DNA of 64,000 nucleotides, taken from positions 2,666,001 to 2,730,000 of the forward strand of contig NZ_JACCBV010000001.1 in the NCBI RefSeq assembly GCF_013409785.1, read 5' to 3'. Of the stretch, positions 1-64,000 are shown in pieces. This DNA is from Microbacterium immunditiarum (GTDB lineage: Bacteria > Actinomycetota > Actinomycetes > Actinomycetales > Microbacteriaceae). Position 1 is the first letter of the stretch, and each line of letters starts with the position of its first letter. The translations under genes and the position numbers were made by a program. Under the pieces are notes generated by a model. That model did no database searches. It was not told the DNA's origin and saw only the letters and a program-made list of their open reading frames with translations.

Positions 1-190
1 GCGGAGGCAGGACGACCACATCGAGCTCGATGTCGGAAAGGTCGGCGCCCGGGAGCTCGAAGCCCGAAGGGTTGTCGGCATCCTCGACGTCGACCGAACC
101 CGAGAGCTTGTCGGGCACGCGCTCCTTGAGAGCTTCGATCGACTCGCTGTCGTCCTCGGTCTTGCGGGGGGCGTCGTAGTCGGTTGCCAT
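1..190 (-). CDS. DUF4193 family protein (3' end outside window)
   Basis: Reading the minus strand from the ATG at 190 gives 63 codons starting MATDYDAPRK and running off the left edge. The acidic N-terminus and the segment FELPGADLSDIEL are characteristic of the small actinobacterial DUF4193 proteins, which are usually about 100 residues and end in a CxxC-containing tail that would lie outside this window. The function is unknown. It is divergent from sepH, with about 200 bp between the starts. The family call is firm; nothing further about its role can be seen here. Confidence 0.82.
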   Translation of the reverse strand, partial: MATDYDAPRKTEDDSESIEALKERVPDKLSGSVDVEDADNPSGFELPGADLSDIELDVVVLPP

Positions 191-391
191 GCGTGAACGT
201 CTCAACTTCCGGTTGTGCAGCGTGCCTATGCCCGTCGGGCGGCCCATAGTTTGCACGACTGCCGTGCTTTTCGCAAATGCTGATCGCGATTCGCTCCGCG
301 GTTAAACTCGCGGCACGCGCCGGATATTCCCCCCGCCCGGGATGCCCTATGCCAGCATGGTCACCACCGCCGGATCGGAGAGGCGTCCCCC

Positions 392-1456
392 ATGGAACAG
401 CTCAGAGTCATCGGAACCGAAGACGACGTGCTCGTCCTGGCCACCGAGTCGGGCGAGCGCTTCGCACTTCCCGTCGACGATTCCCTGCACATGGAGCTGC
501 GGCGCGCGCGCCGCGACCGCACGGCCGAGGCGTCCGCACCCAAGGCGAGCCCGCGCGAGATCCAGGCCCACGTCCGGGCGGGGCTCTCGGCCGAGGAGGT
601 CGCGAGTCTGCTCGGCATCCGCGTCGAGGACGTCGCCCGCTACGAGGGCCCGGTCCTCGCCGAGCGCGAGCACATCGTCGGGCAGGCGCTCGCCGTGCCG
701 GTGCTGCTCGGCGGCGAGCTCGAGCACGACGCGCTTCCGACGTTCGGCGCCGCCGTGCGGGCGAAGCTCAGCGAGGCCGGTGCAGCGGGCGAGCGGTGGA
801 CGAGCTGGAAGGAGCTCTCGGGCTGGATCGTCAAGCTCGAGTTCACCGCGAACGACGTCGACCACGACGCGCGGTGGGGCTTCGATCCCCGGCGGACGAC
901 GCTGTCGCCGCTCAACTCCGACGCCATCCAGCTCTCGCGCCAGGGGTCGCTCCCCGAAGGGCTCATCCCCCGCCTGCGCGCGCTCGACACGCCTCCGCCT
1001 AAGGACGACTCGCGCTTCGACAGCGGCGCGTTCGGTCCGCGGCGTCCGCCCGGGGCCGACCTCGAGTCGCCCGAGCTGCCCGCTCCGGTCGCGCCCGCCG
1101 TGCAGAAGGCCGCGATCAAGCGCGCCGAGGAGCCGGTCGTGACCTCCGCCGAGACGGCCGACCTGCTCGAAGCGCTTCGCCGACGCCGCGGTCAGCGCGA
1201 GCCGGCGCCCGTCGCCGAAGAGGCCGCGCCCGCCCGCACGCACGCCCCCGTCGCGCTGTTCGACGCGCTCGAGCCGGGTTACGACGAGACGCCGACGGAC
1301 GAAGAGCCGGATGCCGCTCCCCCGCAACGGCACGAGCCGGCGCCGCTGTCCCTCCCCACGCAGTCCGCTGTGGGTGAGTCGTCGGGTCGCCGCAAGGGCC
1401 GTGCCGCGATGCCGTCGTGGGACGAGATCGTCTTCGGCGCGCGCACCGAGGATTGA
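392..1456 (+). CDS. sepH: Septation protein SepH
   Basis: The 354-residue product begins MEQLRVIGTEDD, the conserved start of the actinobacterial DUF3071/SepH family. SepH binds FtsZ and helps Z-ring assembly during division. The N-terminal domain (about residues 1-165) contains a helix-turn-helix-like stretch near residues 45-65 (GLSAEEVASLLGI). It is followed by a long acidic, Pro/Ala-rich linker and a short basic C-terminal tail. That order, structured domain then disordered linker, is typical of the family. No clear Shine-Dalgarno sequence precedes the ATG. The gene is monocistronic: a hairpin follows at once and the next gene converges on it. Confidence 0.88.
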   Translation: MEQLRVIGTEDDVLVLATESGERFALPVDDSLHMELRRARRDRTAEASAPKASPREIQAHVRAGLSAEEVASLLGIRVEDVARYEGPVLAEREHIVGQALAVPVLLGGELEHDALPTFGAAVRAKLSEAGAAGERWTSWKELSGWIVKLEFTANDVDHDARWGFDPRRTTLSPLNSDAIQLSRQGSLPEGLIPRLRALDTPPPKDDSRFDSGAFGPRRPPGADLESPELPAPVAPAVQKAAIKRAEEPVVTSAETADLLEALRRRRGQREPAPVAEEAAPARTHAPVALFDALEPGYDETPTDEEPDAAPPQRHEPAPLSLPTQSAVGESSGRRKGRAAMPSWDEIVFGARTED

Positions 1457-1458
1457 CG

Positions 1459-1499
1459 CGAGCCGGGTCAATGCGCCGCAGGCGCGTTGAGGCGGCTCG
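1459..1499. terminator. Nested hairpin between convergent sepH and hydrolase genes
   Basis: An inner stem CAATGCGCC/GGCGCGTTG (1469-1477 with 1481-1489, one G-U pair) has a 3-nt loop. It sits inside an outer CGAGCC/GGCTCG pairing (1459-1464 with 1494-1499). There is no U tract on either strand. It lies exactly between two converging genes and probably ends transcription in both directions. Confidence 0.6.
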
Positions 1500-1505
1500 G
1501 GTCAC

Positions 1506-2678
1506 CTACTGACGCGCGAACGCGCCGAGGCGGATGAGCGGCACGATCCGCTCCTCGTCGGTGAGCGATCCGTGCTGCCCGACCATCCGCTGCGGCGCCT
1601 TGTCGGCGAGGCGGTCGTCGTAGTACGCGATCCCGGCGCGCGCCGCGACCAGCACGTCGCCGATGCGCGCCCGCACGGCGTCATCGACCGCGCCGAACAG
1701 TCCCGTCGCGATCGCCTCGTCACGGGAGACGATCCACGACCGAGAGGCCTCGGCATCGCGCCACGCGGTCAGCACGTGGCCGGCCGCTCCGGGCTCGGCG
1801 TAGAGGTGGAGCATCCGCGGCTCCCCGCCGATGTGGCGGACGCCCTCGACCAGCGGACTGCCCTCTTCGAGCAGCACGTGACGATGGCGCGGAACGTCGA
1901 TCATGCCGTGGTCGGCAGTCACGACGAGCCCGACGCCCGGCACCAGCGACTCGGAGAGGCGCCGCGCGGCGGCGTCGACGCGCTCGAGCGCCGCACCCCA
2001 GCCGTCGGACTCCCACCCGCGGCGGTGGCCGATCGCATCGAGATCGGGCACGTAGAGGTAGATGAGGGCGCCCGGATGCCGCGCCGCCAGCTCGGCGGCG
2101 CGATCGATGCGCGTCGTGAAGTCGTTCTCTCCGACGAACGTGGCGCCGCGCATCGTGGCGACGGTGAACCCGGTGTTCTCGTACTCGGACTTCGTCACGA
2201 CGAACACCGGGCGCCCGGCGCTCGCCTCGCGCAGCAGGAGCGGCTCGATGCGCTGCCACGTCCAGGGGTCGAGCCCGTCGCTGTCCCACCCGCGGAGCTG
2301 GTTCAGGACCTGATCGGTCTCGGGCTCGAGCGCGCGGTAGCCGACGATGCCGTGCCGGCCGGGGCTCTCGCCCGTGAGGAGGCTCGACAGCGCCGAGGCG
2401 GTCGTCGACGGGAACACCGTCCGGGCGACGTCCTTCCTCGCGCGCACGGACGTGAGGAAACGCGCGTGCCCGGAGCGCGACGAGAGGTTGTGCACGCCGA
2501 GACCGTCGACCACGAGGAGGATCACGCTCGACGCGGGTGGGAACCACGGGGCATCCGTCGCGCCCGGCTGCGCCTGCGGCGCCGACCCCTCCCCACGGCG
2601 CAGCGCGTCGATCAGTTGCGGCACGAGCCCGGTGAGGCTCCGGGCCGACGGCGGGTCCGCCGGTAGGCTGAGGGACAT
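1506..2678 (-). CDS. Alkaline-phosphatase-superfamily phosphodiesterase/nucleotide pyrophosphatase
   Basis: The predicted product is 390 residues, starting [10 protein letters not shown] at the ATG at 2678. The frame is open further upstream, but a GAGACT hexamer 7 nt before this ATG fits the leaderless pattern seen elsewhere here. The metal-binding and nucleophile motifs of the type I phosphodiesterase family are visible: VVDGLG (metal Asp), PSTTAS (Thr nucleophile), DLDAIGH (Asp and His) and TADHGM (Asp-His). It should hydrolyse phosphodiester or pyrophosphate bonds; the substrate cannot be told. No signal peptide is evident, so a cytoplasmic enzyme is likely. It is divergent from parC. Confidence 0.82.
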
Positions 2679-2740
2679 CGGGGCCAGTCTCGCACACCCG
2701 CGCATACGGCCCCTTCGAACCTGAGGCCCGAAGAACGTCC

Positions 2741-5209
2741 ATGCCCGCATCCCGCACAGAGTCCGCCCCTGCCGACCACGGCCGCATCGAAGACGTCGAT
2801 GTCTCGGCCGAGATGCAGGGGTCCTTCCTCGAATACGCGTATTCGGTGATCTACTCGCGCGCCCTGCCCGACGCGCGCGACGGCCTGAAGCCCGTCCAGA
2901 GGCGCATCCTCTTCCAGATGGCCGATATGGGCCTGCGGCCGGATCGCGGCCACGTCAAGAGCGCGCGCGTCGTCGGTGAGGTGATGGGAAAGCTCCACCC
3001 CCACGGCGACGCGGCCATCTACGACGCGCTCGTGCGGCTCGCGCAGCCGTTCTCGCTGCGCGTGCCGCTCGTCGACGGTCACGGCAACTTCGGCTCGCTC
3101 GACGACGGCCCCGCCGCGCCGCGCTACACCGAGGCGCGGCTCGCCCCCGCGGCCCTCGCGCTCACCGAGAACCTCGACGAAGACGTCGTCGACTTCATCC
3201 CCAACTACGACGGCCAGTTCCAGCAGCCCGAGGTGCTGCCCGCGGCGTTCCCGAACCTCCTCGTCAACGGGGCATCCGGCATCGCGGTCGGCATGGCGAC
3301 CAACATGGCGCCGCACAACCTGGTCGAGGTGGTCGCTGCAGCGAACCATCTGCTCGAGAACCCGGATGCCACGGTCGAAGACCTCATGGAGTTCGTGCCC
3401 GGCCCCGACCTGCCCTCCGGCGGCGTCATCGTCGGCCTCGACGGCATCAAGGACGCGTACACGAGCGGCCGCGGCTCGTTCCGCACGCGTGCGAAGGTCT
3501 CGATCGAGCCGCTCGGACCGCGCCGCACGGGACTCGTCGTCACCGAGCTGCCCTACCTCGTGGGTCCCGAGCGGATCATCGAGAAGATCAAGGACGCGGT
3601 CAACAGCAAGAAGCTGCAGGGAATCGCCGACGTCACCGACCTGACCGATCGTCGCAACGGCCTTCGCCTCGTGATCGGCATCAAGACCGGGTTCGACCCG
3701 CAGGCCGTCCTCGAGCACCTGTACCGCCTGACGCCGCTCGAGGACTCGTTCGGCATCAACAACGTCGCCCTCGTGAAGGGGCAGCCGCAGACGCTCGGGC
3801 TCAAGGAGCTGCTGCGCGTCTACCTCGACCACCGCATCGAGGTCGTGACGCGCCGCAGCCGCTTCCGTCTCGCGCGTCGGCGCGAGCGCCTGCACCTCGT
3901 CGAGGGCCTCCTCATCGCGATCCTCGACATCGACGAGGTCATCCAGGTCATCCGCACGTCCGACGACGGCGATCAGGCACGCTCGCGCCTCATGACGGTG
4001 TTCGACCTGTCCGAGCCCCAGGCCGAGTACATCCTCGAGCTCCGTCTGCGTCGCCTCACGAAGTTCTCGCGCATCGAGCTCGAGCGCGAGCGCGACGAGC
4101 TTCAGGCCGAGATCGCGCGCCTCGAAGAGCTGCTCGGCAGCGACGTGCTGGTGCGGCAGCAGGTCGCCCGCGAGCTCGACGCCGTGGCAGAGACGTACGG
4201 CACGCCGCGGCGGACTCTGCTCATGAACGGCGGGCCGGTGCAGCCTCGGTCGCGTGCGGCCGCCTCCGCGGCAGATCTGCAGATCGCGGATGCCCCGTGC
4301 CGGGTCTTCCTCTCGGCGACCGGCCGCATGGTGCGCGCCGACCTCCGCCAGGGTGACGCCGCGGACGCCGGCAGCGGCATCGTGACGCCGTCGCGGCGGT
4401 ACAAGCACGACGCGATCCGCTCGTCCGTCGACACGACGACGCGCGGCGACATCGGCGCCGTCACGACCGCGGGGCGCCTCATCCGCTTCTCCCCCGTCGA
4501 CCTGCCGTCCGTTCCGGGCAACTCCGTGCAGCCCGCCGCCGGGACGCGGGCCGACCAGTACCTCGGGCTCTCGGGCGGCGAGCACGTCGTCGCGCTCGTG
4601 CCGCTCGCCGGCGAGCCGCCGATCGCGCTCGGCACGGGCCAGGGCGTCGTCAAGCGCGTGTCGGCGACCGAGCTCGGCAACAAGCACGACATCGAGATCA
4701 TCGCCCTGAAGGACGGCGACACGGTCGTCGGCGCCGCGCCCGCGCCCGACGACGCGGAGCTCGTCTTCGTCACGAGCGACGCGCAGCTGCTGCGGTTCGA
4801 CGCGTCCGCCGTGCGGCCGCAGGGGCGCTCGGCGGGCGGCATGGCGGGCATCCGGGTCGCCGCCGGCGAGAAGGTCGTGTTCTTCGGCGCGGTGCAGGCC
4901 GGGCCATCCGACACCGTCGTGGTCACGATCGCCGGCAGCACGCAGGCGCTCGCGGGCACGGACGCCGGAACCGCCAAGGTCTCGCTCTTCGACGAGTTCC
5001 CGCCGAAGGGCCGCGCGACGGGCGGCGTGCGCGCGCAGCGCTTCCTCAAGGGCGAAGACACGCTCGCCCTCGCGTGGATCGGCGACGAACCCCGTGCCGT
5101 GGGATCCGACGGCGGCGTTCGGGCGCTGCCGTCGGCGGGCGCGAAGCGCGACGCCTCGGGGCTGCCCCTCGACGGGGTCATCGCCGCGGTCGGCACCGTC
5201 GTCCGCTGA
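2741..5209 (+). CDS. parC: DNA topoisomerase IV subunit A
   Basis: This 822-residue type IIA topoisomerase breakage-rejoining subunit decatenates chromosomes together with ParE. The catalytic tyrosine is Y129 in [10 protein letters not shown]. The quinolone-determining segment [12 protein letters not shown] carries Ala (residue 91) where E. coli GyrA has Ser83, and Asp at the second key position. A coiled-coil gate (about residues 370-490) precedes a beta-propeller C-terminal domain that lacks the GyrA box QRRGGKG. That absence, and the parE gene 0.9 kb away, support ParC rather than GyrA. The start [10 protein letters not shown] at 2741 gives a short, plausible N-terminus before the conserved FLEYAYSVI. 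Confidence 0.9.
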
Positions 5210-5244
5210 CGCAGGCGGGGTTCGGGCGGCCCGCGCCTCGCCGC

Positions 5245-6117
5245 TCACACGCGACGGAACACCGCGAGGTCGTAGTCGATCCAGCCCTTGGCGAGACCCG
5301 TCTGCAGCGCCGTGCCTCCGATCAGCGGGTCAAGCCGTGTCGACCTCCACGGCAGGACGCCGAGCGGGGCGATGAGCGCCGCGATCGCCACGTCCCGCGG
5401 TCGGCGCAGCTCGAGATACGGCGTCAGTCGCTCGGCGGATACATGGACGAACCCGGCCCGTGCCGCCATCGCACGCAGCTCCTCGGGCGTGAGGAGCGTA
5501 TTGGCGTGCCACCCTCGGACGAATCGCCGGAGCGTCCGTTCCGCCGCTGCGCTGTCGGTCGCACCCCTCATGTCGTCGCAGATCGCCAGTGCCCCACCGC
5601 GTCTCACGAGGCGGGCGCACTCCGCGAAGAAGCGCTCCGGGTCGGAGGCGTGCACGAATGACTCGATCGCGAACGCGACGTCCGCCCGCTCGAGGTCGGG
5701 CGGCAGGTCGGTGAAGTCGCCCTCCCGGCACGTGACGCGACCGTCGAGACCGAGCGCGGCGATCCGCTTCCGCCCGAGCTCCGCCTGCTCGGGGCTGAGC
5801 GTGATCCCGGTGCCGCGGATCGGAAGCCGCTCGGCGAGGTAGCAGAGGCTCGCGCCCACGCCGCACCCGAGATCCACGACGTGTGGCGTCTCAGCCTCGG
5901 CCGCGCACCTTCGGATCACGTCGGCGATCCGGTCCTCCACGTAGTGCAGGGCCTCCCGCCGCTCGGCGACGCCGGTGCCCCAAACGGCACGGTGGATCAC
6001 GCCCTCGCCACCGCCGTGACCGTAGCGCAGGAACGCGCGGGTGTTGCGGTCGTAGTACCGGCGGATCGCCGCCGCGTCGAAGCCTGGCCGGTCGCTGCGC
6101 GTCGGAGGACCGGGCAT
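5245..6117 (-). CDS. Class I SAM-dependent methyltransferase
   Basis: A 290-residue protein with a Rossmann methyltransferase core. Motif I is VVDLGCGVGASL, motif II lies around GRVTCREGDF, and the segment VAFAIESFVHASDP matches motif IV/post-II of small-molecule methyltransferases. The N-terminal stretch IRRYYDRNTRAFLRYG is typical of prenyl or sterol-type C-methyltransferase relatives, but the substrate cannot be assigned. The ATG at 6117 lies 4 nt after the parE stop, so the gene is probably the second in a parE transcript. No functional link with topoisomerase is obvious. Confidence 0.8.
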   Translation of the reverse strand: MPGPPTRSDRPGFDAAAIRRYYDRNTRAFLRYGHGGGEGVIHRAVWGTGVAERREALHYVEDRIADVIRRCAAEAETPHVVDLGCGVGASLCYLAERLPIRGTGITLSPEQAELGRKRIAALGLDGRVTCREGDFTDLPPDLERADVAFAIESFVHASDPERFFAECARLVRRGGALAICDDMRGATDSAAAERTLRRFVRGWHANTLLTPEELRAMAARAGFVHVSAERLTPYLELRRPRDVAIAALIAPLGVLPWRSTRLDPLIGGTALQTGLAKGWIDYDLAVFRRV

Positions 6118-6121
6118 GGCG

Positions 6122-8203
6122 TCAGACGTCGATGCGCTCGCGGTCGAGGCGCGTGCTCGAGTCGATGATGAACTCGCGGCGCGGAGCGACCTCGTTGCCC
6201 ATGAGCAGTTCGAACACGGATGCCGCAGCCTCGGCATCCGTCAGATTCACGCGCCGCAGCAGACGGCCCGCCCGATCCATCGTCGTCGTCGCGAGCTGCT
6301 CGGCGTCCATCTCGCCGAGACCCTTGTAGCGCTGGATGGGCTCCTGCCACCGCTTGCCGGCCTTCGTGAGCTTCGCCAGCAGCGCGTGGAGCTCCTGCTC
6401 GCTGTAGGTGTAGATCGTCTCGTTGGGCTTCGAGCCGGGGTTCACGACGATGATGCGATGCAGCGGCGGCACCGCGGCGTACACGCGGCCCGCCTCGATG
6501 AGCGGTCGCATGTAGCGGAAGAACAGCGTGAGAAGCAGCGTGCGGATGTGGGCGCCGTCTACGTCGGCGTCGCTCATGAGGATGATCTTGCCGTAGCGGG
6601 CCGCGTCGAGATCGAACGTGCGGCCCGACCCCGCGCCGATCACCTGGATGATCGACGCGCACTCGGCGTTCGACAGCATGTCGCTGATCGACGCCTTCTG
6701 GACGTTGAGGATCTTGCCGCGGATCGGCAGCAGCGCCTGGTACTCGCTGTTGCGTGCGAGCTTCGCCGTGCCCAGGGCCGAGTCGCCCTCGACGATGAAC
6801 AGTTCCGAGTCGCCGACGTCGTTCGAGCGGCAGTCGACGAGCTTCGCCGGGAGCGACGACGACTCGAGGGCGTTCTTGCGCCGCTGCGTCTCCTTGTGGG
6901 CGCGCGCCGAGATGCGCGCCTTCATCTCGGAGACCACCTTCTCGAGCAGCGCGGCCGTCTGGGCCTTGTCGTCGCGCTTCGTCGACGTGAACCGCGCGGT
7001 GAGCTCGCGCGAGACGACGTTCGACACGATCTGGCGCACGGCGGGGGTGCCCAGCACCTCTTTGGTCTGGCCCTCGAACTGCGGCTCGGGCACGCGCACG
7101 GTGAGCACGACGGTGAGACCCGCGAGCATGTCGTCCTTCTCGAGCTTGTCGTTGCCGACCTTGAGGCGCCGCGCGTTCTGCTCGACCTGCGATCGCAGCA
7201 CCTTCATGAGACCCTGCTCGAACCCCTGCTGGTGCGTGCCGCCCTTGGGCGTCGCGATGATGTTGACGAACGAGCGCTGGACGGTCTCGTAGCCTGTGCC
7301 CCAGCGCACCGCGACGTCGACGTGGCACTCGCGCTGGACCTCGGTGGGGACCATCGCGCCCGACGGCTGGAGCACGGGGACTGTCTCGGTGAATGTGCCC
7401 TCGCCCGTGAGCCGCCACGTGTCGGTGACGGCGGAGTCGGGCGCGAGGAACTCGACGAACTCCGAGATGCCGCCGTCGTAGCGGAAGCTCGTCTCGACGG
7501 GCTCCTCGCCGCCGGCGGTGCGGCGCTCGTCGCGGATGACGATCTCGAGCCCCGGGACGAGGAAGGCGGTCTGGCGGGCGCGCTGCTCGAGCTCTTCGAG
7601 GTTGAACGCCGCGTCTTTCGTGAAGATCTGACGGTCGGCCCAATAGCGGATGCGGCTGCCGGTCACGCCCTTCCTGACCTTGCCGACCACGCGCAGCTCG
7701 CTGCTGTCTTCGAACGGGGTGAACGCCGAGTCGGGCGCGCCGTTCGCGAAGATACCGGGCTCGCCGCGGTGGAACGACATCGCCCACGTCTTTCCGTCGC
7801 GGTCGACCTCGACGTCGAGCCGCTCCGACAGTGCGTTGACGACGGAGGCGCCGACGCCGTGCAGGCCGCCGGATGCTGCGTACGACCCACCGCCGAACTT
7901 GCCGCCCGCGTGCAGCTTCGTGAAGACGACCTCGACGCCGGACAGGCCCGTGCGCGGCTCGATGTCGACCGGGATTCCGCGCGCACGGTCGCGCACCTCG
8001 ACGCTGCCGTCGGTGTGGAGCACGATGTCGATGCGCGTGCCGTAGCCGCCGAGAGCCTCGTCGACGGCATTGTCGATGATCTCCCACAGGCAGTGCATCA
8101 GACCGCGCGAATCCGTCGAGCCGATGTACATTCCGGGGCGCTTGCGAACCGCCTCGAGACCCTCGAGCACCTGGAGATGATGGGCTGAGTACTCGGTGGT
8201 CAC
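6122..8203 (-). CDS. parE: DNA topoisomerase IV subunit B
   Basis: A 693-residue ATPase subunit of topoisomerase IV. The GHKL ATP-binding motifs are EIIDNAVDEALGG and GLHGVGASVVNALS. The transducer domain follows, then the TOPRIM domain with EGDSALGTAK and SDADVDGAHI, which bind the catalytic metals. I chose the GTG at 8203 (VTTEYSAHHLQVLEG) because it begins just before the conserved segment and lies 8 nt after a TACGCT hexamer; the frame stays open upstream but without similarity. It pairs with parC, which is transcribed in the opposite direction. Confidence 0.9.
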   Translation of the reverse strand: MTTEYSAHHLQVLEGLEAVRKRPGMYIGSTDSRGLMHCLWEIIDNAVDEALGGYGTRIDIVLHTDGSVEVRDRARGIPVDIEPRTGLSGVEVVFTKLHAGGKFGGGSYAASGGLHGVGASVVNALSERLDVEVDRDGKTWAMSFHRGEPGIFANGAPDSAFTPFEDSSELRVVGKVRKGVTGSRIRYWADRQIFTKDAAFNLEELEQRARQTAFLVPGLEIVIRDERRTAGGEEPVETSFRYDGGISEFVEFLAPDSAVTDTWRLTGEGTFTETVPVLQPSGAMVPTEVQRECHVDVAVRWGTGYETVQRSFVNIIATPKGGTHQQGFEQGLMKVLRSQVEQNARRLKVGNDKLEKDDMLAGLTVVLTVRVPEPQFEGQTKEVLGTPAVRQIVSNVVSRELTARFTSTKRDDKAQTAALLEKVVSEMKARISARAHKETQRRKNALESSSLPAKLVDCRSNDVGDSELFIVEGDSALGTAKLARNSEYQALLPIRGKILNVQKASISDMLSNAECASIIQVIGAGSGRTFDLDAARYGKIILMSDADVDGAHIRTLLLTLFFRYMRPLIEAGRVYAAVPPLHRIIVVNPGSKPNETIYTYSEQELHALLAKLTKAGKRWQEPIQRYKGLGEMDAEQLATTTMDRAGRLLRRVNLTDAEAAASVFELLMGNEVAPRREFIIDSSTRLDRERIDV

Positions 8204-8211
8204 AATCCTCA

Positions 8212-8217
8212 AGCGTA
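8212..8217 (-). promoter_or_regulatory. parE: Putative -10 element for parE (leaderless)
   Basis: TACGCT on the minus strand ends 8 nt before the GTG start of parE. A transcript initiating at or next to the start codon would have no leader, which agrees with the lack of a Shine-Dalgarno sequence there. Confidence 0.45.
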
Positions 8218-8371
8218 ACCGGGGCCACCGATGCTCCCGACCAGACACGCGCCGAGGCGCAAGGCCGTACGCGGTCAGCGAACTGTCACCCGTTCGCGGC
8301 ATTCTCGAAACAAACCCGTGGTTGTATCTCATGACCGGTACGGAAGTTCTACGCATTCGAGGAGGCAAGAA

Positions 8372-8593
8372 ATGAGCACATCGACACCGACTGAGGCCGC
8401 TGCCGTCCTCGAGTACCGTCTCAGCGCGATGGACCGCTGCGACTCCTGCGGCGCCCAGGCGTACATCGCCGCCGAGGTCAACGGCAGCGAACTGCTGTTC
8501 TGCGCGCACCACGGCCGCAAGTACGAAGAGAAGCTTCGCGCCGTCGCCACGACGTGGCACGACGAGACCGCCCGGCTCAACGAAACGGTCTGA
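8372..8593 (+). CDS. Small DUF7455-type zinc-binding-like protein
   Basis: A 73-residue protein beginning MSTSTPTEAA, with a strong GGAGG ribosome site at 8361-8365. The core MDRCDSCGAQAY followed by LLFCAHHGRKY supplies CxxC and CxHH groups that look like a zinc site. Proteins of this kind are conserved next to parE in actinobacteria and now carry a DUF7455 label. The function is unknown. Its stop codon is one base from the stop of the racemase-like gene transcribed towards it. Confidence 0.82.
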   Translation: MSTSTPTEAAAVLEYRLSAMDRCDSCGAQAYIAAEVNGSELLFCAHHGRKYEEKLRAVATTWHDETARLNETV

Positions 8594-8594
8594 C

Positions 8595-9629
8595 TCAGCT
8601 CCCCCGGTACTCGCGCGGAACGCGCGGCGACATCCGCAGCGCGACCTCTTCGCCGATCGTCCCGATGAGTTCGGCGAGGTCAGTCGCGCTCGCGGCGGCT
8701 TCCCGCCCGAACACCTGCACGAGCTGACCGGGCGCGGCATCCGGCCACGACTCGACCGATGAACGACGCCCGCCGATCCGCGTCACCCGACGCGCGCCGG
8801 CGGGTGTCTCGACGTCGAAGCGACCGGCGAGCGTCGACGGCAGTCCGTCGAGCGAGCCCACGCCGATGACCACGGAGTCCCCATCCACGGCGACGACGGG
8901 CGCCCGCAGCGTCGCGATCGGACGGATGCCGAGCTCGGCATCGCTCGGCCCGCCGGCGGGACGGATGCCATAGCAGAATGCCCCGATGCGGCACAGGTCG
9001 TAGCGGAACTCTCCGCGCGCGAAGGATGCCGCGCTCGCCGCCAGGTGCCTGAGGGTCGGACGCAGCCCGGCTTCCTCGGCCTCTCGCACGGCGAGGTCGA
9101 ACGCGGCGCGCGCGGCGTCGTCGTCGGCATCGGATGCCTCGGCGATGTGGCTCCACACGCCCACGACCTCGATCGCGCCGACGCGCTCCAGCTGCGCGGC
9201 ACGCTCCACGAACGCGGGCCACTCCTCGGGCCGCACGCCGTTGCGATGCAGCCCCGAGTCGACCTTGAGGTGCACGCGAGTCCTCCCGCCGACGGCGGCG
9301 ATCTCCTCGAGGAGCGCGGCGTCGCCGACCCCGAGATCGAGGTCCAGCTCCGCGACGCTGCGCAGCTCGTCCTCACCGAACGCGAGCCACACGAAGATGC
9401 GCGGCTCGTCGCCGAGCGCCTCCCGAACGGCCCGGCCCGTCGGCACGTCGAAGGCGCCGAACCACCGGACCCCCTCCTCCCACGCGCGCGTGACGACGGG
9501 CGGGATGCCGTGGGCGTACGCGTCGTCCTTCACGACGAGCATGACGTCGGCCGGCGCGACGCGTGAGCGCGCCGCCGCGACGTTGGCCGCGAAGGCGTCG
9601 AGATCCACCGTCAGGGTCGCCTCGCTCAC
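8595..9629 (-). CDS. Alanine-racemase-like protein, barrel-bearing partner (PLP lysine present, C-terminal Tyr missing)
   Basis: A 344-residue fold-type III PLP protein starting at GTG 9629 (VSEATLTVDL). The PLP lysine is K34 in VVKDDAYAHG, matching the alanine racemase VKANAYGHG. The barrel motifs HLKVDSGLHRNG and WSHIAEA are well kept. The C-terminal beta domain is short and altered: the normal VSYG segment, whose Tyr is the second catalytic acid/base, is absent (the region reads VDGDSVVIGVGS). The GTG overlaps the stop of the upstream homologue by 4 nt, so the two are translationally coupled. It may be one half of a heteromeric racemase; substrate unknown. Confidence 0.75.
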   Translation of the reverse strand: MSEATLTVDLDAFAANVAAARSRVAPADVMLVVKDDAYAHGIPPVVTRAWEEGVRWFGAFDVPTGRAVREALGDEPRIFVWLAFGEDELRSVAELDLDLGVGDAALLEEIAAVGGRTRVHLKVDSGLHRNGVRPEEWPAFVERAAQLERVGAIEVVGVWSHIAEASDADDDAARAAFDLAVREAEEAGLRPTLRHLAASAASFARGEFRYDLCRIGAFCYGIRPAGGPSDAELGIRPIATLRAPVVAVDGDSVVIGVGSLDGLPSTLAGRFDVETPAGARRVTRIGGRRSSVESWPDAAPGQLVQVFGREAAASATDLAELIGTIGEEVALRMSPRVPREYRGS

Positions 9630-10348
9630 TCGTGGTCCCTCCGCACACGCGCCCCGACCATGGCGACGAGCTCCGCGGCGGTCATGCCGGTCGAGCGCAC
9701 CCACTCCTGCAGCGAGGGCTCGCCGCTGGCGGGGTCGCCGAAGAAGACCACCGGGTCACCGCGCCGGATCTCCGCCTCCTGGACGTCGACGACGCACACG
9801 TCCATCGCGACGCGACCGATGATCGGATGCAGCGCGCCCCCGACCCGCACGTTCGCCCGCTCTCCGAGCGCGCGAACGACCCCCTGTGCGTACCCGCCCG
9901 TCACCAGCGCGACGCGCGTGTCGTGCGCGGCGCGGTGGATGTAGCCGTAGGAGACTCCCTCCCCCGCCCGCAGGGGCTTGATCCCGAGGACCGTGCCGCT
10001 CAGCCGCATGACGGGAGCGCAGACGCCGTCCAGGCCGTACAGCGCGGCCGTGGCGAGCGTCGGCTCGCCGTCCGTCATCACGCGCAGGCGGCCGGCCGCC
10101 GCATCCGTCACCGCGTCGGCGAGGTCGGCGTCGGCGATCACGGCGTCGACGCCCGCATCGGCGAGGGTGCGCGCACACGCCGCCGCGCCGTGGCCGAGAG
10201 CGTCGTAACGGAGGTCGGCGATGCGATCGCCGGAAGGGACGGATGCCACGCCCGCCCGCGCGTTCGCCGCGAGAGCCGCGTGCGAGATCCGTGCCCGGGG
10301 CGCGCTGCCCGTCCGCGTCGAGGGATGCTCAGGATCGGCCGCGGTCAC
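9626..10348 (-). CDS. Truncated alanine-racemase homologue, C-terminal-domain partner (PLP lysine replaced)
   Basis: A 240-residue protein, GTG start at 10348. Its N-terminus resembles the first barrel strands, but the PLP position is arginine (R47 in DLRYDALGHG), and about 140 residues of central barrel are missing. The C-terminal domain is the well conserved part: GEGVSYG with Tyr134, then DTRVALVTGGYAQGV and GRVAMDVCVVDV, as in true alanine racemases. It therefore has the Tyr-bearing half that the next gene lacks, and lacks the lysine that the next gene has. In alanine racemase dimers each active site uses Lys from one chain and Tyr from the other, so a heterodimer is a natural reading. 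Confidence 0.72.
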   Translation of the reverse strand: MTAADPEHPSTRTGSAPRARISHAALAANARAGVASVPSGDRIADLRYDALGHGAAACARTLADAGVDAVIADADLADAVTDAAAGRLRVMTDGEPTLATAALYGLDGVCAPVMRLSGTVLGIKPLRAGEGVSYGYIHRAAHDTRVALVTGGYAQGVVRALGERANVRVGGALHPIIGRVAMDVCVVDVQEAEIRRGDPVVFFGDPASGEPSLQEWVRSTGMTAAELVAMVGARVRRDHE

Positions 10349-10353
10349 GCCTC

Positions 10354-10360
10354 TAGACTA
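10354..10360. promoter_or_regulatory. Overlapping divergent -10 elements between racemase-like and ATP-grasp genes
   Basis: The sequence TAGACTA contains TAGACT on the plus strand (10354-10359) and TAGTCT on the minus strand (10360-10355). The minus-strand hexamer ends 6 nt before the GTG at 10348, giving a leaderless start. The plus-strand one gives a leader of roughly 27 nt before the ATG at 10393. Only 44 bp separate the two genes. Confidence 0.5.
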
Positions 10361-10392
10361 TCCGGGTCCCCACTCCCGACCCTGGAGCACGC

Positions 10393-11415
10393 ATGCCTCG
10401 CAAGGGCCTCAGCCTCGCGCCTCGCCTTCGCTACCTCGCCGGACGCGCCCGCCGCATCGACGTCGGATCGGTGCTCGAGCGGGCCAAGGAGGTGTCGCAG
10501 ACGCACGGCAAGTGGACCCCCGCCGTCGTCGTCGACATGCTGTGGTCCGCTGGATTCCGCCAGGTCGGGTTCCAGGACTACGTGGACTACGACTTCGCGA
10601 TCCTCAGCAAGGCCGAGCGCGCGACCTACATGACCCACCCGGTGTCGAACGAGCTGTCGCAGAAGTACGACCACCCCGACTACCGCCACATCTTCCAGGA
10701 CAAGGTCGAGTTCGACCGGGTCTTCAGCGACCACCTCGAGCGCGAGTGGATGGTCGTCGACGCGGGAAACGCGGATGCGGTCCGGGAGTTCACGCAGCGC
10801 CAGGGCACGATCGTGACGAAAGAGCCCGTGGGCCAGGCCGGCACGGGCGTGCACCGCTACCGCGCGGCCGAGATCGAGGACTGGGACGCGTTCCACCGCG
10901 GCCTGCTGGAGCGCGGAGAGCTGCTCATCGAAGAGGTGATCCGGCAGCATCCGGATATCGCCGCCGTCTGCCCCGGCACCGTCAACACAACGCGCGTCAC
11001 GGCCTTCTTCGACGGCCAGAAGACGCACATCCTCGCGATGGCGCAGAAGTTCGGGCGCGGCGCGGTGAGCGACCAGATGACGTTCGGCGGCTTCTACACG
11101 ATGCTCGACGATGCCGGACACGCAGTGGGCCCCGGCTACGACTCGCACGGCCACGTGCACGAGAGCCATCCCGACACGGGGTTCCGCATCGCGGACTTCC
11201 AGCTGCCGATGGTCGACGAGGTGAAGGCGTTCGTCGACCGGGTCGCGCGCGTCGTACCCCAGGTGCAGTACGTCGGGTGGGACATCGTCGTGACGCCCGA
11301 CGGTCCCGTGCTCGTCGAGGGCAACTGGGGCGCGGGGGTGTACGAGAACAAGCCGAGCGTCACCGGCATCCGCACCGGTCACAAGCCCCGATATCGCGAG
11401 GCGATCGGGTTCTGA
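10393..11415 (+). CDS. Sugar-transfer-associated ATP-grasp ligase-like protein
   Basis: A 340-residue protein matching the ATP-grasp family named for its association with sugar-transfer genes. Features seen are TIVTKEPVGQAGTGV (ATP-binding lysine and glycine-rich loop), ELLIEEVIRQHP (adenine-binding strand), NTTRVTAFFDG, and GPVLVEGNWGAGV with the Glu and Asn metal ligands near the C-terminus. ATP-grasp enzymes of this group form amide or ester bonds through acyl-phosphates; substrates are not known. It diverges from the paired racemase-like genes and converges on a CofE-like ligase, so a joint role in adding an amino acid to an envelope polymer or metabolite is a reasonable but unproven inference. 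Confidence 0.8.
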   Translation: MPRKGLSLAPRLRYLAGRARRIDVGSVLERAKEVSQTHGKWTPAVVVDMLWSAGFRQVGFQDYVDYDFAILSKAERATYMTHPVSNELSQKYDHPDYRHIFQDKVEFDRVFSDHLEREWMVVDAGNADAVREFTQRQGTIVTKEPVGQAGTGVHRYRAAEIEDWDAFHRGLLERGELLIEEVIRQHPDIAAVCPGTVNTTRVTAFFDGQKTHILAMAQKFGRGAVSDQMTFGGFYTMLDDAGHAVGPGYDSHGHVHESHPDTGFRIADFQLPMVDEVKAFVDRVARVVPQVQYVGWDIVVTPDGPVLVEGNWGAGVYENKPSVTGIRTGHKPRYREAIGF

Positions 11416-11422
11416 CGCGGCG

Positions 11423-11472
11423 CTGACGCAGAAGGTCCGGCCCCGAGACGGGGACCGGGCCTTCTGCGTCAG
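11423..11472. terminator. Long bidirectional hairpin between ATP-grasp and CofE-like genes
   Basis: CTGACGCAGAAGG at 11423 pairs perfectly with CCTTCTGCGTCAG ending at 11472. The pairing continues inward with one wobble and one mismatch to a GAGA-type loop. There is no U tract. It is placed between the two converging stop codons and should work on both strands. Confidence 0.75.
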
Positions 11473-11477
11473 CGGGT

Positions 11478-12176
11478 TCAGGTGGCGCGGACGATGCCGA
11501 GCGGCGTCGACTGGTGCCCCTGACCGAGCGGGTTGTCCTTCAGGATCCTGAGGAGCCGCTTCTCGCCGGTCTTGTCGAGCGTCGATCCGAGGATGTTGCC
11601 GCCGAGGTCGTTGATGTCGACGACGGCGACTTCGGATGCGCCGCCGAGCAGCTGCTTGAGGTGCGCGGCGACCTCGCGCGGGCGCTCCGGCCCGAGCACG
11701 ACGGCCTTGTTGTACGGCGGGATCGTGCCGCTCGTGGGGCCGTCGATCGCCCTGGCCTTGTCACCCGCGATGCGGTAGAAGTCGCCCTTGCGTCCGAACG
11801 CCTTCGTGACGGCGGCGACCGCCGCCGCGAGCAGGATGCGCGGCGTACCGCACTCGCGCAGCGCCATCTCCATCGTCTCGGGCATGCCCAGGCCGATGCC
11901 GTACGGCGTGCGCGTGACGTACTTCGACAGGAAGTACGCGAGCTTGCGCGGCTTGATCTCTTCGACCAGGTACGAGCGGCCCTGTGTGATCGCGACGATC
12001 TTCTCCGTCACGAACAGGATGTCGCCCGGGCGCACCTCGGACTCGGCGTACTCGCGCACGAACGCGTCGAGATCGTCTCCGGGCATCACCACACGCGTCC
12101 GGATGGGGATGCGCGCGTAGCTCGAGCCGTCGACGGCGACGATGAGCGCCTTGCCGGCGTTCGCCTCGCCGCTCAC
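11478..12176 (-). CDS. CofE-like amide ligase (F420-0:L-glutamate ligase homologue)
   Basis: A 232-residue protein starting at GTG 12176 ([10 protein letters not shown]). The segment [18 protein letters not shown] matches the conserved N-terminal motif of CofE, and [15 protein letters not shown] corresponds to its nucleotide/metal-binding strand. True CofE adds glutamate to F420-0. No other F420 gene lies in the window, and this branch is divergent, so I would not assume F420. The GTG overlaps the sigA stop by 4 nt (GTGA), which means translation is coupled to the primary sigma factor. It converges on the ATP-grasp gene. It could be a glutamyl or other aminoacyl ligase for the same unknown product. 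Confidence 0.7.
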
Positions 12177-13666
12177 TCGAGGTAGTCCCGCAGCGACTGC
12201 GAACGCGACGGGTGCCGCAGCTTGGCCATCGTCTTCGACTCGATCTGGCGGATGCGCTCACGCGTCACGCCGAACGTGTCGCCGATCTGGTCGAGCGTCT
12301 TCGGCTGGCCGTCGCCGAGACCGAAGCGCATGCGGATCACGCCCGCCTCGCGCTCGCTCAGCGAGTCGAGGAGCGACTCGAGCTGGCGCTGCAGCATCGT
12401 GAATCCGACCGCATCGGCGGGGACGACCGCCTCGGTGTCTTCGATCAGGTCGCCGAACTCGCTGTCGCCGTCCTCGCCGAGAGGCGTGTGAAGCGAGATC
12501 GGCTCACGGCCGTACTTCTGCACCTCGATGACCTTCTCGGGGGTCATGTCGAGCTCACGGCTGAGCTCCTCGGGCGTGGGCTCACGACCGAGGTCCTGGA
12601 GCATCTGGCGCTGCACGCGCGCGAGCTTGTTGATGACCTCGACCATGTGGACGGGGATGCGGATCGTGCGGGCCTGGTCGGCCATGGCACGGGTGATCGC
12701 CTGGCGGATCCACCACGTCGCGTACGTCGAGAACTTGAAGCCCTTCGTGTAGTCGAACTTCTCGACCGCACGGATTAGGCCCAGGTTGCCCTCCTGGATG
12801 AGGTCCAGGAACTGCATGCCGCGACCCGTGTAGCGCTTCGCGAGCGAAACGACCAGACGCAGGTTCGCACCCAGCAGGTGGGACTTCGCACGCTGACCGT
12901 CGCGGGCGACCCACTGCAGGTCGAGGCCCAGCTGGCTGGACTTCTCTTCCGGGGTCATCTTCGACAGCTTCTCTTCGGCGAAGAGGCCCGCCTCGATGCG
13001 CATCGCGAGCTCGACCTCTTCGGCCGCGTTCAGCAGCGGGACCTTGCCGATCTGCTTCAGGTAGTCCTTGACGGGGTCGGCGGTCGCTCCGGTGATCTGC
13101 GTCGAGTAGACGGGGATGTCGTCCTCGTCGGTCGACGAGATGACGATCGCGCCGGTGGGAAGCGGCTCCTGGAACGGTGCGGGCTTCTCCTCCTCGTCGT
13201 CGTCATCGTCGGAGGCCTCGGATGCCTCGGTCTCGGGCTCGCCGGCCTTGGCGCGGCGGCGCGTGGTCTTGGCCGCGGGCGCCTGTTCGGCCGCATCCGT
13301 CTCGTCGGCCTCGGCGTCTTCGGCATCGGCCTCGTCGACATCGGCATCGACCACGGCCTCGACGTCGTCCAGTTCGACATCGTCGAGCTCGACGTCTTCG
13401 ATCTCGTCGACCTCTTCGTCGGCAGCGGCCTTGCCCTTGGGCGCGGCCTTCTTGGGAGACGCCTTCGCGGTGGACTTCTTGGCCGCGGTCTTGGTGGAAG
13501 CGGACTTCGCGGGTGCCTTGGCGGCGGTCGTCTTGCCCGCGGTGGTCTTCTTGGCGCCGGCCGTCTTCGAGCCCGGCTTCGTCGTCGTGCCCTTCTTCTC
13601 TTCGTCGGCGGCCGTCTCGGCGCTCTTCGCGCGCGAGCGAGCGGTCGTGTTGGTGGCTGCGGTCAC
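12173..13666 (-). CDS. sigA: Primary RNA polymerase sigma factor (RpoD/SigA/HrdB group)
   Basis: A 497-residue group 1 sigma factor. The first ~180 residues are a lysine/alanine-rich then strongly acidic low-complexity extension, typical of actinobacterial SigA. Conserved region 1.2 starts at [16 protein letters not shown]. Region 2 contains [15 protein letters not shown] and [16 protein letters not shown] (promoter melting and -10 recognition). Region 4.2 has [19 protein letters not shown] (-35 recognition helix). The start [10 protein letters not shown] follows a 250-bp intergenic stretch that probably holds its promoter; I could not define one with correct spacing. The 3' end overlaps the CofE-like gene. 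Confidence 0.93.
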
Positions 13667-13918
13667 GGTTCGCCTTTCAGTGGCGGCGGGTGTCTGTCGC
13701 CCCCCGGTCGATTTCGGACACTAGTAAGACCCTTGTCAAGTCCCTGCGCCTGCGAAACTCTCGCGGAGAGGGATGACAATGGGTCAGATCATCCATTCTC
13801 TCACACTTGGCGTGCGGTGCTGACGCGCAATGGACGCACTCAAGAGAACGCACGGGAGGCCTCCCGCATTCCCTTTCGGCGGGAGCGCGGCATCCGTCGA
13901 ATACGCGTGTGAACGGCG

Positions 13919-14836
13919 TCAGCCCTTGTCGTCGTCGGCGCTCGGGCGCGACGCGAGGAAGCGCTCGAGCTCGGCCGCCAACTCGTCGGCGCTCGGCAGA
14001 TCGCCCGTGTGGATCATCGGCGTCGCGAGGGTCGAGCCCGCCATGTAGGCGTCGTAGCGCTCCTCGAGGCCCTGAAGCATGTGGGAGAGCTCGTCGTTGC
14101 CGGAGACCTGCTCTTCGACGCGCGACAGGTAGTCGCGATTCTGGTCGCGCAGGTCGTCGCCCGCGAACACGAGCCCGGTCGCGACGGTCAGGCTGTCGAG
14201 CGCCGCGAGGATCGCTGCCGGGTAATCGGTGTCGCCGAGGTAGTGCGGAATGAGGAGCACGAACCCCGCCACCGCGGCGCCGGACTCGGCGAACCGGTAT
14301 TCGAGCAGGTGGCCGACCGTGGCGGGGACCTGCGTGTGGGGCTTCCACACCGAATGCGCCTCGGTGAGGTCGGTGCGCGTCCCGCTCACCGTCGTGCCGA
14401 TAGGCCGCGTGTGCGGCACGGGCATCGGGATCGCGTGCACCCAGGTGACGGTCGCCACCGAGTACGCGTGCGCGAGCTGAAGCACGGCCTCGGTGAACGC
14501 TTCCCACGCGAAGTCGGGCTCGTACCCGGCGAGCACGAGGAACGGCTGCCCGAGCGCGTCGTGCGCGAGCGAGAGCTCGAGCCGGGGCGGCTGGAAGTCG
14601 GTGAGGTGGTCGGCCTCGAACGAGATGATCGGCCGGCGAGCCCGGTAGTCGAGGAGGACGTCGTTCGAGAAGACGGCGAGCGGAATCGGGTCGAGCACCT
14701 CGCGCACATGCGAGATGAGCCCGCTCACGGCGCCGCCCGCGTCGGTGAATCCCGTCAGCGCGATCACGAGCGGGAGTCCCTGCGGAACCGACGGAGCCGA
14801 TGCGCTGCGTTCGAAGAGGGGCGCGGACCACGGCAT
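13919..14836 (-). CDS. PAC2 family (proteasome-assembly-chaperone-like) protein
   Basis: A 305-residue actinobacterial PAC2 protein. The N-terminal SVPQGLPLVIALTGFTDAGG and the segment ISFEADHLTDFQPPR are typical, as are VLAGYEPDFAWEAF and the later GFVLLIPHYLGDTDYPAA. The family resembles proteasome assembly chaperones in fold, but its bacterial role is not established. The C-terminal third is helical and acidic. The ATG at 14836 lies 6 nt after TAGCAT, suggesting a leaderless transcript. It is divergent from pepA, with overlapping promoter space of about 100 bp. Confidence 0.85.
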   Translation of the reverse strand: MPWSAPLFERSASAPSVPQGLPLVIALTGFTDAGGAVSGLISHVREVLDPIPLAVFSNDVLLDYRARRPIISFEADHLTDFQPPRLELSLAHDALGQPFLVLAGYEPDFAWEAFTEAVLQLAHAYSVATVTWVHAIPMPVPHTRPIGTTVSGTRTDLTEAHSVWKPHTQVPATVGHLLEYRFAESGAAVAGFVLLIPHYLGDTDYPAAILAALDSLTVATGLVFAGDDLRDQNRDYLSRVEEQVSGNDELSHMLQGLEERYDAYMAGSTLATPMIHTGDLPSADELAAELERFLASRPSADDDKG

Positions 14837-14842
14837 GCCTCC

Positions 14843-14848
14843 ATGCTA
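14843..14848 (-). promoter_or_regulatory. Putative -10 element for the PAC2 gene (leaderless)
   Basis: TAGCAT on the minus strand is followed by 6 nt and then the ATG of the PAC2 gene. Confidence 0.45.
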
Positions 14849-14928
14849 CGAGTCGCCCCGACACCCCCGGCGTCGCGCGATGCCGCTCACAGCGAACAGC
14901 GCCGCGCGAGAGCGAACCGCCCCGTACC

Positions 14929-14934
14929 TAGGAT
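14929..14934 (+). promoter_or_regulatory. pepA: Putative -10 element for pepA (leaderless)
   Basis: TAGGAT is followed by 7 nt and then the ATG at 14942. The other in-frame ATG, at 14933, overlaps this hexamer, so the promoter position favours 14942 as the start. Confidence 0.5.
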
Positions 14935-14941
14935 GGGAGCC

Positions 14942-16414
14942 ATGTCGTTTCCCGACCTCGAGTACCGCACCGACCCTGTCCGAGATTCCGACGCCGACGC
15001 GATCCTCCTGGCACTCCCCCCACTGGACGACCTCGAGCTGGACGACTGGCCCGGCCTGCGAGACTCCCTTCTCGCCGTCGGCTTCACGGGTGCCCCGTCG
15101 TCCTTCCAGCGCGTGTCGGCCCCCGAGGCGACGTCGCTGCCCCTCGCGGTCGTAGGCACGGGAGCGTCGCCGGATGACTCGGCCCTCCGCGACGCGGTGG
15201 GTGCCGGCATCCGCACCCTCACCGGCTTCGAGCGCGTGGCCGTCGCCGCCCCCTTCGCGGATGCCGCGCAGTGGCGCCCGATCGCCGAGGGCGCCGCGCT
15301 CGGCGGTTACCGATTCGACGGCTACAAGTCCGAGGCGCCGAAGGCGCGCGCGTCCAAGGTCGTCGTGCACGGCGCATCCCAGGTCGGCGACGACGAGCTG
15401 GCGGCCGTGACCGCAGAGGCGGATGCCGTCGCCCTCGTCAAAGACCTCGTGACGACCCCCGCGCAGTGGCTCGGTCCGGCCGACTTCGCCGAGCGTGCCA
15501 GCGAGTCGGTCGAGGGTCTCCCGGTCACGGTCGAGGTGTTCGACGAGGACGCGCTGCGAGACGGCGGGTTCGGCGGGATCCTCGGGGTCGGGCAGGGCTC
15601 CGACCGTCCGCCCCGGCTCGTGCACCTCTCTTACTCGCCCGAGGGCGCGAGCACGCACGTGGCGCTCGTCGGCAAGGGCATCACGTTCGACACGGGCGGC
15701 CTCTCGCTCAAGCCCGCGGCCGGCATGGTCGGCATGAAGTACGACATGGCGGGCGCCGCGACGGCGCTCAGCGTCCTGCGGGCGGTCGCGACCCAGGCTC
15801 TCCCCGTGCGGGTGAGCGCGTGGCTGTGCATCGCCGACAACATGCCGTCGGGGCGCGCGACACGGCCCGGCGACGTGCTGCGCATGACCGACGGGACGAC
15901 CGTCGAGGTGCTCAACACCGACGCCGAAGGACGCCTCGTCCTCGCCGACGGGCTCGCCGCGGCGAGCCGCGAGCATCCGGACATCCTCGTCGACATCGCG
16001 ACGCTGACCGGGGCGATCTCAATCGCGCTCGGCACACGCCACGTGGGCGTGATGGGCGATGACGACACCGTCGCCGCGTACCTCGCCGTCGCGCGCGAAG
16101 TCGGTGAGCTCGCGTGGCAGCTCCCGCTGCCTGACCACATGGTCGAAGAGCTCGACTCCCCCATCGCCGACCTGCAGAACGCGAAGATCGGCGATACGGC
16201 GGGCGGGTCGCTGTTCGCGGGGCTCTTCCTGCGGCACTTCGTCGGGCGCGTGTCCGATGACGACGACGCCCCCCGCATCCCGTGGGTGCACCTCGACATC
16301 GCGAACGTCGGGATGAACAAGGGCGGCCCCTACGGATACACCGACAAAGGCCCGACGGGGGCGACGGTGCGGTCGCTCATCCGGTTCGTGGCGACGACCG
16401 CGAAGGAGGCCTGA
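14942..16414 (+). CDS. pepA: Leucyl aminopeptidase (M17)
   Basis: A 490-residue M17 metallo-aminopeptidase that removes N-terminal residues from peptides in the cytoplasm as a hexamer. The C-terminal catalytic domain shows VGKGITFDTGGLSLKP (Lys and Asp ligands), MKYDMAGAA and the signature NTDAEGRLVLADGL, which carries metal-binding Asp and Glu and the catalytic Arg. The N-terminal macro-like domain is normal length. The start MSFPDLEYRT is chosen on homology and on the promoter. Its stop overlaps the lpd start (TGATG), so the two are co-translated. Confidence 0.92.
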   Translation: MSFPDLEYRTDPVRDSDADAILLALPPLDDLELDDWPGLRDSLLAVGFTGAPSSFQRVSAPEATSLPLAVVGTGASPDDSALRDAVGAGIRTLTGFERVAVAAPFADAAQWRPIAEGAALGGYRFDGYKSEAPKARASKVVVHGASQVGDDELAAVTAEADAVALVKDLVTTPAQWLGPADFAERASESVEGLPVTVEVFDEDALRDGGFGGILGVGQGSDRPPRLVHLSYSPEGASTHVALVGKGITFDTGGLSLKPAAGMVGMKYDMAGAATALSVLRAVATQALPVRVSAWLCIADNMPSGRATRPGDVLRMTDGTTVEVLNTDAEGRLVLADGLAAASREHPDILVDIATLTGAISIALGTRHVGVMGDDDTVAAYLAVAREVGELAWQLPLPDHMVEELDSPIADLQNAKIGDTAGGSLFAGLFLRHFVGRVSDDDDAPRIPWVHLDIANVGMNKGGPYGYTDKGPTGATVRSLIRFVATTAKEA

Positions 16415-17787
16415 TGGCCGAGCACACATTCGACCTGGTCGTGCTGGGCGGCGGCAGCGGCGGATACGCCGCGGCGCTGCGGGCGGCAGAGCTCGGCAAG
16501 CGCGTGGCCCTCGTCGAGAAGGACAAGGTGGGCGGAACGTGCCTGCACCGCGGGTGCATCCCCACCAAGGCGCTCCTGCACGCCGGCGAGGTTGCTGACA
16601 TCGCGCGCGACGCGTCGACGATCGGCATCCGCGCCACCCTCGAGGGCATCGACCCCGATGGCGTGCGCGCGTACCGCGAAGGGATCGTCGCGAAGAAGTA
16701 CAAGGGTCTGCAGGGGCTCGTGAAGGCTCGCGGCATCACGGTCGTGGAGGGAGAGGGCCGCCTGGAGGCCGGTCCCGCGGTCCGCGTGGGCGACGACCTG
16801 TACCGGGGCACCGACGTCGTGCTCGCCACCGGTTCGTACACCCGCACGCTGCCGGGTCTCGAGCTCGGCGGACGCGTGATCGCGAGCGAGGAGGCACTCG
16901 AGCTGAGCGAGATCCCGTCGAGGGTCGTCGTCATCGGCGGCGGCGTCATCGGCGTCGAGTTCGCGAGCATCTGGCACTCGTTCGGCGCCGACGTGACGAT
17001 CGTCGAGGCGCTCGACCGGCTCGTCCCGAACGAGGACCCGGCGCTGAGCAAGGCGCTCGAGCGCGCGTTCCGTCGCAAGGGCATCCTCGCGAAGACCGGC
17101 GTGAAGTTCAGCTCGGTGGAGCAGACGGATGCCGCGGCCGTCGTCACCCTCGAGGACGGCTCGACCGTCGAAGGCGACTACGTGATGGTGGCGGTCGGCC
17201 GCGGGCCGGCGACCGCGGGGCTCGGCTACGAAGATGCCGGCGTCGCGATCGATCGCGGGTTCGTCACGACCGACGACCGGCTGCGCACATCCGTACCCCA
17301 TGTCTGGGCGGTCGGCGACATCGTTCCCGGCCTCCAGCTCGCGCACCGCGGCTTCCAGCAGGGCATCTTCGTCGCGGAGGAGATCGCGGGCCTCAAGCCC
17401 GTCGCGGTGCCCGAGAGCACGATCCCCCGCATCACCTACTGCAGCCCCGAGGTGGCCTCCGTCGGCCTCAGCGAGCCCCAGGCGGTCGAGGCGCACGGTG
17501 CCGACGCGATCATCTCGTACGAGTACAACCTCGCGGGCAACGGCCGCAGCGAGATCCTCGGAACGTCGGGCATCGTGAAGGTCGTCCGGGTGAAGGACGG
17601 CCCCGTCGTGGGAGTCCACCTGATCGGCGACCGTGTCGGCGAGCTCATCACCGAGGGTCAGCTCGCAGTCGCGTGGGAAGCCCACCCGGAAGACATCGCA
17701 CCGTACGTCCACGCGCACCCCACTCAGAGCGAGGCCCTGGGTGAGGCGTTCCTCGCGCTGGCGGGCAAGCCGCTCCACGCGCTCTGA
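16414..17787 (+). CDS. lpdA: Dihydrolipoyl dehydrogenase (E3)
   Basis: A 457-residue flavoprotein that reoxidises lipoyl groups of 2-oxoacid dehydrogenase complexes with NAD+. It has the FAD fingerprint VVLGGGSGGYAAALRAAELG, the redox disulphide GGTCLHRGCIPTK, the NAD-binding VVIGGGVIGVEFAS, and the C-terminal catalytic HAHPTQSE. The ATG at 16414 shares one base with the pepA stop; homology starts exactly there (MAEHTFDLVVLGG). It is followed by the E2 gene after 63 bp, so E3 and E2 are made from one region. Confidence 0.93.
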   Translation: MAEHTFDLVVLGGGSGGYAAALRAAELGKRVALVEKDKVGGTCLHRGCIPTKALLHAGEVADIARDASTIGIRATLEGIDPDGVRAYREGIVAKKYKGLQGLVKARGITVVEGEGRLEAGPAVRVGDDLYRGTDVVLATGSYTRTLPGLELGGRVIASEEALELSEIPSRVVVIGGGVIGVEFASIWHSFGADVTIVEALDRLVPNEDPALSKALERAFRRKGILAKTGVKFSSVEQTDAAAVVTLEDGSTVEGDYVMVAVGRGPATAGLGYEDAGVAIDRGFVTTDDRLRTSVPHVWAVGDIVPGLQLAHRGFQQGIFVAEEIAGLKPVAVPESTIPRITYCSPEVASVGLSEPQAVEAHGADAIISYEYNLAGNGRSEILGTSGIVKVVRVKDGPVVGVHLIGDRVGELITEGQLAVAWEAHPEDIAPYVHAHPTQSEALGEAFLALAGKPLHAL

Positions 17788-17850
17788 GATCGACGGCGCG
17801 TGCGGTCACTAAGCTAGACGAGACATCCACGTTCTGAAGGAGACAGTTTC

Positions 17851-19746
17851 ATGAGCACTTCCGTGGTCCTCCCCGCGCTCGGAGAGAGCGTTACCGAGGG
17901 AACGGTCACCCGCTGGCTCAAGAAGGTCGGTGACACTGTCCAGGCCGACGAAGGTCTCCTCGAGATCTCGACCGACAAGGTCGACACCGAGATCCCCTCG
18001 CCCGTCAGCGGCGTCCTCGAAGAGATCCTCGTCCAGGAGGACGAGACGGTCGAGGTCGGCGCGGTCCTCGCGAAGATCGGCGACGGCTCGGGCGCTTCGA
18101 CGGATGCCCCGGCCCCCGCCGCCGCGCAGCCCGAGGCCGAGGCGGCTCCCGCCGCCCAGGAGGCTCCGGCCGCCGAAGCCGCACCCGCGCCCGCCGCTGA
18201 GGCACCCGCCGCTGAGGCAGCTCCCGCTGCCGCGCCCGCGGAGGCTGCTCCCGCCCCGGCCGAGGCCGCACCGGCTCCGGCCGCGGAGGCTCCCGCCGCC
18301 GAGGCACCTGCCGCCGGCGCTCCCGCGCCTTCGGGCGAGGGCAAGGACGTCGTTCTCCCCGAGCTCGGCGAGAGTGTCACCGAGGGCACCATCACGCGGT
18401 GGCTGAAGAACGTGGGCGACTCGGTCGCGGTCGACGAGGCGCTTCTCGAGATCTCGACCGACAAGGTCGACACCGAGATCCCCTCGCCCGTCGCCGGTGT
18501 CGTACAGCAGATCTACGTGCAGGAGGACGAGACCGTCGCCGTCGGCTCGCCGCTCGCCCGCATCGGCGAAGGTGCGGCAGCCGCTCCCGCGGCGCCCGCT
18601 CCGGCGCCGGCCGAGGCCGCTCCCGCTCCTGCCGAGGCGCCGGCGCCCGCCGCCGAGCCCGCACCGGCCGCCCAGCCGGCCTCGCAGGCGCCCGCCGCTC
18701 CGGCTGCCGTGCCTGCTGAGGCACCGGCTCCGGCTGCCCAGCCCGCGCCTGCCGCTCAGGCACCCGCGCCCGCCCAGGCTGCGCCTGCCGCGCAGGCCGC
18801 TCCCGCGCCGCGTCCCGCGCCCGGTGGTGGCGACGACGACGGCATCCCGTATGTCACTCCGCTCGTCCGCCGCCTCGCCCAGCAGCAGGGTGTCGACCTC
18901 GCGACGGTGAAGGGCACGGGCGTCGGCGGACGCATCCGCAAGGAGGACGTGCTCAAGGCCGCGGAGGCGGCATCCGCTCCCGCCGCCGCCGCGCCGGCCG
19001 TTGCGAAGCGCGAGCCGCTCGAGGTGTCGCCGCTGCGCGGCACGACCCAGCCGATGTCGCGCCTGCGCAAGGTGCTCGCCGAGCGCGCGGTCGCGTCGAT
19101 GCAGCAGACCGCGCAGCTGACCACGGTGGTCGAGGTCGACGTGACGAGGCTCGCGAACTTCCGCGACGCGGTCAAGGCGGACTTCCAGGCCAAGACGGGC
19201 GACAAGCTGTCGTTCCTCCCGTTCTTCGCGCTCGCCGCCGCGGAGGCGCTCCAGGCCTACCCCGTCGTCAACTCGACGGTCGACGGCACCGACATCGTCT
19301 ACCCGGCGACGGAGAACCTGTCGATCGCCGTCGACACCGAGCGCGGCCTGCTGACGCCGGTGCTGCGCGACGCGGGTTCGAAGAACATCGCGCAGATCGC
19401 TCACGAGATCGCCGATCTCGCGACGCGCACGCGCGAGAACAAGCTGAAGCCCGACGAGCTCGCCGGCGGCACGTTCACGCTGACGAACACCGGTTCGCGC
19501 GGCGCGCTCTTCGACACTCCCGTCGTCTTCCTGCCGCAGACGGCGATCCTTGGCACTGGTGTCGTCGTCAAGCGCCCGGGTGTCGTGACCGTCGACGGCA
19601 AGGACGCGATCGCGATCCGCTCGTACGTCTACCTCGCGCTGTCGTACGACCACCGCGTTATCGACGGTGCGGACGCGGCCCGCTTCCTCGGCGCGGTCAA
19701 GGCCCGCCTCGAGGAGGCGGCGTTCGAGGACCAGCTCGGAGTCTGA
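17851..19746 (+). CDS. sucB: 2-oxoacid dehydrogenase E2 (dihydrolipoyl acyltransferase) with two lipoyl domains
   Basis: A 631-residue acyltransferase. Two lipoyl domains (about residues 1-80 and 165-245) each contain [14 protein letters not shown] with the lipoylated lysine. Long Ala/Pro linkers separate them from the peripheral subunit-binding domain ([15 protein letters not shown]) and the catalytic domain, which ends with the active-site [13 protein letters not shown]. Annotators usually call this SucB, but in actinobacteria the E2 beside lpd often serves pyruvate dehydrogenase (and sometimes both complexes); aceE lies 19 kb away in this window. A GAAGGAGA ribosome site precedes the ATG, and TAGACG upstream may be its own -10. 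Confidence 0.9.
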
Positions 19747-19758
19747 CCCCTCCCGCTC

Positions 19759-19802
19759 GAGTGATTGAGCCGCGACGCACACGCGTCGCGGCTCAATCAC
19801 TC
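19759..19802. terminator. 20-bp perfect hairpin overlapping the stop of the opposing gene
   Basis: A perfect 20-bp stem (19759-19778 with 19783-19802) has the loop ACAC. On the minus strand its first ten bases encode the last three codons and the TGA stop of the converging gene. It serves as a terminator for sucB and probably for the opposite gene as well. Confidence 0.82.
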
Positions 19803-21241
19803 TCGACGTCGTAGACATCACGCAGCAGCCACCCCTCCCCTCCGCGGACGACCACGACGAGCTGCGCAGCGGATGCCCCATCGACCCGCTCGACGCGAAG
19901 CACCGCCACTCCCCCGAACTCGTCCACGAGCGAGAGGGACCGAGCGTCGGTCGGCAGATCGACAACCCCAGGCGGGAACGCTGCCGACGGATCCTCGACC
20001 ACGTTCGAAAGGCAGTCCGCACCGCCGGCGCACGCCGACCGCGCACTCAACAGCTCGTTGGCGATCGTCACGAGATCACCGGGGGCGGGCTCCGGGGCCG
20101 CGGCGGCATCCGTCGATTCGCGGTCCGATGCGGCACCCTCGTCTGCGTCATCGGTCACAGCCTCCGACCCGTCTTCCACCCCGGGATCGGTGTTGCCTTC
20201 CGATGTCGCATCGTGCGGGCGCGGCGCGTCCTCGCCCCGTTCGCTCGGGGCAGAGACCGCGGGCACCTCTCCGCCGCCAGCATCGTCGGCCCCCGCGGGC
20301 CACACGAACCCACCCGTGACGATCGCGGCCGCGAGTCCCCCAGCGAGTAGCCACGGCTTGCGCCGACCACCCGACCCCACCGAGCGCAGTCTCCTCCACA
20401 CGTCGGTGGCGACGCGGGACGCTGCGTCGCCGAGGTCGGCGTCGATGTGCCGCAGGATCGTCGCCAGCAGTCCGCGCGGCTCGTCTTCGGAGGATGCGAT
20501 CGCCGAGCGTCGTCGTGTCCACGGTGCGTCGGCGGGAGCATCCGTCGTCGCCGTCGCTCGCGCACGGCGCGGGCCGAACACCGTCAGGGCGAGGGGCTCG
20601 GGTCGGGCCAGATCGAAGAGGCGCTGCTCGACCGCGTCGAGGTCTTGTCGCGACGGCCGCTCCGCGAGCACGGCCCGCACGGCTTCGTCGAGTGCTGCGG
20701 CAGCTCTCGGCGCTTCGAGCGCGCGAAGCAGCTCGGCGCTCGCCTGCGCGACCGTGTCGCCGGCGACCCCGCACGCGAAGAGCGGCCGACCCGTGTCGGT
20801 CACCCACCAGCGGCCGACGGCGCCACCGACCGGGGTGAGCTCCGCGAACCCGCGGACGACGCTCACGGCGAGCGTCACCGTCTCGCCGAGAGAGAGCGGC
20901 GCCCCCGACGCCTCACGGCGGCGCACGAAGGCATCCACGCGTTCGACGCACACCGGGACCACGACATCGTGACCCTCGACGCGCCGGATGAGGTCGAGCG
21001 CACCCAGGACGTGCCCCTCGGGGTCAGCCGACCATCCGGGCCACTCCGCACCGAAGCGCCGCGACTCGACGACCACGCAGGTGTGACCGGATGCCGCGCG
21101 CACGAGCGTGCCGGGCCACGGCGACTCGTCGCCGCCCGAGACCGTCCGCATCGGTCGGTAGGCCGCCATGAGGCGGTCATCGAGCAGGGCCTTCTCATCC
21201 ACGTCTCGATGGTGCGCCGCATCCGTCGCCGCTCCGCTCAC
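19793..21241 (-). CDS. Unrecognised single-pass membrane protein, possibly with a kinase-like N-terminal region
   Basis: About 480 residues. I do not recognise a family with certainty. The cytoplasmic N-terminal ~270 residues (GHTCVVVESRRFG, DLIRRVEGHDVVVP, LTPVGGAVGRWWVTDTGRPL) have the feel of a degenerate protein-kinase fold without catalytic HRD or DFG motifs. A basic stretch, then the transmembrane helix WLLAGGLAAAIVTGGFVWP, is followed by an acidic Ser/Glu-rich outside linker and a small C-terminal domain with two cysteines (SACAGGADCL). The start is uncertain: GTG at 21241 or 21202, or ATG at 21169. It is divergent from DUF4191 and converges on sucB. Confidence 0.55.
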   Translation of the reverse strand: MSGAATDAAHHRDVDEKALLDDRLMAAYRPMRTVSGGDESPWPGTLVRAASGHTCVVVESRRFGAEWPGWSADPEGHVLGALDLIRRVEGHDVVVPVCVERVDAFVRRREASGAPLSLGETVTLAVSVVRGFAELTPVGGAVGRWWVTDTGRPLFACGVAGDTVAQASAELLRALEAPRAAAALDEAVRAVLAERPSRQDLDAVEQRLFDLARPEPLALTVFGPRRARATATTDAPADAPWTRRRSAIASSEDEPRGLLATILRHIDADLGDAASRVATDVWRRLRSVGSGGRRKPWLLAGGLAAAIVTGGFVWPAGADDAGGGEVPAVSAPSERGEDAPRPHDATSEGNTDPGVEDGSEAVTDDADEGAASDRESTDAAAAPEPAPGDLVTIANELLSARSACAGGADCLSNVVEDPSAAFPPGVVDLPTDARSLSLVDEFGGVAVLRVERVDGASAAQLVVVVRGGEGWLLRDVYDVESD

Positions 21242-21313
21242 CACCCTCGGGGCTGTGGACGCGAGCGGCCGCACAGAGGCTGGGGAGGAGCCGAGGCGGG
21301 GGGCGCGAAAAGG

Positions 21314-21319
21314 TAGGCT
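21314..21319 (+). promoter_or_regulatory. Putative -10 element for the DUF4191 gene (leaderless)
   Basis: TAGGCT is followed by 7 nt and then the ATG at 21327. Confidence 0.5.
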
Positions 21320-21326
21320 TGAGGTC

Positions 21327-22037
21327 ATGGCCGCCCGCACCACCGCACCCGAGAAGCGTCCCGGATTCTTCACCCAGCTGCGCTCGCTGTTCACGTTCAC
21401 GCGCAAGGCGTTCCCGTGGCTCCCGTGGCTTCTCATCGGCATCCTGCTCGTGGGCGTCGGCGTCGGCCTCCTGGCCGGCTTCCTCGTCCAGCCCGTGGCC
21501 TGGTGGAGCGTTGTCCTGTGGACGATCACGGGCCTCATGCTGGGTGTGCTCGCGTCGCTCATGACGATGACGCGCCTGTCGACGGTCGCGATGTACCGCC
21601 AGATCGACGGCATGCCCGGAGCGACCGGTCACGTCCTGTCGACGTCGCTCGGCCGCAGATGGCAGGCGAGCGACATGCCGGTCGGCATCAACCCCAAGAC
21701 GCAGGAGGCCGTCTACCGCGCCGTCGGCCGCGGCGGCGTCGTCATCGTCGGCGAGGGCTCGCGTGGCCGCCTCACGCGTCTCGTCAACGACGAGCGCTCC
21801 AAGGTCCAGCGCGTCGCCTCGGGCGTGCCGGTCACCGTCCTCTACGTCGGACACGGCGACGATGACGTGCCGATCGCGAAGCTCGCGTCGACGATCAAGG
21901 CGCTTCCGAAGAAGATCGACCGCGCGACGATGGCCGCAGTGATCAAGCGCATCGACTCGGTGTCGCAGTCCCTCACGTCGCTGCCGATCCCGAAGGGCAT
22001 CGACCCGACGAAGGTCCGCGCTCCGCGCCCGCGCTGA
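21327..22037 (+). CDS. DUF4191 family membrane protein
   Basis: A 236-residue actinobacterial DUF4191 protein. Two adjacent transmembrane helices lie near residues 30-50 and 58-80 (WLPWLLIGILLVGVGV and WWSVVLWTITGLMLG), followed by a conserved cytoplasmic domain with MYRQIDGMPGATGHVL and AVGRGGVVIVGEGSRGR. The function is unknown. It keeps its usual position next to an RDD protein and glnA1. The start is the ATG at 21327 on homology (MAARTTAPEK) and promoter position. Confidence 0.88.
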   Translation: MAARTTAPEKRPGFFTQLRSLFTFTRKAFPWLPWLLIGILLVGVGVGLLAGFLVQPVAWWSVVLWTITGLMLGVLASLMTMTRLSTVAMYRQIDGMPGATGHVLSTSLGRRWQASDMPVGINPKTQEAVYRAVGRGGVVIVGEGSRGRLTRLVNDERSKVQRVASGVPVTVLYVGHGDDDVPIAKLASTIKALPKKIDRATMAAVIKRIDSVSQSLTSLPIPKGIDPTKVRAPRPR

Positions 22038-22066
22038 CCGCCGCGCGCTAAGCGCACAGCCGCGCG

Positions 22067-22465
22067 CTAGGCGCGCACGAGCACCGTACCCGCGGCCTTG
22101 TCGTGGAGTCCGCGCTGATCGGCGTCCCAGATGACTGCCGGGATGACGATGATGAGCAGCGCCGTGCGGATGATCGGGCGCCACAGGCCGACCCACGCAC
22201 CGTCGACGCGCATGATCCGCAGTCCGAAGATCCGGTGGCCGGGACTCCCCTGGATCGTCGGAAGGAAGACGAGCTGGATCGCGGCGAAGATCGCGAGGAT
22301 CGCGAGCGGATCCCAGGCGAAGAACCCGGAGATCAGGTAGGCCGCGCCGTAGTCGATGAACAGCGCGCCGACGCGTCGGCCGAGGCGCGCGATCGATCCG
22401 GGACCCTCTGCGGGAAGCCCGAGCCTCTCGCCGGGATACGAGGATTCGACGGGGGCATCAGGCAC
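22067..22465 (-). CDS. RDD family membrane protein
   Basis: A 132-residue RDD protein. It has the family's Arg in the first helix ([19 protein letters not shown]), two middle hydrophobic segments ([16 protein letters not shown] and [15 protein letters not shown]) and the Asp/His-rich end [15 protein letters not shown]. The family is thought to act in ion or small-molecule transport, though this short form is uncharacterised. It starts at GTG 22465, 6 nt after TAGGCT. It is divergent from glnA1 with about 180 bp between the starts. Confidence 0.87.
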
Positions 22466-22471
22466 GTTTCC

Positions 22472-22477
22472 AGCCTA
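22472..22477 (-). promoter_or_regulatory. Putative -10 element for the RDD gene (leaderless)
   Basis: TAGGCT on the minus strand is followed by 6 nt and then the GTG start at 22465. Confidence 0.5.
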
Positions 22478-22542
22478 CCCGGGGCCGACGCGCCCCCGAT
22501 TCGCGGGCCCGACCGGCCCCGACGATGCGCACCCAGCCTGCC

Positions 22543-22580
22543 GTAACATCTCGGAAACATGGGGGACACTGCCGGGCAAT
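22543..22580 (+). promoter_or_regulatory. GlnR-like operator upstream of glnA1
   Basis: GTAAC, 6 nt, GAAAC (22543-22558) matches exactly the actinobacterial GlnR box gTnAC-n6-GaAAC. After another 6 nt comes the weaker pair GACAC, 6 nt, GCAAT (22565-22580), continuing the 11-bp phasing. It lies about 70-105 bp before the glnA1 start, where GlnR would be expected to control it by nitrogen supply. Confidence 0.65.
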
Positions 22581-22647
22581 GCCCTCTCGATACGGTCGTT
22601 GTGCGCCGGCAGGCGCGGTTCCCGAATGCCCTACCTCTGGAGTCTCC

Positions 22648-24072
22648 ATGTTCAGTGATTCATCCGAGGTGCTGAAGTTCATCAAGGACGAGGACGTCAA
22701 GTTCCTCGACATCCGGTTCACGGATCTTCCTGGCGTGCAGCAGCACTTCAACATCCCGGCCTCGACCGTCGACGAGGACTTCTTCACCGTCGGACAGCTG
22801 TTCGACGGCTCGTCGATCCGGGGCTTCGCGAGCATCCATGAGTCGGACATGCAGCTCATCCCCGATGTGTCGACCGCGTACGTCGACCCGTTCCGCGACG
22901 AGAAGACCCTCATCATGGTCTTCGACATCTACAACCCGCGTAACGGCGAGATCTACGGCAAGGACCCGCGTCAGGTCGCCAAGAAGGCCGAGAAGTACCT
23001 CGCTTCGACCGGCATCGCCGACACCGCGTACTTCGCCCCCGAGGCCGAGTACTACGTCTTCGACGACGTCCGCTACGAGGTGCGCCAGGGCAAGAGCTAC
23101 TACGAGGTCGACTCCGAAGAGGCCGCGTGGAACTCCGGCCGCGCCGAAGAGGGCGGCAACCTCGCCTACAAGACCCCCTACAAGGGCGGCTACTTCCCCG
23201 TCTCGCCGGTCGACAAGCACGCCGACCTGCGCGACGACATCGTGCTCAAGCTGATCCAGGCCGGGCTCGAGGTCGAGCGCGCCCACCACGAAGTGGGCAC
23301 CGCCGGCCAAGCCGAGATCAACTACAAGTTCGACACGATGGTCCACGCGGCCGACGACATCCTGAAGTTCAAGTACATCGTCAAGAACACCGCGCTGCAG
23401 TGGGGCAAGACCGCCACCTTCATGCCGAAGCCGCTCTTCGGCGACAACGGCTCGGGCATGCACACGCACCAGTCGCTGTGGAACAACGGCCAGCCTCTGT
23501 TCTACGACGAGAAGGGCTACGGCGGCCTGTCCGACATCGCCCGCTGGTACATCGGCGGCATCCTCGCCCACGCCCCCGCGGTGCTCGCGTTCACGAACCC
23601 GACCCTCAACAGCTACCACCGCCTGGTGAAGGGCTTCGAGGCGCCGGTCAACCTCGTCTACTCGGCGGGCAACCGCTCGGCCGCCATCCGCATCCCGATC
23701 ACGGGGTCGAACCCCAAGGCCAAGCGCATCGAGTTCCGCGCGCCGGATGCCTCGGGCAACCCGTACCTCGCGTTCGCCGCGCAGCTCATGGCCGGCCTCG
23801 ACGGAATCAAGAACCGCATCGAGCCGCACGAGCCGGTCGACAAGGACCTCTACGAGCTTCCGCCCGAGGAGGCCAAGGGCATCCCGCAGGTGCCGAACTC
23901 GCTGCAGGACTCGCTCGACGCCCTCGCCGCCGACCATGCGTTCCTCACCGAGGGCGGAGTGTTCACGGAGGACCTGATCGAGACCTGGATCGAGTACAAG
24001 ATCGAGAACGAGATCCAGCCGCTCGCCCAGCGTCCGCACCCGTTCGAGTACGAGCTGTACTTCGGCGTCTGA
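22648..24072 (+). CDS. glnA: Glutamine synthetase type I (adenylylatable)
   Basis: A 474-residue GSI-beta type enzyme that forms glutamine from glutamate, ammonia and ATP as a dodecamer. The family segments are present: [43 protein letters not shown] and NRSAAIRIP. The adenylylation tyrosine is in [16 protein letters not shown], near residue 400, and the modifying enzyme GlnE is encoded next door. The start [10 protein letters not shown] is set by homology. It is controlled at two visible levels: the GlnR-like box upstream and the adenylylation site. Confidence 0.94.
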
Positions 24073-24082
24073 GTTCCAGCCC

Positions 24083-24112
24083 GAAGGGGCCCCGGGAGAC
24101 CGGGGTCCCTTC
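24083..24112 (+). terminator. Terminator hairpin after glnA1
   Basis: GAAGGGGCCCCGG (24083-24095) pairs with CCGGGGTCCCTTC (24100-24112), with one G-U pair and a GAGA loop. The short T-containing run GTCGTTTCG follows. It also separates glnA1 from the converging glnE. Confidence 0.8.
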
Positions 24113-24164
24113 GTCGTTTCGCGGGGGTGACGGATGCCGCGGCATCCGTCACCCCCGCACCAGG

Positions 24165-27164
24165 TCAGCCGTAGAACAGCTTCTCGAACACGCGCCGCGC
24201 GCGGCGCGACGTGCCCAGCCAGTCCTCCTCGACGCGCGACGCCGAGCGCGGGGGGTAGCCGAGGAGACGCCCGATGCCGTCGAGCTTCTGGCGGTCGACG
24301 GGCAGCACGTCGCTCGTCTGCCCGGACAGGAGCGTGTTCGCCGAGCGGAGCCGGCTCGCCAGGCGCCACGCAGCGGAGAGGCGATCTGCGGCGGTGTCGG
24401 TGATGAGCTCCGCGCGCTCGGCGGCCTTCAACGCCCCCGTCGTCGACGCGGTGCGCAGCTCGGGGATCGCGTGGGCGTGCTGGAGCTGGATCAGCTGCGC
24501 GAGCCACTCGACGTCGCTGAGGCCGCCCGGCCCGAGCTTGAGGTGGCGCGTCGGGTCGACGCCCTGTGGAAGGCGCTCCGCCTCGACGCGCGCCTTGATG
24601 CGCTTGATCTCGCGCAGGCCGTGCGGGTCGACGTTCGCCGGGTAGCGCACCTCGTCGGCGAGCTCGGTGAACGCGGTGATGAGCTTGATGCTTCCCGCGA
24701 TGCCGCGGGCGCGCAGAAGGGCCTGCGCCTCCCAGGACAGCGACCAGCGGCGGTAGTACTCGGCGTAGGAGTCGATCGACCGCACGAGCGGCCCGTTGCG
24801 TCCTTCCGGGCGCAGATCCGCGTCGAGGTCGAGCGGCACGCGGTGGTCCTCGGAGTGCCGACGCAGAGCGGCGACGAGCTGCAGCGACAGCTCGTGGGCA
24901 CGCTGGGGGTCGACGCCGTTCGGCCGGTACACGTACATGACGTCGGCATCCGACCCGAAACCCAGCTCACCTCCGCCGAAGCGTCCCATCGCGATGATCG
25001 AGAAGTCGAGCGCCTCGTCTTCCGGCGGCACGATCTCGCGCCGCACCGCACGCAGCATCGCCTGGATCGTCACCTCGGTGATGGTCGTGAGCGCCGCGGC
25101 GATGTCGTCGATCGACAGGACGTCCAGGAGGGCGCCCATCGCGGTGCGGAGCAGCTCGCGGCGGCGCAGCGCCCGCACGGATCGCATCGCGTCGTCGACG
25201 GTCGCATGACGACGCTGGATCGCACGGGCTTCCTCCTGCAGCGCCACACCGGTCCGTGGCCGCAGCTGCTCTCCGTCGGCCAGCCACGCGGCCGACTCGG
25301 GGATCCACTCCATGAGCTCGCCGATGTAACGGGATCCCGACAGCACGCGCGTGAGGCTCTCCGCCGCGCCGGACGAGTCGCGCAGCATCCGCAGGAACCA
25401 ATGCGTGTCGCCGAGGCGCTCGCTGATCCGGCGGAACGCGAGCAGTCCGTAGTCGGGGTCGACGCCGTCGGCGAACCACCGGATCATGACGGGCATGAGG
25501 TGACGCTGGATCGTGGCCTTGCGGCTGAGACCCGCGGTGAGCGCCGCGATGTGACGGAGGGCGCCGGCCGGGTCGGTGAAGCCGATCGCCGCGAGACGGT
25601 CATGCGCCTGCTCGGTCGACAGCACACGCTCTTCGGCCGGGAGCGCGGCCACCGCCGACAGTAGAGGGCGATAGAAGAGGCGCACGTGGATGTCGCGCAC
25701 CTCGCGCTTGATCGCCTCCCACTGCTCCCGCACGGCGTCGCCGGTCTCGGCGAGGCCCGTCGCGCGAGCGAGCACGCGCAGCTCCTCAGGCCGCGACGGC
25801 ATGAGGTGCGTGCGACGCAGATTGCGCAGCTGCACGCGGTGCTCGAGCAGACGCAGCACGCGGTAGTCGCGAGAGAACGCGGCCGCCTCGGCCCGCCCGA
25901 TGTAACCCTCCGCCACGAGTGCGTCGAGCGCCTCGAGCGTGCCGCGCTGGCGGATGCGGTCGTCGCTCAGGCCGTGGACGAGCTGCAGCAGCTGGACGGT
26001 GAACTCGATGTCGCGGATGCCGCCGGGCCCGAGCTTGAGCTGATACGGCGCGTCCGCCGCGGGGATGTGCTCGGTCACCCGTTCGCGCATGCGCTGCACG
26101 CTGTCGACGAAGTTCTCGCGCGCTGCGCTGGTCCATACCTTCGGCTGCACGGCGCGCACGTACTCCTCGCCCAGCGCGGTGTCGCCGGCGAGCGGCCGGG
26201 CCTTGAGCAGCGCCTGGAACTCCCAGCTCTTCGCCCACCGGTCGTAGTACGCGAGGTGCGAGTCGAGCGTGCGCACGAGCGCACCCTGCTTGCCTTCCGG
26301 ACGCAGGTTCGCGTCGACCTCCCACAGCGGCGGCTCCACCTCGATGCCCGAGATGCCGCGCATCGTCTGCACCGCGAGGCGCGTCGCGATGTCGACGACG
26401 CGGCTCTCGCCGATCTCCTCGAGCAGCGCGTCGTCGGCGCCGGCCACGAAGATGACGTCGACGTCGCTCACGTAGTTGAGCTCGCGCGCCCCCGCCTTGC
26501 CCATGCCGATGATGGCGAGCGACGTGCGCGCGACCTGCTCGCGTGGGAACAGGCCGGCGGCGCCGACTCCGCGCGACACGCGCACCCGGGCAACGCTCAG
26601 CGAAGCCTCCAGCGCGGCCCCCGCGGCATCCGCCAGCGCAGCCGCCGCCCCGGCCACCTCGTCGACCGGCGACGCGCTCAGCAGGTCGTACGCGGCAATG
26701 CGGGCCAGCATGCGGCGGTACCGCACGCGCAGCGCGACCCACGCCTCGTCTCCCCCGGCCTCGGCGAAGCCGTCCACCGAGCCGACCGCGTCCAGCAGTT
26801 CGGTGCGCAGCTCGTCGGCCGTCGGGAGCCGCTGCCCCTGCCCCGCGAGCGCGGACACCTCATCCGGATGCCGCAGGAAGAAGTCCGCGAAGCCGGTCGA
26901 CGCCCCCACGAGCGACCATAGCGCCGCCCAGCCGTGGCCGTCACGGCGCAACCCGCGGATGGGCCCGGGGTCGCGGCGCGCGATGCGCAGCAGGGCTGCG
27001 ACCGCGGCATCCGGATCGGCCGCCCGACTCGCGCCGTCGATCAGATCCTCCCTCGCCGCGCCGATGAGTTCACCGAGCTCGGTCAGCTCGGCGTCGGCGC
27101 TCCCCAGCTCACTGAAGCCGAGGCGGGCGAGTTCGGTGAGGGGTCCGGACCGATCGAGCGACAT
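24165..27164 (-). CDS. glnE: Bifunctional glutamine synthetase adenylyltransferase/deadenylylase
   Basis: A 999-residue enzyme that attaches AMP to, and removes it from, the glutamine synthetase tyrosine. Two nucleotidyltransferase domains are seen: the N-terminal one has GMGKAGARELNYVSDVDVIF and the C-terminal one AMGRFGGGELGFGSDADVMY, each with the SDxD metal site. Each is followed by its helical domain (for example LGPGGIRDIEFTVQLLQL and LGPGGLSDVEWLAQLIQLQ). The length is normal. It starts at ATG 27164, 10 bp after the glnA2 stop, so the two form one operon on the minus strand. Confidence 0.94.
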   Translation of the reverse strand: MSLDRSGPLTELARLGFSELGSADAELTELGELIGAAREDLIDGASRAADPDAAVAALLRIARRDPGPIRGLRRDGHGWAALWSLVGASTGFADFFLRHPDEVSALAGQGQRLPTADELRTELLDAVGSVDGFAEAGGDEAWVALRVRYRRMLARIAAYDLLSASPVDEVAGAAAALADAAGAALEASLSVARVRVSRGVGAAGLFPREQVARTSLAIIGMGKAGARELNYVSDVDVIFVAGADDALLEEIGESRVVDIATRLAVQTMRGISGIEVEPPLWEVDANLRPEGKQGALVRTLDSHLAYYDRWAKSWEFQALLKARPLAGDTALGEEYVRAVQPKVWTSAARENFVDSVQRMRERVTEHIPAADAPYQLKLGPGGIRDIEFTVQLLQLVHGLSDDRIRQRGTLEALDALVAEGYIGRAEAAAFSRDYRVLRLLEHRVQLRNLRRTHLMPSRPEELRVLARATGLAETGDAVREQWEAIKREVRDIHVRLFYRPLLSAVAALPAEERVLSTEQAHDRLAAIGFTDPAGALRHIAALTAGLSRKATIQRHLMPVMIRWFADGVDPDYGLLAFRRISERLGDTHWFLRMLRDSSGAAESLTRVLSGSRYIGELMEWIPESAAWLADGEQLRPRTGVALQEEARAIQRRHATVDDAMRSVRALRRRELLRTAMGALLDVLSIDDIAAALTTITEVTIQAMLRAVRREIVPPEDEALDFSIIAMGRFGGGELGFGSDADVMYVYRPNGVDPQRAHELSLQLVAALRRHSEDHRVPLDLDADLRPEGRNGPLVRSIDSYAEYYRRWSLSWEAQALLRARGIAGSIKLITAFTELADEVRYPANVDPHGLREIKRIKARVEAERLPQGVDPTRHLKLGPGGLSDVEWLAQLIQLQHAHAIPELRTASTTGALKAAERAELITDTAADRLSAAWRLASRLRSANTLLSGQTSDVLPVDRQKLDGIGRLLGYPPRSASRVEEDWLGTSRRARRVFEKLFYG

Positions 27165-27174
27165 GCGGTGCGGG

Positions 27175-28512
27175 TCAGAGCATCTCGAGGTTGCTCTTCA
27201 GCTCGAAGTGGGTGACCTGCGAGCGGTACTCCTGCCACTCCTTGCGCTTGTTGAGCAGCACGTAGTTGAAGACCTGCTCGCCGAGCGTCTCGGCGACGAG
27301 CTCGGACTCCTCCATGTACTCGAGGGCGTGGTCGAGGCTCGCGGGCAGCGGCGCGTAGCCGAGGGCGCGGCGTTCGGCATCCGTCAGCGACCACACGTTG
27401 TCCTCCGCCTCGGGCGGCAGCTCGTAGCCCTCCTCGATGCCCTTGAGGCCCGCGGCCAGCATGAGGGCGAATGCGAGGTACGGGTTCGTGGCGGAGTCCA
27501 GCGCGCGGTACTCGACGCGCGACGACTGGCCCTTGTTCGGCTTGTAGAGCGGGACCCGCACGAGCGCCGAGCGGTTGTTGTGGCCCCAGCAGATGAAGCT
27601 GGGCGCCTCGTCGCCGCCCCACAGGCGCTTGTAGGAGTTGACGAACTGATTCGTGACGGCCGAGATCTCGTTCGCGTGGCGAAGGAGTCCGGCGATGAAC
27701 TGGCGGCCGATCTTCGAGAGCTGGTACTGCGCGCCCTCTTCATAGAACGCGTTGACGTCGCCCTCGAACAGCGACATGTGCGTGTGCATGCCGCTGCCGG
27801 GCTGACCGCCGAGGGGCTTCGGCATGAACGTGGCGTAGACGCCCTGCTCGATCGCGACCTCTTTGATGACGGTGCGGAACGTCATGATGTTGTCGGCCGT
27901 CGCGAGGGCGTCCGCGTACCGCAGGTCTATCTCGTTCTGGCCGGGGCCGCCCTCGTGGTGGCTGTACTCGACCGAGATGCCGAGGTCTTCCAGCATCCGC
28001 ACCGAGCGTCGGCGGAAGTCGTGAGCCGTGCCTCCCGGCACGTTGTCGAAATAACCGGCGGAGTCGACGGGCTCCGGGCCGTCGGGTCCGAACGACGACG
28101 ACTTGAGCAGGTAGAACTCGATCTCGGGGTGCGTGTAGAACGTGAATCCCGCATCGGCGGCCTTCGCGAGCGCGCGCTTGAGCACGTGGCGCGGGTCGGC
28201 GACGGCGGGCTGCCCGTCGGGAGTCGTGATGTCGCAGAACATGCGCGCGGTCGGGTCGATCTCGCCGCGCCACGGGAGGATCTGGAACGTCGTGGGATCC
28301 GGGTGCGCAAGCAGGTCGGACTCGTACGACCTGGTGAGCCCTTCGATCGCGGAGCCGTCGAACCCGAGGCCCTCGGCGAAGGCGCCCTCGACCTCGGCCG
28401 GGGCGATCGCCACCGACTTGAGCGTTCCGATCACGTCCGTGAACCACAGACGCACGAACTTGACGCCGCGCTCCTCGATCGTGCGCAACACGAAGTCCCG
28501 CTGCTTGTCCAT
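27175..28512 (-). CDS. glnA2: Second glutamine synthetase type I (GlnA2 group)
   Basis: A 445-residue GSI of the shorter, GlnA2-like group. Family motifs are GFDGSAIEGL, EIEFYLL, GGPGQNEIDLRYADA, KPLGGQPGSGMHTHMS and NNRSALVRVP. The region corresponding to the adenylylation loop reads EEGYELPPEAEDNVW and lacks the usual DKxLYxLPPEE context, so it may not be a GlnE target although it is co-transcribed with glnE. GSI of this group is often non-essential and less active than GlnA1. A GGGAGAGGAT ribosome site precedes the ATG. Confidence 0.9.
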   Translation of the reverse strand: MDKQRDFVLRTIEERGVKFVRLWFTDVIGTLKSVAIAPAEVEGAFAEGLGFDGSAIEGLTRSYESDLLAHPDPTTFQILPWRGEIDPTARMFCDITTPDGQPAVADPRHVLKRALAKAADAGFTFYTHPEIEFYLLKSSSFGPDGPEPVDSAGYFDNVPGGTAHDFRRRSVRMLEDLGISVEYSHHEGGPGQNEIDLRYADALATADNIMTFRTVIKEVAIEQGVYATFMPKPLGGQPGSGMHTHMSLFEGDVNAFYEEGAQYQLSKIGRQFIAGLLRHANEISAVTNQFVNSYKRLWGGDEAPSFICWGHNNRSALVRVPLYKPNKGQSSRVEYRALDSATNPYLAFALMLAAGLKGIEEGYELPPEAEDNVWSLTDAERRALGYAPLPASLDHALEYMEESELVAETLGEQVFNYVLLNKRKEWQEYRSQVTHFELKSNLEML

Positions 28513-28548
28513 CGCATCCTCTCCCGGCCCGCTGGGCCCCCGGCCAGA

Positions 28549-28794
28549 CTACTTGTCCGCGTCGCCGCGTCCGGCGTCGTCGGCCCCCGCCCCGCGGGCC
28601 GATCCGCCCCAGCCGTCCTCGCGGGCCTCCTCCTCGGCCCAGGCCTTCGAGCGCTCCTTGAGGAGCCGCGGCGCGTCGGCAGCCTCCTCGTAGGTGTCGA
28701 ACGGGCCCGCGCGATCGACGGCCGGCGACTCGAAGCCCTTCTCGACCTTGCCGGTCGCGAACACGTACCAGTACTTCTCTTCGCCGCTCGTCAC
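28549..28794 (-). CDS. Small conserved actinobacterial protein (SPOR-like annotation)
   Basis: An 81-residue acidic protein, GTG start at 28794 with GGAGG 6 nt upstream. The pattern KYWYVFATGKVEKGF, then DRAGPFDTYEEAADA and KAWAEEEAREDGW, matches short actinobacterial proteins sometimes labelled SPOR-domain proteins. The resemblance to true peptidoglycan-binding SPOR is weak and there is no signal peptide. The C-terminus is a Gly/Asp-rich tail. The function is unknown. Confidence 0.7.
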   Translation of the reverse strand: MTSGEEKYWYVFATGKVEKGFESPAVDRAGPFDTYEEAADAPRLLKERSKAWAEEEAREDGWGGSARGAGADDAGRGDADK

Positions 28795-28868
28795 GTCAGC
28801 CTCCGTCGGTCGCCGGGCGCGTCCGCGCCGCTGGGGTCGATCCTACTGACCGCTCCGACCCACCTGGA

Positions 28869-28874
28869 TAGGCT
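28869..28874 (+). promoter_or_regulatory. ppgK: Putative -10 element for ppgK (leaderless)
   Basis: TAGGCT is followed by 6 nt and then the ATG at 28881. Confidence 0.5.
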
Positions 28875-28880
28875 TGGCCC

Positions 28881-29648
28881 ATGGCAGCGCACAAGCGTCA
28901 GGCGGTCGGAGTCGACATCGGCGGCACGGGGATCAAGGGGGCGATCGTCGACCTCGAATCCGGCGCGCTGACGAGCGACCGCATCAAGGTCGCGACCCCG
29001 AAGGGCGCGCAGCCCGAAGACGTCCTCGGGGCCGTGCGCGAAGTGCTCGCCACGCTCGGCGTCGACGACTCGGACACGCCGTTGGGTGTCGCGTTCCCGG
29101 CGATCGTCAAGGACGGACGAACACTGTCCGCGGCGAATGTGTCGGAGCGGTGGATCGGCTTCGAGGCCGAGAAGTTCTTCGAGGACGGGCTCGGCCGCGA
29201 CATCCACTTCGCGAACGACGCGGACGTCGCCGGTGTCGCCGAGGTGCGGTACGGCGCCGCGAAGGGTCAGCGGGGCCTCACGCTGCTCACCACGCTCGGC
29301 ACCGGCATCGGCTCGGCGCTCATCTACAACGGGGTGCTCGTGCCGAACACCGAGCTCGGTCACCTGCACCGGGCGAAGCACGGCAAGGATGCCGAGGCGT
29401 ATGCCGCGTACTCGGCGATGGAGCGCGACAGTCTCACGTGGGAGGCGTGGGCCAAGCGCCTCCAGTGGTACTACGGCCATCTCGAGTTCCTCTTCACCCC
29501 CGACCTCTTCGTCGTGGGCGGTGGAGTGTCGAAGCACGCCGACCAGTTCCTGCCGTTGCTGAAGCTCAACACGCCGATCGTGCCCGCGGTGCATCGGAAC
29601 AACGCGGGGATCATCGGGGCGGCCGCTCTCGCCGGCGACGAACGTTAG
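28881..29648 (+). CDS. ppgK: Polyphosphate glucokinase
   Basis: A 255-residue ROK-family kinase that phosphorylates glucose with inorganic polyphosphate or ATP, feeding glucose 6-phosphate to central metabolism. The phosphate-binding motif is GVDIGGTGIKGAIVD, the catalytic Asp is in HFANDADVAG, and TLGTGIGSALIYNG is the second phosphate loop. The segment LFVVGGGVSKHADQFLPLL fits the PpgK branch. The zinc-binding cysteine motif of many other ROK kinases is absent, as in known PpgK. It is monocistronic, closed by a hairpin before the RNase P RNA. Confidence 0.92.
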   Translation: MAAHKRQAVGVDIGGTGIKGAIVDLESGALTSDRIKVATPKGAQPEDVLGAVREVLATLGVDDSDTPLGVAFPAIVKDGRTLSAANVSERWIGFEAEKFFEDGLGRDIHFANDADVAGVAEVRYGAAKGQRGLTLLTTLGTGIGSALIYNGVLVPNTELGHLHRAKHGKDAEAYAAYSAMERDSLTWEAWAKRLQWYYGHLEFLFTPDLFVVGGGVSKHADQFLPLLKLNTPIVPAVHRNNAGIIGAAALAGDER

Positions 29649-29656
29649 CCGTCGGC

Positions 29657-29675
29657 TCGCGGGGAGACCCCGCGA
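29657..29675. terminator. Hairpin between ppgK and rnpB
   Basis: TCGCGGGG (29657-29664) and CCCCGCGA (29668-29675) form an 8-bp perfect stem with loop AGA. It lies between the convergent ppgK and rnpB 3' ends and probably serves both. Confidence 0.7.
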
Positions 29676-29685
29676 CTGATCAGAG

Positions 29686-30061
29686 GCGAATGGGCCGGCC
29701 TGTACGCCGGGTTCTGTTCCGGGGCCGAAGCCCCATCGACGGTCATCTCTCTCGGCGACACGTTGCCGTGCCGCTCCAGCGGCCTACCCGGGGACTCGGC
29801 GGGCCGCGTCATAGTCCCCTGTCTGGCCTTGCTCCGGGCGAGGTTTGCCGTGCGAGTCGCGTCACCGCGACCCCGGTGGTCTCTTACACCACCCTTTCAC
29901 CCTTACCCCGGTCGAACCGGGGCGGTCTGCTCTCTGTGGCACTGTCTCGCGGATCGCTCCGGGTGGGTGTTACCCACCGCCCTGCCCTGTGGAGCCCGGA
30001 CGTTCCTCGGCACGTCACGGGAATCCCGTGCGCGACGCGACCGTCCGGCCGACCCATTCGC
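29686..30061 (-). ncRNA. rnpB: RNase P RNA (bacterial type A)
   Basis: The catalytic RNA that trims tRNA 5' leaders. On the minus strand it contains the family hallmarks: GAGGAACGTCCGGGCTCC near the 5' end, CAGGGCAGGGYGGUGGGUAA-like P4 context, GGTAAGGGTGAAAGGGTGG, and the 3' ACAGAACCCGGCGTACAGG. The two ends pair as helix P1 (30047-30061 with 29686-29700, one wobble), which defines the limits to within a few bases. A TAGAAT hexamer 7 nt upstream of the 5' end agrees. The length is about 376 nt. Confidence 0.93.
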
Positions 30062-30067
30062 ACCTGA

Positions 30068-30073
30068 ATTCTA
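30068..30073 (-). promoter_or_regulatory. rnpB: -10 element of rnpB
   Basis: TAGAAT on the minus strand ends 7 nt before the 5' end of the mature RNA as predicted from helix P1. No good -35 is visible. Confidence 0.6.
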
Positions 30074-30166
30074 CCGGGCCGGGCTGAGTTGACTTGAGGT
30101 CGCCTGAGATGAGATTGTGACCGATTCCCTGCTCTCGGAAGCCGATCTGTAGTACCGTGCTCCGTA

Positions 30167-30187
30167 GACCTTCATCTGGGGAAGGTC
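30167..30187 (+). other. Small stem-loop in the leader of the surface-protein gene
   Basis: GACCTTC (30167-30173) and GAAGGTC (30181-30187) form a perfect 7-bp stem with a 7-nt loop, 26 nt before the ATG at 30214. It may affect leader stability or translation; it may also be chance. Confidence 0.3.
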
Positions 30188-30213
30188 ATTGTCGATTGAC
30201 TGGGGATTTCGAC

Positions 30214-30882
30214 ATGCGTAAATTCTTTGTTGCTGCCGCTGTGTCGGCATCGCTGTTGCTTCTGGCGCCCGTCGGCGCCTCCGCGGCGATGGATCCTGAA
30301 CCGCCGGCCCCGTCGCCGACGAGCACCAGCTACACGCCGGACAACCCTGACGAGCCGACGCTCGCCGGGTCGACCGCCGTCGGCGAGTGCGAGCGCGACG
30401 TTCCGTGGATCTCCTACAGCGTGACGCTCACCGACCCCGACAACCAGTCGACGAGCGACGAGGTGTACCTCGTGATCACCGACGGCGTGAACACCATCGA
30501 GATCTTCCTGGGCACGTTGGTGAACGGCGAGTTGAGCGGTCGCGTGCTGTGGCCCGGTGCGTCCGTCGATGAGAACGGGATCGCCGACGGCTGGCCGGGC
30601 TGGGCGTTCGAGAACGGCGAGTGGATCGAGATCGACGGAAACTTCGCGTGGACGCGCGGCGACATCACCGCGTTCATCCGCGTGAACCCTGAGGTCGCGG
30701 TCGCGCTGGCCTACCCGCCCGCGACGCCCGAGTGCAACGCCAACCCGCGCAACCCTTCGACCGCAGGCTTCCTGTCGTCGACGGGCATGAGCCAGCTCGT
30801 ACTGCCGACCGCGATCATCGGCGGCCTCGTGCTGGCGGCCGGCCTCAGCCTGTTCGTGCTGCGGCGGCGCCCCCGCAACTGA
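30214..30882 (+). CDS. Secreted surface protein with sortase-type C-terminal anchor (LSSTG)
   Basis: A 222-residue exported protein. The signal peptide MRKFFVAAAVSASLLLLAPV ends at ASA-AM. The mature domain starts Pro/Thr-rich and contains a pair of cysteines (GECERDVPW and TPECNANP). The C-terminus has LSSTG, then a 20-residue hydrophobic helix, then RRRPRN, the layout of a sortase substrate. LSSTG is a variant of the LPxTG/LAxTG motif, so recognition by a class E-like sortase is an inference. The start is at 30214, with TGGGG upstream. It is followed after 14 bp by the DUF4012 gene, so both are likely one transcript. Confidence 0.78.
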   Translation: MRKFFVAAAVSASLLLLAPVGASAAMDPEPPAPSPTSTSYTPDNPDEPTLAGSTAVGECERDVPWISYSVTLTDPDNQSTSDEVYLVITDGVNTIEIFLGTLVNGELSGRVLWPGASVDENGIADGWPGWAFENGEWIEIDGNFAWTRGDITAFIRVNPEVAVALAYPPATPECNANPRNPSTAGFLSSTGMSQLVLPTAIIGGLVLAAGLSLFVLRRRPRN

Positions 30883-30896
30883 GACGGGGGCGGCTC

Positions 30897-32669
30897 TTGT
30901 CCTCCTCAGTGCGACGTGCGCTGGGGAGCACGCGGGGGGTGCTGGTCGTCTCCTGGGTGCTCTTCGGTGCGTTCATCCTGACCCTCGTCTGGATCGGCTG
31001 GCGCGCCTGGCTCGTGAAAGATGAGCTCGAGGCGCTCATCCCTCTCGTCGAGCAGGCGAAGGCGGCGACCGAGGTGCGCGATCTCGACGCACTCGAGGCC
31101 GTCGCAGGGGAGACGAGCGAGCACGCGGCCCGCGCCGCCGAGTTGACGAGCGAGCCGATGTGGGCCATGGCCGAGGCGATGCCCATCGTCGGCGCCAACT
31201 TCTCGGCAGTTCGCGTCGTGTCGCAGAACCTCGATGCGCTCACCGACACGGCGGTCCTCCCCCTGACGGGGATCGTCCGGCAGGTTCAGGAGTCCGCCTC
31301 GGCAGGCGGCGAGTTCGACCTCGACACCATGGCCGCGGCGCGGGAGCCGCTGTCTGCAGCCGCGGGGACGTTCACGACGGCCGCCGCCGAGCTGAACACC
31401 ATCGACCCCTCGAAGCTGCTCGGCCCCGTGTCCGAGGGCGTGACGAGCCTGACCGAATTCGTCGTGCAAGCCGCCCCGATCGTCGACGCCTTCGACCGTG
31501 CCGCCCAGGCGCTTCCCCCGATGCTCGGCTCCGACGAACCGCGCCAGATCCTCGTGATGGTGCAGAACGGCGCCGAGCTGCGGACAGGGGGCGGCATCAG
31601 CGGCTCCTTCATCCTCCTCACAGCGACACAGGGACGCATCTCGGTCGCAGCCCAGGCCGATGCCGCGGTGTTCCCTGTACTGGGCGAGTCGATCATCGAG
31701 ATCCCCGAGCCGGTGGTCGACCTGTACGGCGAGGTCGTCGGCGAGTGGGTGCAGAACACGACGATGCCGTCCGACTTCGAGCTCACCGCTGAGCTCGCGA
31801 CGGCGTGGTGGACGAGCGTGGGATACGCGGCGCCCGACACGGTGGTGTCGCTCGACGTACCGGCGCTCGCCGCGATGCTCGGCGCGATCGGACCCATTCC
31901 ACTCGACGACGGCCGCTCACTCGGTCCGGAGAACCTCGTCGAGATCCTGCTCACGGAGCCGTACCTGACCATGGACGGCGAAGAGCAGACGGCCTTCCAG
32001 CGGATGATCACGCGAGCCGTCTTCTCGAGCGCGATGTCGGCTTCGCTCTCGCCGCTCAAGTGGGGCGAGGCACTCATGAAGCCGATCGAGGAGGGCCGCA
32101 TCTCGGTCTGGAACGCGCGGCCCGAGGAGCAGGCCGTCTTCGACGGCACGCAGCTCGCCGGACCGGCCGCACGCCACGCATCCGCGGATCCTGCCGTGTC
32201 GATCTACCTGAACGATGCGACGGCGGGCAAGCTCGACCTGTTCCTCGGGGTCGAGATGGGCATCGCCGAGCTCGACTGCCGCTCCGACGGGCGCCACGAC
32301 CTCGTCGTGGAGGTGACACTCACCAACGAGGCGCCCGAGGACGCGGGCGAGCGGTTCTCCGACACGATGACCGGCGCCGGCCTCGCCGGGATCCCCCGGG
32401 GTCAGATCGCGACGAACATCACCGCGGCCGGACCGGCCGGGTCTTTCGTCGGCGGCGTCCGGATCGACGGCGAGCTGAGTCGCACGCGCCTCGCGACCGA
32501 GAGCGGATTCCCGTCGAGCGTCGCACGCGTCATACTCGCTCCCGGCGAGTCGAAGACCGTCGAGTTCCGGTTCGTCGCGAGCGGCACAGGCGATGTGAAC
32601 CCCGACCTGCTCCACACTCCGCTGCTGCGTGTGCCCGCGATCACCGAGATCGACGCGGCCTGCCGCTGA
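30897..32669 (+). CDS. DUF4012 family envelope protein
   Basis: About 590 residues. An N-terminal transmembrane helix (VLVVSWVLFGAFILTLVWIG) is followed by a coiled helical region and the DUF4012 core with ILVMVQNGAELRTGGGISGS and later LDVPALAAMLGAIGP. The bulk lies outside the membrane. DUF4012 proteins often lie in surface polysaccharide loci, but their activity is unknown. The start is unsure: TTG at 30897 with GGGGG about 8 nt before, or GTG at 30909. Its partner upstream is the anchored surface protein. Confidence 0.82.
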   Translation: MSSSVRRALGSTRGVLVVSWVLFGAFILTLVWIGWRAWLVKDELEALIPLVEQAKAATEVRDLDALEAVAGETSEHAARAAELTSEPMWAMAEAMPIVGANFSAVRVVSQNLDALTDTAVLPLTGIVRQVQESASAGGEFDLDTMAAAREPLSAAAGTFTTAAAELNTIDPSKLLGPVSEGVTSLTEFVVQAAPIVDAFDRAAQALPPMLGSDEPRQILVMVQNGAELRTGGGISGSFILLTATQGRISVAAQADAAVFPVLGESIIEIPEPVVDLYGEVVGEWVQNTTMPSDFELTAELATAWWTSVGYAAPDTVVSLDVPALAAMLGAIGPIPLDDGRSLGPENLVEILLTEPYLTMDGEEQTAFQRMITRAVFSSAMSASLSPLKWGEALMKPIEEGRISVWNARPEEQAVFDGTQLAGPAARHASADPAVSIYLNDATAGKLDLFLGVEMGIAELDCRSDGRHDLVVEVTLTNEAPEDAGERFSDTMTGAGLAGIPRGQIATNITAAGPAGSFVGGVRIDGELSRTRLATESGFPSSVARVILAPGESKTVEFRFVASGTGDVNPDLLHTPLLRVPAITEIDAACR

Positions 32670-32675
32670 CGCGGG

Positions 32676-34406
32676 TCAGCTCTTGTCGGCGGTGCGCGAG
32701 ATGCGCACGTCGAGCGGGAAGTCCACGGGGAAGTCGCCGAACAGCAGCCGACCGGCGGTCGCCGCGGACTCCTGCACGGCGACCGCGACCTCTTCGGCGA
32801 GCGCCGCGGGGGTGTGCACGATCACCTCGTCGTGCAGGAAGAACGCGAGGTGCGGATGCCGCGCGAACACCGGCCCGGACCGCGGCGCCTCCGCGCCGTC
32901 GCTCGGGAAGGTCATGCGGTCGAGTCGTCCGCGCAGGTCGGCCAGCCACGACAGAGCCCACTCGGCGGCGGTCCCCTGCACCACGAAGTTGCGCGTGAAT
33001 CTCCCGCGATCGCGCGCCCACCGCCTCGCCCGCGTCTGGTCGGCGGCGGAGGCATCGGCCTCGGTCGCCTGCGACTGGGCCGTGCGCCATCCCTCCGACG
33101 GCGGCGGTGAGCTGCGGCCGAGCCACGTCGTCACCACTCCCCCGTCCTCGCCCACGCGGGCCGCCTCGTCGACGAGCGACATCGCGCGCGGGAACGTGCG
33201 CCGCAGCCGCGGCACGAGCCGCCCGCTGTCGCCGGTCGTGGCGCCGTACATCGCACCGAGGATCGCGATCTTCGCCTCCTGGCGCGTCTCGACGATCCCG
33301 CTCTCGACGATCCCCGAGTAGAGGTCTCTCCCCCGCGCGGCGTCGGCGAGCGCGGCATCCGACGACATCGCCGCGAGCACGCGCGGCTCGAGTTGGGCGA
33401 CGTCGGCGACCACGAGCAGCCACCCCGGGTCGGCGCGCACCGCCGTCCTCAGCATCCGGGGAAGCTGCAGCGCTCCCCCGCCCGACGACGCCCACCGGCC
33501 GGTCACGACGCCACCGGGCACGTACACGGGGCGGAAGCGCCCGTCACGCACCCACTCATCGAGCCAGGTCCACCCGTTGGCGGTCAGCAGCCGCGAGAGC
33601 TTCTTGTACTCGAGCAGGGGCGGTATCGCCGGATGCCGCTGCTCAGCGAGCTCCCATCGGCTCGTGCTCTCGACGAGGATGCCCGCACGGTGAAGCGAAC
33701 GCAGGAGCTTCGGCTGCGAGTCGAGCGAAGCGCCCGAGTCGCCCAGTGCGAGCCGCACCTGGCGCGCGAGCTCCTCCATCCGCGCGGGCTGACCGCCGCC
33801 GGCTGGCCGTTCGCCGAGCGTCTCGACGAGGATCGCGTCGTGCGTCGCCGCATCCCAGGGGAGCCCCGCCGCCCGCAGCTCGACGGCGATGAGCGCTCCC
33901 GCCGACTCGGCCGCGGTGAGCAGGCGCAGACGCCCGGCCTCGGACGAACGCGCGATCGCGAGCCGCTGACGTTCGAACTCCGCGGCCACGCCCGCGAGAT
34001 CGTCGGGCGGCCCCACCGGCCCCTCGTCGAAGCTGAACAGCGCCGAATCGTCGTCCACCGCCTCCGCGAGAGGCGTCGCATCCCACTCGACGACGCGCCT
34101 CAGGCCCGCGTCATCCGCCACGAACACCGAGTCGCGCAGGATCGCGTGGCACAGCCGCAGGTCGTGGCAGCGCGCGACGCGCACTCCGGCGTCGAGCAGC
34201 GGCCCGTACCAGCTGGGCGCGTCACTCCACACCCACCGGGGCCGGTGCACAGTCTCGCGAACGGCGACCCACGCCGCAAGCTCCGTCCGGGGCACAGTCG
34301 TGCGGCGCAGCTCACGGGCGTCGGCGTCGAGCTCGAGCGCCTCGACTCCCCCGGCCGTCCGGCCGAGCACGATCCACGCGGGAGCGAGCGCCTCAGGCGC
34401 TTCCAT
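32676..34406 (-). CDS. Family A DNA polymerase with degenerate 3'-5' exonuclease domain
   Basis: A 576-residue PolA-like enzyme annotated in actinobacteria as bifunctional 3'-5' exonuclease/DNA polymerase. The polymerase motifs are present: motif A VADVAQLEPRVLA, motif B RQEAKIAILGAMYG and motif C HDEVIVHTP. The palm and fingers appear functional. The N-terminal region is the size of an exonuclease domain, but I see no DxE metal motif, and there is no 5' nuclease. The ATG at 34406 overlaps the end of the RNase HI gene by 14 nt. That context suggests filling of gaps left by RNA removal. Confidence 0.85.
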   Translation of the reverse strand: MEAPEALAPAWIVLGRTAGGVEALELDADARELRRTTVPRTELAAWVAVRETVHRPRWVWSDAPSWYGPLLDAGVRVARCHDLRLCHAILRDSVFVADDAGLRRVVEWDATPLAEAVDDDSALFSFDEGPVGPPDDLAGVAAEFERQRLAIARSSEAGRLRLLTAAESAGALIAVELRAAGLPWDAATHDAILVETLGERPAGGGQPARMEELARQVRLALGDSGASLDSQPKLLRSLHRAGILVESTSRWELAEQRHPAIPPLLEYKKLSRLLTANGWTWLDEWVRDGRFRPVYVPGGVVTGRWASSGGGALQLPRMLRTAVRADPGWLLVVADVAQLEPRVLAAMSSDAALADAARGRDLYSGIVESGIVETRQEAKIAILGAMYGATTGDSGRLVPRLRRTFPRAMSLVDEAARVGEDGGVVTTWLGRSSPPPSEGWRTAQSQATEADASAADQTRARRWARDRGRFTRNFVVQGTAAEWALSWLADLRGRLDRMTFPSDGAEAPRSGPVFARHPHLAFFLHDEVIVHTPAALAEEVAVAVQESAATAGRLLFGDFPVDFPLDVRISRTADKS

Positions 34407-34845
34407 CGCCGAGCTCGCGGCGGAAGGACTCGCGCAGATCCATGGACGCGTTGGCCGCGGCATCCGCCCTCGCGTTCGACAGCCGCGGCACCCACTCGAA
34501 GGTCACGTCGCGCCCCACTGTGAGCGCCTGCGCACGGCGCGCGAGCACCTGCATGTCGGGGTGCTTGACCTTCCAGCGGCCGGTCATCTGCTCGACGACG
34601 AGCTTCGAGTCCATGCGGACGAGCACCGCCGCCTCAGGGTCGCGCTCGAACGCGGCCTCGAGCCCGGCGATGAGGCCCGTGTACTCTGCGACGTTGTTCG
34701 TCGCGATGCCGACGTACGCGCCGATCTCGGTGAGCACGGCGCCGGTCTCGGCGTCGATCACGACCGCACCGCCTGCCGCCGTGCCGGGGTTGCCGCGCGA
34801 GCCGCCGTCGGCCTCGACGATGAGGCGGCGTCCGTGTGCGCTCAC
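34393..34845 (-). CDS. rnhA: Ribonuclease HI
   Basis: A 150-residue enzyme that cuts the RNA strand of RNA-DNA hybrids. The four catalytic acids are in place: D13 (EADGGSRGNP), E54 (NNVAEYTGL), D79 (VRMDSKLV) and D128 (SNARADAAAN). It is the stand-alone domain; mycobacterial counterparts carry a C-terminal phosphatase domain that is missing here. The start is GTG 34845, overlapping the stop of the zinc-ribbon gene by 4 nt. The 3' end overlaps the polymerase start, so three genes are translationally linked. Confidence 0.88.
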   Translation of the reverse strand: MSAHGRRLIVEADGGSRGNPGTAAGGAVVIDAETGAVLTEIGAYVGIATNNVAEYTGLIAGLEAAFERDPEAAVLVRMDSKLVVEQMTGRWKVKHPDMQVLARRAQALTVGRDVTFEWVPRLSNARADAAANASMDLRESFRRELGDGSA

Positions 34846-35573
34846 AGGCCGGACTCTTCGGTGCGCACGAGGATGCACCCGCACTCGGGACACGTCACGA
34901 CGGCGTCCTCGGCCGCCTGGCGCACCGCCTGAAGGTCGGTGCCGGCGAGCACCATGTGGCAGCCCTCGCACGTGCCGCGGCGCAGCAGCGCGGCGCCGGC
35001 GCTGCGCGTCGCCAGCCGCTCGTACAGCGCGACGAGGTCGGGGGGAACGGTGGCTGAGATCGCGGCGCGGTCGCGCGTCGCGGATTCGAGGGCGGCGGAT
35101 GCCTCGGCCACCACGCGCTTGCCTTCGGCGCTGAGCTCGGCGCCGAGCTTGTTCGTCTCGGCGATCAGCGCCTCCTGCTCGGCGACCGCCGCGTCGGCCT
35201 CCTCGAGACGCTCCATCACCTCGAGCTCGGCGTCTTCGAGGTCGCTCTTGCGGCGTGCAAGGGACGCCAGCTCGCTCTCGTAGCCCTGCGCCTCTTTCAC
35301 GTTGCTGGTCGCCGCGAGCCGCTCGGTGTCGCGCGCGCGGCGCGCGTCGACGACGGCGACGTCGGACTCGATGCGCGCGAGCTCGGCGCGCAGGTCGTCG
35401 CGCGCGCCGAGGCGGGTCGAGAGCTCCAGCGAGAGCTCCTGGCGGCGCGTCAGGAGCTCGTTGACGCGTGCCGCCTGGGGCGGGTTCTTGCGCGTCGCTT
35501 CGGCCTGTCGGATACGGGCGTCGAGATCGGCGATGTCGAGAAGACGGCGCTGGTCGGCAGGGCTGGCGTTCAC
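34842..35573 (-). CDS. C4-type zinc ribbon protein with coiled coil
   Basis: A 243-residue protein. Residues ~10-190 form a long coiled coil rich in Glu, Arg and Ala. The C-terminus is a zinc ribbon with GTCEGCHMV and TCPECGCIL. Such proteins regularly precede RNase HI in actinobacteria; the biochemical role is not settled, though nucleic-acid binding is likely. Start GTG at 35573 (VNASPADQRRLLDI) is favoured over TTG at 35582. It is the first gene of the zinc-ribbon/RNase HI/polymerase operon. Confidence 0.85.
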   Translation of the reverse strand: MNASPADQRRLLDIADLDARIRQAEATRKNPPQAARVNELLTRRQELSLELSTRLGARDDLRAELARIESDVAVVDARRARDTERLAATSNVKEAQGYESELASLARRKSDLEDAELEVMERLEEADAAVAEQEALIAETNKLGAELSAEGKRVVAEASAALESATRDRAAISATVPPDLVALYERLATRSAGAALLRRGTCEGCHMVLAGTDLQAVRQAAEDAVVTCPECGCILVRTEESGL

Positions 35574-35637
35574 GCTGACCAACCTATCGTGGGCGGCGGA
35601 CGCGAGGACGCGGCATCCGGCGCCTTCGTCCGATCCC

Positions 35638-36315
35638 TCAGTCCCCGCGGTCGCCCGGCCGAACGAACCCGGTCTCGTAAGCGAGCACCGCGATCTGCAC
35701 GCGGTCCCGCACGTCGAGCTTCGAGAGCAATCTCGAGACGTAGGACTTGACGGTCGCTTCGCTGAGGTAGAGGCGCGATGCGATCTCGGCGTTCGGCAGG
35801 CCGCGCGCGACGAGCTTGGCGATCTGGGTCTCGCGCTCCGTCAGCGCCCGCATCGCGGGCGGCAGATCGGGCTCCACCGCGAGCATGCCGAAACGGTCGA
35901 CGAGGCGTGCGATCACGCTCGGCGACAGCATGGCCTCGCCTGCCGCGACGACGTGCACTCCCTGTACGAGACCGGCAGGCGAGACATCCTTGAGGAGGAA
36001 TCCCGAAGCGCCGGCGCGGATCGCTCCGTAGACATGATCGTCGAGGTCGAAGGTGGTCAGGACCAGCACTTTGGGTGGAGAAGGCAGTGCCACGACGCTG
36101 CGGGTGGCCTCGATTCCGTCCATCTGCGGCATCCGGATGTCCATCAGGACGACGTCCGGGCGATACTCGCGCACGAGCTCAACCGCCTCGATGCCGTCGG
36201 CGGCTTCACCCACGACCTCGAGCCCAGCGCGCTCGAGGATGAGGCGGAAGCCCGCGCGCACGAGCTCCTGATCATCCGCGACCAGCACGCGCAGTGCGGC
36301 TCCGCGGTCACCCAT
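35638..36315 (-). CDS. NarL/FixJ-type response regulator
   Basis: A 225-residue two-component regulator. The receiver domain has the acidic pair ADDQ, the phospho-acceptor D59 (PDVVLMDIRMP), the Thr switch (VLTTF) and the Lys in FLLKD. The C-terminal LuxR helix-turn-helix is LTERETQIAKLVARGLPNAE. It overlaps the end of its kinase gene by 8 nt. Its target may be the divergent membrane protein at 37671, whose upstream region it would share. Confidence 0.92.
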   Translation of the reverse strand: MGDRGAALRVLVADDQELVRAGFRLILERAGLEVVGEAADGIEAVELVREYRPDVVLMDIRMPQMDGIEATRSVVALPSPPKVLVLTTFDLDDHVYGAIRAGASGFLLKDVSPAGLVQGVHVVAAGEAMLSPSVIARLVDRFGMLAVEPDLPPAMRALTERETQIAKLVARGLPNAEIASRLYLSEATVKSYVSRLLSKLDVRDRVQIAVLAYETGFVRPGDRGD

Positions 36316-37477
36316 GGCGCGACACCGCCGGGAGCACGGCGCTCACGCGGAAACCGCTGCCATTGTGCCCGGCGGTCACCTCACCGCCGTACAGCGCGGC
36401 TCGCTCACGTATGCCGATGAGCCCGTGCCCGACTCGCCCCTCGTGCCCTGAGCCGACGGCGGTGCCGTCGTCGTGGACGTCGAGCTCGACCGCGGCTTCA
36501 CTCACCCGCACGACCACACGTGCGTGCGAGGCATCCGAATGCTTGCGCACGTTTGTGAGCGACTCCTGCACGATCCGGTAGACCGCGAGACCGAGCCCCG
36601 CCGGCACGCTCCCCAGATCCCCGTGCGTGTCGAGGGTGGTGTGCAGGCCGTGGGACTCGGATGCCTCGACGAGATCGCGAAGGGCGGCGAGGCCGGGCTG
36701 CGGATCGAGCATGACCGCATCCTCAGGATCGCGCAGCATCTCGACGACCCGCCGCACTTCGTCCAGCGATGCGGTGCCCGTCGATCGGATGCTCTCGAGG
36801 GCGCGACGCACGAATTCAGGGTCGTCGCCGACGACCTGCTCGGCGGCGCCGGCCTGCACGACCATGACGCTGACCGAATGGGCGAGTATGTCGTGAAGCT
36901 CCCGCGCGATGCGTGTGCGTTCGGCGGCGACCGCTGCGATTGTCTCCTCACGCGCGTGGTGCTCGACGTCACTGAGTCGCAGGGCGGCTGCCACCGCGCG
37001 CTGCTCGGACAGCCGAAGTCCCCATCCGACGGCGAACGCGACGGTGCACATGCTCCAGTGGAAGACGATCTCATCCAGACCCTGCAGGGTGTCGAGGAAG
37101 ATGTCGCCGAACAGGAGGGTCGCGGCGGCGACACCGGCGCCGATCCACGGCACGCGCCCCCGACCGTGTCGCGCGAGTGAATACAGGGCGACCATGAACG
37201 GCACTATCTGGCCGAAGAACAGAGCGTGCATGTGGCCGAGCGTGACCACTCCGATCGCGAGCCACACGACGAAGACGATGATGCACGCTTCTGTGCGCAG
37301 CCGCCTCAGCGCGATCGCGGCACCGGACAGCACGACGCCGATGGAACTGACGATCGGGGAGCCGTCACCGTAGACGGACTCGAACGGAATCCAGAGTTCG
37401 GCGAGCCCCAGCACGATGACCACGACGGCGAGGAACGCGTCCTGCACGCCGACCCAGAGGCGTCGTCGCCAGATCAT
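36308..37477 (-). CDS. Sensor histidine kinase (HisKA_3 type)
   Basis: A 389-residue membrane kinase. Four to five hydrophobic helices fill the first ~150 residues with only short loops, so the signal is probably sensed in or at the membrane. The phospho-accepting His is in RIARELHDILAHSVS, near residue 195. The ATP-binding domain has VYRIVQESLTNVRKHSDA (N box), DVHDDG and GHGLIGIRERAALYGG. The start at 37477 lies 6 nt after TAGCGT. The partner regulator follows with an 8-nt overlap. Confidence 0.9.
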   Translation of the reverse strand: MIWRRRLWVGVQDAFLAVVVIVLGLAELWIPFESVYGDGSPIVSSIGVVLSGAAIALRRLRTEACIIVFVVWLAIGVVTLGHMHALFFGQIVPFMVALYSLARHGRGRVPWIGAGVAAATLLFGDIFLDTLQGLDEIVFHWSMCTVAFAVGWGLRLSEQRAVAAALRLSDVEHHAREETIAAVAAERTRIARELHDILAHSVSVMVVQAGAAEQVVGDDPEFVRRALESIRSTGTASLDEVRRVVEMLRDPEDAVMLDPQPGLAALRDLVEASESHGLHTTLDTHGDLGSVPAGLGLAVYRIVQESLTNVRKHSDASHARVVVRVSEAAVELDVHDDGTAVGSGHEGRVGHGLIGIRERAALYGGEVTAGHNGSGFRVSAVLPAVSRHG

Positions 37478-37483
37478 GGCCCC

Positions 37484-37489
37484 ACGCTA
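37484..37489 (-). promoter_or_regulatory. Putative -10 element for the histidine kinase gene (leaderless)
   Basis: TAGCGT on the minus strand is followed by 6 nt and then the ATG at 37477. Confidence 0.45.
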
Positions 37490-37670
37490 TCGGTCGGATC
37501 CGAGGGCGGGATCATCCTCGGGTCGATGGTCTATCGACTGCGGTCGATCGCCGCCGGCGCCGTGGACGACCGCGAGGCGACCGCGGGCCGATGTCGGCGC
37601 GGCGAGGGCTCTCTAGCGTCGACAGGACACCGGTGCGGGCAATCCGCACATCGACCGGAAGGAACCGCTC

Positions 37671-38300
37671 ATGACCGAGCTCCCCCGCATCTACCGACTG
37701 GTGACCGTGGTCGCCCTCGTACTCTGGTCGGCTCTGTCCGTCCTGTACATCGCCACGCTCGCGATCCCCGACCCCACCTTCACGACCGTCTCGACGTTCG
37801 CGTTCCTCTGCGCCCAACTCGCGCTCGGAGTGTCGGCGGTCGGCCTCGGTCACCTGCTTCGTGACCGCACCCCCGTGCTCGCCCCGACTGCCGCGGGCCT
37901 CCTCTTCGTCAGCGCGATCGGGCACGCCGCGTCCGCCGGCGCGATGCTCGCCGCCCCCGACCTGGATGCCGCGTCGATTCCGTGGTCGCTCAACCTCGTG
38001 GCGATCCCGACCATGATCGGCGTCGTCGGCGGGACGATCGTGCTTGCGGTCGCACTCTTCCGCGCGAAGCTCGGCATCGCGTGGCTGGGTGTGGTGCTGA
38101 TCGGCTGGGTGATCGTCGAGTTCTTCCTCTCAGGCCTCGGCGTCTGGGCGCAGCTGGCTTCGGCCGCGCTGCTTATCGTCGGCTTCATCGGCCTGGCCGT
38201 CGTCACAGCCCGTAGCGAGCTGCGCGACTGGTCGACGGTGCACGAGTGGACCGTCGCCGCCCGCGTCGCCGATCCGGAGCCCGCGATCGCCTCCGAGTGA
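37671..38300 (+). CDS. Unrecognised six-helix membrane protein
   Basis: A 209-residue hydrophobic protein with about six transmembrane helices (for example LVTVVALVLWSALSVLYIA, AFLCAQLALGVSAVGLG and LVAIPTMIGVVGGTIVLAV) and a short polar C-terminus. I do not recognise a family. A GGAAGGA ribosome site precedes the ATG. It is divergent from the two-component system, with 193 bp between the starts, an arrangement often seen for regulator and target; that it is controlled by the system is inference. Confidence 0.72.
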   Translation: MTELPRIYRLVTVVALVLWSALSVLYIATLAIPDPTFTTVSTFAFLCAQLALGVSAVGLGHLLRDRTPVLAPTAAGLLFVSAIGHAASAGAMLAAPDLDAASIPWSLNLVAIPTMIGVVGGTIVLAVALFRAKLGIAWLGVVLIGWVIVEFFLSGLGVWAQLASAALLIVGFIGLAVVTARSELRDWSTVHEWTVAARVADPEPAIASE

Positions 38301-38306
38301 GACCTC

Positions 38307-38341
38307 CGGCGCCCGGCTCCGATCACGGCGGCCGGGCGCCG
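38307..38341. terminator. Hairpin between the membrane-protein gene and tRNA-Val
   Basis: CGGCGCCCGGC (38307-38317) and GCCGGGCGCCG (38331-38341) form a perfect 11-bp GC stem with a 13-nt loop, between two converging transcripts. Confidence 0.65.
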
Positions 38342-38357
38342 CGGGCCGCGAGGGGTC

Positions 38358-38433
38358 TGGTGGGCCCTGCCGGGATCGAACCGACGACATCCACGGTGTA
38401 AACGTGGCGCTCTACCAGCTGAGCTAAAGGCCC
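38358..38433 (-). tRNA. tRNA-Val (anticodon TAC)
   Basis: On the minus strand a complete 76-nt cloverleaf is present: acceptor GGGCCTT with AGGGCCC, D arm GCTC...GAGC, anticodon stem CCACG/CGTGG with loop TTTACAC, and T arm GTCGG TTCGATC CCGGC. A73 is followed by an encoded CCA. Anticodon TAC reads valine codons. Confidence 0.95.
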
Positions 38434-38513
38434 CTTGTGGCAAGTCTACGAGTCCGGCGGGGCGAAGCCCCCCGCAGGGCCGGGCGGATCGATCCGAAGG
38501 GCGCGGAACTCGC

Positions 38514-38519
38514 TAGGCT
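38514..38519 (+). promoter_or_regulatory. aceE: Possible -10 element for aceE
   Basis: TAGGCT lies about 94 nt before the aceE GTG. If used, the leader would be about 87 nt and would contain out-of-frame ATGs, the first only 5 nt downstream of the hexamer. Confidence 0.35.
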
Positions 38520-38612
38520 GGAGGATGGTGCGTTGTCAGATGCGAACAAAGCCCGACACGCCTCGTACCGCAGGGACTGGCATGATCTGCCAGACGACGA
38601 AAGGTCTCTTCC

Positions 38613-41342
<2,730 letters not shown>

Positions 41343-41350
41343 CCCGGGCG

Positions 41351-42568
41351 ATGCCCGAGACGACGCCGCTCGGCAAGGCCGAGACGCTCGCGTGGTTGCG
41401 CCGCATCTCGGGCGACCTCGCCACGGCGACGATCAAGCGTCTCGAGGAGACGCTGCCGTGGTACGCCGAGATGCCGCCGGCGCGACGCTCCGCGGTGGGG
41501 CTCGTGGCGCAGGCGGGCATCACCTCGTTCATCCAGTGGTACGACGAGCCCAACTCGACGCCGTGGATCGCCGCCGACATCTTCGCCGCGGCCCCGCGTG
41601 AGCTCCTGCGCAGCGTGAGCCTGCAGCAGACGCTCCAGCTCATCCGGGTGACGGTCGAAGTCACCGAGGAGCGGGTCGCCGACCGTGGCGAGCACCTGCG
41701 CGAGGCGATCCTCCTCTACTCGAGGGAGGTGGCGTTCGCCGCGGCCGACGTCTACGCACGCGCTGCAGAGGCCCGCGGGCTGTGGGACGCGCGGCTCGAG
41801 GCGCTCGTCGTCGACTCGATCCTCACGGGCGAGGCCGACGAGGAGCTCCCGAGTCGGATCGCCGCGCTCGGCTGGCACGGCCACGGCGAGGTCTCGGTGC
41901 TCGTCGGCACGACACCCCCGCAGTTCGACATCGATCAGCTGCGTCGCACCGCGCGCAAGCTCGGCGTCGACGTGCTCGTGGGCGTGCAGGGGTCGCGCCT
42001 CGTCCTCGTGATCGGGCGGGCCGAGGCATCCGCTCGTTCCGATGACACCCCGACGGAGCTGCCGTTCCTCGACATCGCGAACCGACTCGAACCGGGGTTC
42101 GGCAGCGGGCATCTCGTGCTCGGGCCGACCGTTCCGGCGCTCGTCGACGCCGGACAGAGCGCCCGAGCGGCGCTCGCGGGCTTCGCCGTCGCCCGCGCGT
42201 GGCGCAACGCCCCGCGCCCCGTCGAGGCCGACGATCTGCTGCCGGAGCGCGCGCTCGCGGGAGATCCGCTCGCCAAGCAGACGCTCGTCGAGCGCATCTA
42301 CCGCCCCCTGCAGGCGCACAGCGCGGATCTGGTGACGACGCTGTGGAGCTACCTCGACAACGGCCGCTCGCTCGAGGCGACTGCGCGCGAGCTGTTCGTG
42401 CATCCGAACACCGTGCGCTACCGCCTCAAGCGAGTGTCGGATGTCATCGGATGGGACGCCACGGGGGCGCGGGAGGCGCTGATCCTGCAGACGGCTCTGA
42501 TCCTGGGATCGATCGGCACGGATGCCACGCGGCGCCGCCCCGCGCCGACCCGACGCCCGTCGCACTGA
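41351..42568 (+). CDS. fasR: PucR/CdaR-type regulator, FasR-like (fatty acid synthesis activator)
   Basis: A 405-residue regulator whose C-terminal helix-turn-helix YLDNGRSLEATARELFVHPNTVRYRLKRV is the hallmark of the PucR family. Directly upstream of fabD-fabH-acpP-fabF, the same position holds FasR in Streptomyces, which activates that operon. The N-terminal two thirds are a helical sensing region followed by a degenerate GGDEF-like segment. The start is ATG 41351, 8 bp after aceE. Control of the fab genes through the 100-bp region before fabD is inferred from synteny. Confidence 0.82.
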   Translation: MPETTPLGKAETLAWLRRISGDLATATIKRLEETLPWYAEMPPARRSAVGLVAQAGITSFIQWYDEPNSTPWIAADIFAAAPRELLRSVSLQQTLQLIRVTVEVTEERVADRGEHLREAILLYSREVAFAAADVYARAAEARGLWDARLEALVVDSILTGEADEELPSRIAALGWHGHGEVSVLVGTTPPQFDIDQLRRTARKLGVDVLVGVQGSRLVLVIGRAEASARSDDTPTELPFLDIANRLEPGFGSGHLVLGPTVPALVDAGQSARAALAGFAVARAWRNAPRPVEADDLLPERALAGDPLAKQTLVERIYRPLQAHSADLVTTLWSYLDNGRSLEATARELFVHPNTVRYRLKRVSDVIGWDATGAREALILQTALILGSIGTDATRRRPAPTRRPSH

Positions 42569-42669
42569 CCCCTCCGCGAGCACTCCGCCCCTGTGCGGCA
42601 CGCACAAAGGACTCCCCCGATCTTGTGTGGATGCCGCCAGATGAGAGGCGAGATCCTTGGCAGGATGGG

Positions 42670-43605
42670 ATGGTGATCATCGCCGTCTTCCCCGGGCAGG
42701 GGTCGCAGACACCCGGATTCCTCTCCCCCTGGCTCGAGCTCGACGGGGCGCGTGAGCAGCTGGAGGCCTCCTCCGAGGCCGCCGGCGTCGACCTCGTCGC
42801 GGCCGGGACCGAGTGGGATGCCGACCGCATCCGCGACACGCAAGTCGCTCAGCCCCTCATCGTCGCCGCGAGCATCCTGTCGTGGACCGCGCTGGCCGAC
42901 CGGTCCAAGACGAAGCCCGACGGCTTCGCCGGCCACTCGGTCGGGGAGATCGCGTCGCTCATCGCGGCGGGCGTGCTGACGCCGACGGACGGCATGCGCC
43001 TCGTCGGCATCCGCGGCCGGGCCATGGCGAAGGCCGCGGCCGCCGAGCAGACGGGTATGAGCGCCGTGATCGGCGGAGACCAGGACGCGGTCGTCGGGCG
43101 CCTCACCGAGCTCGACCTGACCCCGGCGAACTACAACGGCGGCGGTCAGCTCGTGGCCGCGGGCGCTCTCGACGCACTGGCGGCCCTTGCCGAGAACCCT
43201 CCCGCCGGCACGCGTGTGATCCCGCTGCAGGTCGCGGGCGCCTTCCACACGCGCTACATGGCCCCCGCCGTCGAGACGCTCCGCGAGGCGGCGGCCGAGG
43301 TCGCGGCATCCGACCCCGCCGCCACCGTGTGGACCAACCGCGACGGCTCCGTCGTCTCGAGCGGCAAGGACGCCCTCGACCTCCTCGTGGCGCAGGTCGC
43401 CTCCCCCGTGCGGTGGGACAGGTGCATGGAGGCCTTCGCAGCCGCAGGTGCGACAGGCATCATCGAGTTCGCGCCCGCCGGCACGCTCGTGGGGCTCGCC
43501 AAGCGCGCGCTGCGCGGCGTCCCGGCCGTCGCCGTCAAGACCCCCGCTGACCTGACCGCGGCCGCCGACCTGCTCGGCGCCGCCGAGAATGGAGCACAAG
43601 CATGA
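42670..43605 (+). CDS. fabD: Malonyl-CoA:ACP transacylase
   Basis: A 311-residue acyltransferase that loads malonyl groups onto ACP. The nucleophile is in FAGHSVGEIASL (GHSxG), the Arg in RGRAMAKAA, and the catalytic His in VAGAFHTRYM. The start is ATG 42670 (MVIIAVFPGQGSQ). Its last codons overlap the fabH start by 4 nt (ATGA). It is the first gene of the FAS-II operon. Confidence 0.93.
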   Translation: MVIIAVFPGQGSQTPGFLSPWLELDGAREQLEASSEAAGVDLVAAGTEWDADRIRDTQVAQPLIVAASILSWTALADRSKTKPDGFAGHSVGEIASLIAAGVLTPTDGMRLVGIRGRAMAKAAAAEQTGMSAVIGGDQDAVVGRLTELDLTPANYNGGGQLVAAGALDALAALAENPPAGTRVIPLQVAGAFHTRYMAPAVETLREAAAEVAASDPAATVWTNRDGSVVSSGKDALDLLVAQVASPVRWDRCMEAFAAAGATGIIEFAPAGTLVGLAKRALRGVPAVAVKTPADLTAAADLLGAAENGAQA

Positions 43606-44603
43606 CCGCCGGCGTCATCCAGCCTCAAGGGGCCGCGCACACGCGCATCTACTCGTACGGAGCGGCACGTGGCGAGATCGTCGTGCCCAACGACGACCTC
43701 GTCGGCCCCATCGACTCCAGCGACGAGTGGATCCGGCAGCGCACGGGCATCGTCACGCGCACGCGCGCGGTGAAGGAGACGACCGCGATCGACCTGTCGA
43801 CGGATGCCGCGGCAGAGGCCGTCCAGAAGTCGGGCGTCGACCCAGCCGACATCGACCTCGTCATCGTCGCGACGATCAGCAACCCGAAGCAGACGCCGTC
43901 GGTGTCGGCGATCGTGGCCGACCGCATCGGCGCGAACCCGGCCGCGGCCTACGACCTCAACGCCGCGTGCGCGGGCTTCGCGTACGGCGTCGCGCAGGCC
44001 GACGCCCTCATTCGCGCGGGTGCGGCGACGCACGCCGTCGTCGTCGGCGCCGAGAAGCTCAGCGACGTCGTCGATCCCACCGACCGCAGCATCTCGTTCC
44101 TGCTGGGCGACGGCGCGGGCGCGGTGGTCATCGGCCCGAGCGACACCCCGGGCATCGGTCCGACCGTGTGGGGCTCCGACGGCTCGAGGGCCGACGCGGT
44201 CGGCATGAACCACACGCTCGTGGAGTTCCGCGACGGAGCCGCGCCGTGGCCCACGCTGCGCCAGGAGGGCCCGACGGTCTTCCGCTGGGCGGTGTGGGAG
44301 ATGGTGAAGGTCGCACGGCAGGCCCTCGAGGCCGCGGGGGTCGAGGCATCCGATCTCGCTGCCTTCGTGCCCCACCAGGCGAACATGCGCATCATCGACG
44401 AGTTCGCGAAGCAGCTGAAGCTCCCCGACACCGTCGTGATCGCGCGCGACATCGAGACGACCGGCAACACGTCGGCCGCGTCGATCCCGCTCGCGACGCA
44501 TCGGCTGCTCGAAGAGCACCCCGAGCTCAGCGGCGGGCTCGCGCTGCAGATCGGCTTCGGGGCGGGACTCGTGTTCGCGGCCCAGGTCGTCGTGCTCCCG
44601 TGA
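43602..44603 (+). CDS. fabH: Beta-ketoacyl-ACP synthase III
   Basis: A 333-residue condensing enzyme that starts fatty acid chains from acyl-CoA and malonyl-ACP. The Cys-His-Asn triad is C123 in NAACAGFAYG, His in VPHQANMRI and Asn in TGNTSAASIP. It probably accepts branched acyl-CoA starters, as usual in this group (inference). It is translationally coupled to fabD. Confidence 0.93.
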   Translation: MTAGVIQPQGAAHTRIYSYGAARGEIVVPNDDLVGPIDSSDEWIRQRTGIVTRTRAVKETTAIDLSTDAAAEAVQKSGVDPADIDLVIVATISNPKQTPSVSAIVADRIGANPAAAYDLNAACAGFAYGVAQADALIRAGAATHAVVVGAEKLSDVVDPTDRSISFLLGDGAGAVVIGPSDTPGIGPTVWGSDGSRADAVGMNHTLVEFRDGAAPWPTLRQEGPTVFRWAVWEMVKVARQALEAAGVEASDLAAFVPHQANMRIIDEFAKQLKLPDTVVIARDIETTGNTSAASIPLATHRLLEEHPELSGGLALQIGFGAGLVFAAQVVVLP

Positions 44604-44621
44604 GCGCTCCGCGCCCGACTC

Positions 44622-44627
44622 TAGACT
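44622..44627 (+). promoter_or_regulatory. acpP: Possible internal promoter -10 before acpP
   Basis: TAGACT lies 42 nt upstream of the acpP ATG in the gap after fabH. An extra promoter here would fit the much higher amount of ACP needed relative to the enzymes. Confidence 0.4.
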
Positions 44628-44669
44628 GAACTGGCCCCACGGGCCCCGACCATCCAAGAAGGAGAAACC

Positions 44670-44918
44670 ATGGCACTCACCAACGAAGAGGTCCTCGCCG
44701 GACTCGCCGAGCTCATCACCGACGAGACGGGGATCTCGGCCGACGAGGTCGCGCTCGAGAAGTCGTTCACCGACGACCTCGACATCGACTCGATCTCGAT
44801 GATGACGATCGTCGTCAACGCCGAGGAGAAGTTCGGCGTGACGATCCCCGACGACGAGGTCAAGAACCTCAAGACCGTCGGCGACGCGGTCACCTACATC
44901 ACGGACAACCAGTCCTGA
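44670..44918 (+). CDS. acpP: Acyl carrier protein
   Basis: An 82-residue acidic four-helix carrier. The phosphopantetheine attachment serine is S41 in DDLDIDSISMM (usually DSLD; Ile replaces Leu after the serine). A strong AAGGAGA ribosome site lies 7 nt before the ATG. It carries growing chains for the FabH and FabF encoded on either side. Confidence 0.94.
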   Translation: MALTNEEVLAGLAELITDETGISADEVALEKSFTDDLDIDSISMMTIVVNAEEKFGVTIPDDEVKNLKTVGDAVTYITDNQS

Positions 44919-44994
44919 GGGCACGCGGGCGGGTGCGCACTCTGCGCCCGCCCGCCCCTTCTGCCCTCTGCCCACGACCACGAGGAACCACTTC

Positions 44995-46233
44995 ATGAGC
45001 ACCAAGCGCATCGTCGTCACCGGCATCGGAGCGAGCTCGCCTCTCGGAGGGACCGCGCCCGAAAGCTGGTCGGCCCTGCTCGACGGCGTCTCGGGAGCGC
45101 GCACGCTCGAGTACGACTGGGTCTCGCAGTACGAGCTGCCCGTCACGTTCGCCGCCGAGGCGAGGGTGCGGCCCGACACCGTGCTCGAGCGACCTATGGC
45201 CAGGCGGCTCGACCCCGCATCGCAGTTCGCGATGGTCGCAGCCCTCGAAGCATGGGCGGACGCCGGCGCGCCCGAGGTCGAGCCCGAGCGGCTCGGCGTC
45301 GACTTCGCGACCGGCATCGGCGGCGTGTGGACGCTGCTCGACGCGTGGGACACGCTGCGCGAGAAGGGCCCGCGCCGGGTCATGCCGATGACGGTGCCCA
45401 TGCTCATGCCGAACGCGGCCGCGGGCAACCTGTCGCTGCACTTCAACGCGCGCGCGTTCGCTCGGACCGTCGCCAGCGCGTGCGCGTCGAGCACCGAGTC
45501 GATCGTGAACGCGTACGAGCACCTGCAGTCGGGCCTCGCCGATGTCGTGATCGCGGGCGGCACCGAGTCGGCGATCCACCCGATCACGGTGGCCGCTTTC
45601 TCGTCGATGCAGGCGCTGTCGCGTCGCAACGACTCCCCCGAGACCGCGTCGCGCCCGTGCAGCGTCGACCGTGACGGATTCGTCATGGGCGAGGGCGCCG
45701 GCGTGCTCATTCTCGAGACCGAGGAGCACGCGCGCGCCCGCGGCGCCAAGATCTACGCCGAGCTCGTCGGCGGCGGCGTCACCGCGGACTCGTACCACAT
45801 CACGGCGAACGACCCCGAGGGCCTGGGCGCATCGCGCGCGGTTCGCATGGCGCTCGAGATGGCGGATGCCTCGCCCGATGACGTCACGCACATCAACGCG
45901 CACGCGACCTCGACCCCCGTGGGCGACCCGAACGAGTACGTCGCGCTCAAGACCGTGTTCGGCGACCGCGTCGAAGAGATCCCGGTTTCGGCGACGAAGT
46001 CCTCGACCGGGCACCTGCTCGGCGGAACGGGCGCGCTCGAGGCGATCTTCACCGTGCTCGCGCTGCGCGACCGGCAGGCTCCTCCGACGATCAACGTGAC
46101 CGAGCAGGACCCCGAGGTGCCGTTCCGCATCTCCGGCTCCGCCACCCCCCTGGGTGAGGGCGACCAGCTCGCGATCAGTAACTCGTTCGGGTTCGGCGGG
46201 CATAACGCCGTCGCGGCGTTCGCTTCCGCCTGA
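44995..46233 (+). CDS. fabF: Beta-ketoacyl-ACP synthase II
   Basis: A 412-residue elongating condensing enzyme. The catalytic Cys is in SACASSTES, with histidines in NAHATSTPVGD and KSSTGHLLGG. The start MSTKRIVVTG is preceded by GAGGAACC. It ends the fabD-fabH-acpP-fabF operon, closed by the hairpin at 46250. Confidence 0.93.
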   Translation: MSTKRIVVTGIGASSPLGGTAPESWSALLDGVSGARTLEYDWVSQYELPVTFAAEARVRPDTVLERPMARRLDPASQFAMVAALEAWADAGAPEVEPERLGVDFATGIGGVWTLLDAWDTLREKGPRRVMPMTVPMLMPNAAAGNLSLHFNARAFARTVASACASSTESIVNAYEHLQSGLADVVIAGGTESAIHPITVAAFSSMQALSRRNDSPETASRPCSVDRDGFVMGEGAGVLILETEEHARARGAKIYAELVGGGVTADSYHITANDPEGLGASRAVRMALEMADASPDDVTHINAHATSTPVGDPNEYVALKTVFGDRVEEIPVSATKSSTGHLLGGTGALEAIFTVLALRDRQAPPTINVTEQDPEVPFRISGSATPLGEGDQLAISNSFGFGGHNAVAAFASA

Positions 46234-46249
46234 CTCCGGCACTCGACAG

Positions 46250-46287
46250 AGATCCCCGGGCGTCCAGTTCAGGAAGCCCGGGGATCT
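46250..46287 (+). terminator. Terminator of the fab operon
   Basis: AGATCCCCGGGC (46250-46261) pairs perfectly with GCCCGGGGATCT (46276-46287) over a 14-nt loop; TCGTCTG follows. Confidence 0.8.
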
Positions 46288-46410
46288 TCGTCTGCTCCGG
46301 GGGCGGCGATTCGCCTTCCCAGCGCCGGGACTGCTGTCTCCGGCATCCGGTATTCGCGCCTCGCCGCGCCCCGGGAGTCTGTTCGCGCACCCGTCGGGCG
46401 CGCTCGCCGG

Positions 46411-46914
46411 TCACCCCACCTTGTGCAGCCACACGACGGGCGCGTCGTCGCTCGCGTGACGGAACGGCTCGAGCTCGTCGTCCCACGCGGAGCCGAGCGC
46501 GACCTTGAGCTCGCGTTCGAGCTCTCGCGGGTCGCCCGCCGCGAGCTCCATGGCGTAGCGGATGCGGTCCTCACCGATGACGACGTTGCCCGCGGAGTCG
46601 GTCTGGGCGAAGTGGATGCCGAGACTGGGTGTGTGGAGCCATCGGCCGCCGTCGCTGCGCGGCGTCGGGTCTTCGGTCACCTCGAAGCGCAGGTGCTCCC
46701 AGCCACGGATCGCGGTCGCCAGCGCGGCACCCGTGCCGGCGGGCCCGGTCCAGTAGAACTCGGCCCGGCGGCTGCCGCTGAGCACAGCCTGGTCGGTCCA
46801 GTCGAAGCTCACCGCACGCCCGAGCACACGCCCGACTGCCCACTCGAGGTGGGGGCACAGCGCTCGTGGCGCGGAGTGGATGAAGACCACGCCACGCGCC
46901 TGAGGTGTCGCCAT
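46411..46914 (-). CDS. DUF3145 family protein
   Basis: A 167-residue actinobacterial protein of unknown function. Characteristic segments are GVVFIHSAPRALCPHLEWAV, the Trp-rich AEFYWTGPAGTG and the C-terminal ALGSAWDDELEPFRHASD. Proteins of this family regularly lie just downstream of the fab operon, as here, on the opposite strand. There is no signal or membrane segment. A GGAGA site precedes the ATG. Confidence 0.87.
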   Translation of the reverse strand: MATPQARGVVFIHSAPRALCPHLEWAVGRVLGRAVSFDWTDQAVLSGSRRAEFYWTGPAGTGAALATAIRGWEHLRFEVTEDPTPRSDGGRWLHTPSLGIHFAQTDSAGNVVIGEDRIRYAMELAAGDPRELERELKVALGSAWDDELEPFRHASDDAPVVWLHKVG

Positions 46915-47078
46915 GATGTCTCCGTTTCGTCCAGGTACGTCTTCCCCAACGTCCTGACACGGAGTGCGGCGATATTCGGTTGTGCTGGGGCCATTATGCC
47001 CGCGGATCGGGCGGAATCACAAGGATGTCATTCCGTGTCGCGCAATCCGGAGGCAACTCGGACGCAGCCCGGACGCAC

Positions 47079-47108
47079 GTCGGCCCCGGTCCGAGAACCG
47101 GGGCCGAC
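47079..47108 (-). terminator. Terminator after the 2OG-oxygenase-like gene
   Basis: GTCGGCCCCGGT (47079-47090) and ACCGGGGCCGAC (47097-47108) form a perfect 12-bp stem with a 6-nt loop, 19 bp past the stop codon on the minus strand. Confidence 0.72.
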
Positions 47109-47126
47109 ACGGATGATCGGGTGAGA

Positions 47127-47900
47127 TCAGGCCTCGCTCATGGCGCGGACCTCGGCCTGGCCCTTGGCGGCGTAGTAGGCCGCACGAGCAGCGTCCTTGC
47201 GCGCCTGCTCGGCGTAGCCCGCCTCGAGCACGTCCTGCGGGACGTGGACGCTCTCGACGCGGTTCACGCCGTTGTGCTTCTCGATGTAGGCGTCGAGCTC
47301 GGGGCCCGACGTCCACGACGTGATGAGGCAGTAGCGCGGGTCGGTGCCGACGTGGGTCGCCGCGTGCCACAGGCGCTGCGTGTCGATGATGAGCTGCGCG
47401 CCGGCGGGAAGCGCGATGCGCACCTCGCCCTCGGGGTCGGTGCGGTTCTCACGCAGGACGAAGAAGCTGTCCTTGTCGTCCGTGAGGTTGAAGAACCCGC
47501 GCACGACCCAGCCGGTGCCGTCGGGATTGAGGCGGTTGTTGTCGTCCTGGTGCAGGTTGTAGAGGCACTCGCCGTACGGCGTCGGCTGCAGCTCGATGAC
47601 GCGGCAGCGGCCGACGTTGGCGCCCGGCTCCTGCGCGCGGCGGGTGAGGATCGGGGCCTTCTCGACCTGCGACGGGATCCACACGCCGTCCTTGTCGGTA
47701 CGCGGCGGCTTGTGGTTCCAGAACCCGTTGCACTCGATCTCGCCCTTGGCGCTCGCGAGCGGCGCGAAGCGGGTGTCTCCCGAGGACTTCCAATCGACGT
47801 ACTCGATGTCGAGCCACTCCTTGGGATCGAGCTCCTGGTTGTAGCGGTCGAGGACGACGTAGCCGGTCTCCTCGAGCGCCTCGCACTTGATGTAACCCAT
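47127..47900 (-). CDS. Putative Fe(II)/2-oxoglutarate-dependent oxygenase
   Basis: A 257-residue protein with the facial triad layout of cupin-type oxygenases: HQDD (HxD) in YNLHQDDNNRL, a distal His in QRLWHAATHVG, and the following Arg in DPRYCLITSW that would bind 2-oxoglutarate. Between them are beta-rich segments (VVRGFFNLTDD, RIALPAGAQLIID). I do not recognise the exact family or substrate. The C-terminal 45 residues are helical and Ala-rich. A DtxR-type iron box 50 bp upstream suggests control by iron. AAAGGCA precedes the ATG. It is divergent from the restriction gene. Confidence 0.6.
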   Translation of the reverse strand: MGYIKCEALEETGYVVLDRYNQELDPKEWLDIEYVDWKSSGDTRFAPLASAKGEIECNGFWNHKPPRTDKDGVWIPSQVEKAPILTRRAQEPGANVGRCRVIELQPTPYGECLYNLHQDDNNRLNPDGTGWVVRGFFNLTDDKDSFFVLRENRTDPEGEVRIALPAGAQLIIDTQRLWHAATHVGTDPRYCLITSWTSGPELDAYIEKHNGVNRVESVHVPQDVLEAGYAEQARKDAARAAYYAAKGQAEVRAMSEA

Positions 47901-47949
47901 GAACGGATTGCCTTTCGGTCAGCGGGCCAGCACGTTTTTACAGGCCCGA

Positions 47950-47968
47950 CTGAGGCAAGCCTACCCGC
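47950..47968. promoter_or_regulatory. DtxR/IdeR-type iron box
   Basis: CTGAGGCAAGCCTACCCGC shares the core AGG..AGCCTA.CC with the consensus TTAGGTTAGCCTAACCT (12 of 17 positions). It lies 50 bp upstream of the oxygenase-like gene and 72 bp upstream of the -10 hexamer of the divergent restriction gene. Confidence 0.5.
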
Positions 47969-48039
47969 GCCTCCTCCACCGCTCCTGGCGGCGTGACCGT
48001 GGAAAACCCGTTCCCGGGATGCCGCTCAGCCCGGTCGAC

Positions 48040-48045
48040 TAGAGT
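48040..48045 (+). promoter_or_regulatory. -10 element for the DUF262-DUF1524 gene
   Basis: TAGAGT would place the RNA start near 48052. That is beyond the ATG at 48048, which argues for translation starting at 48114. Confidence 0.45.
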
Positions 48046-48113
48046 GAATGACGGCGTGTCCGGCCGCTCCTCGCGCCCGCGCCACCGAGCACTTCGAGGG
48101 AGCAATCCGGGCG

Positions 48114-50117
48114 ATGGTCAATGCCACGAATGTCGACGCGACCGCGGTGAACACCATCGGATGGCTGTCGGCGGGCGACTGGCGCATCGTCGTGCCGGTA
48201 TATCAGCGCCAGTACCGATGGGACATCGGCGGCTGCGAGCAGCTGCTGTCCGACATCCGCGCCGTCGCCGACTTCGACGACCGGCACATGCACTTCATCG
48301 GCTCGATCCTGTCGTCGATCAGCTCCCACGACGGATCCCGCGACCTCGTCCTCATCGACGGGCAGCAGCGCATCACAACGCTCATGCTCCTCGTCGCCGC
48401 GCTCCACCACACCGTGCGCGACGACGACCCCGAGCTGGCAGCCCAGCTCGAGCGGGTCATCGTCCGGCTCGACTCGGGCGAGACGAAGCTGCGGCCGCAT
48501 CCGGCGTGGGCCGACGTCTTCGAGAGCGTCGTCCTCGACCAGCGGGCTCCCGCCGACGCGACCCGCGAGTCCCGCTTCGACGACAACTACGCCTTCTTCC
48601 GCAGCCAGATCAGCGCCGACGAGGCTCCCAGGATCTGGCGCGGCCTGCAGAAGCTCGAGCATGTCGCGATCACGCTCGGCGCGGGCGCGAACGCGCAGCA
48701 GATCTTCGAGAGCCTCAACTCGACGGGCGAGCCGCTGCGCGACCACGAGCTGATCCACAACTACGTGCTCATGGGTCTCACGCACGCCGAGCAGCGCGAG
48801 ATCGAGAGCGAGTACTGGCTTCCGATCGAACGCAACACGGGCGAGGCGATCGCCGCGTTCTGGCGGCAGTACCTCGTCATGAAGACCGGCCGCGAGGTGG
48901 TCGTGACGGGCGGTCGCGGGGTCTACGACACCTTCCGGCAGGTCTTCCCGCGGCTCGATCTCGACAGTCTGCGCGGGCACGCGGCCCAGTGGCGCGAGTA
49001 CTCCGAGGTGTATCGGGTGCTCCTCGATCCGGAACAGGCGACGGATGCCACGGTCGCCCGCCAGCTCGCATACCTCACCACCTTCGGCAGCGGCATGTAT
49101 CCGCTCGTCATGCGCGCGTACCGCGAGCACCTCCACGGCGAGATCACCACCGCCGAGCTCATCCGGACCCTCGAGCACGTGCAGTCGCTCCTGATGCGCC
49201 GTGCCATCGTCGGCGTGAGCAACGATCGGCTCGTCGCGCGACTCTGTCGCGCCCGCGAGAACGGCGCCCACGCGCTGCTCGCGGCGATCTCGCGCATCAC
49301 GCCCTCCGACGAGCGCGTACGCGCGGCGCTCAAGTACGCCGAACTCCCCCACCCCGCCTACGTGCTCGCCCGCCTGTCGGGTGTCGACGGCACCGACGGG
49401 CTCGAGGTCGCACACGTGTTCCCCCTCGCACCGTCCGACAACTGGAGCGGCGACGGCGAGCGCGAGTGGGCGGACCACACCGAGGACGAGCAGAACAGCC
49501 ATCGCGCGCTCGCGCAGACGATCGGCAACCTCGCCCTCCTCGAGGAAGACCTCGCCGTCCGCGCGTTCGACCTGTCGTTCCGCGCGAAGAAGGGCGTGTT
49601 CGCGCGCAGCGCGGTGGCGACGACCACCGAGCTCGCCGAGATCGACGCGTGGAACACGGCGGCCATCACGGCACGATCGGCACGCCTGGCCGAGCGCTTC
49701 GTCGAGGTGTGGGAGCGGCCCGCGGTCGGGCTCATCGACGACGACGGCCTCACCCCGATCCTCGACGCCGTGCGGCGGCGCGGCTGGCCGCGCGGCTGGC
49801 AGCGCGAGTGGGACTACGTCGAGTACCGCGGCGAGCACTGGGAGGTGCACGACGTCAAGTACCTCTTCAACCGCGTCTTCAAACGCCTGTGGGCCGACTC
49901 GCGCGACGCCGTCGTCTCGTACTGTGCACGCCGTGGCGGTCCGGTGTACGGGGCGCAGTCGTGGAACGGCCAGTGGGATCGCCTCGACGACGACCACTAC
50001 CTCTACATGGGCTGGGACTCCAGCTACATGCTCACCGCGGTGCAGGGCGTGCTCGAAGAGGCCGGCATCGCGCCCGAGGTCTTCGTCAAGTACTCGTATA
50101 TCGGCAACGCGATGTGA
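48114..50117 (+). CDS. Fused DUF262-DUF1524 protein (GmrSD-like modification-dependent restriction enzyme)
   Basis: A 667-residue protein. The N-terminal DUF262 domain has IVVPVYQRQYRW and the nucleotide-hydrolysis signature VLIDGQQRITTLMLL. The C-terminal DUF1524 HNH-type nuclease has EVAHVFP and QTIGNLALLEED ... AKKGVF. Known members of this family (GmrSD and single-chain relatives) cut modified, for example glucosylated, phage DNA. The third metal-site Asn usually seen after GNLxLL is not obvious here. Start 48114 (MVNATNVDAT) is preferred over 48048 because of the promoter position, with GAGGGAG upstream. A stand-alone defence gene is the likely role. Confidence 0.82.
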   Translation: MVNATNVDATAVNTIGWLSAGDWRIVVPVYQRQYRWDIGGCEQLLSDIRAVADFDDRHMHFIGSILSSISSHDGSRDLVLIDGQQRITTLMLLVAALHHTVRDDDPELAAQLERVIVRLDSGETKLRPHPAWADVFESVVLDQRAPADATRESRFDDNYAFFRSQISADEAPRIWRGLQKLEHVAITLGAGANAQQIFESLNSTGEPLRDHELIHNYVLMGLTHAEQREIESEYWLPIERNTGEAIAAFWRQYLVMKTGREVVVTGGRGVYDTFRQVFPRLDLDSLRGHAAQWREYSEVYRVLLDPEQATDATVARQLAYLTTFGSGMYPLVMRAYREHLHGEITTAELIRTLEHVQSLLMRRAIVGVSNDRLVARLCRARENGAHALLAAISRITPSDERVRAALKYAELPHPAYVLARLSGVDGTDGLEVAHVFPLAPSDNWSGDGEREWADHTEDEQNSHRALAQTIGNLALLEEDLAVRAFDLSFRAKKGVFARSAVATTTELAEIDAWNTAAITARSARLAERFVEVWERPAVGLIDDDGLTPILDAVRRRGWPRGWQREWDYVEYRGEHWEVHDVKYLFNRVFKRLWADSRDAVVSYCARRGGPVYGAQSWNGQWDRLDDDHYLYMGWDSSYMLTAVQGVLEEAGIAPEVFVKYSYIGNAM

Positions 50118-50198
50118 CGAATCAGCGGATGCCGCGCCCCGGGGCCGTGTGCAGCTGGACGCCCGGCTCGACGTCGCATCCCTTGATCCCCCTCCCAC

Positions 50199-50431
50199 CA
50201 CGCGGCCGGACTGATCAAGCTGCTCGCGCTCACACCGGGGCGTTGATGCACCGCGAGCGCGTCCTGGACGCGCTGTGGCCCGAGCGTATCGGAGGGGTGT
50301 GTGTCGATACGCTCGCCCTCGCCGAGCGGTGGAGCGACCCTGTCGTCATCGCACCGGGCGACGAACGCGCCCACGTCGCCGTCATGCGCGAGAAGCTCGC
50401 GCGCGTGCGTCGCCTTCCTTCCCGCGCGTGA
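50199..50431 (+). pseudogene. Frameshifted remnant of a BTAD/SARP-type transcriptional regulator
   Basis: Codons from 50199 read HAAGLIKLLALTPGR and then hit TGA. Shifting frame gives MHRERVLDALWPE from 50246. Joined, these reproduce the winged-helix core of BTAD regulators (LIKLLALTPGRxxHREQVxDALWP). After WPE the sequence jumps to an unrelated-looking tail (HVAVMREKLARVRR), which suggests an internal deletion as well. No full regulator surrounds it. It lies between the restriction gene and a tRNA. Confidence 0.65.
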
Positions 50432-50512
50432 GGTCGACCCGGCGCGCGGCGGTCGCGAGTACGGGTGGGCCCACCCACAAGTTCGTTCGCGAGACACCCG
50501 GACGACGTGTGA

Positions 50513-50536
50513 AGGCGCCGCCCTTGGACGGCGCCT
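50513..50536 (-). terminator. Terminator of the CAT-anticodon tRNA
   Basis: AGGCGCCG (50513-50520) and CGGCGCCT (50529-50536) form a perfect stem with an 8-nt loop, 7 bp past the 3' end of the tRNA on the minus strand. Confidence 0.7.
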
Positions 50537-50542
50537 CACATG

Positions 50543-50616
50543 TGGGGCGGGTGGGACTTGAACCCACGATCGTCGGGTTATGAGCCCGCTGCCTTGACCA
50601 GCTTGGCCACCGCCCC
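50543..50616 (-). tRNA. tRNA with anticodon CAT (Met elongator or Ile2)
   Basis: On the minus strand: acceptor GGGGCGG/CCGCCCC, D arm GCC...GGC, anticodon loop CTCATAA, and T arm GTGGG TTCAAGT CCCAC. A73 is followed by CA, so a full CCA is not encoded. The absence of the initiator C1:A72 mismatch rules out fMet. Whether it is elongator Met or a lysidine-modified Ile2 cannot be settled by eye. Confidence 0.9.
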
Positions 50617-50661
50617 TCGGCCATCGAGCCTACCGCCCGGTGCACCACAGACCGCGCGTGG

Positions 50662-50667
50662 GAGAAT
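50662..50667 (+). promoter_or_regulatory. Putative -10 element for the small membrane protein gene (leaderless)
   Basis: GAGAAT is followed by 6 nt and then the GTG at 50674. Confidence 0.4.
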
Positions 50668-50673
50668 CGCAGC

Positions 50674-50970
50674 GTGGATGTCGTCGGCTGGATCGTGCTC
50701 GGGGGCCTGGTCGTCGGCGCGATCGCGCTGGTCGCGCTCGCGCCGCGGCTCCAGCGCGACAACCTGCGCCGGCAGCTGGAGGGCGGCGGCGGCTCGCTCG
50801 CGGGGATCGGCGGCGGCCTCGACGCCGTGTGGCGTCCGTCCGCCGAGGAGGCGCACGCGCAGTGGGAGGCGCAGGTCGAGATGCCCGCTCCCGCGCCGAC
50901 GCCGGGCGACGGCTACCTCGACGGCGGCACCATCGTGATCTCGGTCGACCGCCCGGTCGCGCAGGACTGA
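50674..50970 (+). CDS. Small hypothetical membrane protein
   Basis: A 98-residue protein from GTG 50674. One N-terminal transmembrane helix (GWIVLGGLVVGAIALVALAP) is followed by a basic segment, a Gly-rich turn (GGGGSLAGIGGGLDAVW) and a Pro-rich acidic end. The family is not recognised. The stop is 1 bp from the stop of the converging transporter gene. Confidence 0.65.
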   Translation: MDVVGWIVLGGLVVGAIALVALAPRLQRDNLRRQLEGGGGSLAGIGGGLDAVWRPSAEEAHAQWEAQVEMPAPAPTPGDGYLDGGTIVISVDRPVAQD

Positions 50971-50971
50971 C

Positions 50972-52048
50972 CTACTCCGCGTCTTCGGGATCTCGAACGG
51001 GCGGTTCCGGCCACACCTTCGCGACCGCCTCCGTCACGCGCACCGAGCCCGTCGTGGGGTGCGGGGAGTCGAGAGAACCGGAGCTTCCGCGCTGGATCGG
51101 CAGCTCCTGGCTGTCGCTGAGGACTTGCGGGTGGTAGCGCGAGAGCTGGAAGACGCCCCACACCGCGAGGGCTCCGGCGACGCCGAAGCCGAAGTACGCC
51201 CAGAGCGGCGCGTGGGCCGCCTCGTTGAGCACGATCAGGCCGATGAGGATCGCGACGATCGGGTCTATGACCGTGAGCCCCGCGATGACGAGATCGGGTG
51301 GTCCCGACGAGTACGCGGTCTGAACGAAGTAGGCCCCCATCGCGGCCGCCGCGATCAACGCCACGAGCGACGTGACGGTGAGCCACTCGAAGTCGCCGGT
51401 CTGGATGCGGCTGATGACCACCTTCGCGAGCGTCGCGACGAATCCGTAGAGCACGCCTGCGCCGACGATGTAGAACAGCGCGCGCATCCGGTGCCGCAGC
51501 CAGATCCACAGAGCGGTGAAGGCGACCACGACGCCGAGCAGGAGTAGCAGGATCGTGATCACCTGCCCGTTGGTCACGCGCTCCTCCGTCGCGAACAGAG
51601 CCGCGATCGTGACGAAGATGAAGATGCCGCCGGTGCACGCGCCGATCGCCATGAGCGAGCGTCTCGTGGGCCGGTGACCGCTGATGCGCGCGTTGAGCAG
51701 CGTCGTGATCACGAGCGCGATCGCGCCGAGCGGCTGCACGACGATCAGCGGCGCGAACGAGAGAGCGGCGAGCTGGCACACGATCGCAACGCCGAGCATG
51801 ACCGTGCCGATCACCCACGACGGACGCGACAGCAGGCGGAGGAGCTGCTTCGAGTTGAGCCCCTGCGTCGCGGCCGAACCGCTCAAGCGCTCGACCTTGA
51901 GCACGCCGCGGTGCTGATACTGCGCGCCGAACGACATGAAGATCGCACCGAGCAGCGCGAGCGGGATGCCGATCAGGAGCCCGGGGTTGCGGAACACGCC
52001 GAGGAGCGTGTCGCCCACGCTCTCGAGTCCGACGTCGCCCACGAGCAC
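50972..52048 (-). CDS. DMT-superfamily transporter (EamA-like)
   Basis: A 358-residue integral membrane protein with about nine to ten helices (for example LLIGIPLALLGAIFMSFGAQ, VIGTVMLGVAIVCQLAALSF and LWAYFGFGVAGALAVWGVF). The segment APLIVVQPLGAIALVIT and the later VIDPIVAILIGLIVLNEA are typical of the two repeated halves of drug/metabolite transporters. The substrate is unknown. The start is GTG at 52048. The C-terminal ~45 residues are polar and cytoplasmic. It is divergent from def, with 43 bp between the starts. Confidence 0.82.
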   Translation of the reverse strand: MLVGDVGLESVGDTLLGVFRNPGLLIGIPLALLGAIFMSFGAQYQHRGVLKVERLSGSAATQGLNSKQLLRLLSRPSWVIGTVMLGVAIVCQLAALSFAPLIVVQPLGAIALVITTLLNARISGHRPTRRSLMAIGACTGGIFIFVTIAALFATEERVTNGQVITILLLLLGVVVAFTALWIWLRHRMRALFYIVGAGVLYGFVATLAKVVISRIQTGDFEWLTVTSLVALIAAAAMGAYFVQTAYSSGPPDLVIAGLTVIDPIVAILIGLIVLNEAAHAPLWAYFGFGVAGALAVWGVFQLSRYHPQVLSDSQELPIQRGSSGSLDSPHPTTGSVRVTEAVAKVWPEPPVRDPEDAE

Positions 52049-52079
52049 CCTCCGACACTACCTTGCAGGTCCGCGCGGC

Positions 52080-52085
52080 TAGGCT
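52080..52085 (+). promoter_or_regulatory. def: Putative -10 element for def (leaderless)
   Basis: TAGGCT is followed by 6 nt and then the GTG start of def at 52092. Confidence 0.5.
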
Positions 52086-52091
52086 CTTGGC

Positions 52092-52658
52092 GTGGCCGTT
52101 CTCCCGATTCGCATCTTGGGCGATCCTGTTCTGCACGCGCCCGCGGCGCCCGTCGAAGAGATCACCGACGAGATCCGCACGCTGGTCGCCGACATGTTCG
52201 AGACGATGGACGCGGCGCCGGGCGTCGGCCTCGCCGCCCCGCAGGTGGGCGTGGGGCTCCGCATCTACACGTACTCGTATCCCGACGACGAGGGTGACGC
52301 GTGGCGCGGCGTCGTCATCAACCCCGAGTTGTGGATGCATCCGCTCGAGCCCGGGCAGCCCGATCCCGACGACGAGTCGGAGGGATGCCTGTCGTTCCCC
52401 GGCGAGCGGTTCCCGCTGCGGCGCTCCGACCGAGTCCTCGTGACCGGCATCGACGTCGACGGCGAGCCTGTCCGCATCGAGGTCGACGGCTGGCGGGCGC
52501 GCATCATGCAGCATGAGTTCGACCACCTCGACGGCATCCTCTACGTCGACCGCTTGAGCGACAGTGACTGGAAGACCACGCAGAAGGTCGCGCGCAAGCG
52601 CGGGTGGGGTCGTCCTGGTCAGTCGTGGATGCCGGGCGTCGACGACCTCGAGGCGTGA
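52092..52658 (+). CDS. def: Peptide deformylase
   Basis: A 188-residue metalloenzyme that removes formyl groups from nascent proteins. All three motifs are present: GVGLAAPQVG, EGCLS (metal Cys) and HEFDHLDG (metal His and catalytic Glu). The start is GTG 52092 (MAVLPIRILGD), supported by the -10 position. The length is normal. Confidence 0.94.
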   Translation: MAVLPIRILGDPVLHAPAAPVEEITDEIRTLVADMFETMDAAPGVGLAAPQVGVGLRIYTYSYPDDEGDAWRGVVINPELWMHPLEPGQPDPDDESEGCLSFPGERFPLRRSDRVLVTGIDVDGEPVRIEVDGWRARIMQHEFDHLDGILYVDRLSDSDWKTTQKVARKRGWGRPGQSWMPGVDDLEA

Positions 52659-52701
52659 GGCGGCGCATCCGTCACCGTCGACCGGTCGTGCGAAGGGCTC
52701 G

Positions 52702-53328
52702 TCACGCCGGCACGACCGGCTGCCGCAGGATCGTGCGCAGCTTCGACGGCTCCACGCGGCGCGCGTCGCTGAGGTAGATCTCGTGGTGGATGCCCGTCAT
52801 CCGCAGTCCGCGCGACGGGATGAACTCGTCGTGCATCCGCTCGAGAACCGGTCCCTCGTCGTCGTAGGACCCGATGTGCAGCGTCTGCACGCAGAGCCCC
52901 TCGGCAAGCGTCCCGACCCGCAGCCGGTCGAGCAGCGGGGCCTGGGCTGCCTGCTGCTTCGCGCGTGACACGAGCTCGTCGCCGACGCCGTCGGGGACGA
53001 GGATCATCGCCGTCCAGGTCCACTGCGACTTGTCGCGCGCGGACGTGAATGCCGCCTTGTCGGCCGCGTCCCACAGCGCTTCGAGGGGCGGGACGACGTA
53101 GTCGCGGCCGAGCTCGCGCTTGCTCAGGAACTTCAGCCTGTACGCCACCGGGTAGAGGGTCGCCAGCGCGTCGCGATACTCGGTCGACGTGTTCGGATCG
53201 CCCGCGCCGTCGATCATGAGGTAACGCAGCGGCGGAACCTCGACGAGGTCGAACACGCCCGCGCGCGAACGGTACGACGGCAGCTCCTTCTTCGGATCGG
53301 ACTTCACCACCGCACCAGCCTGGCCCAC
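52702..53328 (-). CDS. GyrI-like small-molecule-binding domain protein
   Basis: A 208-residue GyrI-like protein: FDLVEVPPLRYLMIDGAGDP at the start, the Trp-rich WTWTAMILVPDGV in the middle and MHDEFIPSRGLRMTGIHHEIY towards the end. The long form without a DNA-binding domain is common in actinobacteria, and its ligand is unknown. Two GTG starts are possible, at 53328 and 7 codons inside (VKSDPKKELP); the second may be the true one. It is the last host gene before the prophage junction. Confidence 0.82.
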   Translation of the reverse strand: MGQAGAVVKSDPKKELPSYRSRAGVFDLVEVPPLRYLMIDGAGDPNTSTEYRDALATLYPVAYRLKFLSKRELGRDYVVPPLEALWDAADKAAFTSARDKSQWTWTAMILVPDGVGDELVSRAKQQAAQAPLLDRLRVGTLAEGLCVQTLHIGSYDDEGPVLERMHDEFIPSRGLRMTGIHHEIYLSDARRVEPSKLRTILRQPVVPA

Positions 53329-53435
53329 ACCGCCGACATGGGCGGGGCACCGTCCCTCTCCCCTGGTTCGCAGGAGGGCGAGACGGATGCCTCAACCTCA
53401 GCCGACTGCGCGACCGTGGTGCAGGGACTTGTCGG

Positions 53436-53475
53436 TGGCTCCCCCACTTGGACTCGAACCAAGAACCTATCGGTT
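53436..53475 (-). repeat. attR/attL-type site: 3' fragment of tRNA-Asn
   Basis: On the minus strand the 40 nt from AACCGATAGG to GGGGGAGCCA are the 3' part of an actinobacterial tRNA-Asn: end of the anticodon arm, variable loop, T arm CTTGG TTCGAGT CCAAG, acceptor TGGGGGA, G73 and CCA. The 5' half is absent; similarity stops in the anticodon loop. This is the expected duplicate left when a phage integrates into the 3' end of a tRNA gene. The intact tRNA should lie at the other prophage end, beyond 64,000. Confidence 0.8.
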
Positions 53476-53538
53476 TCCAATCAGGTGAATTGATCTACGC
53501 GAACTTCGGCGGTATGTGAGAGTCCTTTAATCTGTGCC

Positions 53539-54354
53539 ATGACCAACGACGCTCTACTCTCACAGTTCGAACTCTGGATGCTCTCAACCGACCGCCTCGA
53601 CGGCACGATTCAGCTGCGGATGCGGCACGCGCGCGAGCTGGCCCGCACGGTCCACCTGCGCACGGTGAGCGCCGAGCAGCTCGAGGCAGAGCTCGCCCGC
53701 CGCCGTACCCTCGCGCCCGAGACGCGGAAGTCGATCCTCGCGTCGTGGCACCTGCTGTTCAGGTGGGCTCACCGGCGAGGCATCCGCAGGGACGACCCGA
53801 CCGCCGACCTACCCTCGATCCGAGTCCGCCAGCGCGTGCCGCGGGTGGCGCCCGACGACGACATCGAGGCCGCATTGCTCACGGCCTCGACGCGCGACCG
53901 CGCGCTCGTCATGCTCGCCCGGTACGGGTGCCTCCGGCTGACCGAGCTCACGACGCTGCACACGAGCGCTCGCGAGGGTGACCGGTTGCGGATCAGAGGC
54001 AAGGGCGACAAGGAACGCATCGTGTACGCGAACGAGCCGTTGCTGTTCGCGCTGCATGCGCTCGAGCGGGAGCAGGGGCCGGGCTATTACTTCCCCGGCC
54101 GAGCCGGTGAGCATATGCACCCGATGAGCGTCAACAAGATCATCACGCGCGTCACAGGGTGGAATCCGCACAGTCTGCGGCATGCGGGCGCGACGGCCGC
54201 GTACAACGCGACCGGCGACCTCCGAGGCGTTCAGGAGATGCTCGGGCACGCCTCGCTCGCGACGACACAGCGGTATCTGCACCTGGACGACGACGCGCGG
54301 CGACGGATCGCCGAGGCGACGGTGATCCGTGCGCGCGTGTGGATCGCGGCCTAG
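53539..54354 (+). CDS. int: Phage tyrosine integrase
   Basis: A 271-residue site-specific recombinase. The catalytic residues are all present: Arg in YGCLRLTELT, Lys in RGKGDKERI, His-x-x-Arg in HSLRHAGATA, His in MLGHASLATT and the nucleophile Tyr in QRYLHLD. The N-terminal core-binding domain covers about residues 1-95. It starts 63 bp from the tRNA-Asn fragment, its presumed attachment site. It is transcribed towards the lysis genes, which run in the opposite direction. Confidence 0.93.
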   Translation: MTNDALLSQFELWMLSTDRLDGTIQLRMRHARELARTVHLRTVSAEQLEAELARRRTLAPETRKSILASWHLLFRWAHRRGIRRDDPTADLPSIRVRQRVPRVAPDDDIEAALLTASTRDRALVMLARYGCLRLTELTTLHTSAREGDRLRIRGKGDKERIVYANEPLLFALHALEREQGPGYYFPGRAGEHMHPMSVNKIITRVTGWNPHSLRHAGATAAYNATGDLRGVQEMLGHASLATTQRYLHLDDDARRRIAEATVIRARVWIAA

Positions 54355-54363
54355 GATCGCCGC

Positions 54364-54534
54364 ATGGACGAATTCATGCTCTCGCTCATCGTGTGGGTCG
54401 TCGGCGCGGCCGTGAGCATCGTGCTGCTGTACTGGATCGTTCGGCTCGCGGTGCGCCACGCGCTCGCCGAGCGCACGCCTAGGGCTCGGCCCTCCGAGGC
54501 GGTGCCGAGCCACATGGACGCGGACGGGATCTAG
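54364..54534 (+). CDS. Small phage membrane protein
   Basis: A 56-residue ORF begins 9 bp after the integrase. MDEFMLSLIVWVVGAAVS begins one strong transmembrane helix, which continues through IVLLYWIVRLAV; a basic then acidic tail follows. Size and position suggest a small phage membrane protein. The last 4 bases overlap the 3' end of the opposing gene. There is no family assignment. Confidence 0.5.
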   Translation: MDEFMLSLIVWVVGAAVSIVLLYWIVRLAVRHALAERTPRARPSEAVPSHMDADGI

Positions 54535-54818
54535 AGGCGCGTCGGGTTTGCGAGTGCGAGCGTCGAGACGAGCACTGCCGACGCGCCGGCGATGTTCGCG
54601 CCGAGCGTCGGGTCGTATCCCTGCACGATGATCGCCGCGGCACCGCCGAGCGCGCCCACGCTGTAGGCGATGCGACGCGCCCACAGCGGGAGGATGCTCG
54701 GGTCAGATGCCGCGACGAGCTCGGTGATGGGCTGCTCGAGCGAGCTCGCATCGTCGGGGATCGCCCCGGCCGCGGCCAGACGTGCGCGCCGCTCGGCGCG
54801 CGTGTTCGGATTGGTCAT
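54531..54818 (-). CDS. Putative holin-like phage membrane protein
   Basis: A 95-residue protein (MTNPNTRAERRARLAAAG) with two hydrophobic segments, ARRIAYSVGALGGAAAIIV and GANIAGASAVLVSTLALA, joined by a short turn. This topology, the position after the endolysin and the small size fit a holin or holin accessory protein. It overlaps the upstream gene by 4 nt (ATGA). No sequence family is recognised. Confidence 0.55.
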   Translation of the reverse strand: MTNPNTRAERRARLAAAGAIPDDASSLEQPITELVAASDPSILPLWARRIAYSVGALGGAAAIIVQGYDPTLGANIAGASAVLVSTLALANPTRL

Positions 54819-55153
54819 CGTCTGTGTCCTTTCAGGTGGGTTTCGACTCGTACAAGCCGGGTGTGGTTGAGCGTCACGGCGCCTATCACGCCGGCGACCG
54901 CAACCGCGAGCCCCCCGACGATGCGATAGAGCGTGCGGAACCATCCGCGAGTTTCGTGGTGCCGCTCGTCGAGCTCTTCGCGAAGGTTCCGCGGGTGGTC
55001 GTTCTCGACCTGAGCGCGCGTCGCCTGCGTGTCTCTGCGGATGCGGGGCGCGATGATCGCGGTCACGATCGCGGCGACGATCGCCGCGACGGCCGCGATG
55101 AGCGCCGCGCTGATCTGCGCGACCTCGCTCGTGACATCGATGCCGCCGATCAT
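54815..55153 (-). CDS. DUF2746-like phage membrane protein
   Basis: A 112-residue protein: N-terminal helix ISAALIAAVAAIVAAIVTAI, then a charged stretch RDTQATRAQVENDHPRNLRE and a second helix LAVAVAGVIGAVTLNH. This matches DUF2746 proteins of actinobacteriophages, located in lysis cassettes and probably holin-related. Both ends overlap neighbours by 4 nt, giving a tight lysis cassette. Confidence 0.72.
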   Translation of the reverse strand: MIGGIDVTSEVAQISAALIAAVAAIVAAIVTAIIAPRIRRDTQATRAQVENDHPRNLREELDERHHETRGWFRTLYRIVGGLAVAVAGVIGAVTLNHTRLVRVETHLKGHRR

Positions 55154-55830
55154 GCGTCGGGGATGCGCGCCAGGTCGGCCGCGGTCACGACGTTGCGCGC
55201 GTAAGGCACCTTCTCACCGGCCGCGGCATATGCCGCTTTGATCACGGTCCACTCGACATTGGTGATGCCGCGCTTGCGGCCGTCCTTGAGCTCGTAGACG
55301 GTACTGCCGTCCTTGGGCTTGGTGAAGATGCGAGCCATGGGGTCGTCCTCCTGTTCTGGTGGCTTGGGCGTGGGCACTACCGGCTGGGCGCCGCCGCCGG
55401 CAGACGACGGTGGTCGGACGCGCGCCGCGAACCATTCGGTCGGGTTCTCGGTCGTGTATGCGCCGCCCGCCCAGTAGCGGATTTCGACGTGATCACAGGG
55501 GCCGGTCGCGTTGCCGGTGAAGCCCATCCGGCCGAGTGTCTGGCCCTCGAGCACCGTCTGACCTTTGCGCACGGCGATCGCGCCGACGTGGAATCGGCAG
55601 ACGGTGACGGTGCGGCCCGATAGCGGGTCGCGCGAGTCGACGACGATCGCGTTGCCGGCCGCGCTGTTCAGCCAGCCGGCATGCGTCACGGTGCCGGGCA
55701 GAACGGACTTGAGCTCGTCGTATCCGACGAAATCGGTGCCGTAGTGGAACGAGAACGCGCCGCCTCGCCGTGGCCCGTAGGGCGAGGCGACGATGGGAGC
55801 GGTGGTGCCGCCGTGAGGATACCGAGTCAT
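55150..55830 (-). CDS. M23 (LytM-type) endolysin with altered HxH motif
   Basis: A 226-residue endolysin. The M23 peptidase part (about residues 1-125) has the first zinc site FHYGTDFVG (HxxxD) and RFHVGAIAV. Where family members read TGPHLHFE, this one reads TGPCDHVEI: the zinc His is kept but the first, catalytic His is Cys. A Pro/Glu linker then leads to a ~60-residue C-terminal module (MARIFTKPKDGSTVYELKDG) that may bind the cell wall. The start is ATG 55830, overlapping the tail-fibre stop. Activity is plausible but not assured because of the substitution. Confidence 0.8.
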   Translation of the reverse strand: MTRYPHGGTTAPIVASPYGPRRGGAFSFHYGTDFVGYDELKSVLPGTVTHAGWLNSAAGNAIVVDSRDPLSGRTVTVCRFHVGAIAVRKGQTVLEGQTLGRMGFTGNATGPCDHVEIRYWAGGAYTTENPTEWFAARVRPPSSAGGGAQPVVPTPKPPEQEDDPMARIFTKPKDGSTVYELKDGRKRGITNVEWTVIKAAYAAAGEKVPYARNVVTAADLARIPDA

Positions 55831-56636
55831 GATGCGGCCTCGAGACGCTCGAGGCGCGCCTCGAGCTCGGCGTTGCGCGCGTGCAGCCGCCCGACTGCCG
55901 CCATGAGGTAGCTGATCACGTCGAACGAGTCCGGTCGCCCCTCGGCGTCGTAGACGACGAACGCCTCGGTCGTCGGGTTCGCTGCCAAGTCCTCTGCGAT
56001 CGGGCCGTAGCGCGGCGTCTCGCGCGCGTCGCCGTTCATCACGTAGCGCGCGATCGGAACCTCGAGCACGTCGGGCAGGTTCGGCTCGCGATCGATGTCG
56101 TGCTTGTACCGTTCCGACGATGCGCCGCGCGAGACGCGGCCGTCGTTGTTGATATAGCCAACCGTGTAGTCGCTGGTCGCCGGCGTCGACGACGGCACGA
56201 ACACGTGACCGCCCGAGACGACGAGACTGCCGTTGATCGTGCCGCCGGTCGTCGGCAGACGCGCGCTCACGGCGCCGTCGACGTACTGCTTGTTCGCGGT
56301 ATGCAGGGGTGCGGTCGGGTCGACGCACGCGAGCTTGCCGGTCGAGTTGTAGCGCGGCAGTTTGTTCGCGCCGAGGATCGGGTCTGTGTAGGTGTCGAGC
56401 TTGTCGACGGTGAGCGGCAGAGAGAGGCCGAGGTTGAGGCGTGCGCCCTCGGCGGTGGTCGCGCCGGTGCCGCCACGATCGAGGCCGAGAACCGCGGCCG
56501 TGCGGCGCGCGATCTCGTCGAGCACATAGTTGATCCATGCATCGAGGTCGGCCGCGGCCTCGCCGCCGGTCATGACCTCGAGGCCGGCAAGCGCGGCGTC
56601 GACTCCGATGTTGGGATCGTCGGGATCGAATGGCAT
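55827..56636 (-). CDS. Tail fibre protein with C-terminal S74 intramolecular chaperone
   Basis: A 269-residue fibre. The middle has the repeat-type motif LDRGGTGATTAEGARLNLGL seen in many phage fibres. From about residue 170, SSERYKHDIDREPN begins the peptidase S74 domain: the Ser-x-x-Tyr-Lys start and YGPIAEDLAANP are typical. It ends in a coiled coil (LHARNAELEARLERLEAAS). S74 chaperones trimerise the fibre and cleave themselves off. It should determine host recognition. Confidence 0.83.
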   Translation of the reverse strand: MPFDPDDPNIGVDAALAGLEVMTGGEAAADLDAWINYVLDEIARRTAAVLGLDRGGTGATTAEGARLNLGLSLPLTVDKLDTYTDPILGANKLPRYNSTGKLACVDPTAPLHTANKQYVDGAVSARLPTTGGTINGSLVVSGGHVFVPSSTPATSDYTVGYINNDGRVSRGASSERYKHDIDREPNLPDVLEVPIARYVMNGDARETPRYGPIAEDLAANPTTEAFVVYDAEGRPDSFDVISYLMAAVGRLHARNAELEARLERLEAAS

Positions 56637-56648
56637 TTTGGTCCCCCT

Positions 56649-58319
56649 TTACAGGTCGTTCACGGTGCCGACGAGAGCGTCGACGGTGCCGAGCAGAGCG
56701 TCGACGCTGCCCTCGATCAGATCTGACGTGCGGCTTGCCACGTCCATGCGGTCAGTTGCGAGGTCGAACGCGACCCGCGACGTGCGGCCAAGCTGCACCG
56801 GCGCGCCCTCGAGCGTGAACCGCGCGGGCTGCTCGGCGTGCGTGCGCCAGTCGGCGACGAGCGTCACGGTGACCTCTCGGCCGCGGCCTTGCGCCCGTCT
56901 GACGGCGTATTCGGATCGGCCGGGGCCGACGTATGCGGCATCCACGACGACGCGGTTCACGACGGTCGGCGGGCTGTTGAGCTCGTAGTAGTCGACCTGA
57001 TCGGGCAGGACGCGGGCGGGGTCGCGGTAGATCGTCGCCTGTGCGTCGCACCATAGCCCGCGATCGAGGTCGATCACGTCCTCGCCCTCGATCATGTTCA
57101 CGCCCTCGCGGACGCTGAGCGTGCCGGGCGCGCTGTAGTTCTCGCCGCGCAACGTCCAGCGCCGCTCACCGTCACAGACGAGCCGTAGGCCGGCGGCTTG
57201 CACGAGCGGATGCAGGAAGTCGAGAGCCGAGTCGCCGGCGCGCCACACGAGCGCCTCGGGTCGCCGCTCGACGAACGGCACGCGGACGCTCGGCGAGGCG
57301 TGCGCGGTGTCCCCCGACCACTCGTACGAGTAGTTCGCGTCGTCGGGCTGCGCGCCGTCGAAGTAGGGCACCGCCCGGTCGCCTTCATGGAACATGAGCG
57401 CATCGCAATATGAGAATTCGCCGACGGCGTTGCCGAACGAGCGAATATGCAAGGTCGCCGAGCGGGCACCCGCGGGCGCCTCCGCGATCTGCTCGAACCG
57501 TTCCCATTCCGTCGTCGATCCGACGACGGGCCCGAACACATCGCGGATCGTGGCGCCGCCGGCGTCGACGAACCGAATCATCGGCTGGTAGTCCTTGTTC
57601 AACCCACCCTTGCCGGCGAGCACCCACCCGCTGAAAACGTGCCGTTCGCCGGCGCGCACCGGATAGCTCGTCGTGCCCGAGATGTACGCGGTCGCCGCCG
57701 AGGCCGTCCAACGGAACGTAGCCACGCCCGAGACGGTCGGCGGGACGGCGCCGGTAATCCGCGAGACGGCAGACGTGCCAGTGCCGGCGCCCCAACCGGT
57801 CGTATTGACCTCGGCCGAGGGGTTGGTGATCAGGTTGGTGACCTCCCAGTACGGCGTAACGTCTGCGTCGGCGTCGGGAGTCGCCTCGAGCGCGGCGCCA
57901 GGGATCACCGCGGCGAGCACATTGTTGATCACGTCTCGGAGCGAGCCGGCGAGGTCGAACAGGTCGACATCGGCGCCGGCGCGGAACGTCTCGAGCAGCG
58001 CCTCGTCGGACGCGAGAGTGACGCGACCGAACGCGCCGCGGCCGTGCCGGATCGGCCGCGACCTGAGCGACAGATCGAACGTGCGCGTCTGCGTCGTCGT
58101 CGGGAACGTCGCCGTCACGTCGAGCCGCACGCGAGCCGCTTGCCGCGGATCGAGCACGAGCTGCAGAGCCTCGTCGGGCAGAGCGATGTCGACGTTCGCC
58201 TCGACGTGCGGCGCGCGGCCGTCGTCGAGCACGATCCTGCCGGCGCGGCGGATGCCGAGCGGGTACTCGTCCTCGCCGACGACGAGCGTCGCGGTGTACT
58301 CGTGCGCTGATCCGGTCAC
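56649..58319 (-). CDS. Minor tail protein with carbohydrate-binding-like insert
   Basis: A 556-residue protein from GTG 58319. Residues ~150-320 (NLITNPSAEVNTTGWGAGTG ... HVFSGWVLAG) look like a beta-sandwich carbohydrate-binding module often found in actinophage tail-tip proteins. The flanking parts resemble baseplate or tail-tip proteins (for example SALDFLHPLVQAAGLRLVCD). The position between tape measure and fibre supports a tail-tip role. Confidence 0.72.
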   Translation of the reverse strand: MTGSAHEYTATLVVGEDEYPLGIRRAGRIVLDDGRAPHVEANVDIALPDEALQLVLDPRQAARVRLDVTATFPTTTQTRTFDLSLRSRPIRHGRGAFGRVTLASDEALLETFRAGADVDLFDLAGSLRDVINNVLAAVIPGAALEATPDADADVTPYWEVTNLITNPSAEVNTTGWGAGTGTSAVSRITGAVPPTVSGVATFRWTASAATAYISGTTSYPVRAGERHVFSGWVLAGKGGLNKDYQPMIRFVDAGGATIRDVFGPVVGSTTEWERFEQIAEAPAGARSATLHIRSFGNAVGEFSYCDALMFHEGDRAVPYFDGAQPDDANYSYEWSGDTAHASPSVRVPFVERRPEALVWRAGDSALDFLHPLVQAAGLRLVCDGERRWTLRGENYSAPGTLSVREGVNMIEGEDVIDLDRGLWCDAQATIYRDPARVLPDQVDYYELNSPPTVVNRVVVDAAYVGPGRSEYAVRRAQGRGREVTVTLVADWRTHAEQPARFTLEGAPVQLGRTSRVAFDLATDRMDVASRTSDLIEGSVDALLGTVDALVGTVNDL

Positions 58320-58681
58320 GATTGGACCTCGCGGAACGGCACAAACACGGTCGTCTCGCCGGCGAGGCCGGGCTCGAGCAACACCCGCTCGCCCTCGGGG
58401 ATCACGAACTGCATGCCCACGCCCGGCCGCGCGGTCGACGAGAGCGTCAGCGCCTGAGGCTTGGTCAGCGCCGCCATGGCGGCATCCGCGTCCGTCGCGC
58501 TCGCGAACACGAGCCGGAACGAGCCGACGCGCAGATCGAACGGCCGCAACGTGTAATCGACGTTCTCGCTGTTGCTGATCGGGTGCACGATCGTGCCGGC
58601 GGTGCGCTCGGCGCGGTACTCGGCGAACGAGTCTGGAGTGATCGTGCCGGCGTCGTGCGTGATCGTCGTCGTGCTGCTCAT
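58316..58681 (-). CDS. Small phage tail protein (unrecognised)
   Basis: A 121-residue protein starting MSSTTTITHDAG, with beta-rich composition (VDYTLRPFDLRVGSFRLVF, VLLEPGLAGETTVFVPF). It overlaps both neighbours by 4 nt. The position directly after the tape measure suggests a distal tail component. The family is not recognised. Confidence 0.62.
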   Translation of the reverse strand: MSSTTTITHDAGTITPDSFAEYRAERTAGTIVHPISNSENVDYTLRPFDLRVGSFRLVFASATDADAAMAALTKPQALTLSSTARPGVGMQFVIPEGERVLLEPGLAGETTVFVPFREVQS

Positions 58682-59766
58682 TGCCACGCCCTGCCCTGAC
58701 CCGGTCGCATGTTGACGGTGATGCCCTGCGCGGCGCGGTTCTGCACGGTGCGCCACCAGTTCTCGAAGCCGGCGTTGTTCATCTGCACGCCGATCGTGAT
58801 GGTGCGGTCCTTGATCTGGTTCACGATGTCGCGCACGCGCGCCGAGTTGTCGACGGCATCGCCCATCGCGTCACGGTAAGCTTCGGCCTTCGACGCGGCG
58901 GTGCCCGTGTCCCGCTGAATCTGCGCAATCCATTCCGTCTGCTCCCCGAACTTCGCGTTGACCGCATCGACGGCGGTCGCCTGCTCGCTGATGCTCCCGC
59001 CGGCCTCACGGATCTTCTCGAGTTCGTCGTCGCGCTGCTTGACGTAGGCGGCGTGCACCTCGGATATCGCCAGCTGGTCGCCGGCCATGGCCCGCAGCAC
59101 CGTGCCGATTTCGACGCCGGTGTCCTTCACGCGCTGCTGGGCATCCGCCCACTTGCCGGCGTCACCCTGAATCTCGCGGATCGCCTCACCGACGAACTCT
59201 TCGGTGACGAACGTGCGACCGCTCTCGGTGAAGTCGTCGTACATCGCCTTGACGCGCGCCTCGGAGTCCTCGGCCGCCTGATGCCACGCCGCGAAGAACG
59301 CCGCGGCCGTCGCGCCGAGGATCGCGACAGGAATGCCGATGCCGGGTGTGAGCGAGGACGCGAGCCCGCCGGTGAGACCCTGCACACCCTCGGCCATTTG
59401 CGAGAGGTCGCCGTCGAACGACGACGCCACTTCTGAGAGGTTCTGCACGGCCTCGTCGCGGAAGCCCTTCATGTTCTCGCCCGCGTCGACCTTGAACCGG
59501 CCCGCCGCGTCACCGGCCGAGCGGTACGAGTCGCGATACTCGCGCTCGATCGCGCGCGCCGTGCGCTCCGTCTCATCCTTGAGGTTCTCCGTTGTGCGCT
59601 GCGCGGTGCGCAGCTCGCGCTCGAGCTCATCGGGACCGCGTGAGCGGCCGAGCTCGTCGAGCGCCTTCTCGGCGTCCTCGAGCGGGTCGATGATGCCCCG
59701 CTCGACGCCCATCTTGAACGCCTTCGTCTCGGAGTTGATGACGATGCTGATGTCGCCGGCGGCCAC
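58678..59766 (-). CDS. Tape measure protein (unusually short)
   Basis: A 362-residue mostly helical protein from GTG 59766. It has long Glu/Arg-rich coiled segments (ELERELRTAQRTTENLKDE) and one hydrophobic Gly/Ala helix (GIGIPVAILGATAAAFFAAW), the usual tape-measure layout. Most siphovirus tape measures exceed 600 residues; taking about 1.5 angstrom per residue, this would set a tail of about 55 nm. It lies upstream of the tail-tip genes, as expected. Confidence 0.78.
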   Translation of the reverse strand: MAAGDISIVINSETKAFKMGVERGIIDPLEDAEKALDELGRSRGPDELERELRTAQRTTENLKDETERTARAIEREYRDSYRSAGDAAGRFKVDAGENMKGFRDEAVQNLSEVASSFDGDLSQMAEGVQGLTGGLASSLTPGIGIPVAILGATAAAFFAAWHQAAEDSEARVKAMYDDFTESGRTFVTEEFVGEAIREIQGDAGKWADAQQRVKDTGVEIGTVLRAMAGDQLAISEVHAAYVKQRDDELEKIREAGGSISEQATAVDAVNAKFGEQTEWIAQIQRDTGTAASKAEAYRDAMGDAVDNSARVRDIVNQIKDRTITIGVQMNNAGFENWWRTVQNRAAQGITVNMRPGQGRAWQ

Positions 59767-60287
59767 TACCTGCCCACCTTCTCTCTGAGCTCGTGCACGG
59801 TGCGAATCGTGGTCTGCACGACGAGCGACGCCATGCGCGGGATCACCTCACGCGCGGCCGGGAATACGACGTAGCCGCCGCGGCGGGGCGGGTTGAACCG
59901 GGTGCCGAGACGACGAGTGTGCGCGCGCACAGGGTGCCCCTTGCGGGAGTGCGCGGGAACCCGCTGCTGCTTGTTCGGCGACGCGCCGAACGCGACAGCA
60001 TGCGAGAGCTGCGAGGTCGGGGTGCCCGACGACAGCCGCCCGCCGCCGCCGGCGCGCAGCGTGACCGACAGGCCGGAGACGCCGACGCGGCTGGTTCCCG
60101 CGAGCACGCGCTGTTGGAGGCGTGAGAGCGCGTGCTCGCGGGTCGTCTCCTGCCACACCGGCTCGGCGATCCGCTTGGTGTGGCTCGTGATCTGCTTGCG
60201 CACCTCGGGCTCGAGCCCCCGGAACGCGAGCCAGACGGTGCGCAGCGGGGAGTCGATCAGCAGCGAGATGCGACCGACGCCGGCCAT
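59766..60287 (-). CDS. Basic phage protein between major tail and tape measure (unrecognised)
   Basis: A 173-residue strongly basic protein (MAGVGRISLL; many Arg, His and Lys, for example HTRRLGTRFNPPRRGGYVVF). It occupies the place where tail assembly chaperones with a programmed frameshift usually lie, but it does not look acidic or chaperone-like. A gp10-like (HK97-type) head-tail joining role is possible. The stop shares one base with the tape-measure start. Confidence 0.6.
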   Translation of the reverse strand: MAGVGRISLLIDSPLRTVWLAFRGLEPEVRKQITSHTKRIAEPVWQETTREHALSRLQQRVLAGTSRVGVSGLSVTLRAGGGGRLSSGTPTSQLSHAVAFGASPNKQQRVPAHSRKGHPVRAHTRRLGTRFNPPRRGGYVVFPAAREVIPRMASLVVQTTIRTVHELREKVGR

Positions 60288-60289
60288 GA

Positions 60290-60691
60290 TCAGACCGGGT
60301 ACGTCGTCTGGGGCTTGCCGTTGGCCTGCAACTGCTTCGCCCACAGCGCCGGCGAGTTCGCGGTGCCGCCCTTGTTGACGGCCGCGCACACGACGGTTCC
60401 GACGTGGGTCGCGCCCGAGGGCTCGGTGATCGTCGCCTCGACCTCTTCGCCCTCGTGCGCGTCGAGGTACGCGCTGAGGCTGTTGGCGGTCGACCAGTCC
60501 TGGCATCCGGCAAGGTCGAGGATCCACGACGATTCGCCGCCGAAGTTCACGGCCTTGCCGCTGAGGTCGACGTACTGCCCGGTGGGCTGGGTGGGCACGT
60601 ACTCGGCCTTGCTCAGATGCGCGGTGAATGAGTCCTCGCCGAGCGTGAATGTGGCCTTGAACAGATGCGGGTTTGCTGCGATCTCAGGCAT
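60290..60691 (-). CDS. Putative major tail protein
   Basis: A 133-residue beta-rich protein starting MPEIAANPHLFKATFTLG; FTAHLSKAEYVPTQPTG and SSWILDLAGCQDW are in keeping with tail-tube subunits of small siphoviruses. The order connector, tail terminator, major tail, tape measure supports this. Assignment is by position and composition only. Confidence 0.62.
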   Translation of the reverse strand: MPEIAANPHLFKATFTLGEDSFTAHLSKAEYVPTQPTGQYVDLSGKAVNFGGESSWILDLAGCQDWSTANSLSAYLDAHEGEEVEATITEPSGATHVGTVVCAAVNKGGTANSPALWAKQLQANGKPQTTYPV

Positions 60692-61070
60692 CGCCGGTCT
60701 CCTTTGCGGTGATCACGGTGAGCTCGATAGCCCACCCGAGGTAGGTGTCGTGAACAGATGTCTTGCGTGCGTTTCGGAACTCGAGCCGGTCGTCGGTGTC
60801 GAGGTCGGTGATGAGCTCGAGCACCGGCACGTCGAGCGCATCCTCGGCTTTCGAGTAGTCGGTCAGGTGAGACAGCACCGTCACGACGACCGTGCTCTGC
60901 ACGTGCCCGAACGGCGACACCTCGAGCGGGTCGATGCCCGTGTGCTCGATGAACAGCGTCGGCCGCGCGAGCGTGTCGACCTGCTTCACGGTGTGTGGCT
61001 TCACCGTCCACTCGTCGGAGACGAACGGGGCGAGCATGGCGGCGACCTGCGCGCGGACGCTAGAGGACAT
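60684..61070 (-). CDS. Putative tail terminator protein
   Basis: A 128-residue protein (MSSSVRAQVAAMLAPFVSDE) with the mixed alpha/beta pattern and length of tail terminators: LARPTLFIEHTGIDPLEVSP and VVVTVLSHLTDYSKAED. It overlaps neighbours on both sides. Assignment by position and size. Confidence 0.58.
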   Translation of the reverse strand: MSSSVRAQVAAMLAPFVSDEWTVKPHTVKQVDTLARPTLFIEHTGIDPLEVSPFGHVQSTVVVTVLSHLTDYSKAEDALDVPVLELITDLDTDDRLEFRNARKTSVHDTYLGWAIELTVITAKETGDA

Positions 61071-61503
61071 GGGGCTTCCCGTCGATCGGGCGGATGATCG
61101 ACTTGATCGTCCGGTCGAGCGGTCGCGGTGTGAAGGTGAAAGCGCCGTCGCCGAGGTTCCCGTCGCTGGACACGCGGCCCGCGTTCCACAGGTTCACGGC
61201 CTGTTGCAGCTGCGCGTACACGTAGCGGCGCGGCGGGTCCGTCAGGTCGTCGAGCTCGAGCACGGCGAGCACGTCGACGAGCTTGTGCGTGAGCCCGAAC
61301 CGCTCGAGCACGGCCGCGACCGCGGCCTCGGCCGTACCCGGATCGGGAGCGTAGACAACGACCTGTTCCCGGGCGACCTCGAGCAGCATCTCGCACGTCT
61401 CGGGCCGGTCGAGCGGCGCATCCGGCCACTCGCCCAACAGGCGACCCTGGGCGGCCTCCTGTTCCTCGGGTGTTCCCCCCGTGGTGGTGTACCACTCGGT
61501 CAT
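61060..61503 (-). CDS. Putative head-tail connector protein
   Basis: A 147-residue protein, acidic and helical (ETCEMLLEVAREQVVVYAPD, YVYAQLQQAVNLWNAGRVSS), directly following the capsid gene. That is where gp6-like connector proteins lie in HK97-type phages; the helical pattern agrees. Confidence 0.65.
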   Translation of the reverse strand: MTEWYTTTGGTPEEQEAAQGRLLGEWPDAPLDRPETCEMLLEVAREQVVVYAPDPGTAEAAVAAVLERFGLTHKLVDVLAVLELDDLTDPPRRYVYAQLQQAVNLWNAGRVSSDGNLGDGAFTFTPRPLDRTIKSIIRPIDGKPHVL

Positions 61504-61524
61504 TGCCTACGCTCCCTGGGCCGA

Positions 61525-63261
61525 TCAGACGTCGGCGGTGCCGACGAGCACGAACGCCTCGGGACGCTTCACGAACGTCTGCAGGTATCCGTGCACGGCC
61601 TTGTCGATGCCGCCCTTCGCGATGTCGACCGCATCGATGAGCAGCGGCCCGCCGGCGGGCTCGTCGAAGTCGATGCCGCCCTTCGCGCCGACGAGAACCG
61701 CGGCGGTGTCCTCGATGCCGACATCGCCGTTGACGACGGTGATTCCGCCGTCGACGGTCCCCTGCCCGCTCGTCGAGAGCGCGATGTTGACGAACGCGGG
61801 CAGGTTCTGCTCGCCGCCCGCGGCGTAGATCAGCTCTTCGAACGCGGCGTCGTTCGCGATCGCGAACGTGGGCACGTCGCGGCGACCGTCCGCCTTGCGC
61901 TTGCGCACGGCCAGGATGCCCTGGATGAGCTGCCCGAGCGCGTCGGGGTAGTTGGTCGGGAACGCGGCCGTGTTCGGCGCGACCGGCGCGCCCGCCGTCT
62001 CGACGATGTACTCGAGCGCGGTCTCGTCGGACCAGACGAGGTGGTCCTCGACGATCAGCGCGAGGAACGCGGCGACCGCCTCGGCGCCGCCGGGCAGGTC
62101 GTAGAACGCGCGCGCGATGTCCTCGGCGATCGCGAACTGGTCGAGCACCGACTCGTGCGTCGTGGTGAAGCCCTTGTAGCTCTTCACCTCGCTCTTGTTG
62201 CCGGTGTAGGTGCCGTCGAAGTTGCCGGTGACCGGCGCGCCCGCGGTGCCTCGCTTGACCTTGAAGCCCTTCTTGCCGCCGAGCGAGATGTCGGTGCCGT
62301 GGTTGCAGAGGCCGATGTACTCGCGCGAGTAGGGCACGCCCTGCGCGATGAGTCCGACCCAGTTGGGCTGGACCACGCCGGCGCTCGTGAGCGGGGTCGC
62401 ACCGCCGGGCGTGATGTCCTCGAGCGCGGCGAGCACGGTGTGCACGTCGGGCAGAGAGGCCAGCACGGCCTCGGCCGCGTCGCGGTCGGCCTTCGGCGTC
62501 ATCTTGTTCTTCATCGTCGCGATCGACGCGAAGATCGTGGCGAGCGACGGTCCACGCTCGAGCGTGCGCGCCGGCGCGTTGGCCTCGGTCACGGGGACTG
62601 CCCCGGCCTCGACGGTGGTCGTCTCTTCGGTGGGCATGGCCCCCTCCTGTTCTCCTTCGGTTTCCTCGACGACGGTCGTCGTCGAGGTCGTCTCGCGGCC
62701 GTTCTCGGTCGCGGTCGTCGCGGTCGTCGTCTCTTCGACGCGCCGCCACGTCACGCCGTTCTCGTCCGTGTACTCGGTGACGTAGCGGCTCGAGCTCTTC
62801 GACTCGTCGGTGTCAGCGGCGAGCACCATCGCGGACGGGAACGCGCCGGCCGGGACTGCCCCGGCGCCCCACAGTCGTCCGCTGCCGGGGACCGCCTTGC
62901 CCGCCTTGATCGCGGTGTGGAACTCGCCCGACAGGCACTTGCGCTTGGGGGTCGCGCTCGCGACGTCGGCGAGGTAGGCGTCGCCCTCGGGCGTGTTCGC
63001 GATCGCGAAGGTGGCCATGATCCCGACCGGCTCTTCCCACACGCGGGATGCCCGGCCGATGTTCTGCGAGCGGTCGTGGTCGAGGTTCAGGCTGATCACG
63101 GCCGGGTCGGATGGGAGCGCCAGCGCGCCCGCCTCGACCATGAACCGGCCGGCGTTGGTGTGCCCGAGCTCGTTGAACGGTACGAGCAGCCCGGTCACGG
63201 TGCGCTCGTCGAGGTTCGCGAGAACCTCGCCGCCTTCGTATTCGATCAGATCGGGGTCCAT
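61525..63261 (-). CDS. Fused prohead protease and major capsid protein
   Basis: A 578-residue fusion. The N-terminal ~165 residues are an HK97-type prohead protease: VTGLLVPFNELGHTNAGRF, the catalytic His in SLNLDHDRSQNIGR and the Ser in RKCLSGEF. A Thr/Glu-rich linker (ETTTATTATENGRETTSTTT) leads to the capsid part from about residue 260 (helical delta-like segment, then GGKKGFKVKRGTAG, TTHESVLDQFAIAEDIARAF, NTAAFPTNYPDALGQLIQGI). The start is ATG 63261 with CGAGGA upstream. A strong ribosome site inside the gene could also produce the capsid part alone. Confidence 0.82.
   Translation of the reverse strand: MDPDLIEYEGGEVLANLDERTVTGLLVPFNELGHTNAGRFMVEAGALALPSDPAVISLNLDHDRSQNIGRASRVWEEPVGIMATFAIANTPEGDAYLADVASATPKRKCLSGEFHTAIKAGKAVPGSGRLWGAGAVPAGAFPSAMVLAADTDESKSSSRYVTEYTDENGVTWRRVEETTTATTATENGRETTSTTTVVEETEGEQEGAMPTEETTTVEAGAVPVTEANAPARTLERGPSLATIFASIATMKNKMTPKADRDAAEAVLASLPDVHTVLAALEDITPGGATPLTSAGVVQPNWVGLIAQGVPYSREYIGLCNHGTDISLGGKKGFKVKRGTAGAPVTGNFDGTYTGNKSEVKSYKGFTTTHESVLDQFAIAEDIARAFYDLPGGAEAVAAFLALIVEDHLVWSDETALEYIVETAGAPVAPNTAAFPTNYPDALGQLIQGILAVRKRKADGRRDVPTFAIANDAAFEELIYAAGGEQNLPAFVNIALSTSGQGTVDGGITVVNGDVGIEDTAAVLVGAKGGIDFDEPAGGPLLIDAVDIAKGGIDKAVHGYLQTFVKRPEAFVLVGTADV
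62635..62648 (-). promoter_or_regulatory. Internal ribosome site and ATG for free capsid protein
   Basis: On the minus strand AGGAGG followed by GGGCC and ATG lies in frame inside the protease-capsid fusion, at residue 209. Translation from 62637 would give a 370-residue product (MPTEETTTVEAG) that has the capsid domain without the protease. The Shine-Dalgarno match is better than that of the full-length start. Confidence 0.65.
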
Positions 63262-63263
63262 GA

Positions 63264-64000
63264 TCAGTCCTCGCTTGCCTCGGGGTCGGTCGGATTGGGA
63301 GCCGCCAGGAATCGGGAGGTGTCGACGCGGATGTATTCGCCGGGCGGGCACACATCGTCGAGCGACAGACGCCCCTCCCACGAGCTCGAGTACTTGTCGA
63401 GCCCGTAGTCCCACAGCTCGTTGCGGCCCGCGCCGTTCGCGACGCCGCTGTAGCGCATCTCGGTTCCGCCGCCGCCGCCGCCCTGCCGCACGCCCTCGAC
63501 CATCGACGCGGGCAGACCTGCGTGGTTCGCCATGTCCAGGCGGTTCGCGTTGCGGCCGGACTCGAACAGATCAGCGGGCACCGCGCCGCTGTAGTTCGGC
63601 TTGACCCACTCGGGCCGCATCGCCGTCGCACCGTTCTCGGCCTTGCGGCCCGCGATCCACAGCTGCCTGAACTCCTCGCGCTCTTCCTTCGACCACGCAT
63701 CCCAGCGCTCCCCGGTCAGCTCGAGGTCGGTCTGCGGAATCGGATTCTTGATGCGGTCGCGGTAGGCGGCGGCAATCTCCTGCGCATCGCGGATCGTGTC
63801 GGCCGCGTCGATGAGCATGCCGTTGGTGCCATACCCGAGCGGGATCACGACGACGCGCTGACGATACTCGGCGGGGATCGAGGTCGACACGCGGATCTTG
63901 TCACCGTCGAGTCGCCACATGGTGCCGAACGGCAGATGCATCGCGTCGACCGGATACCTACCGGCGTCGTCCAGCTTGAACCCGATGGCGGCGATGCCGT
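63264..64000 (-). CDS. Phage portal protein, C-terminal part (5' end outside window)
   Basis: The minus-strand frame is open from the right edge to the stop at 63264, giving about 245 residues. Segments LPFGTMWRLDGDKIRVSTSI and AADTIRDAQEIAAAYRDRIK, and the acidic C-terminal tail, fit a portal subunit. The position immediately upstream of the protease-capsid gene (2-bp gap) is the canonical place. The rest should lie beyond 64,000. Confidence 0.68.
   Translation of the reverse strand, partial: GIAAIGFKLDDAGRYPVDAMHLPFGTMWRLDGDKIRVSTSIPAEYRQRVVVIPLGYGTNGMLIDAADTIRDAQEIAAAYRDRIKNPIPQTDLELTGERWDAWSKEEREEFRQLWIAGRKAENGATAMRPEWVKPNYSGAVPADLFESGRNANRLDMANHAGLPASMVEGVRQGGGGGGTEMRYSGVANGAGRNELWDYGLDKYSSSWEGRLSLDDVCPPGEYIRVDTSRFLAAPNPTDPEASED

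Follow-up and report, generated by a model that had tools for sequence, protein, structure and literature searches.

Two overlapping genes of Microbacterium immunditiarum, here called A and B, are likely, judged from their sequences and those of their relatives, to encode an obligate heterodimeric PLP-dependent racemase with a single active site, which would have originated from a tandem of alr genes and may act on a diamino acid, ornithine above all, for type-B2 peptidoglycan. The parts of this reading differ in strength. That A and B dimerise and are active as a racemase with one composite active site is highly probable; a diamino-acid substrate and a role in type-B2 peptidoglycan come close to an even call and fall slightly short of it. 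By their domains, A and B are members of the alanine-racemase superfamily (fold type III PLP enzymes), with only a remnant left in the N-terminal part of A.

Two incomplete racemase chains and an altered specificity gate

The pair lies on the reverse strand of the window, the 64,000-nucleotide stretch of DNA that was analysed, and comprises the following features:

8595..9629, minus strand: gene B (344 aa), with a complete (beta/alpha)8 barrel that carries the PLP lysine, followed by a C-terminal domain from which the VSYG tyrosine segment is missing
8649..8651, minus strand: Glu327 codon of B, the alanine-specificity gate, equivalent to Tyr354 of Geobacillus stearothermophilus (G. stearothermophilus) Alr and Tyr364 of M. 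tuberculosis Alr
9528..9530, minus strand: Lys34 codon of B, the PLP lysine
9626..9629, minus strand: GTGA, four bases shared by the stop of A and the start of B
9626..10348, minus strand: gene A (240 aa), an early-barrel remnant and a complete alanine-racemase C-terminal domain, proposed donor of the catalytic tyrosine
9947..9949, minus strand: Tyr134 codon of A, the tyrosine of VSYG (Tyr265' in the Alr of G. stearothermophilus)
10208..10210, minus strand: Arg47 codon of A, where Alr has its PLP lysine (Lys39 in G. stearothermophilus)

The original prediction had described A as carrying Arg47 at the PLP-lysine position, keeping the VSYG tyrosine Tyr134 and missing most of the barrel, which is confirmed by its translation and domain matches, and B as keeping the barrel and Lys34 with loss of the VSYG segment, which is borne out by a full Ala_racemase_N match and by alignment; the GTGA overlap that it had noted is likewise present. 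In domain profile searches, A matched Ala_racemase_C with an E-value of 5e-32 and Ala_racemase_N over the first 66 of 220 positions only, a match (E 0.022) too weak for the curated cut-off of that profile. B matched all 220 positions of Ala_racemase_N (E 1.9e-49), and its match to Ala_racemase_C begins only at position 36 (E 6.9e-6). Both proteins miss the cut-off of 168 bits for the alr equivalog TIGR00492 (A 102.5, B 130.5).

Of the 8000 candidates scored in a protein search, 979 were homologues of A; among the 120 matches listed, lengths are about 204-269 aa and the named ones are nearly all from Microbacterium. For the pair alignment, 76 adjacent A/B pairs were taken from the family, the genus and the titled loci (three are the window itself, and there are 71 distinct rows). 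The VSYG tyrosine is kept in A in 76 of 76 pairs, and the PLP-lysine column of A never contains lysine: it is Arg in 52, Ala in 7, Asp in 4, Glu in 4, Pro in 3, Ser in 2, Met, Asn and Thr in one each and a gap in one. B has lysine at the PLP column and gaps at the VSYG columns in every one of the 76. Thus in no pair does either chain unite the PLP lysine with the catalytic tyrosine, as an alanine racemase does. A start codon (ATG, GTG or TTG) overlaps the stop of A by four bases in 72 of the 76 pairs, as in the window, and A and B are therefore probably translationally coupled. M. schleiferi was considered as a counter-example, since the VSYG pattern appeared to be missing from its A and to be found in its B; the alignment gives VSYN in A, with the tyrosine kept, and gaps at the VSYG tyrosine column in B, like other B proteins.

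The helix-10 tyrosine of Alr (Tyr354 in G. stearothermophilus, Tyr364 in M. tuberculosis) narrows the site to alanine, and in the lysine racemase Lyr and the broad-specificity racemase Bar, which share the Alr fold and whose specificity is defined by helix-10 residues, it is replaced by Thr391 and Ala393, respectively (PMC3485190). B has neither the tyrosine of an alanine racemase nor the Thr or Ala of Lyr and Bar, which unlike the proposed A/B enzyme are homodimers. Instead, the position is Glu in 57 of the 76 pairs, Asp in 16 and a gap in three. It is also acidic in all 16 second copies (T2; Glu 9, Asp 7) of the tandem complete alr pairs considered below and in all nine B halves of fused A-B proteins (Glu 8, Asp 1), while the first tandem copies (T1) have Tyr (14) or Trp (2). 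Tyrosine occupies the position in 22 of 22 alr genes of the family and 34 of 34 from Microbacterium (overlapping sets). Among five outgroup racemases, four have Tyr and one (P0145) has Asp, so the acid is not unique to B and T2, and three more distant Alr-like genes have His. A third Alr-like group, with (V/I)GYG in place of VSYG and His at the Tyr354 position, was seen in Okibacterium, Salinibacterium and Curtobacterium (L208, L209, L211). The conserved acid at the gate suggests, from this one position, a fit to a cationic side chain (Orn, Lys or Dab), and the change from Tyr354 to Glu or Asp provides a molecular reason for the diamino-acid substrate guessed at in the original prediction.

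The fold, and the PLP-binding core residues kept in B, would equally suit a heterodimer that is simply a second alanine racemase, split into two chains and of the old specificity. We consider this rather unlikely, because the gate is Glu or Asp in B and T2 whereas it is Tyr in the alr genes of the family, and because a complete alr is already available. The original prediction had asked whether the genome has a separate alr: the M. immunditiarum genome (3.9 Mb, one contig) contains five PF01168 matches, the best of which is a separate complete alr (G000:C1:3564969-3566036), and a complete alr is also found in the pair-bearing relatives inspected (G106, G137, G055, G006 and G028).

Distribution of the active-site residues between the two chains

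The premise of the original prediction, that each site of an Alr dimer combines the lysine of one chain with the tyrosine of the other, agrees with published descriptions of a site in which the barrel of one subunit meets the C-domain of its partner (PMC3485190; PMC3245724). A and B resemble Alr (PF01168 and PF00842, TIGR00492) in this arrangement as well as in fold, PLP-lysine motif and VSYG tyrosine motif. They differ in that Alr is a homodimer with two equal sites, whereas A/B, as proposed, would have one site on unequal chains and a dead second one, and in that Tyr354 of Alr is Glu or Asp in B.

A residue-by-residue test was carried out on 74 pairs (the 76 minus two window repeats), using the active-site residues of M. 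tuberculosis Alr marked by subunit in PMC3485190, with 1xfc numbering transferred via the alignment. Of the residues contributed by the other subunit, A has Tyr271' in 74 pairs, Tyr290' as Tyr in 69 and Phe in 5, Arg296' in 74 and Arg316' in 73 (Ala in one); the same positions are matched in B in 0, 6, 1 and 0 pairs, respectively. Of the same-subunit residues, B has Lys42, Tyr46 and Arg140 in 74 pairs each, His172 and Arg228 in 73 each and Ala176 in 71. In A, Lys42, Arg140 and His172 are found in none, Tyr46 in 24 and Arg228 in one, and at the remaining same-subunit positions A is mostly without any barrel residue. Across the 74 pairs, the other-subunit residues therefore reside on A and the core same-subunit residues on B, with few exceptions. 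Four positions further from the core, in the outer and partly the middle layer of the list (Asp177, Lys178, Ala241, Asp357), are unconserved in B and provide no test of the split-site idea because they are unconserved in the organism's own Alr too. A heterodimer in which one site works and the other is dead would be expected to show this residue pattern.

In the proposed enzyme, B would supply the barrel, in which Lys34 would bind PLP, together with Tyr38, Arg129, His161, Arg214 and the gate residue Glu327. A would supply the C-terminal domain, which in an ordinary homodimer extends across from the neighbouring protomer, with Tyr134 (Tyr265'), Tyr153 (equivalent to Tyr290' in the Alr of M. tuberculosis) and the conserved arginines. 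The opposite site, composed of the A barrel and the B C-terminal domain, would be dead. The acid in place of Tyr354 would favour a cationic side chain in the substrate, with ornithine the likeliest candidate and lysine or diaminobutyrate used in other genera, and the D-amino acid produced would enter the interpeptide bridge of type-B2 peptidoglycan. Two points count against this scheme: about 85 residues of A before the C-domain have no role in the proposed site, and the T2 copies are complete, so that a partner-free form can exist.

Alternatively, A could be a catalytically dead, prozyme-like regulator that activates or stabilises B, with B performing PLP chemistry without the tyrosine, for example a one-base reaction. 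Dead paralogs that activate their partners are known from trypanosome AdoMetDC (PMC5201418) and DHS (PMC3663545), which are similar in being paralog heteromers with catalysis lost in one chain. In the AdoMetDC case, however, the enzyme is activated by its dead partner, whereas A and B are both incomplete, reciprocally, and have a different fold. Moreover, A has kept four other-subunit active-site residues (in 74, 69 + 5, 74 and 73 of 74 pairs) and lost the rest, and regulation alone needs neither; we judge this explanation improbable.

Co-inheritance, fusion and origin of the pair

The original prediction raised the question of whether the pair is always inherited together. Among 80 titled, flanked loci from a ParE scan, A and B were counted at a 60-bit threshold in the 73 that include both sigA and parE: 28 have both A and B (including the fusion L116), 45 have neither and none has one alone, which upholds constant co-inheritance. 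The seven titled loci left out have sigA or parE missing from the stretch, and one of these, L072, has a B piece at its edge. Of 198 Microbacterium genomes, 166 clearly contain B (split by a gap in E-values), and A is directly upstream in all 30 B loci fetched, the window included. The 29 B-less genomes that are at least 90% complete also lack A and contain full-length Alr-type genes only, with a second, weaker Alr-like gene in each of G161, G196 and G337; the three incomplete genomes among the 32 without B contain an A-like piece (G299), broken pieces (G239) or neither (G194). Across 119 genomes of the order, a B profile scored 398-491 bits with six Microbacterium B genes, 397 and 364 bits with two other genomes of the family, 355 bits with the best genome outside it and 332 bits with the organism's own complete Alr. 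By this score, there is no sign of B outside the Microbacteriaceae in these 119 genomes.

At locus L116, A and B form a single 716-aa protein. A search with this protein found ten more fusions of 684-745 aa, including those of Parafrigoribacterium mesophilum and Terrimesophilobacter MAGs, and one shorter fusion of 601 aa (P0131); a further match, P0135, is apparently frameshifted and was dropped. In the nine fusions placed in the tree, the lysine position of the A half is Ser in eight and Gly in one, with SYG kept, and the B half keeps the lysine and has lost SYG. When the B rows alone were aligned with the fusions, their conserved columns fell on the fusion B half. These natural A-B fusions give indirect support for the association of A with B. 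Several stages of erosion are found in A, from a whole barrel lacking the lysine in L030 and most fusions, through the truncated barrel of the window and most pairs, to L145, in which little beyond the C-domain was matched (the start of this A is uncertain).

Two adjacent complete copies, T1 and T2, each with both lysine and tyrosine kept, are present in Curtobacterium, Frigoribacterium, Frondihabitans, Herbiconiux and Subtercola. T2 resembles B in clade and in its Glu/Asp gate. The tandems differ from the pair in having both catalytic residues in both copies and, in the eight loci taken with flanks, in the absence of the sigA-parE setting, their neighbours being common among themselves. In a tree of the barrel (62 rows, 228 columns), the 22 B and 13 T2 sequences all fall into one clade (support 100/97) made up of two starred sub-clades, each containing both B and T2. 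A topology that keeps B as one clade on its own fails the AU test (p 9e-5). It is thus probable that the second gene shed its tyrosine segment on two or more occasions, unless recombination restored complete T2 copies. The C-domain tree (130 columns) speaks against such restoration, as it places T2 in its own clade, apart from T1 (support 96/86). In the same tree a single origin of A has an AU p of 0.41, so that one and several origins are both compatible, and the C-domain of A sits among alr and T1. The proposed sequence of events would thus be duplication of alr, a tandem of two complete copies and then reciprocal loss, at least twice.

The original prediction had named genomes in which each gene stands alone with all catalytic residues restored as an observation that would speak against it. 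This is borne out in part, in that adjacent complete copies exist in related genomes; according to the trees, however, they are likely to represent the ancestral state rather than a refutation. The complementation idea itself holds as far as sequence reaches, given the reciprocal losses, the co-inheritance, the fusions, the separate alr and the probable repeated origin.

From the position of its C-domain among alr and T1, A might be thought to partner the housekeeping Alr in hybrid dimers instead of B, but A and B are adjacent, co-inherited and in some genera fused, and alr occurs where A is missing, making this very improbable. Although each gene lacks one catalytic residue, the chance that A and B are decaying pseudogenes is negligible in view of the number of A homologues (979), the open frames across many genera and the invariance of the tyrosine in A and the lysine in B over the pairs examined; family-wide conservation likewise rules out sequencing error, chance or pseudogene decay as the source of the losses.

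Cell-wall chemistry and the sigA-parE locus

Depending on the species, Microbacterium walls contain D-Orn, L-Lys or Dab. D-Orn is given for the M. testaceum and M. gubbeenense clades (M. enclense and M. gubbeenense excepted) and L-Lys for the M. imperiale clade (M. radiodurans excepted), while D-Orn fits the M. liquefaciens clade (PMC10757982). The A/B pair is present in M. testaceum, M. maritypicum and M. indicum, from clades given as D-Orn, and also in M. resistens, M. murale, M. jejuense, M. kyungheense, M. yannicii, M. aoyamense and M. luticocti, as well as in M. schleiferi, where it is at another site. The exceptions M. gubbeenense, M. enclense and M. radiodurans are outside the named loci and proteins compared. 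The M. lacticum clade is an L-Lys group. Four of the 29 near-complete genomes without the pair have Alr proteins that match at 99.5-100% those of M. lacticum, M. flavum, M. laevaniformans and M. dextranolyticum, all of which belong to this clade (PMC10757982).

In our analysis, Frigoribacterium, Frondihabitans and Curtobacterium have the tandem and Parafrigoribacterium has the fusion. The wall of Curtobacterium contains D-Orn. Peptidoglycan of type B2beta is given with D-Lys for Frigoribacterium, Lys for Parafrigoribacterium and Orn for Frondihabitans, Cryobacterium is given as DAB, B2gamma, and Salinibacterium as Lys or Orn (PMC7033078, Table 3). There is no pair or tandem in eight Cryobacterium genomes (one alr in seven, two apart in one), in Agromyces (a single alr in 7 of 7) or in two Salinibacterium genomes (one alr in one, two apart in the other), and hence it cannot be the rule that every B2 wall needs this pair. 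Also counting against the cell-wall link, L-ornithine has been reported in a Microbacterium wall (PMC10978784). The link is correlative and carries a phylogenetic component; the species compared are non-independent. Among the matches listed in literature searches, whose coverage excludes most subscription journals, we found neither an enzyme making the D-ornithine, D-lysine or D-diaminobutyrate of type-B2 peptidoglycan, nor a heterodimeric alanine racemase, nor MurT or GatD together with Microbacteriaceae.

The neighbours of the pair in the window include:

8372-8593: DUF7455 gene, which accompanies parE in nearly all of the titled loci
10393-11415: ATPgrasp_ST (PF14397) gene, a neighbour of the CofE-like gene
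11478-12176 and 12173-13666: the window part of the observation that either MurT(-GatD) or a CofE-like (F420_ligase) gene adjoins sigA

We compared the window with 20 pair loci from other genera, picked from the A matches. The pair is located between sigA and parE in the window and in 19 of the 20; the other, L180, shows parE only. In 15 of these 20 loci, MurT-like and GatD-like genes adjoin sigA, sharing the strand of A/B in seven, and a CofE-like gene occupies this place in the window and in four of the remaining five. In L204 (M. schleiferi FXH-192) and L205 (Microbacterium), the pair lies outside the sigA-parE region; in L204, one ATPgrasp_ST ORF match overlaps the start of the A ORF region. 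In the 73 titled loci, the sigA neighbour is MurT only in 44 (L104 being a MurT locus without visible GatD) and CofE-like only in 29, with both or neither in none. MurT_C has no match in the window's genome, which contains a stronger CofE match elsewhere, separate from the locus copy. From this distribution, the CofE-like protein seems to be a substitute for MurT-GatD.

We considered whether the pair works together with its ATPgrasp_ST and CofE-like neighbours; such a link is weakened by the presence of both at the same place in pair-less genomes; 10 of the 29 CofE loci are without the pair. ATPgrasp_ST genes are also seen where the pair is absent, and there are two ATP-grasp ORF matches in L077, L087, L106 and L177. 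Two records titled Stenotrophomonas maltophilia P13 (L075) and Planococcus sp. APC 4015 (L123) contain Microbacterium-like DNA, with ParE at 85-88% to that of the window, and are probably mislabelled or contaminated assemblies.

The 58 GatD-like proteins among 110 loci (L066-L145 and L176-L205; L117 is a weak match) never have Cys at the Cys94 column, which is occupied by A, G, T, S or other residues. In S. aureus GatD, Cys94 is the glutaminase cysteine and the C94A variant is inactive (PMC5871853). The Cys-less MurT-GatD may therefore join an amino acid, rather than ammonia, to D-Glu in this family with type-B peptidoglycan. A cell-wall role for the locus is plausible; the tie of the pair to the locus is positional only. 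As a speculative extension, towards which we lean on the side of doubt, a D-diamino-acid racemase would feed the sigA-parE wall locus, where a Cys-less MurT-GatD or a CofE-like ligase would add the bridge amino acid at the D-Glu alpha-carboxyl, providing the missing type-B biosynthesis, with a heterodimer that had arisen at least twice from tandem alr genes.

If the proposed heterodimer is correct, it would represent a clean natural case of the conversion of a shared-site homodimer into an obligate one-site heterodimer by reciprocal loss, at least twice, with the intermediates extant in one family: complete tandems, a full-length dead barrel, fusions, a truncated barrel and an A consisting of nearly the C-domain only. 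It would also identify a gene for the D-ornithine, D-lysine or D-diaminobutyrate of type-B2 peptidoglycan, a genus-defining character.
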